64,000 nt of DNA from SAR202 cluster bacterium. Its GTDB lineage: Bacteria; Chloroflexota; Dehalococcoidia; Lucifugimonadales; VXLM01. The stretch lies in assembly GCA_022448725.1 (NCBI GenBank), contig JAKUTR010000011.1, positions 1 through 64,000 of the forward strand. Direction: 5' to 3'. Both the position numbers and the translations under genes were made by a program. The notes below the pieces were generated by a model. The model did not search any database. It had not been told where the DNA came from and saw only the letters and a program-made list of their open reading frames with translations. Positions 1 through 64,000 of this stretch are shown one piece after another; positions within the stretch are counted from its first letter, which is position 1; the number at the start of each line of letters is the position of its first letter.

Positions 1-167
1 CTGGTTTGTCCTGAGGAGTCAGTCGAAAACGACATAAAAACGGACAACTGTCTCTCTGCGTCAGAGCCACAGTCAGGGCAGGGCGCCGGCTCGTCTATTT
101 GACTGAATTGCCTAAGTTTCTCAAAGCTGTTCCGGCATGTATTACAAATGAATTCGTAAAGAGGCAT
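1..167 (-). CDS. FmdB-family zinc-ribbon protein (partial, 3' end outside window)
   Basis: The minus strand encodes an ATG at 167 followed by 55 open codons that run off the window edge. The protein begins MPLYEFICNTC and carries a second Cys pair in PCPDCGS, giving the CxxC...CxxC zinc ribbon of the small FmdB/CxxC_CxxSSSS regulatory-protein family, which are usually 60-110 residues. The spacing (Cys at about residues 9/12 and 31/34) and the MPxYEF start are typical. A GAGGG Shine-Dalgarno-like run lies just upstream of the ATG. The function of the family is poorly known (a link to amide-inducible amidase regulation gave it its name). Only the N-terminal half is visible, so the C-terminal low-complexity tail cannot be checked. 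Confidence 0.85.
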   Translation of the reverse strand, partial: MPLYEFICNTCRNSFEKLRQFSQIDEPAPCPDCGSDAERQLSVFMSFSTDSSGQT

Positions 168-195
168 CGGTTTCCCTCACAGTTTCACTACCTCC

Positions 196-225
196 ATTCT
201 ATGGGCCTCTAAAGCAACGGGTCAA
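196..225 (-). promoter_or_regulatory. Sigma70-type promoter for the FmdB-like gene
   Basis: On the minus strand TTGACC (225-220) and TAGAAT (201-196) are separated by 18 bp. This places transcription start about 25 bases before the ATG at 167, with a GAGGG ribosome site in the leader. Hexamers match the consensus at 5/6 and 5/6; there is no experimental support. Confidence 0.45.
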
Positions 226-284
226 GGAGCCAATGGACCTCCGTGCTACGATAGGGCCAAACTGCGGAATAGGGAGAATTCCTA

Positions 285-1157
285 ATGCCTCGTGTAATCG
301 TCCTTGGCTCCGGTACGCCGTTCCCAGACACGCGCCGTTGGGGCTCCTCGTTTCTCGTGCAGATCGGAGGCGAGTGGTTGATGTTCGATTGTGGGCCGGC
401 AACCACATACAAAATGTATCAAGCGGGATTCAAGGCAACCGAGGTTGATCACCTCTTTTTTACCCACCACCACTCAGACCATGACGCTGATTATCCGTGT
501 TTCCTGCTAACTCGGTTTGACATGTCCATCGGGAAAGAAAACGAGCTGAAAGTCTATGGTCCCGAGCTAACAGAACAACTCACTGAAAGAATCATGGGTA
601 AGGATACCGGAGCTTATTGGCACGACATCGTTGCACGGACCAATCACCCCCTAAGTCTGTACGCCTACGAGTCCCGTGGGGGCACACCTCCTCGAAAACC
701 TCCGAAGATCCACGCTCGAGATGTTACGCCTGGTACAGTCGCGACCGGTAAGCACTGGGAAATTTCCTCAGCACGAGTAGAGCACGTGCAGCCCTACTTA
801 GACTCCCTCGCGTATCGTATCGACAGTGACGAGGGTTCAATTGTCTTCTCGGGGGACACAAGGCCATGTCAAGCCCTTACAGAACTCGCCAGTGGGGTAG
901 ACCTGCTCGTGATGGAATGTATTCGTCTCCACGATGATATGGCTGACCCCGAGTCGGCGCCAGGCAAGTATGAGACGAGTACAATTGGCGCAGGCCAAAC
1001 AGCGGCAGATGCGAGTGTAAAGAAGATGCTGCTGGTACACCAAAATCATAATCTCGACCAGCCCGAGCAACACACTAAAGCTATCCGGGAGGTTGGAAGC
1101 CGATACTCCGGCACTACTATTTGGGCTGATGAGCTGATGGAAGTTCCATGGGGATAG
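285..1157 (+). CDS. Metallo-beta-lactamase-fold hydrolase, RNase Z-like
   Basis: A 290-residue cytoplasmic protein of the metallo-beta-lactamase superfamily. The N-terminus has the strand-loop LGSGTPFP typical of the RNase Z/arylsulfatase-like branch, and residues 61-67 form the zinc-binding motif HHHSDHD. Later candidate ligands are the Asp in FSGDTRP and the His cluster in VHQNHN near residue 265. The ORF starts at ATG 285 with GGGAG eight bases upstream. Family members cleave phosphodiester, ester or lactone bonds in a binuclear zinc site; the substrate here cannot be told. A tRNA 3'-processing role is possible, but the flexible exosite arm of true RNase Z is not obvious. It stands alone between divergent and co-directional neighbours, so context does not help. 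Confidence 0.8.
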   Translation: MPRVIVLGSGTPFPDTRRWGSSFLVQIGGEWLMFDCGPATTYKMYQAGFKATEVDHLFFTHHHSDHDADYPCFLLTRFDMSIGKENELKVYGPELTEQLTERIMGKDTGAYWHDIVARTNHPLSLYAYESRGGTPPRKPPKIHARDVTPGTVATGKHWEISSARVEHVQPYLDSLAYRIDSDEGSIVFSGDTRPCQALTELASGVDLLVMECIRLHDDMADPESAPGKYETSTIGAGQTAADASVKKMLLVHQNHNLDQPEQHTKAIREVGSRYSGTTIWADELMEVPWG

Positions 1158-1244
1158 CTAGTGGTCACCCTGTCGAGTTGGACCAGAGATCGCTAAAGTA
1201 ATAGGCTTGTTAGACTATCAAGCTCGCAAATTTAGGAGGCCTCT

Positions 1245-2399
1245 ATGACTGACAAACCTGTATACCGCGTGGGATTAATCGGCGGAGGTAGACAAGGGAC
1301 TCATCATGCGCGTGGTTATCAGCTGCACCCAAGAACTGAGGTTGTCGCGGTAGCCGATACTGACTCCGAGAATAGAGAACTGTTTATGGAACGGTTCGGG
1401 GTGCCTGGCTACGAAACCTACACGGAAATGCTAGCAAACGAGGATATCGATATCTCTGCACCAAACCTGCCCGTGAAGGCAAATCCTGGAGCAGTTATAG
1501 CCTCGGCCGAATCTGGCGTTAAGGGAGTCTTTAGCGAGAAACCATTGGCCGGGAGTCTTGCAGACGCAGACTTGATGGTAGAAGCGTGCGCATCACGTGG
1601 TATCCCCTTCGCTGCAGGTTTGGTTGTCTCAAGCCACCCGGACTACGTTAAAGCGTACAAAATCGCGGCCGAAGGTGGCATCGGACAGGTCATTCGTATC
1701 AACCTTTATGAGGATAATAAACAAGTCGGCACTCATGGGCTGAACCTTGCCAGAAAATTCGCCAACAAAGCCGGCGTAGACTTCGTGACAGGTTTCGTAT
1801 CGAACGACCCGCATGGAGAATATGAAGAGGATTACGGCCAGGGCGAACGTTGGTACGGGGGGTTAGGGGGACATATCCGGTTCACCAATGGTGTTGAATG
1901 CTTCAGCAGTTATACTGGCCCAGATTATCTTGGGCTCGAGGTAGTGGGCACTCATGGCGTTATCCGTAACATCCACAACACTGGCGTTGGGTTACGGATG
2001 TTTAGGACTGATAACCCAAAGGACAACCCCGAACTCCTCGAGGTTGAGGGTACGTTCCTCCCTGCCACTCCCAGCCCCCGCGAGCGAGACGAAGAAGGTT
2101 GGCGGAAGCCGAGCCAGGTAATGATGGCCACTATAACCGCTGTAGCTGAGGCCATCGACACTGGCGACCCACTTGAAGTAACCACAGGCGATGACCTTCG
2201 CCACTCCCTCGAAATAGCGATCGCAATCCGTGAATCCGCCCGCCAAGACGGGAAAGCGGTCCGACTCCCTATTCAGGACCGCGGGATCATGATGTATCCG
2301 GAAGTATGGAGATGGCACTACAAGAAAGAGGTCTACGGGGAAGAATGGTACCGAGAACAGATGACGGAACACGTAAAGCCTGGCGAAAAATATGGTTGA
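1245..2399 (+). CDS. Gfo/Idh/MocA-family NAD(P)-dependent oxidoreductase
   Basis: A 384-residue protein. The Rossmann dinucleotide motif GGGRQG is at residues 13-18 and the catalytic EKP lysine motif at 98-100 (context FSEKPL), so the active site looks intact. Such enzymes oxidise or reduce hydroxyls of sugars, inositols and related polyols. ATG 1245 is preceded by a strong AGGAGG site. The C-terminal tail, rich in Trp and Tyr (EVWRWHYKKE), is shared in style with the paralog at 55197-56339; the two are clearly related over the N-terminal half (same FGVPGY, ILPVK/NLPVK and SEKP blocks), which suggests a lineage-specific expansion. The substrate is unknown. Confidence 0.9.
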   Translation: MTDKPVYRVGLIGGGRQGTHHARGYQLHPRTEVVAVADTDSENRELFMERFGVPGYETYTEMLANEDIDISAPNLPVKANPGAVIASAESGVKGVFSEKPLAGSLADADLMVEACASRGIPFAAGLVVSSHPDYVKAYKIAAEGGIGQVIRINLYEDNKQVGTHGLNLARKFANKAGVDFVTGFVSNDPHGEYEEDYGQGERWYGGLGGHIRFTNGVECFSSYTGPDYLGLEVVGTHGVIRNIHNTGVGLRMFRTDNPKDNPELLEVEGTFLPATPSPRERDEEGWRKPSQVMMATITAVAEAIDTGDPLEVTTGDDLRHSLEIAIAIRESARQDGKAVRLPIQDRGIMMYPEVWRWHYKKEVYGEEWYREQMTEHVKPGEKYG

Positions 2400-2544
2400 G
2401 GCGCATTTCATCGTTGGCAACATGCCCGTCAATTTAGTCCCTCGTGTTCAGCCAACGATCACGCACCGAACGATAGGGATTAATTTGCCCAGGTGTACTT
2501 AATCGCTCCATTCTAGTACCCGGGTCCCTGGGAGGGGCAAATTT

Positions 2545-3579
2545 ATGCTTACCCAAACAGTTGGAAATCGAACTTACGACTACTTCAGCAATGTCGGGGT
2601 CCGAGACACTGGCCTAACCGTCGGGGTTGCTGTGGGTAATACCAACTCTGTCTACATCCTCGCGCGCCAGCATGAACAGATCGCAGATGTGTCATGGGAC
2701 AAAACTGCTGTCCATGCAAAGGTCAACAAGTACTTCATCGGCACGACAGCAGGTGATGAAGAGCGCGACCTTGAGTTTGGGGGCTACGGCAGCGAGCCGG
2801 GGAGCCTTATATGGCCTGCGGGAATTGCTCTTGATCGCGAGGAGAACGTGTACGTGACGGATGAGTGGATGAATCGTATATCTGTGTTCACTAGCACCGG
2901 AGAGTTGTTGACAGTATGGGGCTCTGAAGGCGTCAGTAACGGTCAGTTCAACCGCCCTGCTGGGATTGCCATCGATGCCGATGAAAATGTCTATGTGGTT
3001 GACAGCCTTAACCACCGCGTCCAAAAGCTTACTAAAGATGGCGAATACCTCAGCCAGTTTGGAGAGCATGGTCGTCAGGTAGGGCAGTTTGACTCACCGT
3101 GGGGGATTGCGGTCGATAAGAACAGCTTTATCTACGTAGCAGATCACAAAAACCACAGGGTCCAAAAATTGGACCCTGATGGCCTGTATGTGACCTCATT
3201 CGGTAGTTACGGGACAGGTGACCAAGAGCTCAATAGGCCATCCGATGTAGCTATAGACCCAGAGGGCGACATTTACATCTGTGACTGGGCCAATAACAGG
3301 GTACAAATCTACGAACAAGAAGGCGAGTTCATCGCTAGCCTTATTGGGGACGCCCAAATACCTTCAAAATGGAACCAGCAGGCTATCAACTCCAATATTG
3401 ACGTGATCAAGGCCCGGAGGCGTGTGGCTAGTCTTGAGCCGGAGTGGCGTCTGGCTTTCCCCGTTTCAGTAGAATTCGATGAGGCTAATAGCCGTATTAT
3501 TATCGCGGACTCTCAACGATGGCGAGTCCAGATCTATAACAAGATTCTGGACTACATCGAGCCACAGGCGAACCTCTAA
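2545..3579 (+). CDS. NHL-repeat beta-propeller protein
   Basis: A 344-residue protein made mostly of NHL repeats. From about residue 85 to 265 four units recur with the pattern P-x-G-I/D-A-x-D...-Y-V-x-D...N-H-R-V-Q-K/I (for example NHRVQKL twice and NNRVQIY). These fold as blades of a six-bladed propeller that usually binds peptides, sugars or RNA, or acts as a lyase scaffold. No signal peptide is evident. The start is ATG 2545 with GGGAGGGG upstream. It follows the Gfo/Idh gene by 145 bp. A second NHL protein lies at 54221-55114, also beside a Gfo/Idh gene, so the pairing recurs. The biochemical role is unknown. Confidence 0.85.
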   Translation: MLTQTVGNRTYDYFSNVGVRDTGLTVGVAVGNTNSVYILARQHEQIADVSWDKTAVHAKVNKYFIGTTAGDEERDLEFGGYGSEPGSLIWPAGIALDREENVYVTDEWMNRISVFTSTGELLTVWGSEGVSNGQFNRPAGIAIDADENVYVVDSLNHRVQKLTKDGEYLSQFGEHGRQVGQFDSPWGIAVDKNSFIYVADHKNHRVQKLDPDGLYVTSFGSYGTGDQELNRPSDVAIDPEGDIYICDWANNRVQIYEQEGEFIASLIGDAQIPSKWNQQAINSNIDVIKARRRVASLEPEWRLAFPVSVEFDEANSRIIIADSQRWRVQIYNKILDYIEPQANL

Positions 3580-3609
3580 TCTGTCCACCGCCCACCATCC
3601 GATTTTTGC

Positions 3610-4806
3610 CTACGCAGTAACGACTCTCATCTGTTTCAGGCCTGCCGCGGAGATCAAGAAAAGGACGGCGAAGAACGTAAATGCGGGCGTATAACTGCCT
3701 ACTACATCGAAAGAAAATCCAGCTATCACTGGTCCAAGGCTAAAAGGCACGACCGTAGCCAATGTCAATATCCCAAGTATGCTTCCAATGTGTCTAAGCC
3801 CAAAACTTTCGCGGACAAGCAAAGGGAAGAGCGCACCATGAGCTCCCATACCGATCCCAAATACCGGTAATCCAATCCATGCCACAACCGGAGACACTAC
3901 AAGCAATATAGCTCCAGTGCACTGGAGGACGAGAGTGATCATCATAGCCCGTTTGGCTGTGATCCTTTCAGCCATGTACCCGAACGCGGGCTTCGACAAG
4001 AGTCCCATTGCTGCCATAACCGTCACGGTGATTGCCGCTAATGTGGGGGAGGCACCGAGATTACCAAAGTGCGGTATTAGGGCGGGCAACACCCCCAAGT
4101 GTGCGAAGGAGCCCAGGAGCATTGTTCCCATGATCGCATAGAAGCTCTTTGTATGGAGTGCTTCGCCCACAGTAAGGCCCGACGACGCGGCTTGATCTTC
4201 ATCAAGGTCCTCTGTGCCGGAACGTGAGGGGCCTTCTCGCACGAAGATCACCGCAGCCACTGCCAATATGATTCCTGCCAGCCCTACAAGCGCGTATGCT
4301 GTGCGCCAAGAATCGGCTGCCACTATCCATCTCACCAAAAGCGGGATAGTAATTCCCCCTACGTTGATCCCTGCAACTGCTAATCCCATGATTCGGCCTT
4401 GGGTTGATCCAAACCATACTGGTATCAACCTCCCCGCTGGTATCGCGCTGACTCCTGACATAGCTAAAAACTGCAAAAAACTGAGCGCGTACCAATGCCA
4501 TAGTTCTAGCATTAATGGACGAAGTACAAAGCTGAGCCCGAGTAACAGCAGCGAACAAGTCATCACAGGGCGCGATCCGTAGCGATCAACCAGTCTTCCA
4601 ACTAGGGGAGAAGCGAGACTCCCAACTGCTGCAAATGAGAGCGAGGCGGATATTGCAGTCCGTTGCCACCCAAACTCTGTTTCCAGGGGGTCAATAAACA
4701 GACCAAACGAGTAGACACTGGATCCGACGTTAAGGCCATTCCCAAAAAATAGTACAGCAAACACAAGCCACCGGCGGTGCAGCTGCGGTACCCCCGTAGG
4801 CAGCAT
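3610..4806 (-). CDS. MFS transporter (monocarboxylate-transporter-like)
   Basis: A 398-residue integral membrane protein with about 12 hydrophobic segments and a charged central loop around residues 195-215 rich in Glu/Asp. The loop between helices 2 and 3 carries the MFS signature in the form GRLVDRYGSRP (near residue 65). The N-terminal segment (FGLFIDPLETEFGW) resembles the oxalate/formate and monocarboxylate transporter branch, so the cargo may be an organic acid; that is inference. It starts at ATG 4806, three bases after the stop of the upstream hydrolase gene, so the two are probably co-transcribed. Confidence 0.85.
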   Translation of the reverse strand: MLPTGVPQLHRRWLVFAVLFFGNGLNVGSSVYSFGLFIDPLETEFGWQRTAISASLSFAAVGSLASPLVGRLVDRYGSRPVMTCSLLLLGLSFVLRPLMLELWHWYALSFLQFLAMSGVSAIPAGRLIPVWFGSTQGRIMGLAVAGINVGGITIPLLVRWIVAADSWRTAYALVGLAGIILAVAAVIFVREGPSRSGTEDLDEDQAASSGLTVGEALHTKSFYAIMGTMLLGSFAHLGVLPALIPHFGNLGASPTLAAITVTVMAAMGLLSKPAFGYMAERITAKRAMMITLVLQCTGAILLVVSPVVAWIGLPVFGIGMGAHGALFPLLVRESFGLRHIGSILGILTLATVVPFSLGPVIAGFSFDVVGSYTPAFTFFAVLFLISAAGLKQMRVVTA

Positions 4807-4809
4807 TAA

Positions 4810-6867
4810 CTACTCCGGACGGATCGCCTTGACCGAACCGAGCACCGGAAGGAAGACGTCTTTGTAGTAAAGGTCGTAATTCTCAGGATTTACGGTGAGG
4901 ATCACTAGATACATGACCCCCCTGTCGTCGTGGGAAATCGCGGCGTCAACTGGTTGTCCCTGAACTATCATCTGGTAGATATCCCACCCCAAGCCTGCGA
5001 CTTTAAGGGTATGCGCCGGTTCAGGCAATTGATCTAATCCGAGTTGGGCAGCGAAATCTGCAGTTACTTCGCCGGCCAATGTAGTAGGGAATAACTGCTG
5101 CACGATTGCCTCTAACCCCAGCTTGGTCTTGCTATACACTCCCGGCCCAAGCCGCACCCATTCCTCAGGCACTACCCCGGAGATACTAATCGTTTGGTCC
5201 TGAAAGGGTATCGCGTCCTTGAAAGGGATAAGGCTAAGATCTTCTGTTACCGGTATCACGAACCGGGGACCTGCCAGTTGATTAACGCAGCTATCATCAG
5301 GCACCGCGTTGGGCTTGGCCAGAAAAGCTATAGCTACTGATACGTTGCAGGCGCCTCCTGCAAATACCACTCCGTGCCCGTTACCTGGGAATTCTATGAG
5401 ATGACTATTTGAAAGGGAGCGCTGTACCTTGCGCCCCCAACTTGGTGGTGTGACTGGATCATATTGCCCAGCAAGAATTAGTGTAGGGATACCAGACGAT
5501 ACAGGTTGGTTTTCACTAGGATCCGATGGCGGAACGTTCCATGCAGCGCAGAAGTCGAAAGGTGCGGTAACGTCTATATATGGCCGGAGTCGAGGAATTT
5601 TGTTCACAGCGCCCACAGCCTCTTCGGCCGTCGTAAATGGAATCTCATCTGCGCACTGCACCGACATAAACATACCTCGACTGAGGAAGTCCATCTGTCC
5701 AATGACTACACCTGCGATAAAGTCGAAATGTCTTAGGTTGCCCTCACCAGCTTGGTAGATCATTTCAGGTACCAGAGGAATGATCTCAGTGATATAGAGA
5801 GCCTCGATCACCGTCTCAAGGAACCGTTCACCATTCACAAGTACCTTGTGTTCTGTACTTTTGAGTTGGGAGAACACCGTTGTGGGCACAGGCTCCTTGT
5901 CTAAAAGTTCAAGGACATCAAAAAGCTTCTGTTCAAGATCAGGGAAAGCAGTGTCACAGCGCGCATCCTCAGCACAACTGGCAAACAATTCTTCAAGGGC
6001 TCGGTCTACATTGTTGACAGCCTCTGAGTATATAGCCACTTCCAGCGGGTATGCTGAGTCAAGTATGGCGCTGCGGATGCCTGCAGGGTGATCTCGCATC
6101 GTTGTGAGAGCAAGCTTTGTTCCATAAGAAACCCCTAGGAGGTTCCATTCTTGAATCCCTAATTGTTCTCGTAGATCTGCTATGTCGGCTGCATTCTCAG
6201 CTCCGTTATAAGCATCCAGGTTCACACCTTCCATAACCAACCGTTCTTTACATTCGGTCAGTGCCTCTAGGTGCAGGGAGGTGAGATCCTCCCCCCTGAT
6301 ATCAGTCGCGAGGTTGTTAAGGACAACCTGGTTATCCTCTGGACAGGCAAGCGATGGCTCTGAAAGCCCTGTCCCTCGCTGATCAAAGACGATCACATCT
6401 CGCTCCTGAAGAAGAGGGAGCAGTACTTCCCCCATTAGAAATGGCACAACCTCAACCGCATGGCTACCAGGTCCTCCAGACAGATAAAGGATTGGGTCGG
6501 GAGCGGGGTCTGAAGCTATGCTTCGGATAACAACCGTGTAAAGCTTAAGAGTGGTATTGCTCGGGCTTCGCCTGGACTCTGGCACAACGAGATGACCGCA
6601 CTGAACCACGACGCCGGGCAACTCGGGCAACTGGCATATTACGGGCTCAAAGCGTGCCTCTGGTGGGGCAGAGGGCGGAACCGGAGTGCTGGTGGGCATA
6701 GCAGTCGGAGTGGGGGTCGCCTGAGGCTTAGGAGTAGGAGTCAAGACCACTGGATCAGGCAAATCATCAAGTGGCATCATCGAAGGTCGGACTGTTTGAT
6801 CCCCACATCCAACTATAGCTACAGCCGCAGCAGTGATGCCCGCCCACCATCGGAGATTCCTAAGCAC
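4810..6867 (-). CDS. Secreted lipoprotein alpha/beta-hydrolase with TAP-like C-terminal domain
   Basis: A 685-residue predicted lipoprotein. A hydrophobic signal segment ends in the lipobox AIVGC with Cys21, followed by a Pro/Thr-rich linker (about residues 35-70). The alpha/beta-hydrolase core has an oxyanion-type SGGPGS motif near 130, the nucleophile elbow GVSYGT with Ser247, the acid in GQYDP (Asp470) and the His in GNGHG (His498). The layout matches the prolyl/tripeptidyl aminopeptidase branch (SlpD/E, TAP-like domain), which cleaves short peptides outside the membrane. About 160 extra C-terminal residues (from about 525) form a domain I do not recognise. The start is GTG 6867 without a clear ribosome site. 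It is followed three bases later by the MFS gene, consistent with hydrolysis and uptake. Confidence 0.85.
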   Translation of the reverse strand: MLRNLRWWAGITAAAVAIVGCGDQTVRPSMMPLDDLPDPVVLTPTPKPQATPTPTAMPTSTPVPPSAPPEARFEPVICQLPELPGVVVQCGHLVVPESRRSPSNTTLKLYTVVIRSIASDPAPDPILYLSGGPGSHAVEVVPFLMGEVLLPLLQERDVIVFDQRGTGLSEPSLACPEDNQVVLNNLATDIRGEDLTSLHLEALTECKERLVMEGVNLDAYNGAENAADIADLREQLGIQEWNLLGVSYGTKLALTTMRDHPAGIRSAILDSAYPLEVAIYSEAVNNVDRALEELFASCAEDARCDTAFPDLEQKLFDVLELLDKEPVPTTVFSQLKSTEHKVLVNGERFLETVIEALYITEIIPLVPEMIYQAGEGNLRHFDFIAGVVIGQMDFLSRGMFMSVQCADEIPFTTAEEAVGAVNKIPRLRPYIDVTAPFDFCAAWNVPPSDPSENQPVSSGIPTLILAGQYDPVTPPSWGRKVQRSLSNSHLIEFPGNGHGVVFAGGACNVSVAIAFLAKPNAVPDDSCVNQLAGPRFVIPVTEDLSLIPFKDAIPFQDQTISISGVVPEEWVRLGPGVYSKTKLGLEAIVQQLFPTTLAGEVTADFAAQLGLDQLPEPAHTLKVAGLGWDIYQMIVQGQPVDAAISHDDRGVMYLVILTVNPENYDLYYKDVFLPVLGSVKAIRPE

Positions 6868-6918
6868 GGACAGTATTTCTTAACCACATGCAACCCTCAT
6901 GGATCATAATGCCCGCTG

Positions 6919-7920
6919 CTAACATGCCTCTTGCTCCCTTAAAAATGTGACTGCTTCCGTCATTGTCGGCATTGGCTCAACGTCACCACGCGTCATACAC
7001 ACAATCGCTCCGCACGCATTAGCTACGCGCATAGACGCAGCCACCAAACTGGCACGTTCACTTCGGTCAATCAGAAGAAAATCCGTCAACCTATGCTCCT
7101 GTAGCACCAGTCCAAGGAATCCTGCGATAAAAGCATCTCCAGCCCCTACAGGATCAAGTACTTCGATTTCATACCCTGGCTGATGGACAGTATTCTCTCC
7201 GTCAAATGCTAGCGCCCCTTCCGATCCCATCGTCACGATCACCAGGGCCTGGTTAATCTCTTGGAAGTAGTGAGCGTACTCTATCGCTGTCCAGCCGAAC
7301 TTCCAGACGGTCTCCGCTTCATCATGGCCAACCTTAAAAACCGTCGAGTATGGGATGATCCTATCAAAAATAGCACTCGCTTCTCCTGGGGTCCAGATCG
7401 CTTCCCTATAGTTACCATCAAAGCTAACGGGGATATGCTTTTTCTCGGCATAGTTAAGCGCATCAAAGGTTGTTTTTCGTGTGGTGCAACTAAGAGCAGG
7501 CGTGATCCCTGTTATATGAAGAACGTCCGCATCTGTGAGATGGGGCTCTATTTCCTCAAAGGTCAGATGACTCGCGGCACTGCCTTTCCGACGGTAAGTC
7601 TTTGAAATCTGGCCTCTTCCAAAGTTGGACATGTAGCAGATTCCCGTGTGGGTGTTTTCTAATTTCGGGGCGGCTACCATGGTCCTGCCACGTAGCGATT
7701 CCAAAACCATCTCGCCTTCTTTGTCGTCACCAACACGGCTAATCCAAACGGTCTGTACGCCATTTATGCCAAGACGCTCAATATCAAGAACGACATTTGA
7801 CTCGGTGCCTGCACAATAGACCTCATACTCCCTCATATCGCTGCGCGACTCATCGTACGGACCGATGTACCGTGGGTTATAGGTCACCATTGTTTCGCCA
7901 AAGGTCACGAATTTTCGCAT
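6919..7920 (-). CDS. PfkB-family sugar kinase, KDG-kinase-like
   Basis: A 333-residue ribokinase-fold enzyme. The N-terminal FGETMV start, the substrate-binding AGTESNVV (residues 37-44) and the C-terminal DPVGAGDAF (256-264, catalytic Asp262) are diagnostic of PfkB carbohydrate kinases. The overall pattern (GETM, N-terminal GG replaced by AG, SFDGNYRE, TMGSEGA) is nearest in style to 2-dehydro-3-deoxygluconokinase, which phosphorylates KDG to KDPG in uronate and Entner-Doudoroff-like catabolism. That substrate is inference. It lies 21 bp after the antiporter gene and 51 bp before the hydrolase gene in a four-gene leftward run. Confidence 0.85.
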   Translation of the reverse strand: MRKFVTFGETMVTYNPRYIGPYDESRSDMREYEVYCAGTESNVVLDIERLGINGVQTVWISRVGDDKEGEMVLESLRGRTMVAAPKLENTHTGICYMSNFGRGQISKTYRRKGSAASHLTFEEIEPHLTDADVLHITGITPALSCTTRKTTFDALNYAEKKHIPVSFDGNYREAIWTPGEASAIFDRIIPYSTVFKVGHDEAETVWKFGWTAIEYAHYFQEINQALVIVTMGSEGALAFDGENTVHQPGYEIEVLDPVGAGDAFIAGFLGLVLQEHRLTDFLLIDRSERASLVAASMRVANACGAIVCMTRGDVEPMPTMTEAVTFLREQEAC

Positions 7921-7941
7921 TATTTGCTTATAGTGAATATG

Positions 7942-10197
7942 CTAGAGCGTATGTTGGGTAAAGTAGTATAAGCCCAGACCAGCAGGGACTGCCACGGCCA
8001 CTACAAACGAGCTCAGTGCAGCCAGACGGGTAATACTCAGGCCTCGCTTGGTCGGCCACCTTCTCATCTGCTGAAGCTGCACCTCGCCACGTTTATCAAC
8101 GTATATTTCGACCTGGCCTGTGTCAGCATCACCAGTGTCAATCGCATGAAACTCCAGAACGACTTTGTAATAGTCCGACGAAGTGACGATGTTCTCAATC
8201 TCCCATGCAATTTCGTTCGTGCCTAGCCGACGTCGGTAACGAGCTATGTCGTTTCTCGCATAGGTGAGGGCTACAATCTCAGCTGCACTCGCTGACACGT
8301 CAGTACGGCCTGATTCAACAATCGGACGTACACTCTCCATCGCTATAGAAGTTTCAGTCGGCGAATCCGTTCGAGGGTTCGGGGCCGACCACGGGGAGTT
8401 CATTACAGGTTCGCCAAGTAGAGTCTGGCTAAACGTTTGGACCAGGTAGCCGTGTATCCGTGTCAACGCTCGTATAGTAACTAACACGAATGCGAGCAGG
8501 ATGATAACCGGCACTGGAACAGCTAGGGCACCAAGCGAAAGTAGCTCTGCTACAAACGGGATCGACCAAAGTCCACCGATGGCCAATAGAAGGATCATCA
8601 CCGAATCGCGGATTATGTTTCTGAGGGTCGGCTGTGCCCATATCTTTGAAGAGTTTTTCTCCCGGCTCACGAGCACAGCGCTTATATCCTCAGCAGCAAG
8701 TCGAAGACTTCGCCAAATTGCGAGGCCAGAAGGAAAACACAGAGCAAGTGTCGCCAGTCCGATTCCGCTACCTACGATATCCGCCTGAACGCCTGCAAAA
8801 TTCGCTATCGCTGGAGTGAACCTGATTGCAAACGTTCCAGTCCCAATCAGTACAATCACTATGATCACGTTGATCAGAATATTGATTCCAGAGCGTCGCA
8901 CGCGCGAAGAAAACTCGCTGTCGAAGGTGAACCCTCCTTTAAAAGATTGCAACTCAAATGACATGCTCGCGATATAGGTCTGTAGCAGAGGGGGAACTAT
9001 CCGTGAGATTAAGTCGCCGACCCGGCGATGTGACCTCACAACGTATGGGTAGAGAGCTGTGTTAAGAGCAGTGGCTCCGGCTAGGACTTGATAAGAGGCA
9101 GCAGCGATAGCGTTATGCTCAACGCCGACTTTCATCATCGCCAGCGAGAACTCTCCCATCTGTGGCATACTCGTCCCAACCTGAACTGGCACTCTCCCGG
9201 GCTGACCCGCCACAAATGTACCAATGGTATTTGCAGCAGTCTTACCAACCATAAAGACTACTGTGATCACGAGAGCAGATACCAGATGCTCCTTAATTAC
9301 GAAAATGTCGATCAGCATGCCAATGGACACAAAGAAGAGTGCACCAAAGACATCTCGGACTGGAGCAAGGATTTTCTCGACCTCGTGTGCTTCATCTGTA
9401 TCACCAATGACCGTCCCAATAAGAAATGCACCTGCTGCAGCTGAAATTCCTAGAATCTCTCCCGTCAAGGCAAGTGTGAAACAGAGAGCAAGTGCAGACA
9501 GCAGCAAGGTCTCCTCGGACTTAAACTGGGCCACAAAACTGATTATCCGTGGGACGAAGATAGCACCTAGCGTGAGGGAAGCCAGTGCGAATATCGCAAG
9601 TTTAGTTACAAGTGGGCCAATATCAGCAAGTGATGCGGCTCCTGTGGAAGCAACACCGGAAAGCAAAGTTAGAAGCAGCACGGCTGCAAAATCCTCTACT
9701 ACCAAGATCCCTACTATTAAGCGACCTGCTGACGAACTTAACCTGCCCGAGTCTCTCAGAACCTTAACTAGGATCGCTGAGCTACTAATTGAGATTGCAG
9801 CTCCCAAGAAGATCGAATCCATCGGCTCCCAGCCTAAGATACGCCCAAGCTGATAGCCGATGGTCAGCATGATGATCATCTCCATCGAACCAACTAACAG
9901 CACGACGAGGCCTACCTGCCGAATACGTCGCCAGCCAAACTCTAAGCCAAGACCAAATAGCAAAAGTACCAACCCGAGGTCGGCAAGGAGACGAACACTC
10001 TCGGTATTTGTAACGGGCGAGTGCGCAAACGTAAATGGCCCCACCAATAACCCGGCGATTAGGTAGCCAAGTATGGGGGGCTGGTTTAGTTTACGAAAGA
10101 CTACTACTGCAATTCCGGCAACTGCCATAATTATGGCGAAGTCGCTGAGGAAGCCAACCTGGCTTAATTCTACTGCTTGTCCTATTGCTTCCGGCAA
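7942..10197 (-). CDS. CPA2-family monovalent cation:proton antiporter
   Basis: A 751-residue membrane protein. The first ~390 residues are a Kef/CPA2 exchanger domain with about 12 helices, containing NQPPILGYLIAGLLVGP near residue 40 and the ion-binding region AAAGAFLIG around 260. Residues 390-600 add further hydrophobic segments rather than the RCK/TrkA-N domain usual in KefB/C, and the last ~150 residues are a soluble, charged tail with a final hydrophobic segment. Family members exchange Na+ or K+ for H+ in the cytoplasmic membrane. The start is TTG 10197; a later start would cut the first helix. Lack of RCK suggests regulation differs from the glutathione-gated Kef systems. Confidence 0.85.
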   Translation of the reverse strand: MPEAIGQAVELSQVGFLSDFAIIMAVAGIAVVVFRKLNQPPILGYLIAGLLVGPFTFAHSPVTNTESVRLLADLGLVLLLFGLGLEFGWRRIRQVGLVVLLVGSMEMIIMLTIGYQLGRILGWEPMDSIFLGAAISISSSAILVKVLRDSGRLSSSAGRLIVGILVVEDFAAVLLLTLLSGVASTGAASLADIGPLVTKLAIFALASLTLGAIFVPRIISFVAQFKSEETLLLSALALCFTLALTGEILGISAAAGAFLIGTVIGDTDEAHEVEKILAPVRDVFGALFFVSIGMLIDIFVIKEHLVSALVITVVFMVGKTAANTIGTFVAGQPGRVPVQVGTSMPQMGEFSLAMMKVGVEHNAIAAASYQVLAGATALNTALYPYVVRSHRRVGDLISRIVPPLLQTYIASMSFELQSFKGGFTFDSEFSSRVRRSGINILINVIIVIVLIGTGTFAIRFTPAIANFAGVQADIVGSGIGLATLALCFPSGLAIWRSLRLAAEDISAVLVSREKNSSKIWAQPTLRNIIRDSVMILLLAIGGLWSIPFVAELLSLGALAVPVPVIILLAFVLVTIRALTRIHGYLVQTFSQTLLGEPVMNSPWSAPNPRTDSPTETSIAMESVRPIVESGRTDVSASAAEIVALTYARNDIARYRRRLGTNEIAWEIENIVTSSDYYKVVLEFHAIDTGDADTGQVEIYVDKRGEVQLQQMRRWPTKRGLSITRLAALSSFVVAVAVPAGLGLYYFTQHTL

Positions 10198-10313
10198 GGT
10201 TACCGTAAATAGTGGAGTCCGAATATATAACTACTTAAGCCCCATCATCACTAGGAGTCGCCTTCTAAATCCAGTAGAATCAGGTCCTTTTTTAGACGTT
10301 TCTTTTACAATTC

Positions 10314-10805
10314 CTATGCCGGCCACTTGGTCACTTTTCCGTCTGGGTCAAGAAAATCTATGTGAGGCTCGCCATCTTTATCCACCGTTATGGCCACTCG
10401 GTCACTTCCTCTTCCATCCATTATCACCAACCCCGGCTGTCCGGCCTCGTCGACTTCTAGGGTAATACGGGCTTCCCCATAAGGTCCGGTGAAATCGATT
10501 GCTGAAGCTCCGTCGTCCCCCGTCCCAAGAGCCACCCTGGGCTCCCCTGCGGTGTCATATAGCACAACAGCAGGAGAACCATCCGCGTCAAGGTCCACAG
10601 AGACCCTAACGGTCCCTCTCTCATCAAACATACTTACCCCAGAGGTCCCAACGCCGTCGTTTACCCCTATCCCAAGAGAGGGGATTCCCTCTCGATTGAG
10701 GAATGTCAAACTTGTTTCGCCATCCACCGTAGACAGGCTGGCGCGAGTGTGTCCTTCGTCATCCACTAGATCCAACCGTTTAGTCCGAATAACATCGTCA
10801 GGCAT
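10314..10805 (-). CDS. Unknown protein of seven ~23-residue tandem repeats
   Basis: A 163-residue protein I cannot assign. Almost the whole chain is a tandem array of ~23-residue units with the consensus x-hydrophobic-x-L-x-D-x-x-G-x-x-R-V-x-L-x-V-D-x-D-G-x-P; examples are FDERGTVRVSVDLDADGSP and MDGRGSDRVAITVDKDGEP. The strict alternation of beta-branched residues with DG/DxxG turns suggests a stacked beta structure (beta-helix or beta-roll). There is no signal peptide or membrane segment, and the chain is acidic. The start is ATG 10805 with a strong GGAGGGG upstream. Similar short DG-repeat proteins occur as hypotheticals in environmental bacteria as far as I know; the function is open. Confidence 0.7.
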   Translation of the reverse strand: MPDDVIRTKRLDLVDDEGHTRASLSTVDGETSLTFLNREGIPSLGIGVNDGVGTSGVSMFDERGTVRVSVDLDADGSPAVVLYDTAGEPRVALGTGDDGASAIDFTGPYGEARITLEVDEAGQPGLVIMDGRGSDRVAITVDKDGEPHIDFLDPDGKVTKWPA

Positions 10806-10894
10806 CTAGCCCCTCCATGGATTAAGTATGGTGATCTTTATCTGTCGCTCAGTAGTTACAATTGTCGAGGCAAGCTCCAGTTAGATAAGACAAT

Positions 10895-11809
10895 CTAACT
10901 TCCCCGGCTAGCGCGCGGGTGGGAGGATAGGTAAACCTCCCTGGCCTTGTTACGAGTAACATGCGTGTAAATTTGGGTGACCGCCGGGCTTGCGTGGCCT
11001 AATAACTCTTGGACCACCCGCAGCTCCGCACCACCATCGAGTAAGTGCGTAGCAAAAGAGTGTCGTAGTGTATGAGGGTGGACATCGGCTCGCAGTCCAG
11101 CCTTTGATGCATACTTACGAACCAACCGTTGAATGCTGCGCTGGGTGAGCCTGCCTCCCTTTCTATTAAGGAAAAGGGGCACACCATTCACCGAGCGACT
11201 AAGCCTGGGTCTCACGTCAAGCAGATAACGAGTAAGCCATTGGCGGCCCGTCTCACCTACAAGAACTGCTCTCTCCTTCGACCCTTTACCCCGTACCCGC
11301 ATCTCTCGCGTCTGGAGATTTACATCTGACACGTTGAGGTTATGGGCCTCGCTGACGCGGATACCTGCAGCGTAAAGAATTTCCAATATCGCGCGGTCCC
11401 GGATACCCAGTTCTGAAGATGTATCGGGTGCTTCTAGTAGTTGCTCTACCTCTAATTCAGAAAGGAAGCGCGGCAGCCGTGATTCCCGTTTCATCGTTCC
11501 TCGTGTTGGTAGTGGGTCCTTTTCTATGACACCTTCACGTAGCAGCCAGCCTATGAACGTCCGCAGGACACTCAACTTACGTACGATACTTGATTTGGCA
11601 TACCCTGCATCTACAAGCCATGCTAGGTACGCACGGAGCATGTTTCTGTCAAGTTCTCGGTGGTGATCAATCGACCGCTCTTCCATAAATTCAGTCAGCG
11701 GCCTCAGGTCAGTACTGTAGTTACGAATCGTCAATGCGGCCAAATTCTTTTCGGCCGAGAGGTGATTCTCAAACCGCGCCTTGAGATCCTGCCACCCGTC
11801 GTTAGTCAT
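10895..11809 (-). CDS. Tyrosine recombinase XerC/XerD-like
   Basis: A 304-residue site-specific recombinase, the normal length for XerC/XerD. The N-terminal SAM-like core-binding domain spans about 1-95. The catalytic set is complete: Arg151 (AGIRVSE), the beta-hairpin Lys near 178 (GKGSKER), His246-x-x-Arg249 (PHTLRH), His272 (LLGHASP) and the nucleophile Tyr281 (IYTHV). Xer proteins resolve chromosome dimers at dif near the replication terminus. Without integrase flanking features or attachment repeats I favour the housekeeping role over a mobile-element integrase. Whether it is XerC or XerD cannot be decided from the sequence alone. Confidence 0.9.
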   Translation of the reverse strand: MTNDGWQDLKARFENHLSAEKNLAALTIRNYSTDLRPLTEFMEERSIDHHRELDRNMLRAYLAWLVDAGYAKSSIVRKLSVLRTFIGWLLREGVIEKDPLPTRGTMKRESRLPRFLSELEVEQLLEAPDTSSELGIRDRAILEILYAAGIRVSEAHNLNVSDVNLQTREMRVRGKGSKERAVLVGETGRQWLTRYLLDVRPRLSRSVNGVPLFLNRKGGRLTQRSIQRLVRKYASKAGLRADVHPHTLRHSFATHLLDGGAELRVVQELLGHASPAVTQIYTHVTRNKAREVYLSSHPRASRGS

Positions 11810-11920
11810 ACCGTCATGTTATCCGCGCATTCCTTCTATTACACATCTGTTTTGGGTCTCGTTAAATGCAAATTCTAGTAAGGCCCATGGACTCGTTAGG
11901 CCTGAGGCCCCAAGAGCTTC

Positions 11921-11950
11921 TTGCGCTTGCAATGCACCCGAGGCTATGAT
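11921..11950 (+). promoter_or_regulatory. Possible sigma70 promoter for the sulfatase gene
   Basis: TTGCGC (11921-11926) and TATGAT (11945-11950) are separated by 18 bp. The expected transcription start is about 11957, only some 14 bases before ATG 11971, and no Shine-Dalgarno is visible there, so the message would have a very short leader. Confidence 0.35.
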
Positions 11951-11970
11951 TCTGTCCTTCGCCACTACAA

Positions 11971-13464
11971 ATGAGTGCACCATTGTCCAACACCTCTACA
12001 CAGCCCAACATCGTTTTCCTTTTCCCAGACCAAATGAGAGCCGATTTTTTGAGTTGTTACGGAGCGGATTTTATCGAGACTCCAAATATCGACTCCCTTG
12101 CCCAAAACGGAACTCTCTATCGCAACGCTTATTCGGCCTCTCCAATTTGTGTTCCTGCTCGAACAGCACTTCTGACGGGCATGAACGCCGTCAGAAATGG
12201 CGTAACCGATAATGATCATTCGATCCGAGGTGATTACAACGATGTAGGCATCCGGACATGGCCACAGTTGCTCGCTGATGAGGGTTACTACACTGCAGCT
12301 ATCGGCAAGATGCATTTCTACCCCTGGGACTCTCGTCACGGATTCCAGTACAGGGTTATCGCGGAGGACAAGAGGTGGCTCCATATACGAGACGATTATT
12401 ATCACTACCTACACAACCGGGGCTTACGCAAATTCCATGGCAGCGAGCATGATGGATACGTGCTGAACAAGGGCGCGATCATAAATCGACTTAGTTGGGA
12501 AGACACCGTGGACCGTTTCGTCGGCAGAGAAGCCGTAAACTTCATTGAGCGTCATGGCTCCGAGGGCCCATTCGCCATGATGGTGGGCTTCCCCGGCCCT
12601 CATTGCCCTTACGACCCAGCCCCTGACTTTCCAGAAACCTTTGACCCAGAGTGTATGCCAGCGTCGATTCCTTCAGTGGCAGGAAATGCTCCAGGGGTTC
12701 TCGAATACAGCATCAACCTAAACCGAGGAGAATGGAATGGTATTGATTACACCGATTTTCCTGAAACTGCGAAACGTAAAATTCGGGCACACTACGCGGC
12801 TCTCGTAAAGGCTATCGACTACGAGGTTGGGCAGATTGTGCAGGCCCTCCATGATCAGGGCCTGTTGGACAATACCCTGATTATTCTTTCATCTGACCAT
12901 GCTGACTACCTTGGGGACCATGACCTTATCGGTAAGACTTCTTTCTACGAGACGTGTATGCGCATACCTATGATCGTTCAAGGGCCCGGTATTCCTTCAG
13001 GCCATACCGTTGATGGCTTGGTTGAGTTGCGCGATGTAACTACGACTATTCTGAGTGCAACTGGAGTTTCAACTCCTGCTCACATGGACTCGAGACCTCT
13101 CCCTTACGTTGGCCTAACAGACGAACCGCCACGAGAGAATATTTTTGGCATGTTGACCATCGGGTGGATGAACTACGACGGGCGCTGGAAGCTTTGCCGC
13201 TATGAGAACGGTGATGCGACCCTTTTTGACCTTCAGGCTGACCCGACCGAGCAGGTAAACCTCGTGGCCGACCCTTCAAACGCCAGCGTAGTAAGCCGTC
13301 TCGACAAAGAATTGTCACAGGAGATCATGAAGTCATTGAGATATGTTGTACACGACCGTCTAGCTCAAGCTGGCAACATGTCGCAGGATCCTGGGTTTGG
13401 TCGCGAGGGATGGAAAGGCCCCTGGCCTAGTCTAATATCTGCGGTTGAAGATCACATCAGGTAA
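11971..13464 (+). CDS. Type I sulfatase (arylsulfatase/choline-sulfatase-like)
   Basis: A 497-residue sulfatase of the alkaline-phosphatase superfamily. It has the formylglycine motif CVPAR with Cys60 as the residue that would be oxidised (C-x-P-S/A-R type), the metal Asp in FPDQMRAD (residue 20), and the HAD/DH pairs SSDHADYLGDHDL (near 310) that complete the calcium site. Activation would need a formylglycine-generating enzyme, not seen in the window. There is no signal peptide, so it is probably cytoplasmic, as in choline or small-molecule sulfatases. It would release sulfate from organic sulfate esters. The converging neighbour is a MetE-like gene; no transporter is adjacent. Confidence 0.9.
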   Translation: MSAPLSNTSTQPNIVFLFPDQMRADFLSCYGADFIETPNIDSLAQNGTLYRNAYSASPICVPARTALLTGMNAVRNGVTDNDHSIRGDYNDVGIRTWPQLLADEGYYTAAIGKMHFYPWDSRHGFQYRVIAEDKRWLHIRDDYYHYLHNRGLRKFHGSEHDGYVLNKGAIINRLSWEDTVDRFVGREAVNFIERHGSEGPFAMMVGFPGPHCPYDPAPDFPETFDPECMPASIPSVAGNAPGVLEYSINLNRGEWNGIDYTDFPETAKRKIRAHYAALVKAIDYEVGQIVQALHDQGLLDNTLIILSSDHADYLGDHDLIGKTSFYETCMRIPMIVQGPGIPSGHTVDGLVELRDVTTTILSATGVSTPAHMDSRPLPYVGLTDEPPRENIFGMLTIGWMNYDGRWKLCRYENGDATLFDLQADPTEQVNLVADPSNASVVSRLDKELSQEIMKSLRYVVHDRLAQAGNMSQDPGFGREGWKGPWPSLISAVEDHIR

Positions 13465-13537
13465 CTGCAAGTCATTGAGAGTTCCTGCCAATACCGCTAA
13501 AAGCACGTCGCCTACCCATGCACCGCCCTCAACAGTT

Positions 13538-14599
13538 CTATGCTCTTAGTAATTCGGCTGCATAGGCCTCGTTACGTAGCTTGAGGTAAGCTTCATCAAG
13601 GGGAATGTCTGCAGCACTACCTGGAGCAAATCCGCAGTCAGGATGAAGTGTTATTCGCTGAGGGTCAACGTACCGCTCCGCCTGCCTAACACGCCCGGCA
13701 ATCACTTCAGGGCTATCCACCTGCTCACTGCGGCAGTCGACACAACCAAGACCAATGTCGAACCTCTCGTCTAGTTGTTTGAGGATCGCAAAGTCGCCCG
13801 CGGCCGGAATTGCAAATTCAAGCATGAGCATGTCGACATCTAGTTCGTTTAATGCGGGGAGTATCGGCCCATACCCGCCTTCTCCTACCCATCCGCCACG
13901 ACCTTTGTTTCTACGGCATAAGTGGACAGCTGTCCTTATCCCCTCCACTCCGTCCGTCACCCGGTTGAGAAGATCAACACAGTACCGTACCTCGTCTTCA
14001 GGATTTTCGTACTTAGACCGGACTTGGGAGTCCACGAAAAGACATAGAGAAGGATCGTCGAATTGCGCGATCGCTACTCCTTCGTCACGAAGAGCAACTA
14101 GCTCCTGACGTAGTATAGGCACCAACGCATCGGTGAAATCTCGGCGAGTGGGGTATGCATCTTGAGACACCTGTTCATCCCACATCCGTTCCCCGAGCAG
14201 GTAGGGCGAGGGAATCGCAACCTTCACCTTGTTGCTAGTATGTTTTTTGAGGAATCTCGCCTCGCTAGCAAGGAGTCCAGGATTTACGACCGCAAGATCA
14301 GAAACAGCTACGTGCCATGTCTGGCGCTGGCCCAACAGTTCTTTAATTGAAACCTCAAACCCACTACAAATATCTGCTATCACCCCAATGTAGGACTTGC
14401 GCCTCCACTCACCATCCGAGATCACATCAATTCCTGCCATCTCCTGCATCTGGACAACGTAGGGTATGGCCGAGTCCATCATCCGCTGGAACCTATCGAA
14501 AGAGTCTCCCCCCCTAGCCTGTTCCTCAATGATGTCCTTAACATATTGCGGCCGGGGCATAGATCCGACCACCGTTGTCGGGTACAGGTACTCCGTCAT
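13538..14599 (-). CDS. MetE C-terminal-like (cobalamin-independent methionine synthase-like) protein
   Basis: A 353-residue TIM-barrel protein of the UROD/MetE-like superfamily, equal to the catalytic half of methionine synthase without the N-terminal half. Zinc ligands are visible as His and Cys in VHLCRRN (near 245), Glu in LEFAIPA and Cys in LHPDCGFAPGS near the C-terminus; VGSMPRP starts the barrel. Such short proteins use diverse methyl donors, and some archaeal ones act on methylcobalamin; the donor here is unknown. A paralog is at 30598-31686. The start ATG 14599 overlaps the upstream nucleotidyltransferase stop by four bases, so the two are translationally coupled. Confidence 0.82.
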   Translation of the reverse strand: MTEYLYPTTVVGSMPRPQYVKDIIEEQARGGDSFDRFQRMMDSAIPYVVQMQEMAGIDVISDGEWRRKSYIGVIADICSGFEVSIKELLGQRQTWHVAVSDLAVVNPGLLASEARFLKKHTSNKVKVAIPSPYLLGERMWDEQVSQDAYPTRRDFTDALVPILRQELVALRDEGVAIAQFDDPSLCLFVDSQVRSKYENPEDEVRYCVDLLNRVTDGVEGIRTAVHLCRRNKGRGGWVGEGGYGPILPALNELDVDMLMLEFAIPAAGDFAILKQLDERFDIGLGCVDCRSEQVDSPEVIAGRVRQAERYVDPQRITLHPDCGFAPGSAADIPLDEAYLKLRNEAYAAELLRA

Positions 14600-15357
14600 T
14601 CAAACCTCATCCAGTCTGCTGTCGCTAGATGATAATCTTGGATTGTATCGATCTCGTGGTAATTACCAGGCACAGGGACACAGTGCACAGGAATACCAGC
14701 TTCTATCATTCGCTGTAGCTGATGAATCAAATAAGCCATCCTGAATGGCCTATCTTCATCTAGCATCTGGTCCAGATCGAATTGTTGGCGCAGATCGTCA
14801 TAGAACTCCATGAACTGAGCTGCACCCCGCGCCGTCATACGAATAAGGCCAGTGTATTCGCCGCTGGCTGCCTCGGATGGGATGTCTCGCGACACGCGGA
14901 CGACCTTGTCGTCGACACAGATCATTTTCTCTCCATCATCTTCAGGATGCTGACTCCGGAAGACGTACCTCTTTCGCCATTGGGTGTCCATTACGAGAGT
15001 GATATCGTGAGGAGAGCTACTCAGAGCTTCTACGGCGTCACTAAGGTATAGCGTGTCCGTGTATGTTGCGTAGAATCCATTCGCCATGTGGTCTCGGGCG
15101 GTCATCAGCGACAAAAGCATGTTGGTTTTTGCCCAATCCGAGTTCTCAACATATGTGAACTCGGGGTAAGCTCCCTGTACGACGTTCATCAGGTAACCGC
15201 CGATGAAGATAAACTTTCCTAGGCCTTCCGAACGAAACGCGTCAAGCGTCCAGTCGAGAATACGCCGCCCGCATACTTCGGTAAAACATTTGGGCTGTGT
15301 CTGTGTCATGGGCATGAGTCGCTGACCGCGACCTGCCCCCATTAAAATAACCTTCAT
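14596..15357 (-). CDS. Sugar-phosphate nucleotidyltransferase (NTP_transferase family)
   Basis: A 253-residue GT-A-fold nucleotidyltransferase. The N-terminus MKVILMGAGRGQRL is the pyrophosphorylase loop G-x-G-x-R-L (one residue of the usual GxGTR pattern differs), then PKCFTEVCGR supplies the conserved Lys. It ends with a Glu-Ile-Asp block (HEIDTIQDY) typical of choline-phosphate or sugar-phosphate cytidylyl/nucleotidyltransferases such as LicC. I place the start at ATG 15357 rather than further upstream, because a good promoter's -10 element lies at 15365-15370 and would make the mRNA effectively leaderless. It overlaps the MetE-like gene. The substrate is unknown. Confidence 0.8.
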   Translation of the reverse strand: MKVILMGAGRGQRLMPMTQTQPKCFTEVCGRRILDWTLDAFRSEGLGKFIFIGGYLMNVVQGAYPEFTYVENSDWAKTNMLLSLMTARDHMANGFYATYTDTLYLSDAVEALSSSPHDITLVMDTQWRKRYVFRSQHPEDDGEKMICVDDKVVRVSRDIPSEAASGEYTGLIRMTARGAAQFMEFYDDLRQQFDLDQMLDEDRPFRMAYLIHQLQRMIEAGIPVHCVPVPGNYHEIDTIQDYHLATADWMRFE

Positions 15358-15364
15358 ACATTCC

Positions 15365-15392
15365 ATTGTATTGACCATAGGTTGAGTGTCAA
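15365..15392 (-). promoter_or_regulatory. Strong sigma70-type promoter, probably leaderless mRNA
   Basis: On the minus strand TTGACA (15392-15387) and TACAAT (15370-15365) are 16 bp apart. Transcription would start within a base or two of ATG 15357, which decides the start of the nucleotidyltransferase gene. Confidence 0.6.
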
Positions 15393-15405
15393 CGTTGCCT
15401 GCCCG

Positions 15406-15435
15406 TTGATCAAGGTGCGCAGCAACCCATACAAT
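15406..15435 (+). promoter_or_regulatory. Sigma70-type promoter for the aroQ-efp-xseAB genes
   Basis: TTGATC (15406-15411) and TACAAT (15430-15435) are 18 bp apart, facing away from the promoter of the nucleotidyltransferase. The leader would be about 32 bases, with GAGG eight bases before the GTG start of aroQ. Confidence 0.5.
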
Positions 15436-15473
15436 AGATGTCGTCAGGTATCCTTTGAATAGAGGACTCTACA

Positions 15474-15911
15474 GTGAAGATTCTAATCATCAACGGGCCA
15501 AATCTAAATAATCTCGGGAAACGTGACCCCGCTCTGTACGGAGCCGGCACACTCGCAGATATTGAAAAGCGAGTAGCCGTGCTCGCCGAGGAGTTAGGGG
15601 TAGAAGTTGCTTTCTTCCAGTCCAACCACGAGGGATCCATCGTGGACTTCATACAAGAGTCTGCCCCGGGTGCTGACGGTGTTGCTATCAACCCGGGGGC
15701 ATTGACTCACTATGGTGTTTCGCTGCGGGATGCCCTCCAAGACTCGAAGTTACCATTCGTGGAAGTTCACATTTCGAACATACATGCCCGAGAAGAGTTT
15801 CGTCATCGCTCCGTTCTAGTAGACATAGCCGCAGGCCAAATTGCCGGCCTGGGATTAAACGGCTATCTGTACGCACTTGACTACCTCGCGGGAATTTTAA
15901 AGAGTTCGTAG
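15474..15911 (+). CDS. aroQ: 3-dehydroquinate dehydratase, type II
   Basis: A 145-residue enzyme of the shikimate pathway that converts 3-dehydroquinate to 3-dehydroshikimate, forming a dodecamer in the cytoplasm. All type II blocks are present: NGPNLNNLGKRDP at the N-terminus with the catalytic Tyr in ALYG, FFQSNHEGS, the NPGALTHYG loop, and EVHISNIHAREEFRH with the active-site His. The start is GTG 15474, preceded by GAGG. It is the first gene of a rightward run and efp follows after nine bases, an arrangement seen in many bacteria. Confidence 0.95.
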   Translation: MKILIINGPNLNNLGKRDPALYGAGTLADIEKRVAVLAEELGVEVAFFQSNHEGSIVDFIQESAPGADGVAINPGALTHYGVSLRDALQDSKLPFVEVHISNIHAREEFRHRSVLVDIAAGQIAGLGLNGYLYALDYLAGILKSS

Positions 15912-15920
15912 GAGCTAGTC

Positions 15921-16484
15921 ATGACGCTAGGATACGGAGAGTTGAAAAAGGGGATGCCAATCGACCTCGATGGCGAACCCCACGTCGTAGTTGACTACGA
16001 ACGAACAAAGATGCAGCAAAGGGCTCCTGTGATGCGTATCCGGTTTCGTGCACTTAGAACCGGGCGTGTGGTAGATCGAACTTTCAATGGCTACGACGTC
16101 AAATTCACCTTAGCGTCGGTGGATCGACGGCATGCTGAATATATATACGAGGACGGTCATCTCTATTACTTTATGGACCAAACGACCTTTGAGCAGTTCC
16201 CTCTCTCGAAAGACCAACTCATCGACCAGTTGCCATACTTGGTTGAACAACTAGCTGTTGAAATAATCATGTATGAGGAGCACCCTATCGCAATCGATAT
16301 CCCCTTAAATGTGAACTTGGCAGTTACAGAAACAGATCCGGGCTTCAAGGGTGACACCGCGACTGGTGGCAGCAAGCCTGCAACTACCCAAACCGGCCTT
16401 GTTGTGCAAGTCCCTCTATTCGTCAACATTGGGGAGACTATCAAGGTAGACACTCGAACAGGAGATTACGTATCAAGAGTTTAG
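15921..16484 (+). CDS. efp: Translation elongation factor P with an unusual tip loop
   Basis: A 187-residue EF-P with its three beta domains; the C-terminal signature GLVVQVPLFVNIGE...IKVDTRTGDYVSRV is canonical. EF-P enters the ribosomal E site and relieves stalling at proline runs. In typical EF-Ps the domain I loop reads KPGKG, with Lys34 (or Arg) modified; here the aligned residues read KMQQRAP, so the Pro-Gly pair and the modified Lys are absent, with Gln in that position and Arg next to it. I have a memory of similar loops in Chloroflexota but cannot verify it. None of EpmA/B, EarP or YmfI homologs are nearby. ATG 15921 lies nine bases after aroQ. Confidence 0.95.
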   Translation: MTLGYGELKKGMPIDLDGEPHVVVDYERTKMQQRAPVMRIRFRALRTGRVVDRTFNGYDVKFTLASVDRRHAEYIYEDGHLYYFMDQTTFEQFPLSKDQLIDQLPYLVEQLAVEIIMYEEHPIAIDIPLNVNLAVTETDPGFKGDTATGGSKPATTQTGLVVQVPLFVNIGETIKVDTRTGDYVSRV

Positions 16485-16557
16485 TAGCCGGATCTGTTAG
16501 CCGTCTGATCTTGAACAGGATTACAAGATTCGTCCCTGAGCCCTAGGATCCCGAACA

Positions 16558-17844
16558 ATGGCTGTATACCAAGTCTCACAGGTAGCCACTTACATCAAAG
16601 ACGTTCTGTACAACGACCCGGTGCTCACGGACATCTGGGTTGAGGGTGAGGTTGCTAACTTAAGTCGCCCTCCTTCAGGGCACACCTATTTTTCACTAAG
16701 TGAAGGGCGCTCTACCTTGCGCATGGTGATGTTCCGCGGTGATTCGGTAGGCTCGGAACAGCTTGAGGTTGGTTCTACGGTGATCGCGCATGCTCGGGTC
16801 TCTTTCTACGAGGCGCGAGGTGACCTTCAGCTCGTCGCTGACTTAATCCAGCCGCAGGGTGTTGGTGAGTTACAGCTTAAACTGGAGGAATTGCAACTCA
16901 GGCTCGAGAAGGAAGGGTTCTTTGAAAAATCTCGCAAGCGTCCAGTAGCAGTATTCCCTCGTAAAGTTGGTGTGGTGACATCTCCATCAGGTTCAGTCTG
17001 GCACGACATACAGAATGTCATTGGTCGGCGGTACCCCCTTGTCGAACTCGTTCTTGCCCCAGCATTGGTACAGGGAGAAAGCGCTGCCCCCTCAGTTGTG
17101 GCAGCACTAGAAAGACTAGCCGGCGACCCCGAAATTGACACGGTCATTATAGCGAGAGGAGGCGGATCTCTAGAAGACCTATGGCCCTTCAACGAAGAGA
17201 TCGTTGCAAGGGCTATCTTCGCTAGCAGGATCCCTGTTGTAAGTGCCATCGGACACGAGACTGATACCACCGTATCAGACATGGTCGCTGACCTCCGCGC
17301 ACCGACCCCTTCAGCTGCGGCAGAGATGGTTGTACCCGATCAAGAAGACCTTTTGGCCTCAATTAGGGCAAGCAACCGGTATCTCCTAACTGCACTCACC
17401 ACGAAGGCCGACAGACTACGAGAGAACATGGGCTACCTAGTGCACCGTCTTAGTCGTCGTTGGCCAGATGTGGAGGCGCTCACCTTGCAGGTGGATGACC
17501 TTTTGCAAACAACCCACCGGCATCTAGGCAGGTATCTACATCTTCAAAAGGAGCGCACTGACGGGCTCGGCCTGCGCGTGCAAGCACTGAGCCCTGCAGG
17601 AACACTAAGACGAGGATACGCCATAGTACAAAAGCAACGTGAAAGGACAGTGATCACCGACCCTCGCCAGGTCGGTAGGGACGAGTCCCTAGAAGTCACT
17701 GTTTCCGAGGGGCACTTTGTCGTAAAAGCATCTGGCAGTGGGGGGTCAGTATCTAAACAGCGTCCCCCTGAATCGGATCCCCCTCACGGGGGCCAATTGC
17801 CCTTGCTCCATGCGCCGAGCGATGCAGAGGAGGAATCTAGTTGA
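16558..17844 (+). CDS. xseA: Exodeoxyribonuclease VII large subunit
   Basis: A 428-residue protein. The N-terminal OB fold (about 1-100) includes WVEGEVANLSRPPSGHTYFS, the single-stranded DNA binding signature of XseA. The catalytic domain shows VVTSPSGSVWHDI, IARGGGSLEDLWPFNEE and SAIGHETDTTVSDMVAD with PTPSAAAE, all conserved. Four XseA bind many XseB and degrade single-stranded DNA to oligonucleotides. The tail after residue 390 is Pro/Glu-rich and non-conserved. The stop overlaps the xseB start (TTGA), so the subunits are translationally coupled. Confidence 0.96.
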   Translation: MAVYQVSQVATYIKDVLYNDPVLTDIWVEGEVANLSRPPSGHTYFSLSEGRSTLRMVMFRGDSVGSEQLEVGSTVIAHARVSFYEARGDLQLVADLIQPQGVGELQLKLEELQLRLEKEGFFEKSRKRPVAVFPRKVGVVTSPSGSVWHDIQNVIGRRYPLVELVLAPALVQGESAAPSVVAALERLAGDPEIDTVIIARGGGSLEDLWPFNEEIVARAIFASRIPVVSAIGHETDTTVSDMVADLRAPTPSAAAEMVVPDQEDLLASIRASNRYLLTALTTKADRLRENMGYLVHRLSRRWPDVEALTLQVDDLLQTTHRHLGRYLHLQKERTDGLGLRVQALSPAGTLRRGYAIVQKQRERTVITDPRQVGRDESLEVTVSEGHFVVKASGSGGSVSKQRPPESDPPHGGQLPLLHAPSDAEEESS

Positions 17845-18086
17845 GTAAAACCAAGAACATAGAAGAACTTAGCTTTGAAGACGCCCTATTGAAGCTTGAA
17901 GAAACTGTGCACGCACTAGAGGAAGGCAACCTTTCCTTAGAAGAGTCGATCAAACTGTATGAAGTTGGCATGGAGCTAACCCGTGTATGCACGGACCGTC
18001 TCGCCAAAGCCAAACTGAAGATAACTGAAATCCAGACATCGTACTCCGGAGAGGAAACCTCAGACACGACCGACAGGGATGTGTAG
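17841..18086 (+). CDS. xseB: Exodeoxyribonuclease VII small subunit
   Basis: An 81-residue helical protein with the XseB pattern: SFEDALLKLEETVHALEEG followed by LSLEESIKLYEVGMEL and a C-terminal Lys-rich helix. It forms the coiled-coil arms that bind XseA. It starts at TTG 17841, which overlaps the xseA stop by four bases, with GAGGAGG just upstream inside xseA. Confidence 0.93.
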   Translation: MSKTKNIEELSFEDALLKLEETVHALEEGNLSLEESIKLYEVGMELTRVCTDRLAKAKLKITEIQTSYSGEETSDTTDRDV

Positions 18087-18651
18087 GTACCAAATGAAAG
18101 AACGATTCCGAGATAAAACACGAGACGACTTAGCCAACGCCCTGAACTTAATAGGCGTGAAAGCAGAAATGGCTGACCGCGAGCGCGCCGAAGAGAAAGT
18201 GGAGAATTCATGGTATCAAAGATCCTTAGGCGTAATAGACATTACCGAAGGGCCAATCAGATGGATAAATATCCTGAAGAAGGACCCCAGCAAGGATTCC
18301 CCGCCTAGATGGTGGATTGTGATGGGCATTCCGGATGATAGTGCTGTCTCAATTCGCAAACAGATCAAAATCAAAACAAAAAGGAAGAAGTCGTTTCCCC
18401 TGTTCGGCAAAGTAATTGACGTGGCCTGGGCAGGCAAAGATGGTGGCACCGGATTAGCTAAAACAATATCTGATGACACATCTACTAAGACACTAGCAAC
18501 GCGTATTGGCAACCTTGAGATTAAGAGTCAAACTGAAATATTTCAAGGGTGGACATTGACAGTGGATAAGCAATTCAGTCCGACAAGACAAGAATGGGAA
18601 ACCATTGAAAAAATTGCGGATTATATCCTTTCATCACCACGCAGTTTGTAG
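18079..18651 (+). CDS. Uncharacterised 190-residue protein
   Basis: I do not recognise this protein. The first ~45 residues are charged and likely helical, followed by a mixed alpha/beta body containing IDITEGPIRWINIL, PRWWIVMGIPDD and a basic stretch KIKTKRKKSFP, then GWTLTVDKQFSPTRQEWETI. There is no signal peptide or membrane helix. The gene overlaps the xseB stop by eight bases (start ATG 18079; ATG 18094 with a weak AGG upstream is an alternative), so it may be co-expressed with exonuclease VII. Codons are more AT-rich than in xseA, which could mean recent acquisition or weak selection. Confidence 0.6.
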   Translation: MCRYQMKERFRDKTRDDLANALNLIGVKAEMADRERAEEKVENSWYQRSLGVIDITEGPIRWINILKKDPSKDSPPRWWIVMGIPDDSAVSIRKQIKIKTKRKKSFPLFGKVIDVAWAGKDGGTGLAKTISDDTSTKTLATRIGNLEIKSQTEIFQGWTLTVDKQFSPTRQEWETIEKIADYILSSPRSL

Positions 18652-18699
18652 CGTATTCCGACCTACTGAAATCAGTTCTGTGGCAGGGGACTCCTGTCG

Positions 18700-19218
18700 T
18701 TAAACTCTGTAAACCTTCCTTAGGATATGCTCGTATCGTCGTGCCGGCCTCATGTACCATGGGTCGGAGTCGGGGACTAGTGGATTTACCAATACCGAGA
18801 GCCATCCTGCTCTATTTGCACCCACGATGTCTGTCAGAAGGCGATCTCCCACAAAAGCCCATTTGCTAGGTAGCAACTGGAAGTGTTTCTCTGCCGCTCT
18901 GAACGGGTCGCTGCTAGGCTTCTTACTGTGGACAGGGACGACGTGCAGGGGGAAGTTTTCTACCAGTTCCGCGTGTCGCTGAGCCGTACAGTTTGAAATT
19001 ATGCATACGTTGCCGTCAAAGGTCTCTCGAATACGCTCAACGTTCTCCGCCAAATCTGCATCAATCTCTTTGCCATAGAATCCGCACAATGTCTGGTCGG
19101 CATCAAATCCCACGCCTCGGATACCGCGCTGATACAAGGCGCCTGCGTCGATGTTCGCAACTGTTTCAACTTCCATGTCAGGCGACAGGAAAGAAGGTGA
19201 TGGTAAACCAGTAAGCAT
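18700..19218 (-). CDS. YqeG-family HAD-IIIA phosphatase
   Basis: A 172-residue HAD-superfamily protein. Motif I is FDADQTL (about residue 38, where the family has D-N/D-T-L), motif II is the ISNCTAQR region near 76, and the motif III/IV region reads FVGDRLLTDIVGANRAGW with paired Asp. That combination, together with the N-terminal PSFLSPDMEVETVANID block, marks the YqeG family of small magnesium phosphatases of uncertain substrate. In Gram-positive bacteria it sits with yqeH and aroE; here its neighbours are different. It converges on the unknown gene at 18079. Confidence 0.85.
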   Translation of the reverse strand: MLTGLPSPSFLSPDMEVETVANIDAGALYQRGIRGVGFDADQTLCGFYGKEIDADLAENVERIRETFDGNVCIISNCTAQRHAELVENFPLHVVPVHSKKPSSDPFRAAEKHFQLLPSKWAFVGDRLLTDIVGANRAGWLSVLVNPLVPDSDPWYMRPARRYEHILRKVYRV

Positions 19219-19375
19219 ATTAAGTATTTACGTCTGCATCATTGATGATGGTTCTTCGGCTAGTGTACCTTAGTGGCAGTTGCTGGATATTTTGGCCAAC
19301 GATGACGCGAGCGTCTCGCCCCCTTTAGGAGCTATCTCCGAAAACTAAACCAAAGAGCCAACCCTTAAACGTCAC

Positions 19376-20362
19376 ATGGTTTCCACCCGGCCAACTAACC
19401 GCCCCCTCCTGACATACACCCTGCTAATTGCTAACGGTGCCATGTTCGCGCTTGCTACGCTGATGGGCGGTAGCGAGAACCCACAGGTTCTGTTGAGGTT
19501 TGGGGCGCAATTTGGCCCACTCATCGCCGCCGGTGAATACTGGAGACTCTTTACAGCAATGTTCATGCACTCCGGCGTTATGCACATCGCGTTTAACGGG
19601 TTCGGCCTACTCATATTCGGAAGCATGGTTGAGCAGTCGTTCGGGCACTTCCGTTTCTTCATCATCTACATTCTGGCAGGGTTAGCAGGCGGCGTTTCTA
19701 GTTACATCTTCAATCCAGTGTCCATTGGCGTCGGAGCCAGTGGCGCCATATTTGGCGTAATCGGTGCACTTGCTGCCTATTTTTTCATGCAGCGCAAAAC
19801 CTTTGGCCAAGCTGCACGAAACAATCTGGCAGGGATTGGGTTACTGGTAGCCATCAACATTGCGATTGGGTTGTCGACTCCTGGAATTGACAATTGGGCA
19901 CACATGGGCGGCCTGATAGCCGGGTTCTCTTTAGGCTTGGCCTTTTCACCAAGCTACCACTTGTCTCGGTCTGTATTCGGTTACTCGATACTCAAAAACA
20001 CTCCGGCCTCACTGATTATACGATGGTGGGTTGTTCCATTAATCGCACTAATACTCGCCGCAGGCATCTCGCTGGCAAACGTTAGATGGATGGAGAATCC
20101 GCTTACAAAAATGGCGCGAGCAGAGCGCCTATATCAGCAAGGCTCCGTACATGCTGCGTATGAAGAGTTATCTCCAGTGGTTGCACTCAACCTGAGAATT
20201 GGAGCGGCGCATCTCCTAATGGGCAAAATCTACATCCAACAAGGTGACTACCTTAATGCGCGGAATGAGTTTGGCTCTGCTGTGAGATATAGTCGCGGCG
20301 AAACCCGGCAGGAGGCGGCGGCTTTGCTAGTTCGTGTTCGCAGAGAACACTCTCTACGCTGA
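19376..20362 (+). CDS. Rhomboid intramembrane serine protease with C-terminal TPR region
   Basis: A 328-residue membrane protein. The rhomboid core (about 5-215) has six hydrophobic segments, the catalytic Ser in GASGAIFG (near residue 124), the catalytic His in [11 protein letters not shown] (near 177), and the loop [14 protein letters not shown]. It cleaves membrane-spanning segments of substrates within the lipid bilayer. From about residue 240 a soluble part follows a further hydrophobic segment and contains TPR-like helices ([17 protein letters not shown]..., [17 protein letters not shown]), which probably recruit partners. The last nine bases overlap the convergent clpX 3' end. Confidence 0.9.
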
Positions 20363-21643
20363 TTTACGCTCTTGTGATTGGAGCGGCTCCGCCTCATCGC
20401 TCTTATATTCAAGCGTTGCTTTACCTGTTGCGATCGCGTCCCCATCCACAATACAACGAGCAACATTCGGGGCCGGAAGTTGGTACATTGCATCTAGTAG
20501 TGTCTCTTCCATGATGGCCCGCAGGCCCCTTGCCCCAGTGCCACGCCTGGCTGCTTCCTCAGCAGCAGCATCAAGTGCTTCGTCTGTAAATTCAAGCGCT
20601 ACATTGTCCATAGCAAACAGTGCTTGATACTGCTTCACAAACGAATTCTTGGGCTCAAGCAGAACTTTTATAAGAGCATCCTTGTCAAGACCACGAAGGC
20701 CAACAGACACAGGCAGTCGCCCAACCAGTTCGGGTATAAATCCGTACTCAAGCAGGTCGTCACCAAGGACATGCTCAAACAGGTGCTCTCCTTGTGACGT
20801 CTTTCCGTCCTTGGATTTCGGCAATGCCCCAAATCCAAGCGTCGTACGATCGCGCGATAGGCGGTACTCGATAATGTCAGCTAATCCCTCGAAGGCGCCG
20901 CCGCACATGAATAGAATATCGTCCGTCTTGATTTGTACAAACTCTTGGTGGGGGTGTTTACGTCCACCCTGCGGAGGCACATTAGCGACGCTGCCTTCAA
21001 TGATTTTCAGAAGGGCTTGTTGCACACCTTCACCCGATACATCTCGTGTGATTGATGGATTGGAGCTCTTCCTCGCAATTTTATCGATCTCATCGATGTA
21101 GATGATCCCTTGCTCTGCTCGTGCTACATCACCATCCGCGGCCTGGATAAGCCGTAGCAGAATATTCTCTACATCCTCGCCGACGTAGCCTGCCTCCGTG
21201 AGAGAGGTAGCATCCGCTATTGTGAATGGGACATCCAGAATCTTTGCAAGGGTTTGCGCTAGGAGCGTTTTACCCGAACCCGCCGGGCCTATCATCAGCA
21301 CGTTAGCCTTTTGTAGTTCCACTTCCGGACTGGGACTAAGATTAGACCGGATTCTCTTGTAGTGGTTGTAGACCGCTACACTCAGAACTTTCTTGCTCTG
21401 CTGTTGACCGACAACGTATTCCTCAAGCCTTTGATAAATCAACTTCGGGGTAATCCCTTGCGGCATTGCACCTATGGGCTCTCGGTCAGGTGGCGGGGTA
21501 TCTTCCGTCATTATCTGCGCACACAGCGCCACGCATTCATCGCATATAAAGACCCTATCGGGGCCTGCAAACACCCTGTTTACCTGACCTTGCGCCTTCC
21601 CACAAAAGGAGCATTTATAGTTAGTTTGGTTCGTGGTGCTCAT
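20354..21643 (-). CDS. clpX: ATP-dependent Clp protease ATP-binding subunit ClpX
   Basis: A 429-residue AAA+ unfoldase. The N-terminal zinc domain shows CSFCGK...CDECVALC (residues ~12-40); the ATPase has the P-loop [12 protein letters not shown] (usual form GPTGSGKT), Walker [11 protein letters not shown], the sensor region and the IGF-like loop LGFGA (needed to dock ClpP, though here only loosely IGF-like). It feeds tagged substrates to ClpP. I take ATG 21643 as the start since AGAGAGG lies six bases before it, while the in-frame ATG two codons earlier touches that site. clpP and tig lie upstream, the common tig-clpP-clpX order. Confidence 0.96.
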
Positions 21644-21761
21644 CGTCATCCTCTCTAGGACGTAGCCCGCTCTTCAAATTACGGTTCCTGCTACGGGAAC
21701 TTCACTGCTAATGATTTTGACCCGAGGCCATGTCCGCCAACGTGTGAGACCTTATCAGTCC

Positions 21762-22388
21762 TTAGGAGCTGGCCGCTTCTGCATCGTTTGCTTTACTGCT
21801 TGACACAATATCGTCAACGAGTCCGTAGTCCTTGGCCTCTTCGGCGCTCATATAAAAATCTCGATCGGAGTCACGTGCGATCTTATCGTAGGGCTGACCG
21901 GTCGAATCAGCTATGATTTGCCGGATCGTATCTTGGCTCCGCAGAATCTCTCTTGCCGCGATCTCGATATCCGAAGCTTGGCCCTGAGCCCCTCCTAAAG
22001 CCTGATGCATGTGGATGGTTGCGTTCGGCAAGGCAAACCTCTTGCCTTTTGTCCCTGCTGTTAGTAGAACCGTCCCCATGCTTGCTGCAAGACCTACGCA
22101 GTAAGTCTGGACATCCGGACGGACAAGTTGCATCGCGTCATAGATAGCGAGTCCTGCGTATACATGTCCCCCCGGTGAGTTGATGTACATAAGAATATCT
22201 CTCTCAGGGTCCTCGCTCTCAAGATAGAGCAACTGGGCAACAATGGCATTCGCGACCTGGTCGTTTATAGGTGTTCCAAGAAAAACGATTCGCTTCCGGA
22301 GTAGGAGCGAGTAGATATCATATGCTCGTTCTCCCCTTGGTCCAGTCTCAACTACCATCGGTAGCACATTCTGCGGGTTAACCGTCAT
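21762..22388 (-). CDS. clpP: ATP-dependent Clp protease proteolytic subunit ClpP
   Basis: A 208-residue serine protease that forms the tetradecameric ClpP barrel. The catalytic triad is visible: Ser in [11 protein letters not shown] (near 105), His in [13 protein letters not shown] (near 130) and Asp in [11 protein letters not shown] (near 180). The Ala after the His replaces the more usual Pro of HQP. The start is ATG 22388 with GAAGGAGAC upstream; a longer reading frame that extends into tig is unlikely. It overlaps the tig end by 11 bases and precedes clpX by 118 bp. Confidence 0.96.
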
Positions 22389-23730
22389 TCTTGTCTCCTT
22401 CTTTTCCAGGGTCAATTTCTTCATCAGTTGTTTCTTCAGTAGAGTCATTGGGCTTGGTCTTAGCGGCCTCTACCAACCAGTCAACTGCCTTTTGGACGAC
22501 CAGCGACTCTCGGATAGAATTTTTTACTCGCTCCGACCGCAACTCTTTGCTTGTTAGTTTACGTCCATTTTCACCTTCGCGGGCCAGTTCCTTAAGACGT
22601 TCCTGCAACTCACCTTCCTCAACTTCGATCCCTTCACTCTCAGCCAGAGCAGCGATTGCGTACGAGCGACTTAAGCTGTTTACGGCTTGCTCGTGCATTT
22701 CTTCATCAATCTCGTCCTCTGAGCGGCCTGTATACCTATAGTAATCTTCCAGTGTGATCTGCATCCGTTGCACTAGTTCGTCCCGGTGCTCTTTGAGATG
22801 GCCCATTTCCCGCTCAACAAGAATAGGCGCAAGTTCAATATCTGCCGTTAGTACCAGCTCGTCTAACACTCTCTCTCGATACTCTTGGTCGCGTGCCCGG
22901 CTAGCCTCTAAGGCAATATTTTCCCTCACCTTCTCCTTAAGATCATCAAGGGTTTGGTATTCATCAGCTACGGTCTTGGCAAACTCATCATCAAGATCAG
23001 GTAGCACCCGTTCCTTAACTTCCTTAACCACCACTTCAAAATGGATGGTTTTCCCTGCCAACTCCGAGTCGCTGTATTCATTATCGAGGGTCACATCAAA
23101 TTCGCTTGGTTGCTCAATCTCCAATCCTTCTAAACTGGATGAGAATCCGGGAAACGGGTTGGTCGCCTCCGGATCAACGATATATTGCGAATCTGTCTCA
23201 TTTACCAACTCGTTTCCCTCTTGCGATCCGCGAACATTCATCGTTATCAAATCATCAAACTTGACTGCTCGGTCAGCTGGTTCCCAAGACCCATTGAATT
23301 TTTGGAGGTCTTCGAGTTGTTTCTGAACATCTTCGTCATTAACCTCAACCGGCTCTTCTTCAACTTGGATACCTCTGTAGTCTCCAAGGTCAAGGATTGG
23401 ACTCAGTGCTACCTTCGCCTCAATTTGAACCGGGTCAAGTTCGACATTCTCTACTTCGGGGATGCCTGCAGCCTCAATGTTTTGAGAGTCGATCGCTTTA
23501 TCGAGGACATCGGTAACCATGAACTCAAGAACTTCACTAAGCATTCCCTCTCGACCCACTGCATTTTCAACGATTGTCCGTGGCGCTTTCCCTTTACGAA
23601 AGCCAGGGATTCTAATACGGCTAACGACTTGTCTGTAGCCACGCTCAACGTAGGGCTCAAGGTCTTCTTCTTCTAGCTCTATGTGGAGTGCGGTCTGCCT
23701 CTCCACTATTTCGCGCTGGGTGATCTTCAC
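22378..23730 (-). CDS. tig: Trigger factor, ribosome-associated chaperone
   Basis: A 450-residue protein with the three-domain trigger factor layout. The N-terminal ribosome-binding motif is [10 protein letters not shown] (about residues 42-51). A FKBP-type peptidyl-prolyl isomerase domain follows (about 155-240) with the aromatic positions partly replaced, and a long charged helical C-terminal chaperone domain ends in an acidic tail. It binds ribosomal protein L23 and shelters nascent chains. The start is GTG 23730 with GAGGAG upstream. It leads the tig-clpP-clpX run, a strongly conserved gene order. Confidence 0.95.
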
Positions 23731-23759
23731 GAACGACTCCTCAAATAGGGTCTATGGCA

Positions 23760-23789
23760 ATTATATCAACTGCCCTCCACGGTTGTGAA
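23760..23789 (-). promoter_or_regulatory. Sigma70-type promoter for tig-clpP-clpX
   Basis: A perfect TATAAT -10 (23765-23760, minus strand) is preceded at 18 bp by TTCACA. Transcription would start about 25 bases before the tig GTG, with a good ribosome site in the leader. Confidence 0.45.
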
Positions 23790-23845
23790 CAATAGGTAGT
23801 TTCTATGCGCATCCGTGACACCCCTGGGGCCCGGGGTAGAGGACA

Positions 23846-24430
23846 TCAAAAGGAAAGGACAGGTAGCAGTTCAAATCCCCAATGACACCCGTAGGCAATA
23901 GCGACTCCTCGTAAGACTCGGGCTGCCATGAGGGTGAGCAGAAATTTTCTTATCGGATACTTAATAGCACCGGCTGCTAGTCCAATAATATCAATGAAAG
24001 GGTTCGGTATCACTGCGAAAGTAAACACCGTGACTACGCCCCGTCTTTCCATCCATTGCTCGGCCTTTTTATACAGCCGCCTACCTTTCATCACATCCTG
24101 TGTACTGTAACCAATACCATAACCAGTAAGTTCGCCAATGGATTCGCCAATCCCGACGACAACTCCTACGGTGAAGGGGTTTAGAAGAATCGCCACGGCA
24201 CACGTACCTGCGAGGCCAGGTAGCGGAAGGAAGACACTACTGCTGCTAAGCAAGCCGACAAGAAAAATCCCAGGATATCCAACCATGGTTATGGATGAGA
24301 GGCCTAGCGAGGCTGCTACGGCCGCGATCCCGCAGCCTATAGCACCTAGGATGATAAGACGGGTACTTCTACTTCGTTCACCCCAGAACCGCTGGGCTCC
24401 TTGGGGGAAGTGTGTTATCTGGCGTTGCAC
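23846..24430 (-). CDS. VTT/DedA-like membrane protein
   Basis: A 194-residue integral membrane protein with a VTT (SNARE-associated, formerly DedA/YdjX) domain. The re-entrant loop motif region GIGESIGELTGYGIGYS is followed by WMERRGVVTVFTFAVIPNPFIDIIGLAAGAIKYPIRKFL, split over two loops, which matches the family signature of a Pro-containing P-N-P turn. Family members are scramblase-like or flippases for undecaprenyl phosphate or phospholipids. The start is GTG 24430, nine bases after GGAGG. About 140 bp separate it from the short PSP1 gene; no clear gene lies there. Confidence 0.8.
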   Translation of the reverse strand: MQRQITHFPQGAQRFWGERSRSTRLIILGAIGCGIAAVAASLGLSSITMVGYPGIFLVGLLSSSSVFLPLPGLAGTCAVAILLNPFTVGVVVGIGESIGELTGYGIGYSTQDVMKGRRLYKKAEQWMERRGVVTVFTFAVIPNPFIDIIGLAAGAIKYPIRKFLLTLMAARVLRGVAIAYGCHWGFELLPVLSF

Positions 24431-24574
24431 CTACTGGCGCCTCCATAGATTTCGCGTCCCTGAAGCATTGTACTATCGCTAATTTGATTTGCGTAGTTCG
24501 TTCTATTCTTAGGGGGATGCAGATGCCTGTGCTTGCAGTTATTAGACTTCTCCCCACCCCAAGAATTATCAAGC

Positions 24575-24805
24575 CTAACCATCACTTGGAATTGTCGTGG
24601 TTACGGTGTCGAGTTCCCCTGTGACCTGGTTTACTTCTACTTGACTCGGAGCGATGACAACTGTACCCCTCCGCATTCTCCCTTCAGCCTCAACTTCAAC
24701 TACGATTCCTGCCTCAAGTTCAAATTCCGAGGATAAAAAGAAAACCACCCGCCCGAGAGGGATGAATCGCAATCCAACCATGCTTATCTGTTCGTTGGTA
24801 TTCAT
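24575..24805 (-). CDS. Short PSP1/RicT (YaaT)-like N-terminal protein
   Basis: A 76-residue reading frame. The line MVGLRFIPLGRVVFF...VVVEVEAEG...GTVVIAP matches the N-terminal beta-rich part of PSP1-domain proteins such as RicT/YaaT, where the order VVGVRF-x-P-x-G-x-V-Y-Y-F is standard. The usual ~270-residue family member has a long C-terminal region with Cys; it is absent here and no frame downstream resumes it. The gene overlaps holB by four bases (ATGA), the same neighbour as in Bacillus (holB-yaaT). It is either a natural minimal version or a truncation. RicT helps mature RNA-processing and signalling complexes. Confidence 0.65.
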   Translation of the reverse strand: MNTNEQISMVGLRFIPLGRVVFFLSSEFELEAGIVVEVEAEGRMRRGTVVIAPSQVEVNQVTGELDTVTTTIPSDG

Positions 24806-25809
24806 GGCTGCGGGAGAGAAAGCATCATGTTTTCGATTGCCAGCTGGGCGTTGGCGTTTTGCCCTAGATAACCCTTTGTCTGCTTGATCGAAGCCATCAC
24901 TCTAGAAATCTGTTGTAGTGAAAGTTTGTCAGCGTATGCCTTCATCACACTATGGCGCCCTAGATGTTTGATGTGCTGATTCAAGCCTTGCCGCACGAGC
25001 ATCATGTCCCTCCAAAACTCAATCCACAATTCTAATTCCTGCTGAGCACTTTCTCGGTCCTGCCTTAAATCTCGCGACAGCTTGAGTGCGTAATCAAACC
25101 GTGCGTCAACAGGTGCCTTTAAAACCTCTTCGATGGAATCTAGCTTACCGTTAATCTCTTCAAGTACAGAGGGGTCTGATATGGCCTGAATCGCCCAGCC
25201 AATCCTCCCTCCAGAAAGATGCGCTATCTCCTCAGCACGTTGTTTCTCCGCACCATGTTCATTGATCAAAAGGTTCATTACTGTTTCTCGGGTCGCTGGG
25301 CGTAATTCGAGCTTTTGGCACCTAGACACTATGGTTGGGAGTAAGCGATCTGATGTGGTAGCCAACAAGATCCACACGGTCTGCTCCGGTGGTTCCTCAA
25401 GTGTTTTTAGTAATACGTTAGCAGTGGGGACGTTCAGCGATTCTGCCGCCTCAATGATAAAAATACGGCTGTTTCCTTCGGATGGCTTGAGGCTGGCACT
25501 TAGTACCACATCTCTCATAGCCGTAACGGGGATCGTGGTTTTCTCTCCCGCCCCCTCCGGGGCACCGTAGTCCTTGTTGATTACCGTTACATCTGTGTTT
25601 AAGCCGCGGCCGATGCGGTCGCATAGCAGACATTCTCCGCACGGCTTTTCATCACCGGTGCAGGTAATAAAGCGTGCGATATCCATCGCCAGTGTCATCT
25701 TGCCTACATGGGGTGGGCCCACCAACAAGTAGCTGCTCAGCTGGCGGCCTTCCGCCAGCCCCCGTGCAAGGGTGTTAACCAGCTTTTCTTGGCCTACCGT
25801 GCGCCACAT
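24802..25809 (-). CDS. holB: DNA polymerase III delta' subunit
   Basis: A 335-residue AAA+ clamp-loader subunit. The P-loop GPPHVGKMTLA (near 32) is followed by the zinc-binding cysteines CGECLLCDRI, the Walker B-like EAAESL region, and LLKTLEEPPEQTVWILLATTSDRLLPTIVSRCQ, the sensor 1 and arginine region seen in delta' and DnaX. The C-terminal collar domain is present to the end. The length and a degenerate Walker B fit delta' rather than the tau/gamma subunit. It loads the sliding clamp with delta and DnaX. Confidence 0.88.
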   Translation of the reverse strand: MWRTVGQEKLVNTLARGLAEGRQLSSYLLVGPPHVGKMTLAMDIARFITCTGDEKPCGECLLCDRIGRGLNTDVTVINKDYGAPEGAGEKTTIPVTAMRDVVLSASLKPSEGNSRIFIIEAAESLNVPTANVLLKTLEEPPEQTVWILLATTSDRLLPTIVSRCQKLELRPATRETVMNLLINEHGAEKQRAEEIAHLSGGRIGWAIQAISDPSVLEEINGKLDSIEEVLKAPVDARFDYALKLSRDLRQDRESAQQELELWIEFWRDMMLVRQGLNQHIKHLGRHSVMKAYADKLSLQQISRVMASIKQTKGYLGQNANAQLAIENMMLSLPQP

Positions 25810-25859
25810 GTGTCTAGAATAGCAGGTTGGGGCGCCGCTTCTCCGTAGACGAAAGCTTC

Positions 25860-26561
25860 CTAGGCCCGCTCGATCTTGTCCTCGGGGACAACTGACTTAT
25901 CTTTCGGGTTGTAGCCAATCACGTTGCGTCCATGTTCAATGTCGTAAAGTGGCCAATTGCTGTCGGACACACCAAAAACGCGTTCATGTCGCCCATTAAC
26001 ATCAGCTGTCATCGCGGCCTCAAAGACTCGCACGCAGTCCTCGTGACTGAGGTGGTGTGGGTCGTCAGGCTGGTCCCTATTCTTGTTGAAATTACCGATC
26101 CTTACTGATACTACTCCGATGCCGTATCGAGACGAGAACATGTCGCCTAGCCCCTCGCCGAAAACCTTGGTGGTCGTATAGTAGGTGTCGGGGTGCGTCA
26201 GCAGGTCTGCTGTTCGGGTCATACTACGAGGGTAAAAAGCCCGCGGGTGTATGCCCCCTCTACTAGCGAACACTACTTTGTTTACCTCATTCTCCTGGGC
26301 AGCTTCAAAGACGTTCTTGGTTCCTATCATCGACTGTAGGGCCTGCTCCCACTCACCGCCAACGTTACTCAAATGGATAATCGCGTCCGCACCACGAGCG
26401 GCATGATTCACCGCTTCCCTGTCGGTGACAGAGGCTACCACGTAGTCATCAATTTGCGGGGTGGGCTTAACGTCCAGTCCCCTGAATTTATATTTGCCTT
26501 TCAGATTCGAAATTAGGTGCTGACCAATCTGGCCGGCTGAACCAGTGATAAGTACAAGCAT
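25860..26561 (-). CDS. NAD-dependent epimerase/dehydratase, uronate-dehydrogenase-like
   Basis: A 233-residue short-chain extended-type enzyme. The Rossmann motif GSAGQIG is near residue 7, a catalytic YxxxK appears as YYTTTKVFGE near 138, and the C-terminal GYNPKDKSV closely resembles the GWKPKD/GYxPxD motif of uronate dehydrogenase, which oxidises D-galacturonate or D-glucuronate to the aldarate lactone. At 233 residues it is shorter than true epimerases. The start ATG 26561 has a strong AAGGAGGAG. Neighbours encode a PLP dehydratase and an FMN oxidase, so a small oxidative pathway is possible. Substrate assignment is inference. Confidence 0.75.
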   Translation of the reverse strand: MLVLITGSAGQIGQHLISNLKGKYKFRGLDVKPTPQIDDYVVASVTDREAVNHAARGADAIIHLSNVGGEWEQALQSMIGTKNVFEAAQENEVNKVVFASRGGIHPRAFYPRSMTRTADLLTHPDTYYTTTKVFGEGLGDMFSSRYGIGVVSVRIGNFNKNRDQPDDPHHLSHEDCVRVFEAAMTADVNGRHERVFGVSDSNWPLYDIEHGRNVIGYNPKDKSVVPEDKIERA

Positions 26562-26637
26562 GGCTCCTCCTTAGGGTTCCTAACTCGTGCGGAGTGTATC
26601 TACGCCGATTAGGGCTGTCAACGGCTTCAATTGTGCC

Positions 26638-27609
26638 TTAGGGCACCTCTCCTCGCAGTATCTTTATCATCTTCTGTGGATCAATGTTCCCGCCTGATAT
26701 AACGCACGCTATTTTCCCGTTTCCTGCCTTGCCTGTCAGGGCAGCTGCCACGGAAGCAGCTCCAGCCCCCTCAGAGATCACATGGTTTTGTTCAGCTATG
26801 ATCCGTACCGCCGCAGCGATGTCTTCCGGAGTTGAAACGATCGCTCCGTCAAGAAGGCCCCTGGCGAGGGAGAACATCTCTGGAAGCACCCGCGGTGCCC
26901 CGATTCCGTCAACGAAGGTCGGTGTGTATTCAATAACTGTTGGCTTTCCTGCGGCGAGGGCGGCTGCAAAAGGTGCCCCGGTTGACACCTCCGCGGCATA
27001 AAGCTTCACTCCTGGTTTAAGGGCTCGGACCGCGGACGCGATACCACAGGCGAGTCCGCCTCCTGCGTATGCAATAACGATCGCTTCGACGTCCGGCAGA
27101 TCATCCAAAATCTCGACGCCTATTGTTGCATTGCCTGCCATGACCTGTGTGTCGCTGAACGGGTGCACCATCATTCCCCGCATCTTAGGGTGGGAGCGTG
27201 TCGCGAAGGTCTCAACGAACTCGGCGAAGGGCACTTTGTGATACTGGGCGCCAAGCCGCGTTATAGCATTCAGTTTTGCCTCGGGGGCCACATCGGGGAC
27301 GACGACTCTACATGGGATTCCCATACGGCGCGCGTTCCACGCAACTCCTTGCGCCATATTCCCAGCACTGCAGGTCCATACCCCGTTTTTCAACTCGGTA
27401 GGGGGTATCTGCGCTATTTTGTTGGCCGCTCCCCGCAGTTTAAAGGACCCTATCGGCTGCAGGTTTTCTAGCTTGAGGTGTATCTCCGCAATCTCGTCTG
27501 TGCCATTCAGTTTGACTAGGGGCGTCCGTACAACTGTATCTCTGATCCGTTCGGCTGCTTCATGGACTAGTTCGATAGGTATTGGGTCATAGGACATTTC
27601 CGTCGTCAT
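26638..27609 (-). CDS. PLP-dependent threonine/serine dehydratase-like enzyme
   Basis: A 323-residue fold-type II PLP enzyme. The PLP lysine lies in GSFKLRGAANKI (near residue 58), the phosphate-binding loop region in YAGGGLACGI (near 182), and a Ser near the C-terminus reads CVISGGNID. The pattern matches the single-domain branch of threonine dehydratase (no regulatory ACT domain), which includes serine racemase and hydroxy-amino-acid dehydratases such as 3-hydroxyaspartate ammonia-lyase. It eliminates water and ammonia from beta-hydroxy amino acids. It starts 10 bp downstream of the FMN oxidase gene end and may share its transcript. Confidence 0.85.
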   Translation of the reverse strand: MTTEMSYDPIPIELVHEAAERIRDTVVRTPLVKLNGTDEIAEIHLKLENLQPIGSFKLRGAANKIAQIPPTELKNGVWTCSAGNMAQGVAWNARRMGIPCRVVVPDVAPEAKLNAITRLGAQYHKVPFAEFVETFATRSHPKMRGMMVHPFSDTQVMAGNATIGVEILDDLPDVEAIVIAYAGGGLACGIASAVRALKPGVKLYAAEVSTGAPFAAALAAGKPTVIEYTPTFVDGIGAPRVLPEMFSLARGLLDGAIVSTPEDIAAAVRIIAEQNHVISEGAGAASVAAALTGKAGNGKIACVISGGNIDPQKMIKILRGEVP

Positions 27610-27619
27610 GTGCGTCCCC

Positions 27620-28678
27620 TTAATTTCCCGGCAGGATTACGTTCGTCCGGACAATTTGGTCAACGCTGGTACAACCCGTGTAGGCCATAACTTTGTCAAA
27701 CTCCGAGCCGAGTATGTTCAGCATACGACGCACTCCTTCCGCTCCACCGTAGGCTAGCCCCCAGTGTACTGGCCTTCCTACGAATACTGCTTTTGCCCCC
27801 AGCGCCATCGCTCGATAGACGTCGAGGCCACTCCGAATCCCTGAATCAAAATATATCTCAACGTCACTTCCTACGGCTTCCACAATCCGTGGCATCAGTT
27901 CAATTGATGATATTCCCCCGTCGAATTGTCTTCCCCCATGGTTTGAGACCACTATTCCTTCAACTTTATGATCCCTAGCGCGAGTTGCATCTTCGCCGTT
28001 CCGAATCCCCTTTAGTACGAGTGGCAGCCCGCCCGCTAGCTCTCGTAGCCAGTCGAGGCGGTCCCATGTCAGGTTGGGCCCCACCCAGGGTGTTACGCCG
28101 TGTTCGTCCAGCAGGTCCGGCCTGTGGAGGAACGAACCAAACGACCGTAGCCCCGGTGACATGGTTTCGCCTAGATCATCGGTCATCGGGAACGGGCCAA
28201 CCGCATCAACCGTTAAAATTAACGCGGTGAACCCCGCTGGCTTTAGGCGGGGGAGGAAGTCTTCTGTCAATTCATCGCTGTAGTGAATATGCTGAAACCA
28301 GATTGGCCCTGTCGCCGCAGCGCCAACTTCCTCAATCGTATACGCAGATCCGACGGGGAGCGCCATCAGTGTGCCTACTGCACCCGCCGCATGTGCCACA
28401 GCAATCTCTCCGTCCGGATGGGAACCCGTCTGGCCTCCTGCCGGTGCGCACATGATCGGAAAGTTGATCTCGTCGCCAAGGACTGTAGTGGCCAGATCGC
28501 GCACGCTGACATCAATTAGGGCACGGGGAACAACTCCGATCTCGTCAAGCTTTTGTCGGTTCCGGTCACGCGTCCAATTAGCAGCGACCCCACGGGCCAC
28601 GAACTTTCGCTGCACCTTATGCATTTTGGTTTCCGAAAACGCCTGCAACTCCGCTATGCTCATCGGTAAGTCTGTCAC
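27620..28678 (-). CDS. FMN-dependent alpha-hydroxy acid oxidase/dehydrogenase
   Basis: A 352-residue TIM-barrel flavoenzyme of the glycolate/lactate oxidase family. Visible active-site blocks are MCAPAGGQT, LTVDAVGPFP, the Lys in LVLKGIRN (near 223), and VSNHGGRQFDGG with the catalytic His-Gly-Gly-Arg, then FDSGIRSGLDV and GRPVHWGL at the phosphate end. The loop LDEHGVTPWVGPNLTW is like lactate 2-monooxygenase, so lactate or a related 2-hydroxy acid is a reasonable substrate. The start is GTG 28678 after an AGGAG site. It is the middle gene of a compact three-gene leftward cluster. Confidence 0.87.
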   Translation of the reverse strand: MTDLPMSIAELQAFSETKMHKVQRKFVARGVAANWTRDRNRQKLDEIGVVPRALIDVSVRDLATTVLGDEINFPIMCAPAGGQTGSHPDGEIAVAHAAGAVGTLMALPVGSAYTIEEVGAAATGPIWFQHIHYSDELTEDFLPRLKPAGFTALILTVDAVGPFPMTDDLGETMSPGLRSFGSFLHRPDLLDEHGVTPWVGPNLTWDRLDWLRELAGGLPLVLKGIRNGEDATRARDHKVEGIVVSNHGGRQFDGGISSIELMPRIVEAVGSDVEIYFDSGIRSGLDVYRAMALGAKAVFVGRPVHWGLAYGGAEGVRRMLNILGSEFDKVMAYTGCTSVDQIVRTNVILPGN

Positions 28679-28814
28679 GACTTCTCCTGCCTGAAGCTCT
28701 CCGAATATACACCCACGCGTAGTTTAGCGTATGGGCACCATCTCCCAAATATCAATTCCCGTGACATGAGAGCGGTCATGCCTAGCTTGATGGCACTATT
28801 AGCGTAGTCCATTC

Positions 28815-29618
28815 TTACGCCACTTGTCGGGCCATCTTCCTTATCCGTTCAGATTTGTGTTCGGCAAAGGCTTTATGCTGATCGAAGATTACCCCGTTGT
28901 ACATATGGTGGAATTTCAAGTGAGTCTCGTTCTTGGGTGGCTGGGCAAACTTTGCTGCTACGTACCTGCGCCCTGGCCAAGCATTGTAAGCGGCATGGAA
29001 AAGCCATTGGTTGAAGAAGAGCACATCCCCCGGCTCGGATTCTGCTATAAACGCAGGCATCTGGTCGCCAGGCAGCCCGTAGGGCATCTCCGCCGGATTC
29101 TCGGTCTCTTCCATTGAATGCATATCGTCGCCTTCGGGGGCCCAGCGCAGCATTTGGTATAGGCCCTCGTGCATGGGGTTCCGATGAGACCCCGGGATGA
29201 CTCTTAGTGCGCCTCTGTCAGCAGTCGTTTCGTCCAGATAGATCATCGCTTTTACACACCCATAGCCAAGGATGCCCGGCCAGAGAGTCCTCCTGTCGGG
29301 ATGCCATCGGGCCTGACCGTAACCGCTCACGACGCCCTCTGATCCTGTGAAAAGCAATTCGCTTCCTATGATTTGGGCTGCCGTACCATAAATTCGGTCA
29401 TCCTCAGCGAGCCAGTGCAGTGAGGGGTTCGACTCGATAAAGAATTTGGATCGATGGCTTCCACTCTCATCAACCTTGTAGCCAGGCTGAGCGCGCTCTC
29501 CATCCCAAATTCGCTCAGCCTCATCTGTCAATTGTGCTACCTCATCCTTAGAAAGCAGCTTCTTCTGGAAGAGGAACCCGAACATATCAAAATGAGCTTG
29601 TTGTTGAGGAGTTATCAC
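28815..29618 (-). CDS. Phytanoyl-CoA dioxygenase (PhyH)-family Fe/2OG oxygenase
   Basis: A 267-residue cupin-fold Fe(II)/2-oxoglutarate oxygenase. The metal motif is H-x-D in RWHPDRR (near 100) with the distal His in FNQWLFHAAYN (near 208), and RVIPGSHRNPMHEG is the PhyH-family signature. It would hydroxylate an organic substrate using oxygen and 2-oxoglutarate, so an aerobic life is implied. The start is GTG 29618 with GAGG upstream. A paralog lies at 52492-53319. The substrate is unknown; these proteins are abundant in SAR202-type genomes. Confidence 0.85.
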   Translation of the reverse strand: MITPQQQAHFDMFGFLFQKKLLSKDEVAQLTDEAERIWDGERAQPGYKVDESGSHRSKFFIESNPSLHWLAEDDRIYGTAAQIIGSELLFTGSEGVVSGYGQARWHPDRRTLWPGILGYGCVKAMIYLDETTADRGALRVIPGSHRNPMHEGLYQMLRWAPEGDDMHSMEETENPAEMPYGLPGDQMPAFIAESEPGDVLFFNQWLFHAAYNAWPGRRYVAAKFAQPPKNETHLKFHHMYNGVIFDQHKAFAEHKSERIRKMARQVA

Positions 29619-29696
29619 CTAGCGTTACCTCACCTGAAAGTGCCACGCAGGATAACACGTATCTAGCACTAGCCTCAGGCGGTCCTTCCGCAGTCT

Positions 29697-30464
29697 CTAC
29701 GCGCCGAGCAGACCCTCCGGCGGCGGGAGATACCGAACATCAACGGCGTCGATGTCGCTCTCGAATTGGTCTAGCATCGTATCGACGTATCGGGCAGCAG
29801 AGAACAGGCGGGTTGTAGCATCTCCGACCTTGGCATAATTGATGGCCCCGACTTCTTCCCAGAATTCCCCAACTCTCGTTAGGTTTGTAAATGGGTGATC
29901 TCCCTGCTTACCATTGCTGTCTAGATGCCTTGCACGATACAGACACTCTGCAATGTGTGTGTACGTTGAAGATTCGTAGTCAACTCCCAGCATTATCACC
30001 TTGGCTTCCCTTTGGTAAAGCCGCCACATCGGCGAGTTCGTGCCGAAGGCGTATCCCCAGCGCCCGCGGTCCCACCGTGAGCGGAGTCCCTCCCGAAGAA
30101 GGTGCCCACTGACCAGTTGCTCCGCCTGCTCGCCCCTCGCGGCCACCGAATGTGAGTAGTGGTCTGAGCGGTGGGTGCCCGGCATCTTGCGAAAAAACTC
30201 GGTGATCCAGCCTGCGGTGGAACGTGTCGCGCCCACATCCCACGTTTTCGTTCTGTCTTCCCAGTTCACAAGGTTAAAACTGGGCATGGCGATAAGACCG
30301 CTGGCGCCGACTATATCTTCGAAAGCCGCTACGACCGTACCGGCCCCACCTTCCACGCTCCCCAGACTCTTAAAAGAGGAGTGCACCCATACAGTATCCC
30401 CTTCTTCCAGGCCCAACTCCCGTAAGCCAGATTTCAGTGTTTCGCGCGTCTGTACTTGCTTCAT
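29697..30464 (-). CDS. AAC(3)-family acetyltransferase
   Basis: A 255-residue member of the aminoglycoside 3-N-acetyltransferase fold. Family blocks are present: WVHSSFKSLG near the N-terminus, LIAMPSF (AAC(3) proteins have the pattern MP-x-x), and VIMLGVDYESSTYTHIAE with the catalytic His in the THIAE motif. I start at ATG 30464, as GGAGAGGGG lies just before it; a longer frame exists but has no ribosome site. Acyl-CoA-dependent N-acetylation is likely, but environmental members need not confer antibiotic resistance; FrbF-like and YokD relatives use other amines. Confidence 0.8.
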   Translation of the reverse strand: MKQVQTRETLKSGLRELGLEEGDTVWVHSSFKSLGSVEGGAGTVVAAFEDIVGASGLIAMPSFNLVNWEDRTKTWDVGATRSTAGWITEFFRKMPGTHRSDHYSHSVAARGEQAEQLVSGHLLREGLRSRWDRGRWGYAFGTNSPMWRLYQREAKVIMLGVDYESSTYTHIAECLYRARHLDSNGKQGDHPFTNLTRVGEFWEEVGAINYAKVGDATTRLFSAARYVDTMLDQFESDIDAVDVRYLPPPEGLLGA

Positions 30465-30597
30465 CTCATCCCCTCTCCGCCATCGTACAACTCTGTTGTT
30501 GCAGTAAGCCGATATGCCTAGTGCTTCCTGGGTCGTTATTTTAAACATTGTTTCGTCTACAATATGTGTCAATCAACTGTTGCATTGAAGGGAGAAC

Positions 30598-31686
30598 ATG
30601 GCCACCACCCCTGACCTCTTCCCTACATACGTTGTGGGTAGCCTGCCCCGCCCACAGTGGGTTCGGGATCTGATCGAGGACCGAAAAGCTGGCAGCATCA
30701 CTCCGGGCGATGCGGAAAAGGTTCTGGACGAGGTCGTCCCTTCGGCCATCCGCATGCAAGAACGTACAGGCATCGATTTCATTTCAGATGGCGAGTGGCG
30801 GCGCGAAAGCTATGTGAAGGTGTTTACAGATGCAGTTGATGGGTTTACTCCTGACCTAGTCTCGTCAGGTGGAACTTCCGCCTTTACACATCTTTGGTAC
30901 CCTGCCGTGACCTCAAAAATAAGACTGCGCCGGCCCATCGCATTAGATGAGGCGACATTTCTTAGGTCCCACACAAACTCAAAGGTGATTGTGGCCGTGC
31001 CCTCGCCTTACACTGTGGCCCGTCGCATGTGGCACCCTGACCACTCAACCGGTGCCTACGCTACAAGGGAAGAGTTCATGGAGGCCTGTATTCCGATCAT
31101 AAACGGCGAGTTGCATCGCCTAGCCGCAGCGGGAGTAGATGCGATTCAATTGGATGATCCATGGCTTGCCCTACTGGTCGACCCGAAATACCGCGAAAGC
31201 AGTGGCATTACTGACATTGACCACGAGATGGCCTTGTCTGTCCGCGGGGTTAATGGTGCCGTCCAAGGCATTGCCGGTGTTCCTATTAGCGTTCATTTAT
31301 GCCATGCCCATTTTGCACGGGCGCACGGCACTAAAGGTCCTTATGATTTGATCATTGGCGTGCTCAGTGAGATGAACGTAGCTCGATTCGCCATGGAGTT
31401 TGCGACACCGGATGCTGGCGGAATTAAAGTGCTTCGCGACTTCCCGGCAGATAAGACTCTTGGGCTTGGCGTCATTGACCATACAGATCCCAACGTGGAG
31501 ACTCCTGAAATCGTGGCTTCAAGGGTTGAGGCCGCGATGGAATACGTGCCTAAGGAGCGCCTGAGCCTCAATCCTGACTGCGGGTTCTCGCCATCTAGCG
31601 TAAACCCTATGGACTTTGACGAAGCCTACCTCAAGCTGCGCTCTCTTGGATTAGGAGCCCGACTACTGCGGGAGCGTTACGGGTAA
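30598..31686 (+). CDS. MetE C-terminal-like protein
   Basis: A 362-residue TIM barrel, paralogous to 13538-14599. It has VGSLPRPQW at the start, SDGEWRRESYV, the Zn ligands His and Cys in VHLCHAHF (near 230), Glu in FAMEFATPD and Cys in NPDCGFSP. It resembles the catalytic half of cobalamin-independent methionine synthase, but the N-terminal domain and so the folate-polyglutamate cradle is absent. Homologs in this group demethylate or transfer methyl groups from other donors. ATG 30598 follows GAAGGGAG. It is four bases before an LLM monooxygenase gene, itself overlapping a Gfo/Idh gene, so the three probably work together. Confidence 0.82.
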   Translation: MATTPDLFPTYVVGSLPRPQWVRDLIEDRKAGSITPGDAEKVLDEVVPSAIRMQERTGIDFISDGEWRRESYVKVFTDAVDGFTPDLVSSGGTSAFTHLWYPAVTSKIRLRRPIALDEATFLRSHTNSKVIVAVPSPYTVARRMWHPDHSTGAYATREEFMEACIPIINGELHRLAAAGVDAIQLDDPWLALLVDPKYRESSGITDIDHEMALSVRGVNGAVQGIAGVPISVHLCHAHFARAHGTKGPYDLIIGVLSEMNVARFAMEFATPDAGGIKVLRDFPADKTLGLGVIDHTDPNVETPEIVASRVEAAMEYVPKERLSLNPDCGFSPSSVNPMDFDEAYLKLRSLGLGARLLRERYG

Positions 31687-31690
31687 CACT

Positions 31691-32809
31691 ATGGGTACTA
31701 GCAAACGCCCAAGCCCGCTATTCGATTGGTTTATCCCTATCGACGGCGACGGGCAGCACATCGGGACACGGCGCGCCGAGCGCCCCCCTACGTTTGATTA
31801 TCTTCGCAAGGTTGTTGATGCTGCTGAAGGGAATGGATTCCACTCCTTGCTAATTCCTACTCGCTTTGTGAACGGCCTCTTTGAGGAATCCGCCCCACTA
31901 TCAGAGACCTGGACGACCGTTGCTGCTTTGGCAGCAGTCACAAGCCGCATCCGTTTTCTTGTCGCCGTCCGGCCTGGATTCATTTCGGCGGGGCTGTTCG
32001 CCCAGATGGCGGCAACACTCGACCAAATCAGCGGAGGGCGACTTGACATCAACATCGTCCCCGGGGGTATACAGGGCGACTTTGAACGGATGGGCGAAAA
32101 GATCGACCACCATACTCGTTACGCCCGAGCAGAGGAGTTCATAGAGTCACTTCGTCTCCTTTGGGAAAGTCCTCTGCCCGCAACATTTAACGGCCAATAC
32201 GTGAGCCTTGAAGACGCTGTTGTCTCCCCAGGAGTCTTCAACGGCGGCCCCCGATTCTACCTCGGTGGCGCCTCCAATGATGCCCTTGAGCTGGCTGGCC
32301 GCCAGGCAGATGTTTATTTGGCGTGGATTCACACCAAAGAGAACATCTCATCATTTATTGAACGGGCTAACGCCAAGTTTTCTGAGGCAGGGCGGCCTGC
32401 CAGATACGGCCTTCGCACTCATTTGGTCGTTCGCGACACCGAAGCTGCGGCATGGGATGCCGCAGAGGAGCTTATCGCCAGGGCGGATCCCGAGGTGCAT
32501 CGCCAGAGGCAGGCCGTTACGTCAAGTTCCAAAATGGTCGGCCAAAAGGCCCAAGCTCAAGTGGTTAAAGATCACCTCCTTGCCCCTAACCTCTGGAACG
32601 GGATCTCAACCGTTCGCGTAAATTGTGGCACCGCCCTTGTTGGCACACCTGACCAGGTCGCCGCTGAACTGAGAGACTACTGGCGCCTAGGTATCGATGA
32701 ATTCATCTTATCTGGATATCCCCACATCGAAGAGTGTGTCCGGGCGGCTACAGACCTACTGCCCGCCACACTTAGTCTAATACAAGAGGAGGGCCCTCTA
32801 GATGCCTGA
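31691..32809 (+). CDS. LLM-class flavin-dependent monooxygenase, SsuD-like
   Basis: A 372-residue luciferase-like TIM barrel. It has the SsuD-style order WFIPIDGDG at the N-terminus, FHSLLIPT, RFLVAVRPGF, GGRLDINIVPGG, and AEEFIESLRLLW, all of which are features of alkanesulfonate monooxygenase and the related sulfone/nitrilotriacetate enzymes. It would use reduced FMN and oxygen to cleave C-S or oxidise a C-N or other bond; a flavin reductase is not adjacent. It lies between a MetE-like gene (four-base gap) and a Gfo/Idh gene (eight-base overlap). Confidence 0.87.
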   Translation: MGTSKRPSPLFDWFIPIDGDGQHIGTRRAERPPTFDYLRKVVDAAEGNGFHSLLIPTRFVNGLFEESAPLSETWTTVAALAAVTSRIRFLVAVRPGFISAGLFAQMAATLDQISGGRLDINIVPGGIQGDFERMGEKIDHHTRYARAEEFIESLRLLWESPLPATFNGQYVSLEDAVVSPGVFNGGPRFYLGGASNDALELAGRQADVYLAWIHTKENISSFIERANAKFSEAGRPARYGLRTHLVVRDTEAAAWDAAEELIARADPEVHRQRQAVTSSSKMVGQKAQAQVVKDHLLAPNLWNGISTVRVNCGTALVGTPDQVAAELRDYWRLGIDEFILSGYPHIEECVRAATDLLPATLSLIQEEGPLDA

Positions 32810-33905
32810 GAAACTAACTGCAGCGATTATCGGATGCGGCAAGCTAGGCCAGCACTACGCCGAAACATACTCGGCTTTACCTAACGTGGAGCTTGTCGCA
32901 TTGGCTGAGTTCAACGACGCCCGTCGCGCGGTCGTTGCCAGGCGCTTTGGCGTCCCTGGGTTTAAGGACGCCCCAGAGATGTTTGAGAATATCATCCCGG
33001 ATGTCGTTGCCACTGTGTTGCCGGGCAAATACATCTACAGCGCTGTAATGTCAGCAGTGCAAGCAGGCGTCCGTGGCATTTCATCAGACAAGCCCTTAGG
33101 CGCAAATCTGTCGGAGGCGGACGAGATGGTTGATGCATGTGCTGCTAACGGGATCGTTTTCGCCGGAGGAAATCTCCAGCGTGCTATGTATGAGATCCAG
33201 GAGGCCGCCTCTTGGGTCAGCAACGGTGACTTCGGTGAAATCATTGGGGCTTCGGTGAATGGCTTCGCCGGTGAGATATCTGGTGGTGGCTGCCAGGCGA
33301 TTTCCGTCCTTCGTCTTTTCACGAATGCTGAGGTCACAGAGGTTACGGCTTGGGGGCACCCCGAGGAAGCACTGAAGGGTGATAGTGATTCTGGCTTAGC
33401 CATCGATGGCCGCTTCCGATTGTCCTCCGGTATAGAATGCAGCGTTTTTAGTGAATCGGCTGTTAGGGGCGTGGATGTTTGGTCAGAGGACTCATTGGTT
33501 CGTTGGGGCTGGGATCCGCCCATCAGTGTCTTCAGGGGGTTCGATAAGCACGGATCTCGTATTCAGTTATCACCTGCATTTTCTAGCTACGAATGGGGGG
33601 AGTATCACTATCTGGGTGCGTCTATTCGTTCTTTCCTAGAGGTGGTTCGTAGTGGGCGCGGGCAGTTGGCAGTTTCTGGACACGACCTGCGGCAGGCATT
33701 GGAAGTCGCTATCGCATCGAAGTACTCGGCCCTCTGGGGCAGCGTCCCGTTAAGGCTGCCTCTCCCGGATCGTTCCTTGCAATTGATCCCGAGTCGCGCC
33801 CGCTGGTTGGGACAAGACCCTAATGGGTCTGGTCAGCCAATAGACGAGGCGCACATACGCTGGGACGGTTATATGCCAGAGAAAAGGCACGTGGCCGGCA
33901 AGTGA
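32802..33905 (+). CDS. Gfo/Idh/MocA-family oxidoreductase
   Basis: A 367-residue member of the Gfo/Idh/MocA family. The dinucleotide motif is GCGKLG (near residue 11), and the catalytic motif is SDKPLG near residue 97, a D for E change in the EKP motif. It is related to the copies at 1245 and 55197 (shared RRFGVPGF/FGVPGY, ILP or LPG and KP blocks). ATG 32802 overlaps the preceding LLM gene by eight bases, with AGGAGG nine bases before it. The C-terminal domain is shorter than in its relatives. The substrate is unknown, perhaps an aldehyde, sugar or alcohol product of the LLM enzyme. Confidence 0.85.
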   Translation: MPEKLTAAIIGCGKLGQHYAETYSALPNVELVALAEFNDARRAVVARRFGVPGFKDAPEMFENIIPDVVATVLPGKYIYSAVMSAVQAGVRGISSDKPLGANLSEADEMVDACAANGIVFAGGNLQRAMYEIQEAASWVSNGDFGEIIGASVNGFAGEISGGGCQAISVLRLFTNAEVTEVTAWGHPEEALKGDSDSGLAIDGRFRLSSGIECSVFSESAVRGVDVWSEDSLVRWGWDPPISVFRGFDKHGSRIQLSPAFSSYEWGEYHYLGASIRSFLEVVRSGRGQLAVSGHDLRQALEVAIASKYSALWGSVPLRLPLPDRSLQLIPSRARWLGQDPNGSGQPIDEAHIRWDGYMPEKRHVAGK

Positions 33906-33909
33906 CGAC

Positions 33910-34458
33910 TCATGCCTCGTACGCATACACCCGTCGTGATGTAGAAAGTCTATGGGTACTAAGTTCGTAAACGGCCGACTGTTCCCACCCCGGTAAGGGG
34001 AAGCTGTTCGATAGTACCAAGGCGCCAGGCTTAAGCTCGTCTCTCAATTTGGGGGACAGTCTTCGCATAGCTCGTGGCTGAAGGTACACCAGCACTATGT
34101 CCACAGTGCTTAAATCCACTTCGGAGATATCTTTTCTCTTGAAGGTCAAATTACGCCGCCGGGCGACAAATTGTTTGATGCGCGAATATGCCCATGGGAT
34201 AGGCGAGAGCTCATACCCTACAACGGTTGCTTCGGGGAATGCTTTCGCCACTGGGTATCCGAGAGTGCCCCATCCCGCACCAAGATCCACGATCGTGCCC
34301 TTAAAGTTACTCGGAATGATCCCTATCATCGCACTCACGGCCTTACGTGAGCTAGGCATCGGAGTAATCCCTACTCGCAGCGTGTAGTACGCCGTAGTTA
34401 TGAAGCCGGCCAGCAGCAACAAATTAAGGGTGATCGTTAGCCAGTAGGGAGCGTGCAT
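33910..34458 (-). CDS. Membrane-anchored class I SAM-dependent methyltransferase
   Basis: A 182-residue protein. One hydrophobic segment (about residues 4-26) anchors the N-terminus; the Rossmann methyltransferase motif I is VDLGAGWGTLG (near 57), with the acidic motif II in VVGYELSP and a late block LVLSNSFPLPGWE. It resembles small FkbM/RsmD-like methyltransferases of unknown target. The gene points away from the FAH gene and converges on the end of the Gfo/Idh gene. Confidence 0.75.
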   Translation of the reverse strand: MHAPYWLTITLNLLLLAGFITTAYYTLRVGITPMPSSRKAVSAMIGIIPSNFKGTIVDLGAGWGTLGYPVAKAFPEATVVGYELSPIPWAYSRIKQFVARRRNLTFKRKDISEVDLSTVDIVLVYLQPRAMRRLSPKLRDELKPGALVLSNSFPLPGWEQSAVYELSTHRLSTSRRVYAYEA

Positions 34459-34466
34459 CCCTCACA

Positions 34467-34494
34467 TTGTACCCACTTGCCTGTATGCTACAAT
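34467..34494 (+). promoter_or_regulatory. Possible promoter for the FAH-family gene
   Basis: TTGTAC (34467-34472) and TACAAT (34489-34494) with a 16 bp spacer lie in the 75 bp between the divergent genes; transcription would start about 33 bases before ATG 34534. Confidence 0.4.
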
Positions 34495-34533
34495 TCGGCC
34501 GCCACAGAATATTCACAAGAGGAGTATCGCCGT

Positions 34534-35451
34534 ATGAGGCTCGTTCTATTCAATGATTTCACCCCGGGGGTTCTACGCGGAGACAATGTTGTCGACATCT
34601 CACAGGTAATCTCGGACATACCTCACATTGACGCACAGACATGGATGCGCGGCCTCATCGATCGGTTCGATGACTACCGCCCAAGTCTCGAAGGCGCTGC
34701 TTCCAACAATGAAGGGGTTGCACTCTCGTCGGTTCGCCTCCGCTCTCCCTTACCCGAGCCTACTAGGATCGCCTGCATGGCCGGTAACTACCTCGAAGGC
34801 GGCACACTTAAATATCCAACAGACCGTGAAGCCTTCCTAAAATCGCCAAGCTCGGTGATCGGCGATGGCGATACGGTCACGCTGCCAGATGCTCCAGTCC
34901 CTCACTTTCATCACGAGGCAGAACTTGGCCTGGTGATTGGCAAGACTTCCACTGACGTTCCTGCCGAAAAAGGCCGAGACAGTATCTTTGGTTATCTTAA
35001 CTTCATGGACGTCTCCGCAAGGGGTGTCAATCCTAACGGAGGAAGCAGCTTTTTCTGGGGCAAGTCGTGGGACACATTCTGCCCACTGGGCCCCGTAATT
35101 GTTACCGCCGACGAAGTCCCCGACCCGCAGAACCTAGCCATAAAGTTATGGGTGAACGGGGAGATTCGCCAAGACCACAACACTAGTGACATGGGGCGGC
35201 CAGTTGAGGAGGTTGTTGAATTCGTTACGTGGATAACAACGATGAAGGCCGGTGACGTGATCGCCACTGGTACTAACCACGTTCAGCTAGGCCCTATCCA
35301 GCATGGCGACGTTATAACCGAAGAGATTGGCGATTTTGGAAAAATAACAGTTAACGTGACGGACCCTTGGAAGCGCTCCTGGCCTCGCAAGATGCTGTCC
35401 CAAATGTCTGCTTTCGAGTCAACTATTCGTTCAAAGAGTCAGCCGGCCTAA
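34534..35451 (+). CDS. Fumarylacetoacetate-hydrolase-family protein
   Basis: A 305-residue FAH-fold enzyme. It contains the metal-binding HHEAELGLVIGK (near 128) and the second pair of acids in GYLNFMDVSARG (near 160), as well as the C-terminal GDVIATGTNHV pattern. FAH-fold enzymes hydrolyse or dehydrate beta-diketo or 2-keto acids, such as 2-keto-3-deoxysugar acids, in a magnesium-dependent way. ATG 34534 follows AAGAGGAG; the longer frame to 34453 lacks a ribosome site. A distinct, AraD1-like FAH protein is at 62527-63432. Confidence 0.88.
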   Translation: MRLVLFNDFTPGVLRGDNVVDISQVISDIPHIDAQTWMRGLIDRFDDYRPSLEGAASNNEGVALSSVRLRSPLPEPTRIACMAGNYLEGGTLKYPTDREAFLKSPSSVIGDGDTVTLPDAPVPHFHHEAELGLVIGKTSTDVPAEKGRDSIFGYLNFMDVSARGVNPNGGSSFFWGKSWDTFCPLGPVIVTADEVPDPQNLAIKLWVNGEIRQDHNTSDMGRPVEEVVEFVTWITTMKAGDVIATGTNHVQLGPIQHGDVITEEIGDFGKITVNVTDPWKRSWPRKMLSQMSAFESTIRSKSQPA

Positions 35452-35508
35452 CTTGCAAAACCTGGGTGGCAGCAATCGCTGCTCGCCCTTAATGGTTCTA
35501 ACATTATT

Positions 35509-36330
35509 TTGGCTAAAAAGGTGTTGATCTTCGGAATCGACGGCTGTCGGCCTGACGCCCTTCAGGCCGCTGATACGCCTGCGCTTGACAGCCTTGCGGC
35601 CAGCGGCGCGTACAGCTTTACGGCCCAAACCTGTCGTGAAACGAAAAGTGGGCCTTCTTGGGCAAGCGTACTCACTGGTGTCTGGCCAGATAAGCACGGT
35701 GTAACCAACAACTCCCTGGAGGGAGAGCACTTCAACGAGTTTCCCCACTTCTTCTCACGGCTCAAGTCTGTGTCGCCTGGGGCGTTCACTGCATCCTTTG
35801 TGCACTGGGCAACAATCCACGACAAAATGGTCCGGTCCGCAGACATTTCAAATAAGTACCCATCTGATGTAGAGGTCGCTGCAGAATCCGTCTTTCTTCT
35901 GCAATCTGCCTGCCCCGACGTCATTTTCCTTCACTTCGACGAGGTCGATAAGGCTGGCCATCGAAATGGCTATGGGCCGACGATCATTCCTTATCTCACC
36001 GCCATAAGTGTCGTCGACACACTAATTTCTCGTGTCCTTCGTGCCGTCCAGTCCCGGCCAACATATGACAAAGAGGATTGGCTGTTCATTGCAACTACTG
36101 ATCACGGAGGGTCCTCGCACTTCGAGCCCGGATCCCAGAAGGCACGGCATGGCGACAACATCCCCGAACACCGGACGGTTTTCTTAATTTTAAGCGGCGG
36201 CCGTGTTCTGCCCGGCGAGATATCCCCTGCCCCCACTAGCATCGACCTCCCCCCAACGGGCTTGTCCCATCTCGGTATTGGTGTCAGCGGCGACTGGGGC
36301 TGGGAGGGACATGCCGTAGGCTTAACTTAA
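35509..36330 (+). CDS. Alkaline phosphatase superfamily phosphodiesterase/phosphatase
   Basis: A 273-residue protein of the alkaline phosphatase/nucleotide pyrophosphatase superfamily. The N-terminal metal Asp lies in FGIDGCRPD (near residue 10), SGPSWASVLTG is the nucleophile block (Ser or Thr), a second metal site is HFDEVDKAGH (near 144), and TDHGGSSH supplies the third. It likely hydrolyses phosphomonoesters, phosphonates or pyrophosphates. The start is TTG 35509, chosen because the metal Asp must be retained and GTG 35521 would trim the first strand; no ribosome site is clear. It may be co-transcribed with the FAH gene. Confidence 0.8.
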   Translation: MAKKVLIFGIDGCRPDALQAADTPALDSLAASGAYSFTAQTCRETKSGPSWASVLTGVWPDKHGVTNNSLEGEHFNEFPHFFSRLKSVSPGAFTASFVHWATIHDKMVRSADISNKYPSDVEVAAESVFLLQSACPDVIFLHFDEVDKAGHRNGYGPTIIPYLTAISVVDTLISRVLRAVQSRPTYDKEDWLFIATTDHGGSSHFEPGSQKARHGDNIPEHRTVFLILSGGRVLPGEISPAPTSIDLPPTGLSHLGIGVSGDWGWEGHAVGLT

Positions 36331-36470
36331 CCTTCCTGCCACAGGGAGCTTTTCCGGCGGCGCGGGCCTTACTGTTTGCGTATGTGTGCGGGGAGGGGGC
36401 CTCGGGCCTGGGATTTGCTCCCTCTAAAATTCCTTTGCCCAAATATCTTTTGCTCCGGAAAAGATGTCGG

Positions 36471-37880
36471 TTAATGGAATATAACCATCTTAAGTTCGGT
36501 CATCTCCTCAACGGCATACTTGGGACCTTCCTTGCCCATCCCACTATCCTTGAGGCCTCCGTATGGCATCAAGTCCGCTCTCCACTGTGGTCCGCTATTT
36601 ATCATTATGTTTCCGGATTCAACATACTTGGCGAACTTCATCGCGTTGTCAACATCTTGGGTAAAGATGGAGGCACTTAGGCCATAGATGCTGTCGTTCG
36701 CTGCCTCGATGGCGTCTTCAATGTCGTCAAAGGAAGAAACTGCAACAGCTGGCCCAAAGATTTCGTCTCGGGATATCCTCATGTCGGGCGTTACATCTGC
36801 AACAACGGTTGGCTCATGAAGGGCCCCTTCGTACTCTCCCCCGGTGGTTGCCCTCGCACCTGAGCCCACAGCTTCTTTGATCCAGTCATTTACACGTACT
36901 GCGTCTTCTGCTCGCACCATCGGGCCCATCTTGACCGACGAGTCCAATTGATTGCCTGTCGTGAGCCCCTTAACGGTCTCGGTTAAAGCGTCCACAAAGT
37001 CTCCGTATATATCCTTACTTGCCATGACTCGCTGGGCAGATATGCAAACTTGGCCAGCATTTGAAAAACCGCTGCTCACTGTGCCAGCAATGACTTTATC
37101 CATGTTCGCATCGGGCATAACAATCAAGGGCGCGTTTGAGCCAAGCTCCATCGTCACCTTCTTCAGCCCCGCTGTCTTACAGATTCTCTCTCCCACATCG
37201 CGGCTTCCTGTGAAGGTGACTTTTCGCACACGAGGATCCGCCACGAGGGGGTCTCCAAGCCTGCTCCCTGATCCCGTGATGCATTGCACTGCCTCTGGTG
37301 GGGCGCCGGCCTCTATGAGTACTTCCGTCAGCTTAAGCGCCGATAGCGGAGTATCAGTTGCGGGCTTGATGATAACGGCGTTTCCTGCTGCTAAAGCTGG
37401 GCCCACTTTATGTGCTACAAGGTTTAGTGGGAAATTGAACGGTGCAATCGCGGCAACTACGCCCACGGGCACTCTCATCGTAAAGCCGTATTGCCCCGCC
37501 CAGTTTGACGCCCCATCAAGGGGCACAGTCTCGCCATACAGCCGTTTGGCTTCCTCGCCGGACAGTTCTATTGTCTGTATCGCCCGGTCCGCCTCTGCGA
37601 GCCCTTCTGAGAGGATTTTCCCTTCCTCGGTTGAGACCGTCGTTCCTAAGTCTTGAATACGAGACCTCATTATATCCGCCGCTTTTCTCAAAATCTCAAA
37701 CCGCTGGTAGCCACTGAGTTGTTTCATCGCTTCAGCTCCTCGTACTGCTGTTGCGAGGGCTGTTTCTAGATCATTCAGGCTAGCGCTAGGAACCGTATCG
37801 ATCACCGAACCGTCATAAGGGTTTAGAACGCTTACCTTCTCGTCTCTATCGACCCATTCTCCTCCGATATACATCTTCAT
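36471..37880 (-). CDS. NAD(P)-dependent aldehyde dehydrogenase
   Basis: A 469-residue aldehyde dehydrogenase. The coenzyme-binding FTGSRDVGERI, the base in MELGSNAPL (usual ELGGN, here Ser for Gly), the catalytic Cys in GQVCISAQRV (near 273) and the C-terminal EIFGPAVAV are present. The closest style is lactaldehyde, succinate- or ketoglutarate-semialdehyde dehydrogenase. ATG 37880 is preceded by AGAAGGAGATG. The gene lies downstream of the pilus operon by about 180 bp, with no clear gene between. Confidence 0.88.
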   Translation of the reverse strand: MKMYIGGEWVDRDEKVSVLNPYDGSVIDTVPSASLNDLETALATAVRGAEAMKQLSGYQRFEILRKAADIMRSRIQDLGTTVSTEEGKILSEGLAEADRAIQTIELSGEEAKRLYGETVPLDGASNWAGQYGFTMRVPVGVVAAIAPFNFPLNLVAHKVGPALAAGNAVIIKPATDTPLSALKLTEVLIEAGAPPEAVQCITGSGSRLGDPLVADPRVRKVTFTGSRDVGERICKTAGLKKVTMELGSNAPLIVMPDANMDKVIAGTVSSGFSNAGQVCISAQRVMASKDIYGDFVDALTETVKGLTTGNQLDSSVKMGPMVRAEDAVRVNDWIKEAVGSGARATTGGEYEGALHEPTVVADVTPDMRISRDEIFGPAVAVSSFDDIEDAIEAANDSIYGLSASIFTQDVDNAMKFAKYVESGNIMINSGPQWRADLMPYGGLKDSGMGKEGPKYAVEEMTELKMVIFH

Positions 37881-38060
37881 AAGGTCATCTCCTTCTGGGT
37901 AGTCAACTGGCACTGCACCGCTTTTGCCAAGGGGCGTGTGCGTAGCTCTGTTCCGGCTACATACTAGCAGTAGCGCCCCTCCATCTCTAGTGTCTTCTTA
38001 ACCAATGCGCGGGGCCCGGCCCTTGATTCGCCCTATGGTAGCTATCAGCGTAGCTTCGTT

Positions 38061-38876
38061 TTAAAAACCTGTCAGGCCGGAAACCAAGGTTGTGGAGGAA
38101 GCAAGAACGTCTAAGTCGGTAAGAAGGCTTACGATCCCTCCCAGCGCAAGAAATGGACCGTAGGGAATCGCGTCTTTCCGCCCTCGCCTCCCGGAAAGAA
38201 GCAGCACTGAGGCAACAATGCCGCCCGCAAAAATGGCGCAAAAAAGTGCCGTCAGTGCATCTGACAATCCCAGCATAAGTCCAAGCAGCAGCGCCATTTT
38301 CTCATCGCCGCCGCCTATCCCCCGTGGAAAGCTGAGCCTTATCAAAAAGAAGAACAAGAACGCCAAGGCCGCCGCTAAAAGTGAATTGGAAAGAGACGCG
38401 AAAAAGGTGTTCTCTCCCAAGAACGTTCTTTCGCTTCCTATCACCGTCCAGAACGGCGCCATTAGTAGAAATACTCCTGTTCCCACCAGGATTGCCCGGT
38501 TCAAAATAAGCCTGTTCTCAAGATCGATAATGGCGAACACTAATAGTATTGTTATGCTGACGGTCAATGCCAAGAATACTGAAATTTCCGGCCCTATATG
38601 GTGAGCATAGGCCACCAGCAGCCCAGTCAGTATCTCAATCACGATTATCCGGGTCGGAATCTTGGCTCCACAGCCCCCACACCTGCCCCGGAGATAGAGA
38701 TAGCTGATAACTGGAAGTAGGTGTCGTCTGGGTATATCCCTGTTACACGAGAGGCAGTAGGACCTTGGGTAAATTAGTGACTGCCTTCTCGGCAAGCGGT
38801 CCGCCGCTGTGTTCACAAAGCTACCTATGGACACACCAACCAAGAAAACGAGCAGGCTGATGGCTGCCTCGAGCAC
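38061..38876 (-). CDS. pilD: Type IV prepilin peptidase / leader peptidase
   Basis: A 271-residue polytopic membrane aspartyl protease. The N-terminal cytoplasmic domain has the CLSCNRDI...CGGCGAKI zinc-type cysteine pairs; the catalytic aspartates sit in FAIIDLENR and in GGGDEKMALL (the GxGD motif). It cleaves the class III signal of prepilins and N-methylates them. I start at GTG 38876, which overlaps the preceding gene's stop (TAGTG) and has GAGGGAGG upstream. It ends the operon pilB-pilC-pilN-pilO-pilD; no prepilin is encoded in the window. Confidence 0.9.
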   Translation of the reverse strand: MLEAAISLLVFLVGVSIGSFVNTAADRLPRRQSLIYPRSYCLSCNRDIPRRHLLPVISYLYLRGRCGGCGAKIPTRIIVIEILTGLLVAYAHHIGPEISVFLALTVSITILLVFAIIDLENRLILNRAILVGTGVFLLMAPFWTVIGSERTFLGENTFFASLSNSLLAAALAFLFFFLIRLSFPRGIGGGDEKMALLLGLMLGLSDALTALFCAIFAGGIVASVLLLSGRRGRKDAIPYGPFLALGGIVSLLTDLDVLASSTTLVSGLTGF

Positions 38877-39469
38877 TAGCCTCCCTCGTCGCCGTAAGGC
38901 ACCAGAAGGGCCACGTTCATGCTCCACACGCTTGTGTCGTCAGAATCGCGGTTTAGGTTAAGAGACTCAATCCTTGCTGTTGGGGTGTCGTTAACCGTGC
39001 CAAGGAGACCAATTAGGGCTACCGGTTGGCCTTTGGCCCTAAACCTGTATTCTATTGAGGGAAACTCAATCCCCTGAACCATGCGGGGCCCTTTAGTTGT
39101 CTCAAAATCATCCAACTCAAGTGCGTTCGCCCCTGCGAATTCTGCAATTTTTGTAGCAAGCCCCTCAGCCTCGGTGACAGAAGTAAGCCGACTTACAGAA
39201 GCCGCGGCTTGGTATTCGCGCGCCTCTTTTTTGCGCAATTCCAGCTCTTTAAGCCAACTTTGCACATCCTGAGCTCTTAATAGTGTCTCTTCTTGTTGTT
39301 TTCTGAGCCCCATAACGTCGTTCGCGTAGTTCTGTCTCTCTTTTTCAAATTCACTTTTTGTTTCCGTGATCTGCATATACATGTATGTAACAACGGCAAA
39401 CCCCAGCAAAACTAGGACTAGTAATGCTGTCTCGAAATTGACGCGTTGTCGTAATTGGCGAAGCATCAT
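38876..39469 (-). CDS. pilO: PilO-like type IV pilus assembly protein
   Basis: A 197-residue inner-membrane protein: a short N-terminal cytoplasmic stretch, one transmembrane helix (about 15-32), a long coiled-coil with Lys/Glu heptads (35-85), and a ferredoxin-like domain. This is the PilO/GspM layout. It pairs with PilN in the inner-membrane alignment platform. The start ATG 39469 overlaps the PilN stop by four bases. Sequence identity to characterised PilO is probably low; assignment leans on layout and gene order. Confidence 0.78.
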   Translation of the reverse strand: MMLRQLRQRVNFETALLVLVLLGFAVVTYMYMQITETKSEFEKERQNYANDVMGLRKQQEETLLRAQDVQSWLKELELRKKEAREYQAAASVSRLTSVTEAEGLATKIAEFAGANALELDDFETTKGPRMVQGIEFPSIEYRFRAKGQPVALIGLLGTVNDTPTARIESLNLNRDSDDTSVWSMNVALLVPYGDEGG

Positions 39470-40083
39470 TTCAACTCTATGATGGCGTTAACCTGAAGTA
39501 CGCCTCTGTAGTCTTCGGAACTCATGTCCCCAAGTTCAAAAATGTGGCTTACTCCTTCCATGTACTTTCTAAACCCCATAATCCCGTTTGGGCCATCAGC
39601 CGTGGCGCTGACAACGACTGTGCCGCTTGGCTGAGTTATAACTTTGTCGAATTGAAAGCTAGGGCTATCTGCCATCATTAGGGCCTGAACCATTGCTGCC
39701 CAGTCAGGGCGGGGCGCTACAAGTCGCATGTAGGCATCCTGAACCCTTTGGTTTTCTTCATCTATGCTGGCTATCTTGGTCTTCACATCTTCTGCATTCG
39801 CGGCCTCAGCTGCCGTCGCCTCTATTTCAAACTTTTTTTTCTGCTGCACGCGGTCTATGTGATTTGATAATTGTTGTGCTTCATAACGGTTTTGCTGGAG
39901 ATCACTGTTAATTATTTGTAGCGCTAGGATCTCAATAACTATCACAAGGGCCAAAAACAGGGACAATGCAGATGGTCTATATCTCCGTCGCTCAGAAATC
40001 AAGTTGATGCGCGGGACTCTCTGACACCTTGTCCGGCTTGGGGCCTCACGTTCTGGCTTGGTGTTCCTTGGGCGCGACTTCAT
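39466..40083 (-). CDS. pilN: PilN-like type IV pilus assembly protein
   Basis: A 205-residue bitopic protein. The cytoplasmic N-terminus has the PilN hallmark INLI (RINLISERR at ~24-32), which docks in PilM; a single helix follows (about 40-58), then a coiled-coil and an alpha/beta domain. No pilM gene is found in the window, so its partner may be elsewhere or the motif may dock differently. It overlaps pilC by four bases and pilO by four. Confidence 0.82.
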   Translation of the reverse strand: MKSRPRNTKPEREAPSRTRCQRVPRINLISERRRYRPSALSLFLALVIVIEILALQIINSDLQQNRYEAQQLSNHIDRVQQKKKFEIEATAAEAANAEDVKTKIASIDEENQRVQDAYMRLVAPRPDWAAMVQALMMADSPSFQFDKVITQPSGTVVVSATADGPNGIMGFRKYMEGVSHIFELGDMSSEDYRGVLQVNAIIELK

Positions 40084-41300
40084 CCTCCGACAGCCCCCAG
40101 TGTTGAGTAAATGCCGGATACGACCGCCGCGGCGACAAAGCCAACAATCGCTGCAACAATAATGATAACTAGTGGTTGGATTAGGTCCGCTATTCCGGTC
40201 GCTGCGTTATTAGCAACATCCTCATAATACTCAGCGAGGCCTGACATGGTTTCTTCTAACCCTCCCTGCATCTCACCTGTCACAACTGCCTGCGAGATCA
40301 GCGGAGGCAGTCCAGATCGCTCGGTAAAGGCTAGCCCAAGACGGGTTCCGGCGGTTACACGGTCTAAGACAACGGAAATCTGGCCCCGAAAGACGGCATT
40401 AGGCAGACTATCTTGTGCTAACCGGAGGGCTTCCACCGGGGAAACTCCCGCCCGTAGAAGTGTAGCTATTGTCGAAGTGAGAATGAACATGTTGTTCGCA
40501 AGAACGATTCTTCCGACTACGGGTACACGGAGTAGGGCCTTGTCTCGTAAGACGCTCGCTGGTCGAGAGCGAAAACTGGCCGCTATAATCAGCACGGTTG
40601 CTAGCACAGCGAACACCACTGTAATCCAGTGTACCCGGAGGGCATCAGATACACTTACAAGTATGCGCGTGGTCATGGGCATTTCGCCCCCGACACTCCG
40701 GAGCATATCGGTCAGGGTCGGCAGACTATATCCAACGAGTATAACTGCAGCTGCAGTTGCCACGGACAGTGTTATCGCCGGATAAACCATCGATCTTTTC
40801 ACTTTGTCACTAATAACTTTTCTCCGCTGTAGGACCTCTGCCAATTGCCTTAACATCGAGGGGATATCACCTGACGCCTCTCCTATACGGATGGCGCTCA
40901 CGTAGAAATCCGGAAAGGTGCGACCCCGCGCACGGAGGGCATCAGATAGCCGCGTTCCCCCTTCTATGTCCTCCACTACCTTTCCCAAAGCATATCGTAG
41001 TCCGAGGCTCGGACTCTGGTCCCTCTGGGCAACCAGGCCGCGCCTGAGGTTAATTCCCGAGGAAAGCAACGAAGCAAGCTGCCGGGTGAACTCAATTAAG
41101 TCCTGGGTCGTGGGCTTGAGGAGGCTTAGTAAAATCTCTGCTGGGCTTCGCCGCGGTCCTATCAGGCGAAGCTTGTATGGGATAAGTTTTTCTTTTTCCA
41201 AAAGGTCGTATGCCGCCTCTTCGGAGTCAGTAGATAAAACCCCCTTCACCTTCTCTCCCTCGTGTGTGTATGCTTCGTATCTGATAGCCTTGTTATTCAA
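40080..41300 (-). CDS. pilC: PilC/GspF type IV pilus inner-membrane platform protein
   Basis: A 406-residue protein with two T2SSF domains. Signature blocks are FTRQLASLLSSGINL (near 85), EASGDIPSMLRQLAEVL (near 160), and TGEMQGGLEETMSGLAEYYE near the C-terminus, with three membrane helices. It anchors the PilB ATPase and rotates with assembly. The start is TTG 41300 overlapping pilB by eight bases. Confidence 0.92.
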   Translation of the reverse strand: MNNKAIRYEAYTHEGEKVKGVLSTDSEEAAYDLLEKEKLIPYKLRLIGPRRSPAEILLSLLKPTTQDLIEFTRQLASLLSSGINLRRGLVAQRDQSPSLGLRYALGKVVEDIEGGTRLSDALRARGRTFPDFYVSAIRIGEASGDIPSMLRQLAEVLQRRKVISDKVKRSMVYPAITLSVATAAAVILVGYSLPTLTDMLRSVGGEMPMTTRILVSVSDALRVHWITVVFAVLATVLIIAASFRSRPASVLRDKALLRVPVVGRIVLANNMFILTSTIATLLRAGVSPVEALRLAQDSLPNAVFRGQISVVLDRVTAGTRLGLAFTERSGLPPLISQAVVTGEMQGGLEETMSGLAEYYEDVANNAATGIADLIQPLVIIIVAAIVGFVAAAVVSGIYSTLGAVGG

Positions 41301-43011
41301 AGAAAAACACCCTGCTGAGTACCTCGTTAACGGTCGTTATCCCCCCCTCTGCCTTTATCATGCCGACAGCGTGAAGGGAATTCATTCCTTCATTGATGGC
41401 CTGCCTTCGGATGACTTGCCCGCTCGCCCCCGATGCCACAAGCGCGCGCGTATCTTCTGTAACGGCTAATACTTCAAATACGCCTGTTCGTCCCAAGAAG
41501 CCTGTAAATCCACAGAAGTTACACCCGGTCCCGGACACAAATCCATCGACTCCTTGGCCTCCCTTTGCTTCGTAGGCTGATTTTTCAGCTGTGTCGAGGT
41601 CAGTCGCTACAACACAGTGCGGGCAAACCTTGCGGACCAGACGTTGGCCGGCCACTCCTACCACGGCGGTTGCCGCCAAGTATGGCTCTATTCCGATATC
41701 AATTAGGCGGGTGAACGCGGACGCCGCGTCGTTGCTGTGTATAGAGGCAAGTACCAGTTGGCCGGTGAGGGCCGCGTCGACGGCGGTCTTAGCTGTCTCC
41801 ACATCTCGTATTTCTCCCACGAGTATCACGTCGGGGTCAAGTCGCATTATCGCCCGGAGGCCGGCCGGGAAATCAACCCCCGCTTGTCGGTTCACCTCTA
41901 TCTGGTGCAGTGACTCTACCCTATACTCGATCGGGTCCTCGATCGTCATGATGTTCCCTCGGTCCCGCACGAGCTCGGTAACTGAGGAATATAGCGTTGT
42001 CGTCTTCCCTGATCCCGTGGGGCCGGAGACGAGCACCATTCCAAAAGGCAGGCTCAAAAGCTGGCGCCACTTACTCAGCTCGTCTCTGTCCAATCCCAGA
42101 TCTTCAAGTCGCATTATTCCATCGGATCGGTCAAGAATGCGAACAACCATCATTTCTCCCCAAGCTATCGCCACAGACGAAACACGGAAGTCAACATCCC
42201 TCTCTCCGAGTTCAAGGTTAAAACTTCCGTCCTGTGGCCTCCTCGTTTCCGCTATGTCCATGTCTGCAAGAACCTTTATCCGTGCGATCATGGACTCGTG
42301 AAGGTGGACGGGGATAGTCGCGACCTTCTGCAAAACACCGTCGAGCCTGAACATGATGTCGCAGGCTTCGGCACTCGGCACGAAATGTACGTCTGAGGAT
42401 TTTCTTTTTATCGCTTGTAGGCAAACCATCTCCACAGCCTGAACAGCCGTTAGCTGGGTCACGTCCTGTCCAAGAATACCGGCAGCTTCTATCCTGGCCA
42501 TATCGGGCACAATCTCTGGTTGAGAAAGTCCTTCCGAGGCCGGCAGGTCCGCGTAGGTACGCTCAATCAACTCGCTGAGCCCGCTCGTGAGAGCGATCGC
42601 GTACCTTGCTTGGCGGCCAGTAATGGTCGCTATTTGTGACAGAACCTGAAAGTCGTTGGGCGCCTGAGTCACGACTTTCAGGGACCCATCAGGCTCAAAT
42701 CCGACAGGCATTACCTTTTTATCACGCGCAAAGTTTTCGGGTAAGAGCATGACTGCTTCCGGGTCCACTTCCGCGGTTTTTAGATCCACCACAGGGATTT
42801 TCAACTGGAAGCTTAATAATGTGATGATCGTTTCTCGTGATACTGCTCCTTCGTCTACGAGGGCTTCTAAAATGCCTACCTCGTCTTGGAGGCTGTGCTG
42901 CTGGGCCCGCTCAAGCTGACTGGGCGTCACTACGCCGGCATCCTGAAGGATACCTGCCATCTTGTTTTCAAATTCTCTGTTTGTGTTGCCTTCCACTGTT
43001 CCGGTCGCCAA
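41293..43011 (-). CDS. pilB: PilB/GspE type IV pilus extension ATPase
   Basis: A 572-residue hexameric ATPase. The N-terminal MshEN/T2SSE_N domain spans about 1-160; Walker A GPTGSGKTTTLYS is near 330, the Asp box IMTIEDPIEYR follows, Walker B is ILVGEIRDVETA and the His box is SIHSND. The C-terminal zinc motif is CPHC...CNFCG. It powers pilus extension or secretion. The start is TTG 43011; the first ~20 residues are weakly conserved. No PilT retraction ATPase is in the window. Confidence 0.93.
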   Translation of the reverse strand: MATGTVEGNTNREFENKMAGILQDAGVVTPSQLERAQQHSLQDEVGILEALVDEGAVSRETIITLLSFQLKIPVVDLKTAEVDPEAVMLLPENFARDKKVMPVGFEPDGSLKVVTQAPNDFQVLSQIATITGRQARYAIALTSGLSELIERTYADLPASEGLSQPEIVPDMARIEAAGILGQDVTQLTAVQAVEMVCLQAIKRKSSDVHFVPSAEACDIMFRLDGVLQKVATIPVHLHESMIARIKVLADMDIAETRRPQDGSFNLELGERDVDFRVSSVAIAWGEMMVVRILDRSDGIMRLEDLGLDRDELSKWRQLLSLPFGMVLVSGPTGSGKTTTLYSSVTELVRDRGNIMTIEDPIEYRVESLHQIEVNRQAGVDFPAGLRAIMRLDPDVILVGEIRDVETAKTAVDAALTGQLVLASIHSNDAASAFTRLIDIGIEPYLAATAVVGVAGQRLVRKVCPHCVVATDLDTAEKSAYEAKGGQGVDGFVSGTGCNFCGFTGFLGRTGVFEVLAVTEDTRALVASGASGQVIRRQAINEGMNSLHAVGMIKAEGGITTVNEVLSRVFFFE

Positions 43012-43184
43012 GAATCAACTACCTGAGGCGCCTCTCTGTATAATTCCAATTTAGCACGCGCGGGCGGGTAAATTAAACGTGCCTACTGGTCGTCATCCTC
43101 GTATTTTATGCAGCCTGACGACTGCTCCAGTTCCTCTATTGAGTAGGGGTTTTTGCCGCCTGGGGCTCGATGTCTTATCTATCC

Positions 43185-43820
43185 CTATGCGAGGTGGGCC
43201 GCGTCATTGAACCTGGTTATTTGCCAGAGAGCAGTGTCCAAACAATCAGCATCGGCTTCAGGCCCTTTAAGCGGCCACCTGTTGAGATCAAGAGTGAAGT
43301 CAAAGATCGCTGTATTTCGCACCTGCACCCCCCACGTTCGCTCCGTTCCCAACACTTCAGCGATGATGCTTTGTAATATTCCGCCGTGGCTCACCGCGAG
43401 AACCGTATCTCCATTTCCGTGTTCGGTGAGTATTCTCTGCAAAACTTTCGCGCCCCGCTGGCGGCGAGCAGAAGGCTGCTCGATTCCTATCTTGGGCTCA
43501 GATGGCCTGCTCCATACCAAGCCTGGGTACCTATCCTTAGCGGTTTCTATACTCATTCTTGATAGCTTTCCCATGTCGTGCTCTATGAGATCGTTCCATG
43601 TCTCTGGTTCCTCCCGGGTAGCTATTCTTGCTGTCTGTACGCAACGAGCAAGAGGACTAGAGTACACTTGTGTGGGCATAAATTCTTCGTCGGCGAACCT
43701 TTCGTGAAGGAGTTCGGCTTGCGCTCTTCCTTCATCAGAGAGCTCGTAGTCCGCGTGGCCTTGTATTCGCCGCTCCGCGTTCGCCACGCTTTCGGCGTGC
43801 CTGACAAAAATTACCCTCAC
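43185..43820 (-). CDS. Histidine phosphatase (phosphoglycerate-mutase superfamily)
   Basis: A 211-residue protein. The catalytic RHAES motif is at residues 7-11, the second arginine in SPLARCVQTA near 57, and the second His in VSHGGIL near 150; the acid is in EHDMGKL. These form the two-His branch-1 phosphatase, which includes cofactor-dependent mutases, alpha-ribazole phosphatase and broad phosphatases. The start is GTG 43820, two bases after pyrE. The stop TAG (43187-43185) is followed by another in-frame stop two codons later and then an open stretch to 43083. Confidence 0.88.
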   Translation of the reverse strand: MRVIFVRHAESVANAERRIQGHADYELSDEGRAQAELLHERFADEEFMPTQVYSSPLARCVQTARIATREEPETWNDLIEHDMGKLSRMSIETAKDRYPGLVWSRPSEPKIGIEQPSARRQRGAKVLQRILTEHGNGDTVLAVSHGGILQSIIAEVLGTERTWGVQVRNTAIFDFTLDLNRWPLKGPEADADCLDTALWQITRFNDAAHLA

Positions 43821-43822
43821 TA

Positions 43823-44386
43823 TTAGCCTTTCACCACTATCTCGCCTGTGGGGCCCGCTTCAAGCAGAGTAAAAAAGTCATATCCCCGCCGGGCTATCTC
43901 TTCGCTTCCACCCTCATTTCGGTCAAGGATGCACATTACCTTGGTTACATTGCACCCTGCCTCTTCAACGGCCTTTATCGTCCTTATCAGACTTCCTCCA
44001 GTTGTACATGTGTCGTCAACTACCACGACCGACATTCCTGGCACAACATTCCCTTCGATCTTTTTGCCTGTTCCGTGCTGCTTGGCGACATCCCTTACTA
44101 TAAGCGCGGGGACAGGCTGGCCGGCTTGGTGGCTTAGGAGGGCGAGCGCGGAAACGATTGGTACGGCTGCGACTGCAGGACCTGCTGCTGCATCTGCCTT
44201 GCTCGTGATTATTTCCGCCAGAAATGCTTTTGCAACATGGTATGCTCCAGCAGGGTTCAGGGATAACAGTCGCCCGTCAAAGTAATACGGGCTCTTCTTG
44301 CCAGATGTGAGAGTGAACTCTCCAAAGGAGAGAGCGCCTATCTTCGTTGCAATCTCTAGTACAGCAACTGCGTCGCTATCTTTCAT
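43823..44386 (-). CDS. pyrE: Orotate phosphoribosyltransferase
   Basis: A 187-residue phosphoribosyltransferase of de novo pyrimidine synthesis that makes OMP from orotate and PRPP. It has FTLTSGKKSPYYFD (near 22) and the PRPP loop VVVVDDTCTTGGS (near 118). The start is ATG 44386, eight or so bases after AGGGAG, and it overlaps nadD by 11 bases. The rest of the pathway is not in this block, although pyrR begins at the far right end. Confidence 0.94.
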   Translation of the reverse strand: MKDSDAVAVLEIATKIGALSFGEFTLTSGKKSPYYFDGRLLSLNPAGAYHVAKAFLAEIITSKADAAAGPAVAAVPIVSALALLSHQAGQPVPALIVRDVAKQHGTGKKIEGNVVPGMSVVVVDDTCTTGGSLIRTIKAVEEAGCNVTKVMCILDRNEGGSEEIARRGYDFFTLLEAGPTGEIVVKG

Positions 44387-44975
44387 TTTCTCCCTGGTAG
44401 AGTCCGTGTCTATCGATATAGTCTCTCACGGGCCGGGGGACAATGTAGAGGATAGATTCGCCCCTAGCAACCATTTCTCTGATGTCGCTGCTGCTAATAT
44501 TAATGGCCGGGCTCTCCACCCTTGTAAGGCCACCCGCTACTCGCTCTGCTTCCATTTCAACTACGTTAGCCCCTGGCCGATCAACCGTAACCACTTTTGC
44601 AAACTTCTTTATCTGTTCGGCTTCTTTCCAGCGAGGGAGCTCATTTATGGTGTCACTACCCATAATCAAGAACACCTCTGTGTCCGGTGATAGTTTGTCT
44701 CTTAGCTCCGCCAGGGTTTCTATCGTGTACGTGGGGCCTTCGCGCAAGACTTCTGCGTCTGAGACGATGAACCTCAGATTGTCTTCTGTCGCGAGCCGGG
44801 CCATCTCTATCCTGTGGTGAGCACCTGATATCGGTAAATCTGCTTTCATCCATGGCTGACCAGCAGGCATAAATATTACTCTGTCAAGGCTTAGGTGTTG
44901 GCGCGCAGATTCAGCTATCAAGAGGTGGCCTGCGTGTATCGGATCGAAGGTGCCCCCAAGAATTCCTACACGCAT
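44376..44975 (-). CDS. nadD: Nicotinate-nucleotide adenylyltransferase
   Basis: A 199-residue nucleotidyltransferase that joins NaMN and ATP to make deamido-NAD. It has the T/HxGH signature in GGTFDPIHAGHLLIAE (residues 6-21) and the C-terminal ISSSDIREMVARG (the SSTxIR motif, with Ser for Thr). The start is ATG 44975, one base after the obgE stop, which excludes a longer reading frame inside obgE. Confidence 0.94.
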   Translation of the reverse strand: MRVGILGGTFDPIHAGHLLIAESARQHLSLDRVIFMPAGQPWMKADLPISGAHHRIEMARLATEDNLRFIVSDAEVLREGPTYTIETLAELRDKLSPDTEVFLIMGSDTINELPRWKEAEQIKKFAKVVTVDRPGANVVEMEAERVAGGLTRVESPAINISSSDIREMVARGESILYIVPRPVRDYIDRHGLYQGENER

Positions 44976-44976
44976 G

Positions 44977-46299
44977 TCACTCGCCCCAGTCCAATTCATG
45001 TTTTCCGACGATAACCGTGTCTCCCGGTTTAACGCCAGCCTTCTCCAGGGCGTCTGCAACACCAAGTTTCCGTAGTTGGTCGTGGAACTGCAGTACTGCC
45101 GCCCAATTGTTAACATCCAGCATCCCAGCGAATCTCTCCGCTGCCCTGAGATTGACTTCGTACCTGCCATCCGGGTGTTTCCTAATTGCAGCAGCTGGCT
45201 TATCTGGGGGTTGGGGCCGAAGAACGGGTGTTTCTCCGCCAGCGCTCAGAGGTCGGCGCTCGCTCGCTTCCCTGGTTTGCAAAGGGGTGCTCCGCATCAG
45301 GTCAGCCTCTTCCGTACGTTCCGCCGCCAAGGTATTGGCTATTGCTGACACCATCACGTCAATCCCTATTCTCCCTGCCGCGGAAATCACGTGTTCTCCA
45401 ACAGCCGCCCCGGGAAGCTCTTCCTTCAGGAGTTCTGCCATCTCCTCTACTCCGGGGATGTCAACTTTGTTTATCACCACTATCTCGGTTTTCTCAACGA
45501 GCCCATTTCCATACGCTGCCAGTTCTTCTCGTACCGTTTCATAGTCCTTTACTGGGTCGATACTGCTCCCATCAATGACATGTACCAAGACTCTGGTTCG
45601 CTCAATGTGTCTTAGGAACTCATCTCCTATCCCTACCCCTGCGTGGGCTCCTTCAATCAATCCGGGGATATCCGCCATAACAAATCCGTCGGTTCCCAGG
45701 TCCACAACTCCTAACGCTGGCTCTAGCGTAGTGAATGGGTAGCTTGCGACTTTGGGTGTTGCGGCAGTTGCCGCGGCAAGCAGGCTTGATTTCCCGGCGT
45801 TCGGCACACCTATGATTCCAACATCTGCAATAAGTTTTAGGGTTAGTTTGATTTGTGTGGTCTCGCCCTTGTCTCCTTCTTCGGCCAAGAGGGGGAACCT
45901 GTTGACCGATGTCGCAAATCTGCGGTTGCCACGACCTCCTTTTCCTCCCATAACTGCGACCGTTGTCTTTCCTGCAATGTCCAGGTCTACAATTCCAAGG
46001 TCCCCTTTTTGGTTTTCAATTTCTGTCCCGACAGGAACAGAAATTTCAACATCCTCCCCCTTCGCCCCATCCATACCCTTTCCTCCTCCAGGGCGCCCGT
46101 TCCCTGCACGGAACACCCGCCTCTTCCTAAACGGAACTAGGGTTTGGATGTTCGGATCTGCTCGAAAAGAAACACTTCCCCCATCTCCCCCATCCCCACC
46201 GTCGGGGCCTCCGTGGGGCTCAAATTTCTCCCTCCTCCCACTTATGGCACCGTTCCCTCCAGATCCACTTCTTATTGTTATATCTATTTGATCAATCAT
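44977..46299 (-). CDS. obgE: GTPase ObgE/CgtA
   Basis: A 440-residue GTPase of ribosome assembly. The N-terminal Obg domain is Gly-rich (SGSGGNGAISGRREKFEPHGG), the G1 motif is GVPNAGKSSLL (near 165), switch II is DIPGLIEGAH and NKVD the G4 motif; a C-terminal OCT domain (from about 375) gives GRYEVNLRAAERFAGMLD. I start at ATG 46299. A TAATAT element is 7 bases before the start, so a leaderless transcript is possible. This heads the leftward obgE-nadD-pyrE block; its start lies inside the AT-rich part of the proposed origin. Confidence 0.95.
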   Translation of the reverse strand: MIDQIDITIRSGSGGNGAISGRREKFEPHGGPDGGDGGDGGSVSFRADPNIQTLVPFRKRRVFRAGNGRPGGGKGMDGAKGEDVEISVPVGTEIENQKGDLGIVDLDIAGKTTVAVMGGKGGRGNRRFATSVNRFPLLAEEGDKGETTQIKLTLKLIADVGIIGVPNAGKSSLLAAATAATPKVASYPFTTLEPALGVVDLGTDGFVMADIPGLIEGAHAGVGIGDEFLRHIERTRVLVHVIDGSSIDPVKDYETVREELAAYGNGLVEKTEIVVINKVDIPGVEEMAELLKEELPGAAVGEHVISAAGRIGIDVMVSAIANTLAAERTEEADLMRSTPLQTREASERRPLSAGGETPVLRPQPPDKPAAAIRKHPDGRYEVNLRAAERFAGMLDVNNWAAVLQFHDQLRKLGVADALEKAGVKPGDTVIVGKHELDWGE

Positions 46300-46443
46300 A
46301 TTTAAGATATTAAGAGTAAAAGCAATAAGGTTGGGGATAACCAAGCCTTGAATCTGTAGGCACCGGCTTAATGTGTGGAGAAAGTGTTTGCTTTTGTTGG
46401 GCGTCGTGGGGAATCATATTCTTTCAACACATATTGTGGGGAG
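46271..46443. other. Candidate replication origin (AT-rich stretch plus DnaA-box-like array)
   Basis: Bases 46271-46330 contain only 13 G/C of 60, against about half elsewhere. To the right are four 9-mers on the minus strand resembling TTATCCACA: TTATCCCCA (46340-46332) and TTCTCCACA (46382-46374), one mismatch each; TTCCCCACG (46413-46405) and CTCCCCACA (46443-46435), three mismatches each. They share orientation and are spaced 42, 31 and 30 bp, close to 4, 3 and 3 helical turns. The + strand is C-rich to the left and G-rich to the right of here. dnaA is not in the window. The element may instead only be a promoter region for obgE. Confidence 0.4.
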
Positions 46444-46447
46444 AGAA

Positions 46448-47536
46448 TTAGGTTCTTTTAAGCGGGGGGACGCTGAGTTCGTGGCAAATATCGTCAAACC
46501 AACTGATAACATCTTTGTGTAAAGGAACCCCGTTCGCACGGCGGTCAACTTCGGTTTCGTGCTCGACTAACCCGGCATAGACAACCCTATCGGCCCCGGG
46601 AGAGGGAGGGGTTTCTCTCAGTGAACGAAGCATTTCTCCCATGTTAGACATGAAAAGGCTGCGGTCTGTGAAAGCATCAATATCGTATGCGGTAAAGACA
46701 TGCTCGCCTCCTTTCTCACCGGTCAACATCGAAGGCCTCATGCCTGGCATCAACGTTGTCATGATCGTGACCATTAGGCCAAGGCCGTACCCTTTGTGTG
46801 AGCCAATGGAGCGGGACCCGCCGAAAGGCAACAAGAGGGGGTGGTCGCTATCAGGGGCATCATGCTCGTGCATGAGTGGAGTCCCATCATCCTCGGCGAG
46901 CCAGCCAGGAAGGATGGTAGCTCCAAGGCGTTGTGCGATCCGTATCTTGTTGTGCGCCACAGAACTCATAGCTGCGTCGAATATAAAAGGGGGCTCGCCG
47001 AGCGCAGGCGCGGCAAATGCGATAGGGTTGGTACTTAGCCGTCCTTCTGATCCGAACGTTGGAAGCGTCCGCATTCCCCCACATGTCATAACCATTCCCA
47101 CGAGGCCTTCATTGGCTGCTTGAGCTGCATGTACGCCGAGGGCCCCGGAGTGGCCCGCGTTGATCAGAGAAACAGTTCCAACTCCAACCGAGCGAGCCTT
47201 TTCGATAGCTAGCCCCATGGCAACCTTCCCGAGGATAATCGCAAGGCCGCTGTCAGCGTCAATAACTGCAGTAGCGGGAGTTTCGCGGATGGTGCGCCAT
47301 TGCGGGTCAGCCTTAATCTCTCCCCGCGCGTAATAATCGATGTAGTAGCGAACCATATTTGAGACGCCGTGGGACTCTGTTCCCCATAAATCGGCTGTTA
47401 CCAAGGTGTCAGCCGCCGCCGCGGCGTTTTCGTCAGGCTCTCCCATCTTCCGGAAGATAGAGAAAACCGTTTCCCAGATTGAGTCGTGAGATATCCGGAT
47501 CTGTTCGGTAACAGGAACTTTGAAGCGATCTAGCAA
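46448..47536 (-). CDS. Malate/L-lactate/ureidoglycolate dehydrogenase (Ldh family)
   Basis: A 362-residue NAD(P)-dependent dehydrogenase of the Ldh2/malate-L-lactate family. Visible blocks are ADLWGTESHGVSNMVRY with the active-site His-Gly (near 60), the nucleotide-binding NAGHSGALGVHA region, STNPIAFAAPA, and GSHKGYGLGLMV near 270. Such enzymes reduce 2-keto acids or ureidoglycolate. The start is uncertain: TTG 47536 with GAGG before it gives a normal length. The gene is divergent to the glycosidase-like gene. Confidence 0.82.
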   Translation of the reverse strand: MLDRFKVPVTEQIRISHDSIWETVFSIFRKMGEPDENAAAAADTLVTADLWGTESHGVSNMVRYYIDYYARGEIKADPQWRTIRETPATAVIDADSGLAIILGKVAMGLAIEKARSVGVGTVSLINAGHSGALGVHAAQAANEGLVGMVMTCGGMRTLPTFGSEGRLSTNPIAFAAPALGEPPFIFDAAMSSVAHNKIRIAQRLGATILPGWLAEDDGTPLMHEHDAPDSDHPLLLPFGGSRSIGSHKGYGLGLMVTIMTTLMPGMRPSMLTGEKGGEHVFTAYDIDAFTDRSLFMSNMGEMLRSLRETPPSPGADRVVYAGLVEHETEVDRRANGVPLHKDVISWFDDICHELSVPPLKRT

Positions 47537-47714
47537 TTGGACCTCAGTAATGGCAAAGCGCCAGGTAGATTCTATCAGGCAAATGACCCCTGCCGCCTCA
47601 GCATAAGGAATGAGCGGACCCAATGAACAAAACAACAGCCCTACAGTCCGAGCAATACGAACCTTCGCCCTTTCGGGATTGCTGCGTGTCCGGGGATGCC
47701 ATAAACTGGCTGCT

Positions 47715-49214
47715 ATGGGAAGAAGAAAGCTGCTCTACTACAACGACTCGCGACATACCTATATGTATTCGTACGACCCGCCAATGACCCTTGAAGAGGC
47801 CCGCATGCCCGTCGACGAAGTCGCAGGGACAGAGGTTGATACCTTTGTTTATGGGTCGGGTGCCGGCCCTGCGGTGATGCACGACACAGAGGTTGGAGAA
47901 ATTTGGGGAAGTAGGACCGAGAAATTTGGTAGTGCCTGGGCGTGGCGGGCGCACGAGAATGTCATGAGCCTAATTGGGAGAGGGATAGACCCGCTAAATG
48001 TGCTAATTGACCGTGCCCACGAAAAAGGAATGGCGTTTTTTGCTAGCCTGCGAATGGCCCACCCAATGGACCCCGCAGATACAGAAAACCCCTTCAATTG
48101 GAAGTTCCGCATCGACCACCCAGAAATGTGCCTCACGGGTAGTGGGGCCCATGCCTTTAATTGGGAGTACGAAGAAGTACGAGATGAGAGGTTCGCTTAT
48201 ATAGAAGAGTACGTCAACAGGTATGAGATTGAGGGGATTGAATTGGAGTTTTCCTTCTGCCCATCCTATTTTGAGGACGGAGAGGAAGAAAAGAAGTCGG
48301 GCATCATGACGGACTTCTTGCGAAGAGTTCGACAAGAAGTGGATGACGCGAGCCGAAGGAAGCAAAGACGAATCGAACTCGGAGTGAAGATACCGCCTAC
48401 AGAATCCGGAAACCGAGGAATTGGCCTTGATGTCCCTGCTTGGATAAAGGAGGGGCTAGTGGACTTCGTGGTACCTACTCTCTACGAGGACAGGCAGATT
48501 GACCCCGACTTCCCGTTTGAGTGGCTAGTCGAATTAACCGACGGGACAGACTGCGAAGTTTATCCTACTCTCCAGCGAGCGGTTCGCGGCCAAGACGCCG
48601 CGGATGGGCGGATGGAACCAGGTGCTATTGACCTGCACGCCGAAAGAGAGAACTTTTATGCCGCCGCAGCCTCGTATTGGGAGCGAGGTGCCGCCGCTAT
48701 ATACATGCTATTTCTCGAATGGCCACATGGGCCTGCCGTAAGAGAAGTGTTGGGAGAGGTTCACGACCCGGAGCTACTCCAGCCGAAAGAGAAGCGATAT
48801 TTGGCCCGGCGGCAAAGCAAAGAGGCGGACCGGTACGGATATAAGTCTAGCCTCAAGGCTTTTCTGGGAGCAGGAGAAAGCCACACGGTCAGCATGTACA
48901 TAGCGGACGAATTAAAGGACGCGACGGTACACCTATACCTAAGGCTTATGTGGTCAACGGGAGATGACGATATGACCGTCTCTGTGAATGGAACGACAAT
49001 TAGCTTAGAGGATGCAGTGAGAAGGGACCTCGATGGCTACTACGGGATAGGCCTTGAGGTTTTGCTAGCAAAGAGTACGGTAAGACAAGGCAAGAACGAC
49101 ATCACGATCTCCCTAGACGCCCGACCTGTAAGACTGGGCGCCCCCATTGTGTGGGAAAAAGCAGAGCTTAGGGTTGCTCACGCTACTCCGCAAGCATCCA
49201 GCTCCATACCTTAG
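47715..49214 (+). CDS. Uncharacterised protein, glycoside-hydrolase-like TIM barrel
   Basis: A 499-residue protein I cannot name confidently. The core (about 1-370) looks like a TIM barrel: RAHEKGMAFFASLRM, RYEIEGIELEFSFCP (paired Glu at a strand end, catalytic-like), LVDFVVPTLYED, EVYPTLQR, GAAAIYMLFLEWP. These resemble glycoside-hydrolase-like (GHL) families known from polysaccharide degraders. Residues ~400-490 form a separate beta-rich domain with ATVHLYLRL, MTVSVNGTTI. There is no signal peptide, so it may act in the cytoplasm. It is divergent from the Ldh gene. ATG 47715 is chosen by conservation; no good ribosome site is visible. Confidence 0.65.
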   Translation: MGRRKLLYYNDSRHTYMYSYDPPMTLEEARMPVDEVAGTEVDTFVYGSGAGPAVMHDTEVGEIWGSRTEKFGSAWAWRAHENVMSLIGRGIDPLNVLIDRAHEKGMAFFASLRMAHPMDPADTENPFNWKFRIDHPEMCLTGSGAHAFNWEYEEVRDERFAYIEEYVNRYEIEGIELEFSFCPSYFEDGEEEKKSGIMTDFLRRVRQEVDDASRRKQRRIELGVKIPPTESGNRGIGLDVPAWIKEGLVDFVVPTLYEDRQIDPDFPFEWLVELTDGTDCEVYPTLQRAVRGQDAADGRMEPGAIDLHAERENFYAAAASYWERGAAAIYMLFLEWPHGPAVREVLGEVHDPELLQPKEKRYLARRQSKEADRYGYKSSLKAFLGAGESHTVSMYIADELKDATVHLYLRLMWSTGDDDMTVSVNGTTISLEDAVRRDLDGYYGIGLEVLLAKSTVRQGKNDITISLDARPVRLGAPIVWEKAELRVAHATPQASSSIP

Positions 49215-49218
49215 TAAG

Positions 49219-50178
49219 TTAATAGGACGCAGAAACTTCTTTGCCAAGGCCCTGCTCCTTCGCCATATTGTAGACACGAATCCCAACAGCAAGATCCTCA
49301 ATGGCCAGCCCTTGAGACTCAAACAGGGTTATGTCGTCGGAATGCGGCCGCCCCTCAACCACGCCAGCGACGACGTCAGAAAGGTTGCGGATGTGGTCCC
49401 ACGTAGTGATCCCTCGGTCGATAGGGTAGACGAGGTCTCCGCACTCAACCTTTGCCCCTTCGACGTCGTCAGCAACGATAAGGGAAGCCCTTTCCACGAG
49501 TGAGTAATCGACCTCCTGCTTCATCCAGTGGTTGTTGCCTGCTGCATTGATGTGCGTACCTGCGCTGATCCACCCTCCCTCTAGCACGGGGCTTTTTGCA
49601 GAAGTTATAGTTACAACGATTGAGGCTTCGGATACGCAGGCTTGGGCCGAATCTACTGCGGTAACCTGAGCCCCGAGGCGGAGCGACATAGATTCTGCGA
49701 AACGGGACCGATTATCGCGAGAGCGGCTATAAACGAGGACAGATTTTATGTTGCGCACCTTGCAGATCGCCTCCAATTGCGCACCGGCCTGGTAGCCGGT
49801 GCCGATCACACCGAGAGAGTCGGCGTCCTCTCGGGCCATATACTTTGTCGCAACACCTGAAGCAGCCCCGGTGCGAGTCTGTCCCATCCCGGAGGCTTCT
49901 ATTACAGCCAGCAACTGACCAGAGCAGGAACTGTAGAGGTGGACGTAGAAGCGGGACGGCCCCCCGCCTACAGAGTAGGACTTTGTTCCCATAACGCCTA
50001 AGCCGGGAGCGCTGGCGGACATGAAGTTGTAGGAACCTTGGCCGTTGGGAAGCCGGTGCCGAGGGAAGTTGAATGCGGAGCCACTAGAGAGGTGCATGAA
50101 CCCGTCTTCCACTGCCTCAAGGGCGATATCCATTGTCAAAAGCTGGGAGACTTCGCCCTCTGTTATATATAGAGCCAT
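49219..50178 (-). CDS. Ornithine cyclodeaminase/mu-crystallin family protein
   Basis: A 319-residue Rossmann-fold protein. The dinucleotide loop GTGYQAGAQLEAI (near 126) and the substrate-side residues in TGAASGVATKYMARED (near 108) are typical; the pattern ITSAKSPVLEGGWISAGTHINAAG is diagnostic of the OCD/mu-crystallin family. It includes ornithine cyclodeaminase, alanine dehydrogenase and ketimine reductase. The exact substrate is unclear. Its 3' end is four bases from the glycosidase-like gene end (convergent). Confidence 0.87.
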   Translation of the reverse strand: MALYITEGEVSQLLTMDIALEAVEDGFMHLSSGSAFNFPRHRLPNGQGSYNFMSASAPGLGVMGTKSYSVGGGPSRFYVHLYSSCSGQLLAVIEASGMGQTRTGAASGVATKYMAREDADSLGVIGTGYQAGAQLEAICKVRNIKSVLVYSRSRDNRSRFAESMSLRLGAQVTAVDSAQACVSEASIVVTITSAKSPVLEGGWISAGTHINAAGNNHWMKQEVDYSLVERASLIVADDVEGAKVECGDLVYPIDRGITTWDHIRNLSDVVAGVVEGRPHSDDITLFESQGLAIEDLAVGIRVYNMAKEQGLGKEVSASY

Positions 50179-50353
50179 GCGATCATACTACCAGAACGCA
50201 GGCTGCGCCCCGTGCAGGATACGACGTAGGTAGCTGTAAAGGCCGGAGCAGAACGCTCGGGGCCAATAACGAAATAAATCCCCGGCCCAGACCGATCACC
50301 GAAGGAACTAATGAGGAGAACAGTTAGCAGGGAAACAGGAAACGAGGGAGGAT

Positions 50354-51355
50354 ATGGAATACCGAACACTTGGGAAGACAGGGCTTTATGTTTCGGCAGT
50401 AGGGATTGGGGGCTGGCCCCTGGGAGGCTTGGTAGGCGGGCCAGTTGGGGACCCCCGGAAGCCGGTAGTGGATGAAGGGTGGGCAGGGTCAGATGATGAT
50501 GAGTCTATAAGGATGATCCGGAAAGCAGAGGACATAGGCGTGAACCTGATAGACACGGCGGAAATATATGGAGATGGCCACAGTGAATCAATAATCGGAA
50601 TAGCCACCAAGGGCAGGAGAGAGAAGTTCGTGATCTCCACAAAGGTCAGGGGGTTCTATACGGATGAGCCCGACATCGCACACACAAAAAAGCGAGTTCG
50701 AGATGCATGCGAGGGCAGCCTGCGCCGTCTCCAATCTGACTATATAGATATTTACCTTCTCCATAAATTGCCACATGCTGGAGCCGTGCCCACAGTGATG
50801 GAGGAACTGGGCAAACTTAAGGAAGAGGGCAAGATACGCTGGTCCGGTCTTTCTTACTCCGCAGCCAGTAAAAGAGAGGAGATAGAGCGAATACAGGAGG
50901 CAGGGGAAGTCGCAGCGATGGTGATCGGATATAGCATCGTTGAGCGTAATGCAGAACAGGTGATTCGCTGGTGTGGAGAAAACGATATTGGAACGATGAT
51001 AGCGTCTCCGCTTGCATCCGGGGTCCTGGCGGGGCAATGGTTTGATAACCCTCCAAAGTTTGACGAGGCGGATAAACGGGCAACCTCCTTTAGCGACCGC
51101 CAACGTACAGAAGCTGCATTCAAGAAGTTTGGAGAATTGAGATTTCTCACGTCGGAAGGAGACAGAACGATGGCACAAGCCGCGATCAAGTTCATTCTAG
51201 ATACTGAGGGGGTAACGTCCGTGATCGCCGGGTCCCTGCGGGCAGAGGAACTTGAAGACAACGCAGCTGCGGCAGAGGTTCCTGCTATCACGGGTGGGGA
51301 CAGGGAGAGGGCAATGGAAATAGCGGACGAAGCCCAGCGGATATGGAAGGGCTAG
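50354..51355 (+). CDS. Aldo/keto reductase
   Basis: A 333-residue TIM-barrel NADPH-dependent reductase. The catalytic tetrad is visible: Asp and Tyr in LIDTAEIYGDGHSE (residues ~55-66), Lys in VISTKVRG (near 95), and His in YLLHKLPH (near 138). NADPH contacts are near SVIAGSLRAEEL. The start is ATG 50354 after AGGGAGG. It reduces aldehydes or ketones. Its stop overlaps the convergent Gfo/Idh stop by four bases. Confidence 0.92.
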   Translation: MEYRTLGKTGLYVSAVGIGGWPLGGLVGGPVGDPRKPVVDEGWAGSDDDESIRMIRKAEDIGVNLIDTAEIYGDGHSESIIGIATKGRREKFVISTKVRGFYTDEPDIAHTKKRVRDACEGSLRRLQSDYIDIYLLHKLPHAGAVPTVMEELGKLKEEGKIRWSGLSYSAASKREEIERIQEAGEVAAMVIGYSIVERNAEQVIRWCGENDIGTMIASPLASGVLAGQWFDNPPKFDEADKRATSFSDRQRTEAAFKKFGELRFLTSEGDRTMAQAAIKFILDTEGVTSVIAGSLRAEELEDNAAAAEVPAITGGDRERAMEIADEAQRIWKG

Positions 51356-52392
51356 GGCACGAGAGGCAAACTCACAGATTCTCTTATTTGGGAGCTCCGG
51401 ACGACAGCCTCTGTAAACTCCATGTAGCGGACCCCGTCTTCAAAAGAAGTGTGCTCAACTGGAGTTCCAAGACGAATAGAATCAAAGAATTCTAGATCGT
51501 CGTTAATCTCGTGCCGATCCTCTTGGGGAATAGGGAGGGGAAGTAACTCGGGGTCGCCCCGCCTGGCGCCCAACAGGCCCTGACGGCTGTTAAGTTCTAA
51601 TGTTCCATGGGTACCAAAGATCCGAAGCCGCTCTTGCCCCAGGTGGGTAACAGAGCTGTCCCGTAGATGGACAATAGTCCCACATGATAACTCTGCGATG
51701 ACCTCGACCAGATCAGGGATATCTGCAACATAGGTACAATCCTCGGCGTCGCGACGCCGAGGATTGTAAAGGCGGGTTATGGCCGAAACTGAGGAAAAAG
51801 GCCCTAGCAGCCACGTTATAGCCTCTGCCATCTGGCCAACGCTCATCATGTTAAAACCACTTAAGTCCTGCTTGTTTCTCCAGGAACTAGTGCTATTTGC
51901 GTTTCCACTCCCAATGATATCTACGGACAAAACATCACCAGTGTAACCACTGCCCAAGAGTTCTGGTAACACCCGAAGAACGTGGCTTATGTGTCGGGTT
52001 GGGACAACTTGCGCCACGAGGTTTGGGTGAAGACGTGCAGAAGCTAACATGTCCCTGGCTTCAGCTGACGACATGGCCATTCGCGCTTGCGTAAGGACAT
52101 GCTTGCCGTTGTTGAGGGCAGCGATCGAGACGTCTCGGTGGAGATAAGGCCACGTGCCCACGTAAACCGCGTCTACCTCATCTGAGGCAACGAGGCTTGG
52201 CCAGTGGTCGTGGACTTGGGCGATGTCAAACCGGCCGGCCACGCGCCGGGCCGAATCTTTGGAGCGGTTGGCGACTGCGACAACCTCGACACCGTCCATT
52301 TTTTGCCAACGAGGTAGGTAGTGCTTAGCCGTAGTGCTGCCAGCCCCCACAATACCGACACGGATGGTTTTTAAACCAGCTATTTCGCCCAA
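51352..52392 (-). CDS. Gfo/Idh/MocA-family protein lacking the EKP catalytic motif
   Basis: A 346-residue protein. The Rossmann motif GIVGAGSTTAKHYL (near 13) and the later sheet domain place it in the Gfo/Idh/MocA family. However, at the position where family members have EKP (after GKHVL) it reads TQARMAMS, so the catalytic Lys is lost. It could be a different-chemistry enzyme, or a pseudo-enzyme. The start is TTG 52392 with GGGAGG eight bases before it. It converges on the AKR gene and lies 99 bp from the PhyH gene end. Confidence 0.8.
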   Translation of the reverse strand: MGEIAGLKTIRVGIVGAGSTTAKHYLPRWQKMDGVEVVAVANRSKDSARRVAGRFDIAQVHDHWPSLVASDEVDAVYVGTWPYLHRDVSIAALNNGKHVLTQARMAMSSAEARDMLASARLHPNLVAQVVPTRHISHVLRVLPELLGSGYTGDVLSVDIIGSGNANSTSSWRNKQDLSGFNMMSVGQMAEAITWLLGPFSSVSAITRLYNPRRRDAEDCTYVADIPDLVEVIAELSCGTIVHLRDSSVTHLGQERLRIFGTHGTLELNSRQGLLGARRGDPELLPLPIPQEDRHEINDDLEFFDSIRLGTPVEHTSFEDGVRYMEFTEAVVRSSQIRESVSLPLVP

Positions 52393-52491
52393 GGGACGAA
52401 CCTCCCGTTTAAGGGCTGGTGTTTACGGTGTCGGAACGCCCAAATATCTTGACTAATAAATAGAGAAGAAAGCGCCCCAGGAGCCTGTAAA

Positions 52492-53319
52492 TCAGTCCTG
52501 GGCGGCAAAAAACCCATAGTCCTTAAGAGTCGTTATCCAGCGTTGCCGCTCTTGCCCACCTTCTTTATTCTCGATCCAAGCCGGGTGCCTGCGGAGTAAG
52601 GGGAACACTGCCCGCGCCCGTGCCTCGTTCTCAACTTGCCGGCGGAGCGCCTCGCCCTCTGCTGGAGTGGTCGGGGCTGCGCAGTAGCCCATGGTGATCA
52701 ATCGCCGGTTCTCCCCGCCGCCGTAACTTCCATGCCAAGTATAGTTGTCGAATATCAGCACGTCACCAGGCTCGACCGCAGCAATGTGAGAAGGAACTTC
52801 GTTGACCCAAAGCCCGTCTTGCTCGTCTACGGTCATCCCCTCTGCTGTTAGGAAGGAGTCTTTGAGAGGGACGTGTTTCATGTCGGAGTGCAGCGGTTCT
52901 CGATGAGAGCCAGGTATAAGTCGCAGCGCGCCATTAGTTTCATCAAGGGCCTGTGGATATATGCCAAATTTCAATCCACGCCAGTTGGGCTGGTCTGAAT
53001 CAGGGTGCCAGTCAGTCCGGTCGCCATCGAAGGAATTTGACGCAGAGAATAACCCCACAATGTCCTCGCCGAGAAGCTGTTTTGCTCGGCTTACGAAGCG
53101 AGGGTCTTCCATGAGCCCTGCAAGGAAAGGCGTGTCTGGCCGGAGATTCCACCAGTTGAGCTGCTTGCGGAAACTCGCACGTTCCATACTAAGCTCCGCG
53201 TCTGCAAGGCCAACATCGAAGTCAGTATTGATCGCGGAGAGGTCCTCTGCGGAGAGCAGCCCCTTTATCTTCACAAAACCGAAGACTTGAAAGAGAGTGA
53301 CTTCTAGTTCGGTAAGCAT
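52492..53319 (-). CDS. Phytanoyl-CoA dioxygenase-family Fe/2OG oxygenase
   Basis: A 275-residue Fe(II)/2OG oxygenase. The metal H-x-D is in DWHPDSDQPNWRG (near 105) and the distal His in NYTWHGSYGGGENRRL (near 205), with RLIPGSHREPLH between them; all are PhyH-family signatures. ATG 53319 (MLTELEV) fits family starts; longer in-frame starts have no ribosome site. It is a paralog of 28815-29618 but not close. The substrate is unknown. A 374-bp gap to the next gene lies behind it, containing the mini transcription unit at 53452-53646. Confidence 0.85.
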   Translation of the reverse strand: MLTELEVTLFQVFGFVKIKGLLSAEDLSAINTDFDVGLADAELSMERASFRKQLNWWNLRPDTPFLAGLMEDPRFVSRAKQLLGEDIVGLFSASNSFDGDRTDWHPDSDQPNWRGLKFGIYPQALDETNGALRLIPGSHREPLHSDMKHVPLKDSFLTAEGMTVDEQDGLWVNEVPSHIAAVEPGDVLIFDNYTWHGSYGGGENRRLITMGYCAAPTTPAEGEALRRQVENEARARAVFPLLRRHPAWIENKEGGQERQRWITTLKDYGFFAAQD

Positions 53320-53451
53320 GCAAGAGATGATAATACGCATGAAGTCTTGACTCAACTGTGGGGGCTGAAGGGAGTCCTTTTTAGTGGGCGGAGTAAAAAC
53401 CAGTCGAGACCGCTATAAGTAAAGCAAGAAAGAAACCGGCCCCCATACGCT

Positions 53452-53479
53452 TTGACAGGCGAACTAAGGCAAGTATAAT
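53452..53479 (+). promoter_or_regulatory. Consensus sigma70 promoter
   Basis: A perfect TTGACA (53452-53457) and a perfect TATAAT (53474-53479) are 16 bp apart. Transcription would begin near 53486 and run into a 29-codon ORF and a 32-bp palindrome. No large gene is downstream on this strand until 56469, so the unit is small and self-contained. Confidence 0.65.
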
Positions 53480-53505
53480 CAGATACGAAGAGGCTATGGG
53501 GGAGG

Positions 53506-53595
53506 ATGAAAGTTTTTGCGGAGGGGCCTCTGAGAAAGGAGGTGCATCGTTGGATAGTAGCAGTAGGAGGTGTCGCGGTTAGGTGTTCATTGTGA
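53506..53595 (+). CDS. Possible 29-residue microprotein
   Basis: ATG 53506 opens a 29-codon frame ending in TGA. It begins MKVFAEGPLRKEVHRW and ends in a hydrophobic Val/Ala/Gly stretch plus CSL. A second, overlapping 28-codon frame starts at ATG 53496 in another phase and ends at 53582. GGGGGAGG directly precedes the first ATG, closer than usual. I do not recognise either product; the RNA itself may be the functional molecule (a small RNA). A stem AGGTGT/ACACCT at 53581-53600 overlaps the ORF end. Confidence 0.3.
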   Translation: MKVFAEGPLRKEVHRWIVAVGGVAVRCSL

Positions 53596-53610
53596 CACCT
53601 TCTGAAAGAC

Positions 53611-53642
53611 GGGCCCCGCTGGAGCATGCTCCAGCGGGGCCC
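53611..53642. terminator. Perfect 32-bp palindrome, probable bidirectional terminator
   Basis: The half-site GGGCCCCGCTGGAGCA is followed by its exact reverse complement, with GAAA on the left and TTTC on the right flank. It could end the small rightward unit and the leftward transcript of the transporter at 53694. The T-tract is only three bases, so it is not a textbook terminator; a protein-binding site is the alternative. Confidence 0.55.
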
Positions 53643-53693
53643 TTTCACATTCAGGATCCCCGGATCAACAAACCCTGACCATTCAAAGACAGG

Positions 53694-54221
53694 TTAACGA
53701 ACTCCCCTGATCAGGATTACACCGGATAATAACGCGAGGACACCGAGCCCGCGTAGCAAGTCAATGCGGTAAACGTGCCCTCCGAACGCCCCGATCTGGT
53801 CAAGGAGCAGGGCCCCCATTAGCTGGCCCGCGATAGCCGAAGCAAGGTAAAGCCCTACCCCGATTCGAGGGATAAGAAAGCCGGACCCTATCAGAAAAGG
53901 AAGAGACATTAGTCCGGTCAAGATAAGGTAGGGAGGGACCCCCCTTACAGATAAGGCCAGCGCGAGGGTTGACAATGCTGCGACTGCGGCCATCACCCAA
54001 GCCCGGTCGAAGGGAACGGGTAAGCCCGTGCCACTGCCTGCGTTGCGGATGGCTAAGACCGCCGAAAGTCCAGCGGCGGTCGCTAATAGGGATACCCAAA
54101 CAGCCGCAGAAGGGCTCCGAAGGCTGCCCATCGCGCCAAGCATGGAGACTTGGATGGCGACACCGCCACCACTTATGAAGGCCAGAGCAATATAAATGAG
54201 GTGGGTTGCGGAGAGTGGCAT
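53694..54221 (-). CDS. DMT-superfamily transporter, YdcZ-type
   Basis: A 175-residue hydrophobic protein with about five membrane segments. The start MPLSATHLIYIALAFISGGGVAIQ with the later LTGLMSLPFLIGSGFLIPRIG and GQLMGALLLDQIGAFGG fits the YdcZ (DUF606) branch of the drug/metabolite transporter superfamily, which are half-size and pair as dimers. Substrate unknown. Its ATG overlaps the stop of the upstream NHL gene by one base (TGATG). Confidence 0.72.
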   Translation of the reverse strand: MPLSATHLIYIALAFISGGGVAIQVSMLGAMGSLRSPSAAVWVSLLATAAGLSAVLAIRNAGSGTGLPVPFDRAWVMAAVAALSTLALALSVRGVPPYLILTGLMSLPFLIGSGFLIPRIGVGLYLASAIAGQLMGALLLDQIGAFGGHVYRIDLLRGLGVLALLSGVILIRGVR

Positions 54222-55114
54222 CAGACTCGCGCGAACTTGCTCACGAGTGTTTTCCCAATCTCGCCGATATAGACACTGCCTTCATCGTCTACCCAAAGGC
54301 CATGTGGGCCTCCGGCAAATAGGCCAGGGTATTCGTCATTGGTCCAGCGACCGACCTCTTTTCCCTTGAGAGACATCAATCGGATTCCAGCGGGCGAGCC
54401 GCCCGCGACGTGCATGATGCCAGAGCCATCGATAAAGGTGTCACAAGGCAAGCCCATGTTGCCCCACTCGGTGATATAGGTGCCCATGTTGTCGAAGATT
54501 TGGATCCGGTGGTTCTCGCGGTCACTAACGTAGACGAGGTCATCCTCATCCACCGAAACATCGTGTGGAAGATTGAACCCCCCAGGGCCATCGTCCACCA
54601 ACCCCACGCCGTTGGAATAAACAGGATCGCCGCGGCCCCAAGAGGTGACGACCTCGCCGTCGAGGGAAATGCGGTGGACTCGATTTTGCCCGTACCCATC
54701 TGCAACGTACATGTCTCCAGCGGGGGACACTTTTGCGCGGCACGGCCTATTATAAGGCTCGCCAGGAAGGCCAGCGACATCAGGTGTCCCGTATAGCACT
54801 AGCTGTTCTCCGGATACCGAAAATACTCGCACTGTATGGTCCGTGGCGTCGGCATGGTAGATTCGGTCTTCGGCATCTATCCACAAGCCGTGTGGGATGG
54901 CCAGAAACTCCTCGCCCCACGACGACAGGAAGCGGCCATTCTTGTCAAAAACGAGGATGGCGCCGCCCCGCGCCTGGGGCCAGGTACGAGCAGCGACGTA
55001 AGCATTTCCCTTGGAGTCCACGACAACGTCTGAGCAAACCCAGTCGCCTGAGATCATTGGCCAGTTGTCTACTCGCTCGTACTGATAGTCGCCGGTTCCG
55101 ACTCGTAGCGTCAC
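54221..55114 (-). CDS. NHL-repeat beta-propeller protein
   Basis: A 297-residue propeller protein. At least four NHL-like units are seen: FLAIPHGLWIDAEDRIYHADATDHTVRVF, YNRPCRAKVSPAGDMYVADGYGQNRVHRI and two similar ones, each with the G-D/x-Y-V-x-D-x-x-N-x-R-V/I pattern (broken here by sentence limits of the motif). The start is GTG 55114 with GGGGG six bases before; a longer frame begins at a TTG. It lies beside a Gfo/Idh gene on the same strand, as with the NHL protein at 2545, suggesting a functional link. Confidence 0.82.
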   Translation of the reverse strand: MTLRVGTGDYQYERVDNWPMISGDWVCSDVVVDSKGNAYVAARTWPQARGGAILVFDKNGRFLSSWGEEFLAIPHGLWIDAEDRIYHADATDHTVRVFSVSGEQLVLYGTPDVAGLPGEPYNRPCRAKVSPAGDMYVADGYGQNRVHRISLDGEVVTSWGRGDPVYSNGVGLVDDGPGGFNLPHDVSVDEDDLVYVSDRENHRIQIFDNMGTYITEWGNMGLPCDTFIDGSGIMHVAGGSPAGIRLMSLKGKEVGRWTNDEYPGLFAGGPHGLWVDDEGSVYIGEIGKTLVSKFARV

Positions 55115-55196
55115 ACGCAGCCCCCAAGTACAAGAGTGTCGCAACTATATCAGAGTCATTGCGCTGTGCGGCCAACAGAAAACCAGATGAAGCTTG

Positions 55197-56339
55197 CTAC
55201 CAATTGGTTAAGCCATTGTATGTTTTCCACCACTTATCGGATCCGTATTCAGCGTGAAGGCGTCGCCCAATCCACCGGCCACGCATCGGGTATATCGCGA
55301 GACTGCGGTTCTCAACAGGGAGGCTCACGGCGTCGAAATTGCGGCGATGGGACTCTCGAAGCCCGATGGTGATCTCTAGCGCGGCTGCGTTGTCGCGACC
55401 ACTGCAGCGCGGCTCAATACCCTCATCGACAGCTTCGACGATAGAGTCAACCGTCTCAATCATCCGGCGGCGCATTAGCGACCACCCGTCCTTGTCATAG
55501 CCAGAGGCGCTCTGGTTAGGGTCTGGAGGATCGAAAAAGCCCATAACCTCCTCCAGGTGGCCGTTCTTTTCAACCCAGAGCCGGTTGTAATCAGACTGGT
55601 TGCTTTGAAAGACGCCGCGCTCCAGGATGACCTCAAGCCCATGCTTGGCAGACTTATCGTGGTGGATGAAGCCGGTAATTCCGTTCTCGTAGAAAACAAT
55701 GCCCCCCATGCCCTGGTCATGGTTGTCCCACTCGTTGATGGCCCCGCGGTCACGGTCGGCTGCATCGCCGTCTACCCAGCCAATGACACGATTCACAGGC
55801 CCGTCCCCGGCGAACAGAGCCATTTCCGTTAAGCCGCGACATCCCTGGCCCGCCATCTGGTTGCCGCCGGTTCCATACAGGTTGATAGTTTGTACATCGC
55901 CGAGTTCGCCCGAATCAATCATGGCTTTAACGCGCCACAGATTGGGAGAGTTGCGGTACATATCTCCCGCACCCCAAGGCACACCATGAGAACGCGCAGC
56001 TTCCACCATCAGGTCAGCCTCACGAAGGCTAGCAGCTATGGGCTTTTCCGACATCACGCCCTTGACCCCAGCCTCGATGCAATCAATGACGACCTGTGGG
56101 TTCGGTTTGACGGGAAGGATGGGTGCGGCAATGTCCACATCCTCTTCTGAAAGCATTTCAAGGTGATTGCTATAGCCAGGTACACCAAACCGCCGACAGA
56201 AGATGTCAAGGCTCTCTTGGCTTGGGTTGACGCCAGCGACCACCTCGCACTGTGGGTGAAGCTGGAATGTGCGAGCAAACCGCGTTCCGTGGTTCCCGGT
56301 ACCAATTATGGCAACCCTGTATTTTTTACCCGAACCCAT
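55197..56339 (-). CDS. Gfo/Idh/MocA-family oxidoreductase
   Basis: A 380-residue oxidoreductase. The dinucleotide motif is GTGNHG (near residue 13) and the catalytic SEKP is near 99. It is a paralog of 1245-2399, sharing RFGVPGY, ILPVKPNP, GVKGVMSEKP and DLMVEA blocks. The start ATG 56339 has GGAGG seven bases upstream; the longer frame is unlikely. Substrate unknown, likely a polyol or sugar. It heads the leftward run that includes the NHL and DMT genes. Confidence 0.9.
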   Translation of the reverse strand: MGSGKKYRVAIIGTGNHGTRFARTFQLHPQCEVVAGVNPSQESLDIFCRRFGVPGYSNHLEMLSEEDVDIAAPILPVKPNPQVVIDCIEAGVKGVMSEKPIAASLREADLMVEAARSHGVPWGAGDMYRNSPNLWRVKAMIDSGELGDVQTINLYGTGGNQMAGQGCRGLTEMALFAGDGPVNRVIGWVDGDAADRDRGAINEWDNHDQGMGGIVFYENGITGFIHHDKSAKHGLEVILERGVFQSNQSDYNRLWVEKNGHLEEVMGFFDPPDPNQSASGYDKDGWSLMRRRMIETVDSIVEAVDEGIEPRCSGRDNAAALEITIGLRESHRRNFDAVSLPVENRSLAIYPMRGRWIGRRLHAEYGSDKWWKTYNGLTNW

Positions 56340-56468
56340 AGCATGGCCTCCTTCAGGAATTACGATTCCTAGTGTGAAGCGTGAGCCCATGAATGGAAAG
56401 CCTCTTGATTAAACACCGTTGCCAACAAGTAAACTAGTAAAAACAGTCAAGTCATGGAGAACAGGAAA

Positions 56469-57263
56469 ATGAAAGCCGTTGCACGAGCGATGACAATTGC
56501 CGGATCCGACTCGGGGGGAGGGGCAGGGATACAAGCGGACCTGAAGTCGTTTGCAGCAATGGGTGTGTATGGCACATCTGTGATAACGGCGGTTACCGCC
56601 CAAAACACCCGAGAGGTGCGGGGGGTAGTGGAACTACCGACAGCGGCAATAGGTTCACAAATTGATGCTGTCATTAGTGACATAGGCACTGATGTGGTCA
56701 AGACAGGGATGCTTTCAAGCAGCGCAATCATAGAAATGGTTGTGGCGAAGCTAAAAGAACACGAAATAGACATGCTTGTCGTCGATCCGGTTATGGTCGC
56801 CAAGGGAGGCGATCGGCTCCTAGAGGAAGAGGCCGTTGATGCCCTGCGAACACAACTCCTGCCCCTGGCAACCGTTGTTACCCCCAACATTCCGGAAGCA
56901 GAAGTTCTTGTAGGCCACAAGATCAACGATATGGATGATATGAAAGAGGTAGCAAAGGAGATCGTAAAGATGGGGGCTAGCAGCGCTGTCGTGAAGGGCG
57001 GCCATCTTAAGGGTCCGGCAACCGACATATTATACGATGGCCACGATGTGAAGGCGTTTTCTTCCCAACGAATCTCTACGATGAACACTCATGGTACCGG
57101 GTGCACCTTTGCTTCTGCTACCGCGGCTGGACTTGCCAAAGGAAAGACAGTACGTGACTCTGTCGGGGCCGCAAAAAAATACGTCACAGATGCTATTCGC
57201 CATGCTCACTCCATCGGCCACGGACATGGGCCGCTCAACCACTTCTATATGCTTGGCGAATAG
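56469..57263 (+). CDS. thiD: Hydroxymethylpyrimidine/phosphomethylpyrimidine kinase
   Basis: A 264-residue ribokinase-fold enzyme of thiamine synthesis that phosphorylates HMP and HMP-P. It has [17 protein letters not shown] (residues ~11-27), [20 protein letters not shown] and the C-terminal anion-hole [12 protein letters not shown] (near 208). ATG 56469 with GGAG upstream is preferred over ATG 56454. Other thiamine genes are not in the window. Confidence 0.94.
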
Positions 57264-57395
57264 AGAACGTCGCGGGCCCCGGTTAGTGCCCCTGCGCCCT
57301 TAACGAAGAGATGATATGCGATAGATCTTAATGCCGGGTTTCTGCAGAAGCGTGGTCCGACAAATAGGACCCGAGTAACCGGAGGATTAACGACC

Positions 57396-58745
57396 GTGCA
57401 CGGCAGCTTCACCCTGATCAATCTGTTAGCCGGAATGGTGGCGCTATCCGTAGCGTGTGCCACGGAGCCTCCTGGCGGCCACCCAGCCGCAGACCCGATT
57501 AAGACGCCACCAATTGTAGTAGAGGGAGCAGCTAGTACCACGACACCGGGAGCACCCGAAACAGTGGGGACGCCTGATCCAGAGGTTGCAAGGGGGGGGA
57601 GGGCGGCCATGGAACGGCTAGTCGCACTAACCGAGCAAGCTAGCCCTCGGGCTAGTGCATCCGAGCAAGAACAGGTAGCAGCAGAGTACATCCAGGCGGA
57701 ACTGGAGGCACTAGGGTACGAAACAAGGATTGAGCCGTTTAAGGTGAGAGCCGTAGCAACAGGAGGCCTCTTTTTACGAACCAAAGGGACCACTATTGGT
57801 GAGATAGAGGTTTTCCCAATATTGCTAACAGCCGAGGGGAGCGCCACAGGCTCTGTCGCCGATGTAAGCGCGGGTCTAAAAGAAGACGTTGCCGGGCAAG
57901 AATTAAAAGGCAAGATTGCATTGATAAAAAGAGGAGGCATTACGTTTCAAGAGAAGGTGGACAACGTGGCCCAAGCAGGTGCCGTGGCTGCGGTCGTCTA
58001 CAACAACGAACCGGGCCCGTTCAGGGGCACACTCAGGTACGAGTCGGCGATCCCTGCAGTGTCTGTTTCCATGGAGGAAGGAATTGCCCTAAGGAACTTG
58101 GAATACGCTGAGAATGTTGAAGTAGCGCTAAACGTAAAGTACTCGGCTGGTTCGGAGAACCTGGTTGCTGTGAAGCCCGGGGGAGACAAAGGAGAGCGAA
58201 TAGTGGTCCTCGGAGCGCATTACGACACTGTGCCCAATGTGCCTGGGGCAAACGATAATGGGTCGGGAATAGCAACTCTTCTTGAGGTTGCATCGGTCAT
58301 TGCAAATAAGGAATATGCTTTCACGGTCGAGATAGTTATGTTTGGCGCGGAAGAAATTGGCCTTTTCGGTAGCCGGTACTACGTCAAAGAGCTTGACGAT
58401 AATAAGAGGACGAATACAATCGCCATGCTGAACTTCGATGCCCTTGGCAGTGGAAAAAACCCAGGGATTTATGGCGACCCGGAGTTGTTAGATGTGCTGG
58501 GCCAGTATGCTTCGACCAGTGGTATAGAGGTGGAGAAGAAGAATTCAATGGCTCCGGGCACCAGTAGTGACCATGCGCCATTCTCCGAGGCAGGCATTCC
58601 CGTTGTGTTTTTTTTAGCCGATGACTTTTCTAGAATTCACTCACCAGAAGATACGCTAGAGTTCGTGCGGCCAGAATTACTTGGCTCAGCAGTAGCGATG
58701 ACAGTAGCTTTGCTTGACCAACTCGATGCGCGAGCATGGGATTAA
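57396..58745 (+). CDS. Lipoprotein M28-family zinc aminopeptidase with PA domain
   Basis: A 449-residue predicted lipoprotein: signal peptide ends in ALSVAC (Cys21 or so), followed by a Pro/Thr-rich linker. A PA domain (about 130-240) precedes the catalytic M28 domain, in which zinc ligands are His/Asp in GAHYDTVP and GANDNGSG, Glu in FGAEEIGLFG, Asp in NFDALGSG and His in FSRIHSPEDT. It would remove N-terminal residues from peptides outside the membrane. The start is GTG 57396 with GGAGG ten bases before. Confidence 0.88.
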   Translation: MHGSFTLINLLAGMVALSVACATEPPGGHPAADPIKTPPIVVEGAASTTTPGAPETVGTPDPEVARGGRAAMERLVALTEQASPRASASEQEQVAAEYIQAELEALGYETRIEPFKVRAVATGGLFLRTKGTTIGEIEVFPILLTAEGSATGSVADVSAGLKEDVAGQELKGKIALIKRGGITFQEKVDNVAQAGAVAAVVYNNEPGPFRGTLRYESAIPAVSVSMEEGIALRNLEYAENVEVALNVKYSAGSENLVAVKPGGDKGERIVVLGAHYDTVPNVPGANDNGSGIATLLEVASVIANKEYAFTVEIVMFGAEEIGLFGSRYYVKELDDNKRTNTIAMLNFDALGSGKNPGIYGDPELLDVLGQYASTSGIEVEKKNSMAPGTSSDHAPFSEAGIPVVFFLADDFSRIHSPEDTLEFVRPELLGSAVAMTVALLDQLDARAWD

Positions 58746-58808
58746 GAACCGGGAACCAGGCAGGCGCCTCCTGTACCATAGACGGAAGTACCGATAGAGG
58801 AGATTTTC

Positions 58809-60140
58809 ATGTTTGAAGCCTTGTCCGAGCGACTGGCTGGAGTCTTCAGCCCCTTAGGGAATAAGGGGAGGCTGACGGAAAAAGATGTGGATGAGGCCCT
58901 TCGGGAGATCAGGAAGGCCCTTCTAGAAGCGGACGTTAATTTCCGAGTCGCTCGTGAGTTCGTTGCCAAGATCAAAGAACAGGCGCTTACCGACGAGGTT
59001 ATGAAAAGCCTCACGCCTGGGCAACAGGTGGTCAAGATTACCAACGAAGCACTGGTACAGATTCTTGGCGGCGAAGCGAAGCATTTAGAGACCGGACCGA
59101 AATCGCCATCCACAGTGCTCGTAGCTGGACTTAACGGTTCTGGGAAGACCACGACAGCAGCCAAGTTAGCTGCGTACCTAAAAAAGGAAGGCGACTTTCC
59201 GATGTTAATAGCAGCGGACCTTCATCGACCAGCTGCGATTGAGCAATTGCAAGCCCTGGGGCAGCAGATAGAGGTGGAGGTTTATGAAGAGGGAAGCGGC
59301 ACGGAAACGGCAAATGTGGCAAGGAATGGCCTCAAGCGGGCAAAGGAACTAAAAGCCTCTTGGGCGATATTTGATACAGCAGGACGCTTCCAGATAGATA
59401 CAGAGCTTATGCAAGAGTTAGAAGAGGTGAAAAAGGCCATTGATCCAACGGAGACCCTCTTGGTGGTCGATGCTATGGCCGGGCAGGATGCAGTGAATGC
59501 CGCCGCCGAATTTCACGAACGTATTGGGGTCACTGGATTGGTCCTGTCGAAACTGGATGGGGATGCAAGAGGAGGGGCAGCGCTCTCTATAGTTTCTGTG
59601 ACAGGGGTGCCCATTAAATTCATTGGTACTGGCGAGAACCTTGATGCACTTGAGTCCTTCCACCCTGACCGCCTTGCATCACGGATATTGGGGATGGGAG
59701 ACATGCTTACCCTGATTGAAAAGACGCGAGATGCTTACGACCAAAGCCAAATAACCAACCTCGAGGAGAAAATCAAGAAGGCGACCTTTGACCTGAACGA
59801 TTTCCTTATCCAGTTGCAACAAGTTAAGAAAATGGGAGGCATCGGACAAATCATGGAGATGGTTCCTGGTATGAGTTCTCTCAAATCCAAAGTTGGTGAC
59901 CAGGATGTTAGCGAAGACCATATCACTGGCGTCGAGGCGATCATCTACTCCATGACCCCTCAAGAGAGACAACGCCCAGAGATTATTAATGGGAGCCGGC
60001 GTAGCAGGATCGCCCAAGGGAGCGGCCGATCACCCCAAGAAGTTAATCAATTACTGAACCAATTTAAGCAGACTCGGAAAATGATGCGCTTAATGAATTC
60101 GAAAAGAGGCATGAGTAATCTGATGAAGATGCTCGGGTAG
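58809..60140 (+). CDS. ffh: Signal recognition particle GTPase Ffh
   Basis: A 443-residue SRP54 protein. The N and G domains have [18 protein letters not shown] (near 103, usual GLQGSGKTT), the DTAGR motif in [16 protein letters not shown]-like [15 protein letters not shown], and a methionine-rich M domain ([12 protein letters not shown]...[19 protein letters not shown] at the end). It binds 4.5S RNA, not seen in the window, and targets membrane proteins. ATG 58809 follows GAGGAG. Confidence 0.95.
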
Positions 60141-60224
60141 CCCCTGGTCAGGGTAGACAGAACTTAATGCCTACGCCATCTCAAAATATACGGAAAGAGT
60201 CTCGGGCAATTAGGGGACCAGGGG
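60141..60224 (+). repeat. Long-range inverted repeat downstream of ffh
   Basis: CCCCTGGTC at 60141-60149 and its exact complement GACCAGGGG at 60216-60224 bracket 66 bases just after the ffh stop. This could close a folded 3' untranslated region or terminator-like structure; a role is not shown. Confidence 0.35.
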
Positions 60225-60297
60225 TAAGGGACTATGGAAGAAACCCTGCGGCCATAAGGTACAATACACCCTGGATGATAAACCCCTGGGGCGCTGT

Positions 60298-60382
60298 GGA
60301 GGGATGGCCGAGCGGCTTAAGGCGCCTGTCTTGAAAACAGGTTTACTGAAAGGTAACGTGGGTTCGAATCCCACTCCCTCCG
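60298..60382 (+). tRNA. tRNA-Ser (anticodon UGA)
   Basis: An 85-base tRNA. Acceptor arms GGAGGGA (60298-60304) and TCCCTCC (60375-60381) pair fully, and the discriminator is G60382. The anticodon stem-loop CCTGTCTTGAAAACAGG carries TGA, the T arm is GGTTCGAATCC, and a long variable arm is present, as in class II serine tRNAs. CCA is encoded next (60383-60385). Confidence 0.95.
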
Positions 60383-60424
60383 CCATCTCGTCGTGCGGAG
60401 TGCAATAATTCTGGAGAATCCCAA

Positions 60425-61579
60425 TTGAAGGTCCACGAGTACCAAGCAAAGGAAATTCTTTCACAAGCCGGAGTGGCAGTGCCCGCCGGAGGGGTTGCTC
60501 GAACCCCCGAGGAAGCCAAGCAGATCGCGGAAGGTATGGGTAAGGTGGTCGTTAAGGCCCAGGTCCATGCTGGGGGCCGTGGCAAAGCGGGAGGGATAAA
60601 GAGTGCTTCGAACTCCGATGAGGCCAAACGGGCCGCGGAGGCCATGTTGGGAACGAGGCTAACGACGTTCCAAACAGGCCCAGAAGGCGTTCCGGTAAGT
60701 GCGGTCCTTGTGGAAGAAGAACTAAAGGTGTCGCGGGAACTGTATGTAGGAATGGTCATTGATGGTGCAGCTGGAGGGGTCGTAGTAATGGCCTCCGAGT
60801 CAGGAGGCGTCGAAATTGAAGAGGTTGCACAAGCGACGCCTGAAAAGATACTCAAAGTCGCGATTGACCCGGTGCTCGGGTTACAGCCATATCAGGGACG
60901 TAGGATCGCCTACTTCTTGGGCATTGAGCCAGGCCAGGTGAGGGAAGTCACCTCTATGATGTCCAGCCTTTATGGGGTTTTTCTGGAAAATGACTGCTCA
61001 TTAGCAGAAATAAACCCGCTTGTAGTAACAGCGGAAGGAGCCGTGCTCGCGGCCGATGCGAAGATCAACGTTGACGATGATGCACTGTTTAGGCACCCGG
61101 AAATTCTAGAACTTCATGACCCGGAGCAGGAAGACTCGCTGGAGGCAGCAGCAGCCGAAAACGGGATCAGTTACGTAAAACTAGATGGAGACGTTGGGTG
61201 CATGGTTAATGGGGCGGGCCTTGCGATGGCAACAATGGACGTGACCACGTTTGCGGGCACTAGCCCCGCAAACTTTCTTGACGTTGGGGGCGGGGCAGAT
61301 GAGGAGAAGGTAGCGAAAGCCCTAAGCATCATACTCTCTGACCCTAGCGTAAGAAGAGTGCTGGTGAACATCTTTGGGGGAATACTAAGGTGCGACGTGG
61401 TTGCTCGCGGAGTCATCATGGCAGCTGAAGCGGCCCCGGCCTCTGTGCGACCCATGGTTGTTAGGATGCTGGGAACCAATGCAGAAGAGGGGCGCCAAAT
61501 CCTTGAGGCCTCCAATCTTGAAGTAACCCTTGTCGGAGACCTAAAGCAGGCTGCTGAGTCCTTGCAGGGGATGGTCTAG
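60425..61579 (+). CDS. sucC: Succinyl-CoA synthetase beta subunit (ADP-forming)
   Basis: A 384-residue ATP-grasp subunit of the TCA-cycle enzyme. N-terminal [49 protein letters not shown] (metal residues) and [13 protein letters not shown] are all conserved. The start is TTG 60425 with GGAG upstream. It is followed by sucD after ten bases; the tRNA-Ser lies just upstream. Confidence 0.95.
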
Positions 61580-61589
61580 GAGTGAAGGA

Positions 61590-62468
61590 GTGAGCATACT
61601 TGTAGATGAACGAACACGCCTTTTGGTCCAAGGGATAACTGGACGAGAAGGGAGTTACCACGCAAAGAGATGCCGCGAATATGGGACTAACCTCGTGGCG
61701 GGAGTGACCCCTGGCCGAGGAGGGCAGGAATTCGATCAAAATGTTCCCGTGTATGACACTGTGGATCAGGCAGTAGCCGAAACAGGAGCAAATGCATCGC
61801 TGATATTTGTTCCCCCGGCGTTCGCAGCCGACGCGATACTTGAGTCGATTGATGCAGGAATCCATTTGGTCGCGGCGATTACAGAAGGCATACCAGTTAA
61901 TGACTCAGTGAAGGTTGTTAGGTACCTCAGAGACAAGGAAACGGTGGTAATCGGCCCTAATTGCCCAGGAGTGATCACTCCTGGGGCTAACTGCAAGATG
62001 GGGATAATGCCCGGCCATATCCACTCCCCTGGCCGTATAGGAGTCGTCTCCCGCAGCGGAACGCTCACCTATGAGGCGGTGGGCCAACTGACTGAGCTTG
62101 GCATCGGCCAATCAACCTGTGTTGGAATCGGAGGTGACCCTGTAAGCGGTACGTCCTTTGTAGATGTCCTCCGAATGTTTAACGATGACCCGGAGACGGA
62201 CGCAGTTGTCATGATAGGGGAGATAGGTGGCACCCGGGAGCAAGAGGCAGCTGAGTACATTTCCAGCGACTTCACCAAGCCGATCGCTTCACTTATCGTC
62301 GGAAGAAGTGCACCCCCGGGTAGGAGAATGGGCCACGCAGGGGCCATCATAACGGGGAAGGCTGCCACAGCCCATGAGAAGATCCGGGCCCTAGAGGCTG
62401 CTGGTGCAGTAATTATCCCAAGTCCAGCAGATATTGGGGTAACAATGAAGAAGGTTGTTGCGGGGTAG
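61590..62468 (+). CDS. sucD: Succinyl-CoA synthetase alpha subunit
   Basis: A 292-residue CoA-binding subunit. It has [16 protein letters not shown], the GxCPG-like [11 protein letters not shown] and the phosphohistidine region [20 protein letters not shown]. The reaction couples succinyl-CoA to ADP phosphorylation via the phospho-His. The start is GTG 61590, seven bases after AGGAG. Confidence 0.95.
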
Positions 62469-62526
62469 CCCACGATGCCAGGAAGCAGCCCCTCCCGGAA
62501 AGCGAATTAACGCAACGCGGATGCTC

Positions 62527-63432
62527 CTAGACGAACACCGCAGGGTTTTCTAGGGTGCCGACGCCCTCAATAGTGATACTGACGATATCCCCTTCTTGGA
62601 GGCTGAATTCTGGAGGAGGGACGATTGATGTGCCCGTCAACACTGTTGTCATGTCAGGGACTTCGTTATGTCGAGTAAGCCAACCTGCAATCTCTTCGCA
62701 TCCGCGGGCCATCTGCGACGTCGATGTCTGTCCGGAAAAGACAACTTCTTGATCACGGGAGATTTTGCTTTCAACGGAGACATTCTGCGGGTCAATATTG
62801 CCAGCACTAACAAAGCATGGCCCCAGAGCGCAAGACCGAGAATAGATCTTAGCTTGCGGTAAGTACAGTGGGTTCTCGCCCTCTATAGAGCGACTGCTCA
62901 TGTCGTTGCCAGCCGTGTACCCAACGATCTCTTCTTGGTACAAAACGAAGGCCAGTTCTGGTTCAGGGACATTCCATTTTGAGTCCTCGCGTATTCCCAC
63001 GGACTCAAATGGGCCAACACACCGCTCTGCTGTAGCCTTAAAAAACAATTCAGGCCGGTCCGCAGAGTAAACCTTTGAATATACATCAGGCGTGTCGCTC
63101 TCGCGCCGTCGCTCCATCTCACTAGATTTATAAGTGACGCCCGCTGCCCAGACTTCTGGAGGGTCGAATGGTAAGTCGAGCCAGAGGTCACCGGTGCCCT
63201 CCCGGGAATCATTGGTAAGGTCTACTAGGCCAAAAGTATCAGGGTTCCCTGAGTCAACGATCTGCTGAGCCACTGTATCCATGTCTATACTAGTTATTGA
63301 GGAGGCAAAGATTAACTGGCTAATATCTGTCAAGCGGTCGTCAATCGAAGTCAGGCTAACTAGCAGGCCGTCTTGCGCCTCTACGGCCAAGATAGTGCCT
63401 CCGTCCGCGGCCATTAGTCGGTAGTAACGCAT
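62527..63432 (-). CDS. AraD1-like FAH-family protein (sugar-acid dehydratase-like)
   Basis: A 301-residue FAH-fold protein. The metal-binding EPELAFVLY (near 152), EIVGYTAGNDMSSRSIEGENPLYLPQAK and GPCFV are characteristic of the AraD1/2-keto-3-deoxy-sugar-acid dehydratase branch (for example L-arabinonate or xylonate pathways), distinct from the FAH protein at 34534. It fits with the uronate dehydrogenase-like and KDG-kinase-like genes but is far from them. ATG 63432 follows GGAGG. Confidence 0.85.
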   Translation of the reverse strand: MRYYRLMAADGGTILAVEAQDGLLVSLTSIDDRLTDISQLIFASSITSIDMDTVAQQIVDSGNPDTFGLVDLTNDSREGTGDLWLDLPFDPPEVWAAGVTYKSSEMERRRESDTPDVYSKVYSADRPELFFKATAERCVGPFESVGIREDSKWNVPEPELAFVLYQEEIVGYTAGNDMSSRSIEGENPLYLPQAKIYSRSCALGPCFVSAGNIDPQNVSVESKISRDQEVVFSGQTSTSQMARGCEEIAGWLTRHNEVPDMTTVLTGTSIVPPPEFSLQEGDIVSITIEGVGTLENPAVFV

Positions 63433-63578
63433 AAGCCCTCCAGTAGGATAATCTTGCCACTGCCCTTGAGTCTTGGGGCCTTCACTATAACCTTGCTGGC
63501 AAAGGGCGTCGAGAAAATAAGGGGGACTGCAGGAGGCGGCAATGTATCTCTATGTAATGACTGCTAGTGCAGAAGTAG

Positions 63579-63607
63579 TTGAACAGAGTGGGGCGATGGC
63601 GTAAAAT
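63579..63607 (+). promoter_or_regulatory. Sigma70 promoter for the pyrR leader
   Basis: TTGAAC (63579-63584) and TAAAAT (63602-63607) are 17 bp apart. Transcription would start near 63614, giving a leader of about 125 bases. In the gap left of it (63433-63578) I see no gene. Confidence 0.6.
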
Positions 63608-63634
63608 GAGCGGAGGACACGAAAATTTAGCAGG

Positions 63635-63665
63635 CCTTTAAGTCAGTCCCGTGAGACTGGTAAGG
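63635..63665 (+). promoter_or_regulatory. PyrR-binding RNA hairpin (anti-antiterminator)
   Basis: CCTT (63635-63638) pairs with AAGG (63662-63665), and CAGTC (63644-63648) pairs with GACTG (63555+100, i.e. 63655-63659), leaving the apical loop CCGTGA. The CNGNGA loop and purine-rich bulge match the PyrR binding loop. GGTAAGG (63659-63665) can alternatively pair with TCTTGCC (63710-63716) in the terminator 5' arm, so PyrR binding with UMP would free the terminator. Confidence 0.8.
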
Positions 63666-63706
63666 ACGAAGGGGTGAACTCCTAGTGGGGCTCGCCCTGT
63701 GCGAAG

Positions 63707-63738
63707 ACCTCTTGCCAGCTCCGGCGAGAGGTTTTTTT
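63707..63738 (+). terminator. Intrinsic terminator of the pyr attenuator
   Basis: ACCTCTTGCC (63707-63716) and GGCGAGAGGT (63723-63732) form a ten-pair stem (one G-T), loop AGCTCC, followed by seven T. The Shine-Dalgarno-like GAGAGG of pyrR is in the 3' arm, so the stem could also block translation. Confidence 0.85.
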
Positions 63739-63739
63739 G

Positions 63740-64000
63740 TTGTCAGAGGCACTCAAAACGACGAATGAAGAACGGCAGGTGCTGGACCAAGCACAACTCC
63801 GGCGAGCACTTATCCGCATAGCTCATGAGATTCTCGAAAGTAATCCAGGTAACACTGGGGTCAACTTGGTTGGTATTCATACCCGCGGCGTCCCACTGGC
63901 CGAACGCATAGCGGGCTTTATTGAAGAAATAGGAGGCCGGGCCCCGTCAATAGGGCAACTAGACATTGGTCTATATAGGGATGACCTGAGCCGGCGGGGT
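63740..64000 (+). CDS. pyrR: PyrR bifunctional pyr regulator / uracil phosphoribosyltransferase (partial)
   Basis: An open frame of 87 codons from TTG 63740 to the window edge. It reads QLRRALIRIAHEILESN, LVGIHTRGVPLAERIAG and LDIGLYRDDLSRRG, the N-terminal half of PyrR, with the RNA-binding and early PRPP-domain residues. The C-terminal PRPP loop is outside. The start is TTG 63740 or 63737; both lie at the T-tract of the terminator. PyrR controls the pyrimidine operon expected downstream. Confidence 0.9.
   Translation, partial: MSEALKTTNEERQVLDQAQLRRALIRIAHEILESNPGNTGVNLVGIHTRGVPLAERIAGFIEEIGGRAPSIGQLDIGLYRDDLSRRG

Follow-up and report, generated by a model that had tools for sequence, protein, structure and literature searches.

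The locus and its features

The window analysed here is a 64,000-nucleotide stretch (positions 1 to 64,000) of contig JAKUTR010000011.1 of a SAR202 cluster bacterium. Between two of its genes, both located on the minus strand, lie the features of a predicted free-standing RNA gene, oriented divergently to its left neighbour and convergently to its right neighbour (Table 1). The surrounding gap, put at 374 bp in a preliminary description of this DNA, is indeed intergenic but measures 338 bp between ORFs (53356–53693) when the left gene start is taken at 53355; the larger figure corresponds to an internal ATG start of the left gene. The promoter had been called perfect and rare in the window and is in fact the sole match to TTGACA-N16-TATAAT at 12 out of 12 positions (0.01 expected in shuffled sequences). 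TATAAT was found in 48 of 50 homologous units and TACAAT in one, the automatic search having returned a blank in the last; among these units the perfect -35 is peculiar to this genome and TATAAT alone is general. The region of the unit folds with a predicted energy of -77.5 kcal/mol vs -54.0 +/- 3.8 kcal/mol in shuffles (z -6.2). Elsewhere in the window we found a tRNA (60298–60382) and, above the gathering score, a PyrR binding site (RF00515, 63631–63741, plus strand) that represents an ordinary pyrimidine-operon leader.

Table 1. Predicted features of the RNA gene, with coordinates in the window and the observation on which each assignment rests
Feature	Position	Strand	Basis or remark
Free-standing RNA gene	53452–53650	+	Sequence comparison, conserved core
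Sigma-70-type promoter TTGACA-N16-TATAAT	53452–53479	+	12/12 match to consensus
5' domain with stem P1	53489–53531	+	AGAGGCT (53489–53495) pairs with GGCCTCT (53525–53531); arm-swap test
Shine-Dalgarno sequence AGAAAGGAGGTG	53533–53544	+	12 nt complementary to own 16S 3' end (CACCTCCTTTCT)
Conserved 10-codon ORF, TTG GAT AGT AGC AGT AGG AGG TGT CGC GGT TAG (LDSSSRRCRG)	53550–53582	+	Frame kept in relatives
Hairpin P2, 16 bp	53564–53604	+	5' arm lies inside the last ORF codons, 3' arm ends at 53604; covariation
Stop codon and loop of P2, TAGGTGTTC	53580–53588	+	Loop holds the ORF stop
Alternative hairpin P2alt	53581–53600	+	Post-stop AGGTGTT with P2 3' arm GACACCT; suggestive
P3, perfect 32-bp palindrome (53611–53642) plus TTTC, intrinsic-terminator-like	53611–53650	+	Hairpin after P2 in relatives

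Distribution in the order

A DNA search for homologues (60 relatives) returned matches to positions 53498–53642 within the genus and across numerous families of the order, and their alignment defined a conserved core of the form GAAAGGAGGT - 6–8 nt - TTGGATAGTAGTAGTAGGAGGTGTNCCNGG - TAGGTGTTC - ACACCTCC-like arm. From this core we built a covariance model (R1) and ran it on 250 genomes of the order, drawn from a collection with one genome per species, many of them incomplete. It recognised the unit in 73 of the 250 at E <= 0.01, about 53 of these being strong matches and nearly all being single copy. The anatomy of the form recognised by R1, type A, was read from 50 extracted units (45 distinct). 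In family f29, where R1 matched weakly, a divergent sister form, type B, was found, and strong type B matches occurred only there. A second model built from type B units alone (R2) recovered type A units at identical positions, indicating that the two types belong to one family; with both models, a recognisable copy is present in about 100 of the 250 genomes. On this comparison of sequences the unit is vertically conserved across one order of Chloroflexota, and families of the order without matches may harbour unrecognised forms. A lack of conservation of ORF and stems in close relatives, which the preliminary description had named, along with a missing transcript, as its refutation, was looked for and did not occur.

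Scanning named genomes for the pattern gave Chloroflexi, Dehalococcoidia and SAR202 records only. Since the carriers include two apparent single-cell assemblies as well as chromosome-level records, the unit is not a binning artefact. Outside the class, a search of the phylum gave four weak matches, none reading as a unit of this kind, and a search of viral contigs gave none, on which phage carriage was rejected. Two weak class-level matches (L061 and L188) look like chance and were set aside. Another class-level relative outside the order (L123) has the same P1 motif and ORF, with an ATG start and a TAA stop (MSRSRQRCSL). Tiny-ORF units with a perfect Shine-Dalgarno sequence followed by a terminator, unrelated in sequence (MDSSSSTSAAPSLEGKA, MDYRSCRACGPNNRRNTSGDSC, MDDNSSRGLWPVHPHRHSLEVMAG), were also seen in families f7 (L115, L057), f56 (L122) and f106 (L124), the stop in the f7 and f56 units by eye again lying in a hairpin loop; these may be distant or analogous members.

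The 5' domain and the tiny ORF

Stem P1 encloses a purine-rich loop that carries GATGAAAGT, a motif that is GATGANAGY-like in many relatives. It has 5–10 bp, and both of its sides change between units (GAGGC/GCCTC, GAGAC/GTCTC, GGGAC/GTCCC, GAAGAC/GTCTTC); arms from within one genome pair at -10.9 kcal/mol vs -8.8 kcal/mol when swapped between genomes (0/5000 permutations). The Shine-Dalgarno sequence that follows is near-perfect across relatives, the 16S tail of this genome being GGATCACCTCCTTTCTAGGG. A bistable pairing of this first Shine-Dalgarno sequence with the 3' arm of P2 was rejected, as swaps between genomes gave no sign of co-evolution (-10.82 vs -10.79 kcal/mol, a fraction of 0.46 of permutations being at least as good).

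Earlier, a 29-codon ORF (53506–53595) overlapping a second frame had been pointed out. Both frames exist, each with an ATG start, the second one at 53496–53582, but the 29-codon ORF varies in start and length among relatives and was discarded as a gene product, the conserved ORF being the one that begins with TTG at 53550. In every type A unit the distance from start to stop is 27, 30 or 33 nt, the spacer between the Shine-Dalgarno sequence and the start varies (7, 8, 9, 10 or 12 nt), and an in-frame start was present in 45/45 distinct units, although this was not imposed as a criterion. Type B ORFs have 10–13 codons and a stop in the P2 loop, with ATG, GTG or TTG as start and TAA, TAG or TGA as stop (peptides MNSSTGGVLL, LYSCLTGGALR, LETNYKRGALI, MSSTKRGVLR and MSDSTSGGSLL; hairpin arms GGAGGTG / CACCTC-like). 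A second ORF, which would follow another Shine-Dalgarno-like stretch and start at the GTG of TAGGTG within the P2 loop, was dismissed on reading the units because neither its length nor its stop is conserved.

These patterns bear on whether the ORF is incidental and the unit a non-translated structured small RNA whose Shine-Dalgarno-like, G-rich seeds would pair with the 16S tail or with C-rich targets. Conservation is highest in its purine-rich, Shine-Dalgarno-like segments, TTG is at no point replaced by ATG in type A, and P1, P2 and P3 would make a compact RNA; yet the start-stop length shifts in threes and the flanking spacers by single bases, relatives swap start and stop codons for synonymous ones, and the Shine-Dalgarno sequence sits at a translation-competent spacing. 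We consider this explanation improbable.

Conversely, the unit might be a microprotein gene, in which the RNA would simply be the mRNA of a functional peptide (about 10 residues), with hairpins that protect the message and end transcription. The frame, the length and the start and stop functions are preserved across two divergent forms, and a Ser/Thr-rich start and an (R/G)-rich middle recur among the peptides (LDSSSRRCRG, MSRSRQRCSL, LDSNTKGCLR, LETNYKRGALI, MSSTKRGVLR, MSDSTSGGSLL). However, codons 8–10 vary widely while their base pairing is kept, Cys8 is missing throughout one family (P, S, Q, L or R instead), which also led us to reject a cysteine-responsive leader, and there is no surplus of silent changes: third codon positions of the type A ORF are not the most variable, and silent positions are no freer than the rest. 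The start codon is TTG in 36/36 distinct 30-nt type A ORFs, which is unusual for a plain coding gene. The lack of freedom at silent positions and the invariant TTG in type A disfavour coding for its own sake, and the untranslated post-stop loop GTGTTC is near-invariant and among the best conserved parts, which, together with the variation of codons 8–10 under preserved pairing, argues that the RNA and not the peptide alone is under selection. A microprotein gene is rather unlikely in our judgement.

P2, a possible second hairpin for its 3' arm, and a terminator-like hairpin

What had been noted as a small stem at 53581–53600 is in fact a hairpin of 16 bp, P2, spanning 53564–53604. Across the alignment 91.6% of P2 cells are paired, and 70 cells carry double changes vs 21.1 in shuffles (0/500). 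In type A the post-stop loop AGGTGTTC duplicates the 5' arm of P2 (in consensus also AGGTGTTC) and could thereby take that arm's place opposite the 3' arm, GAACACCT. The resulting alternative hairpin, P2alt, pairs at 8/8 positions in 37 of 50 units and at 7/8 in 12, one row being misaligned; the post-stop segment folds by itself in 50/50 units (mean -8.9 kcal/mol), P2alt cells are paired in 96.1% of cases vs 44–60% on sliding, and the pairing is compensated in both lineages with an altered loop. Furthermore, 32/32 cells that break P2 retain P2alt (25 expected). The data are thus suggestive of P2 and P2alt as mutually exclusive hairpins for one 3' arm in type A, and suggestive only, because the 5' arm itself copies the loop and the related sequences are non-independent. 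In type B, P2alt is clear in some genera only. The P2 loop of type B units L105–L121 and L174–L186 contains, past the stop, a GGGCGCCC palindrome that could support a kissing contact between two copies of the RNA.

The perfect 32-bp palindrome described earlier at 53611–53642 is present and forms P3. All 50 units have a stable hairpin (< -12 kcal/mol) beyond P2, 46 of them with a T-rich tail, and in this genome P3 may also be of use to the convergent gene that ends at 53694. The P3 hairpin of type B (GGGGCCACCCGG...CCGGTGGCCCC) is conserved in sequence, has a weak T-run and exceeds the needs of a terminator.

Neighbouring genes

The first gene downstream of a type A unit runs towards it in 39 of 41 loci, and its identity varies (phosphotriesterase-like in 22, CinA-like in 9, others; names assigned by reading the sequences). 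A gene read as VOC/glyoxalase-like is often divergent upstream. In two same-genus relatives (L004, L005) the gene converging on the unit reads by eye as the 3' end of ffh, encoding the signal recognition particle protein, which is probably chance, as the neighbours differ elsewhere. Among type B units L105, L106, L110, L112, L116, L118, L119 and L121, those of two genera have a NUDIX-like gene behind them on the same strand, and in another genus, g65, a small convergent gene intervenes.

The arrangement bears on the "leader" option of the preliminary description, that is, a cis-acting leader or attenuator, composed of leader peptide, hairpin and terminator, that would control the gene behind it. 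The anatomy is of the attenuator type, with a leader ORF overlapping a hairpin and a terminator behind it, and some type B genomes have the co-directional NUDIX-like gene; against this, a convergent gene intervenes in one type B genus and a co-directional downstream gene of consistent identity is lacking. Given the convergent downstream gene at 39 of the 41 type A loci, the unit is not a cis leader in type A, and for the family as a whole we regard such a role as very improbable.

Searches against known RNA classes

The preliminary description had matched no known RNA family (4.5S, 6S, tmRNA) by eye, in agreement with our searches: no Rfam 15 family reached its gathering score at this locus or at 14 related loci, and E values up to 10 brought up only chance matches at this locus, mostly miRNA-type hairpins. 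The covariance models of 6S RNA (RF00013) and SRP RNA (RF00169, RF01854) matched neither the locus nor any other part of its genome, and the locus has no tmRNA match (RF00023) or tRNA-like domain, so that tmRNA-like, 6S and SRP identities were rejected on these model searches. The genome is 95% complete, and at E <= 0.001 6S and SRP RNA (small and large models) are missing from it and tmRNA was found (contig C9, 34818–35176); either the models overlook Chloroflexota forms of the missing RNAs or their genes lie in assembly gaps. That the unit is a diverged housekeeping RNA (6S, SRP RNA or tmRNA) would suit its single-copy, order-wide occurrence and the blank drawn by the 6S and SRP models in the rest of the genome. 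This is nevertheless hardly credible given the separate tmRNA gene, the negative Rfam results and an architecture of three hairpins plus an ORF that is unlike 6S or SRP RNA.

A type I toxin-antitoxin RNA would encode a hydrophobic toxin and be paired with an antisense RNA; the unit does not fit this class, its predicted peptide of about 10 residues being polar and basic. As for dual-function small RNAs, the unit has, as judged from its sequence, its own promoter and terminator and a free-standing position, and the frame, start and stop of its ORF are conserved in relatives. Of the three options first offered (small regulatory RNA, microprotein gene or leader), the picture of a conserved, structured, free-standing element outside Rfam has thus held up, but the frame named was the wrong one and the cis leader is excluded by the type A loci.

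Proposed mechanism

Comparison among relatives establishes the parts of the unit and their conservation, P1, P2, the reading frame and the free-standing position; from these we infer transcription, translation, the switch and any effect in trans. The locus is a previously uncatalogued small RNA gene by sequence comparison, single-copy in almost every carrier genome. Its product would be a structured RNA of about 150–165 nt, from its own gene, doubling as a minimal mRNA. We give about an even chance to our preferred explanation, that this is a dual-function small RNA that is translated, with the choice between the two hairpins made by the ribosome on the ORF. Ribosomes would load at the strong Shine-Dalgarno sequence, read 10 codons and terminate inside P2; a ribosome covering the 5' arm of P2 would leave the 3' arm to pair with the second copy past the stop (P2alt), and without translation the longer P2 would prevail. 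The RNA would then report or respond to translation and could act in trans via the freed segment (the 5' arm GGAGGUG or the loop). The peptide would more likely be incidental, or an additional output, than the principal product. In a more specific version, put forward tentatively, the unit would be a ribosome-gated free-standing switch that is there mainly to be translated, flips its hairpins and tunes its activity in trans, serving as a cell-wide sensor of translation in SAR202-type bacteria.

With this unit an uncultured lineage known from the ocean, the SAR202-type Chloroflexota, gains an RNA gene that is order-wide and single-copy and whose covariance model is usable for annotation. If the switch reading is true, it would be a leader-peptide-style device freed from any operon, and "translation as a signal" would be testable with a 165-nt construct.

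Comparison with known systems

Searches of a library of open-access papers returned none on small RNAs of SAR202-type Chloroflexota, and Rfam gave no sequence kinship to the three systems fthC, rnTrpL and SR1 compared below. The mRNA-like domain of tmRNA also has an ORF of about 10 codons with its stop within a hairpin; unlike tmRNA, the SAR202 unit has no tRNA-like domain, would initiate normally at a Shine-Dalgarno sequence and occurs in a genome with a separate tmRNA.

SR1/SR1P of Bacillus subtilis is a dual-function sRNA encoding a small protein (PMC8501984), and both it and the SAR202 unit are sRNA genes that also carry a small coding frame. Compared with SR1, the SAR202 ORF is distinguished by having about 10 codons, ending in a hairpin loop and overlapping the most structured part of the RNA. 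The rnTrpL/peTrpL pair of Sinorhizobium meliloti, a product of trp attenuation that starts at its own ATG, is likewise a short terminated RNA with a tiny ORF (14 aa in rnTrpL), and there the RNA acts in trans and the peptide is active too (PMC7298713); the SAR202 unit differs in its own promoter, its 5' domain, its strong Shine-Dalgarno sequence and the absence of an operon behind it. The fthC motif of Streptococcus, a uORF candidate and cis element upstream of one gene, has the same succession of P1, a Shine-Dalgarno sequence with start codon, P2, often with an in-frame stop, and a terminator, making up three hairpins (PMC11109978), whereas the SAR202 unit is free-standing, has a convergent neighbour, and is of another sequence and from another phylum.
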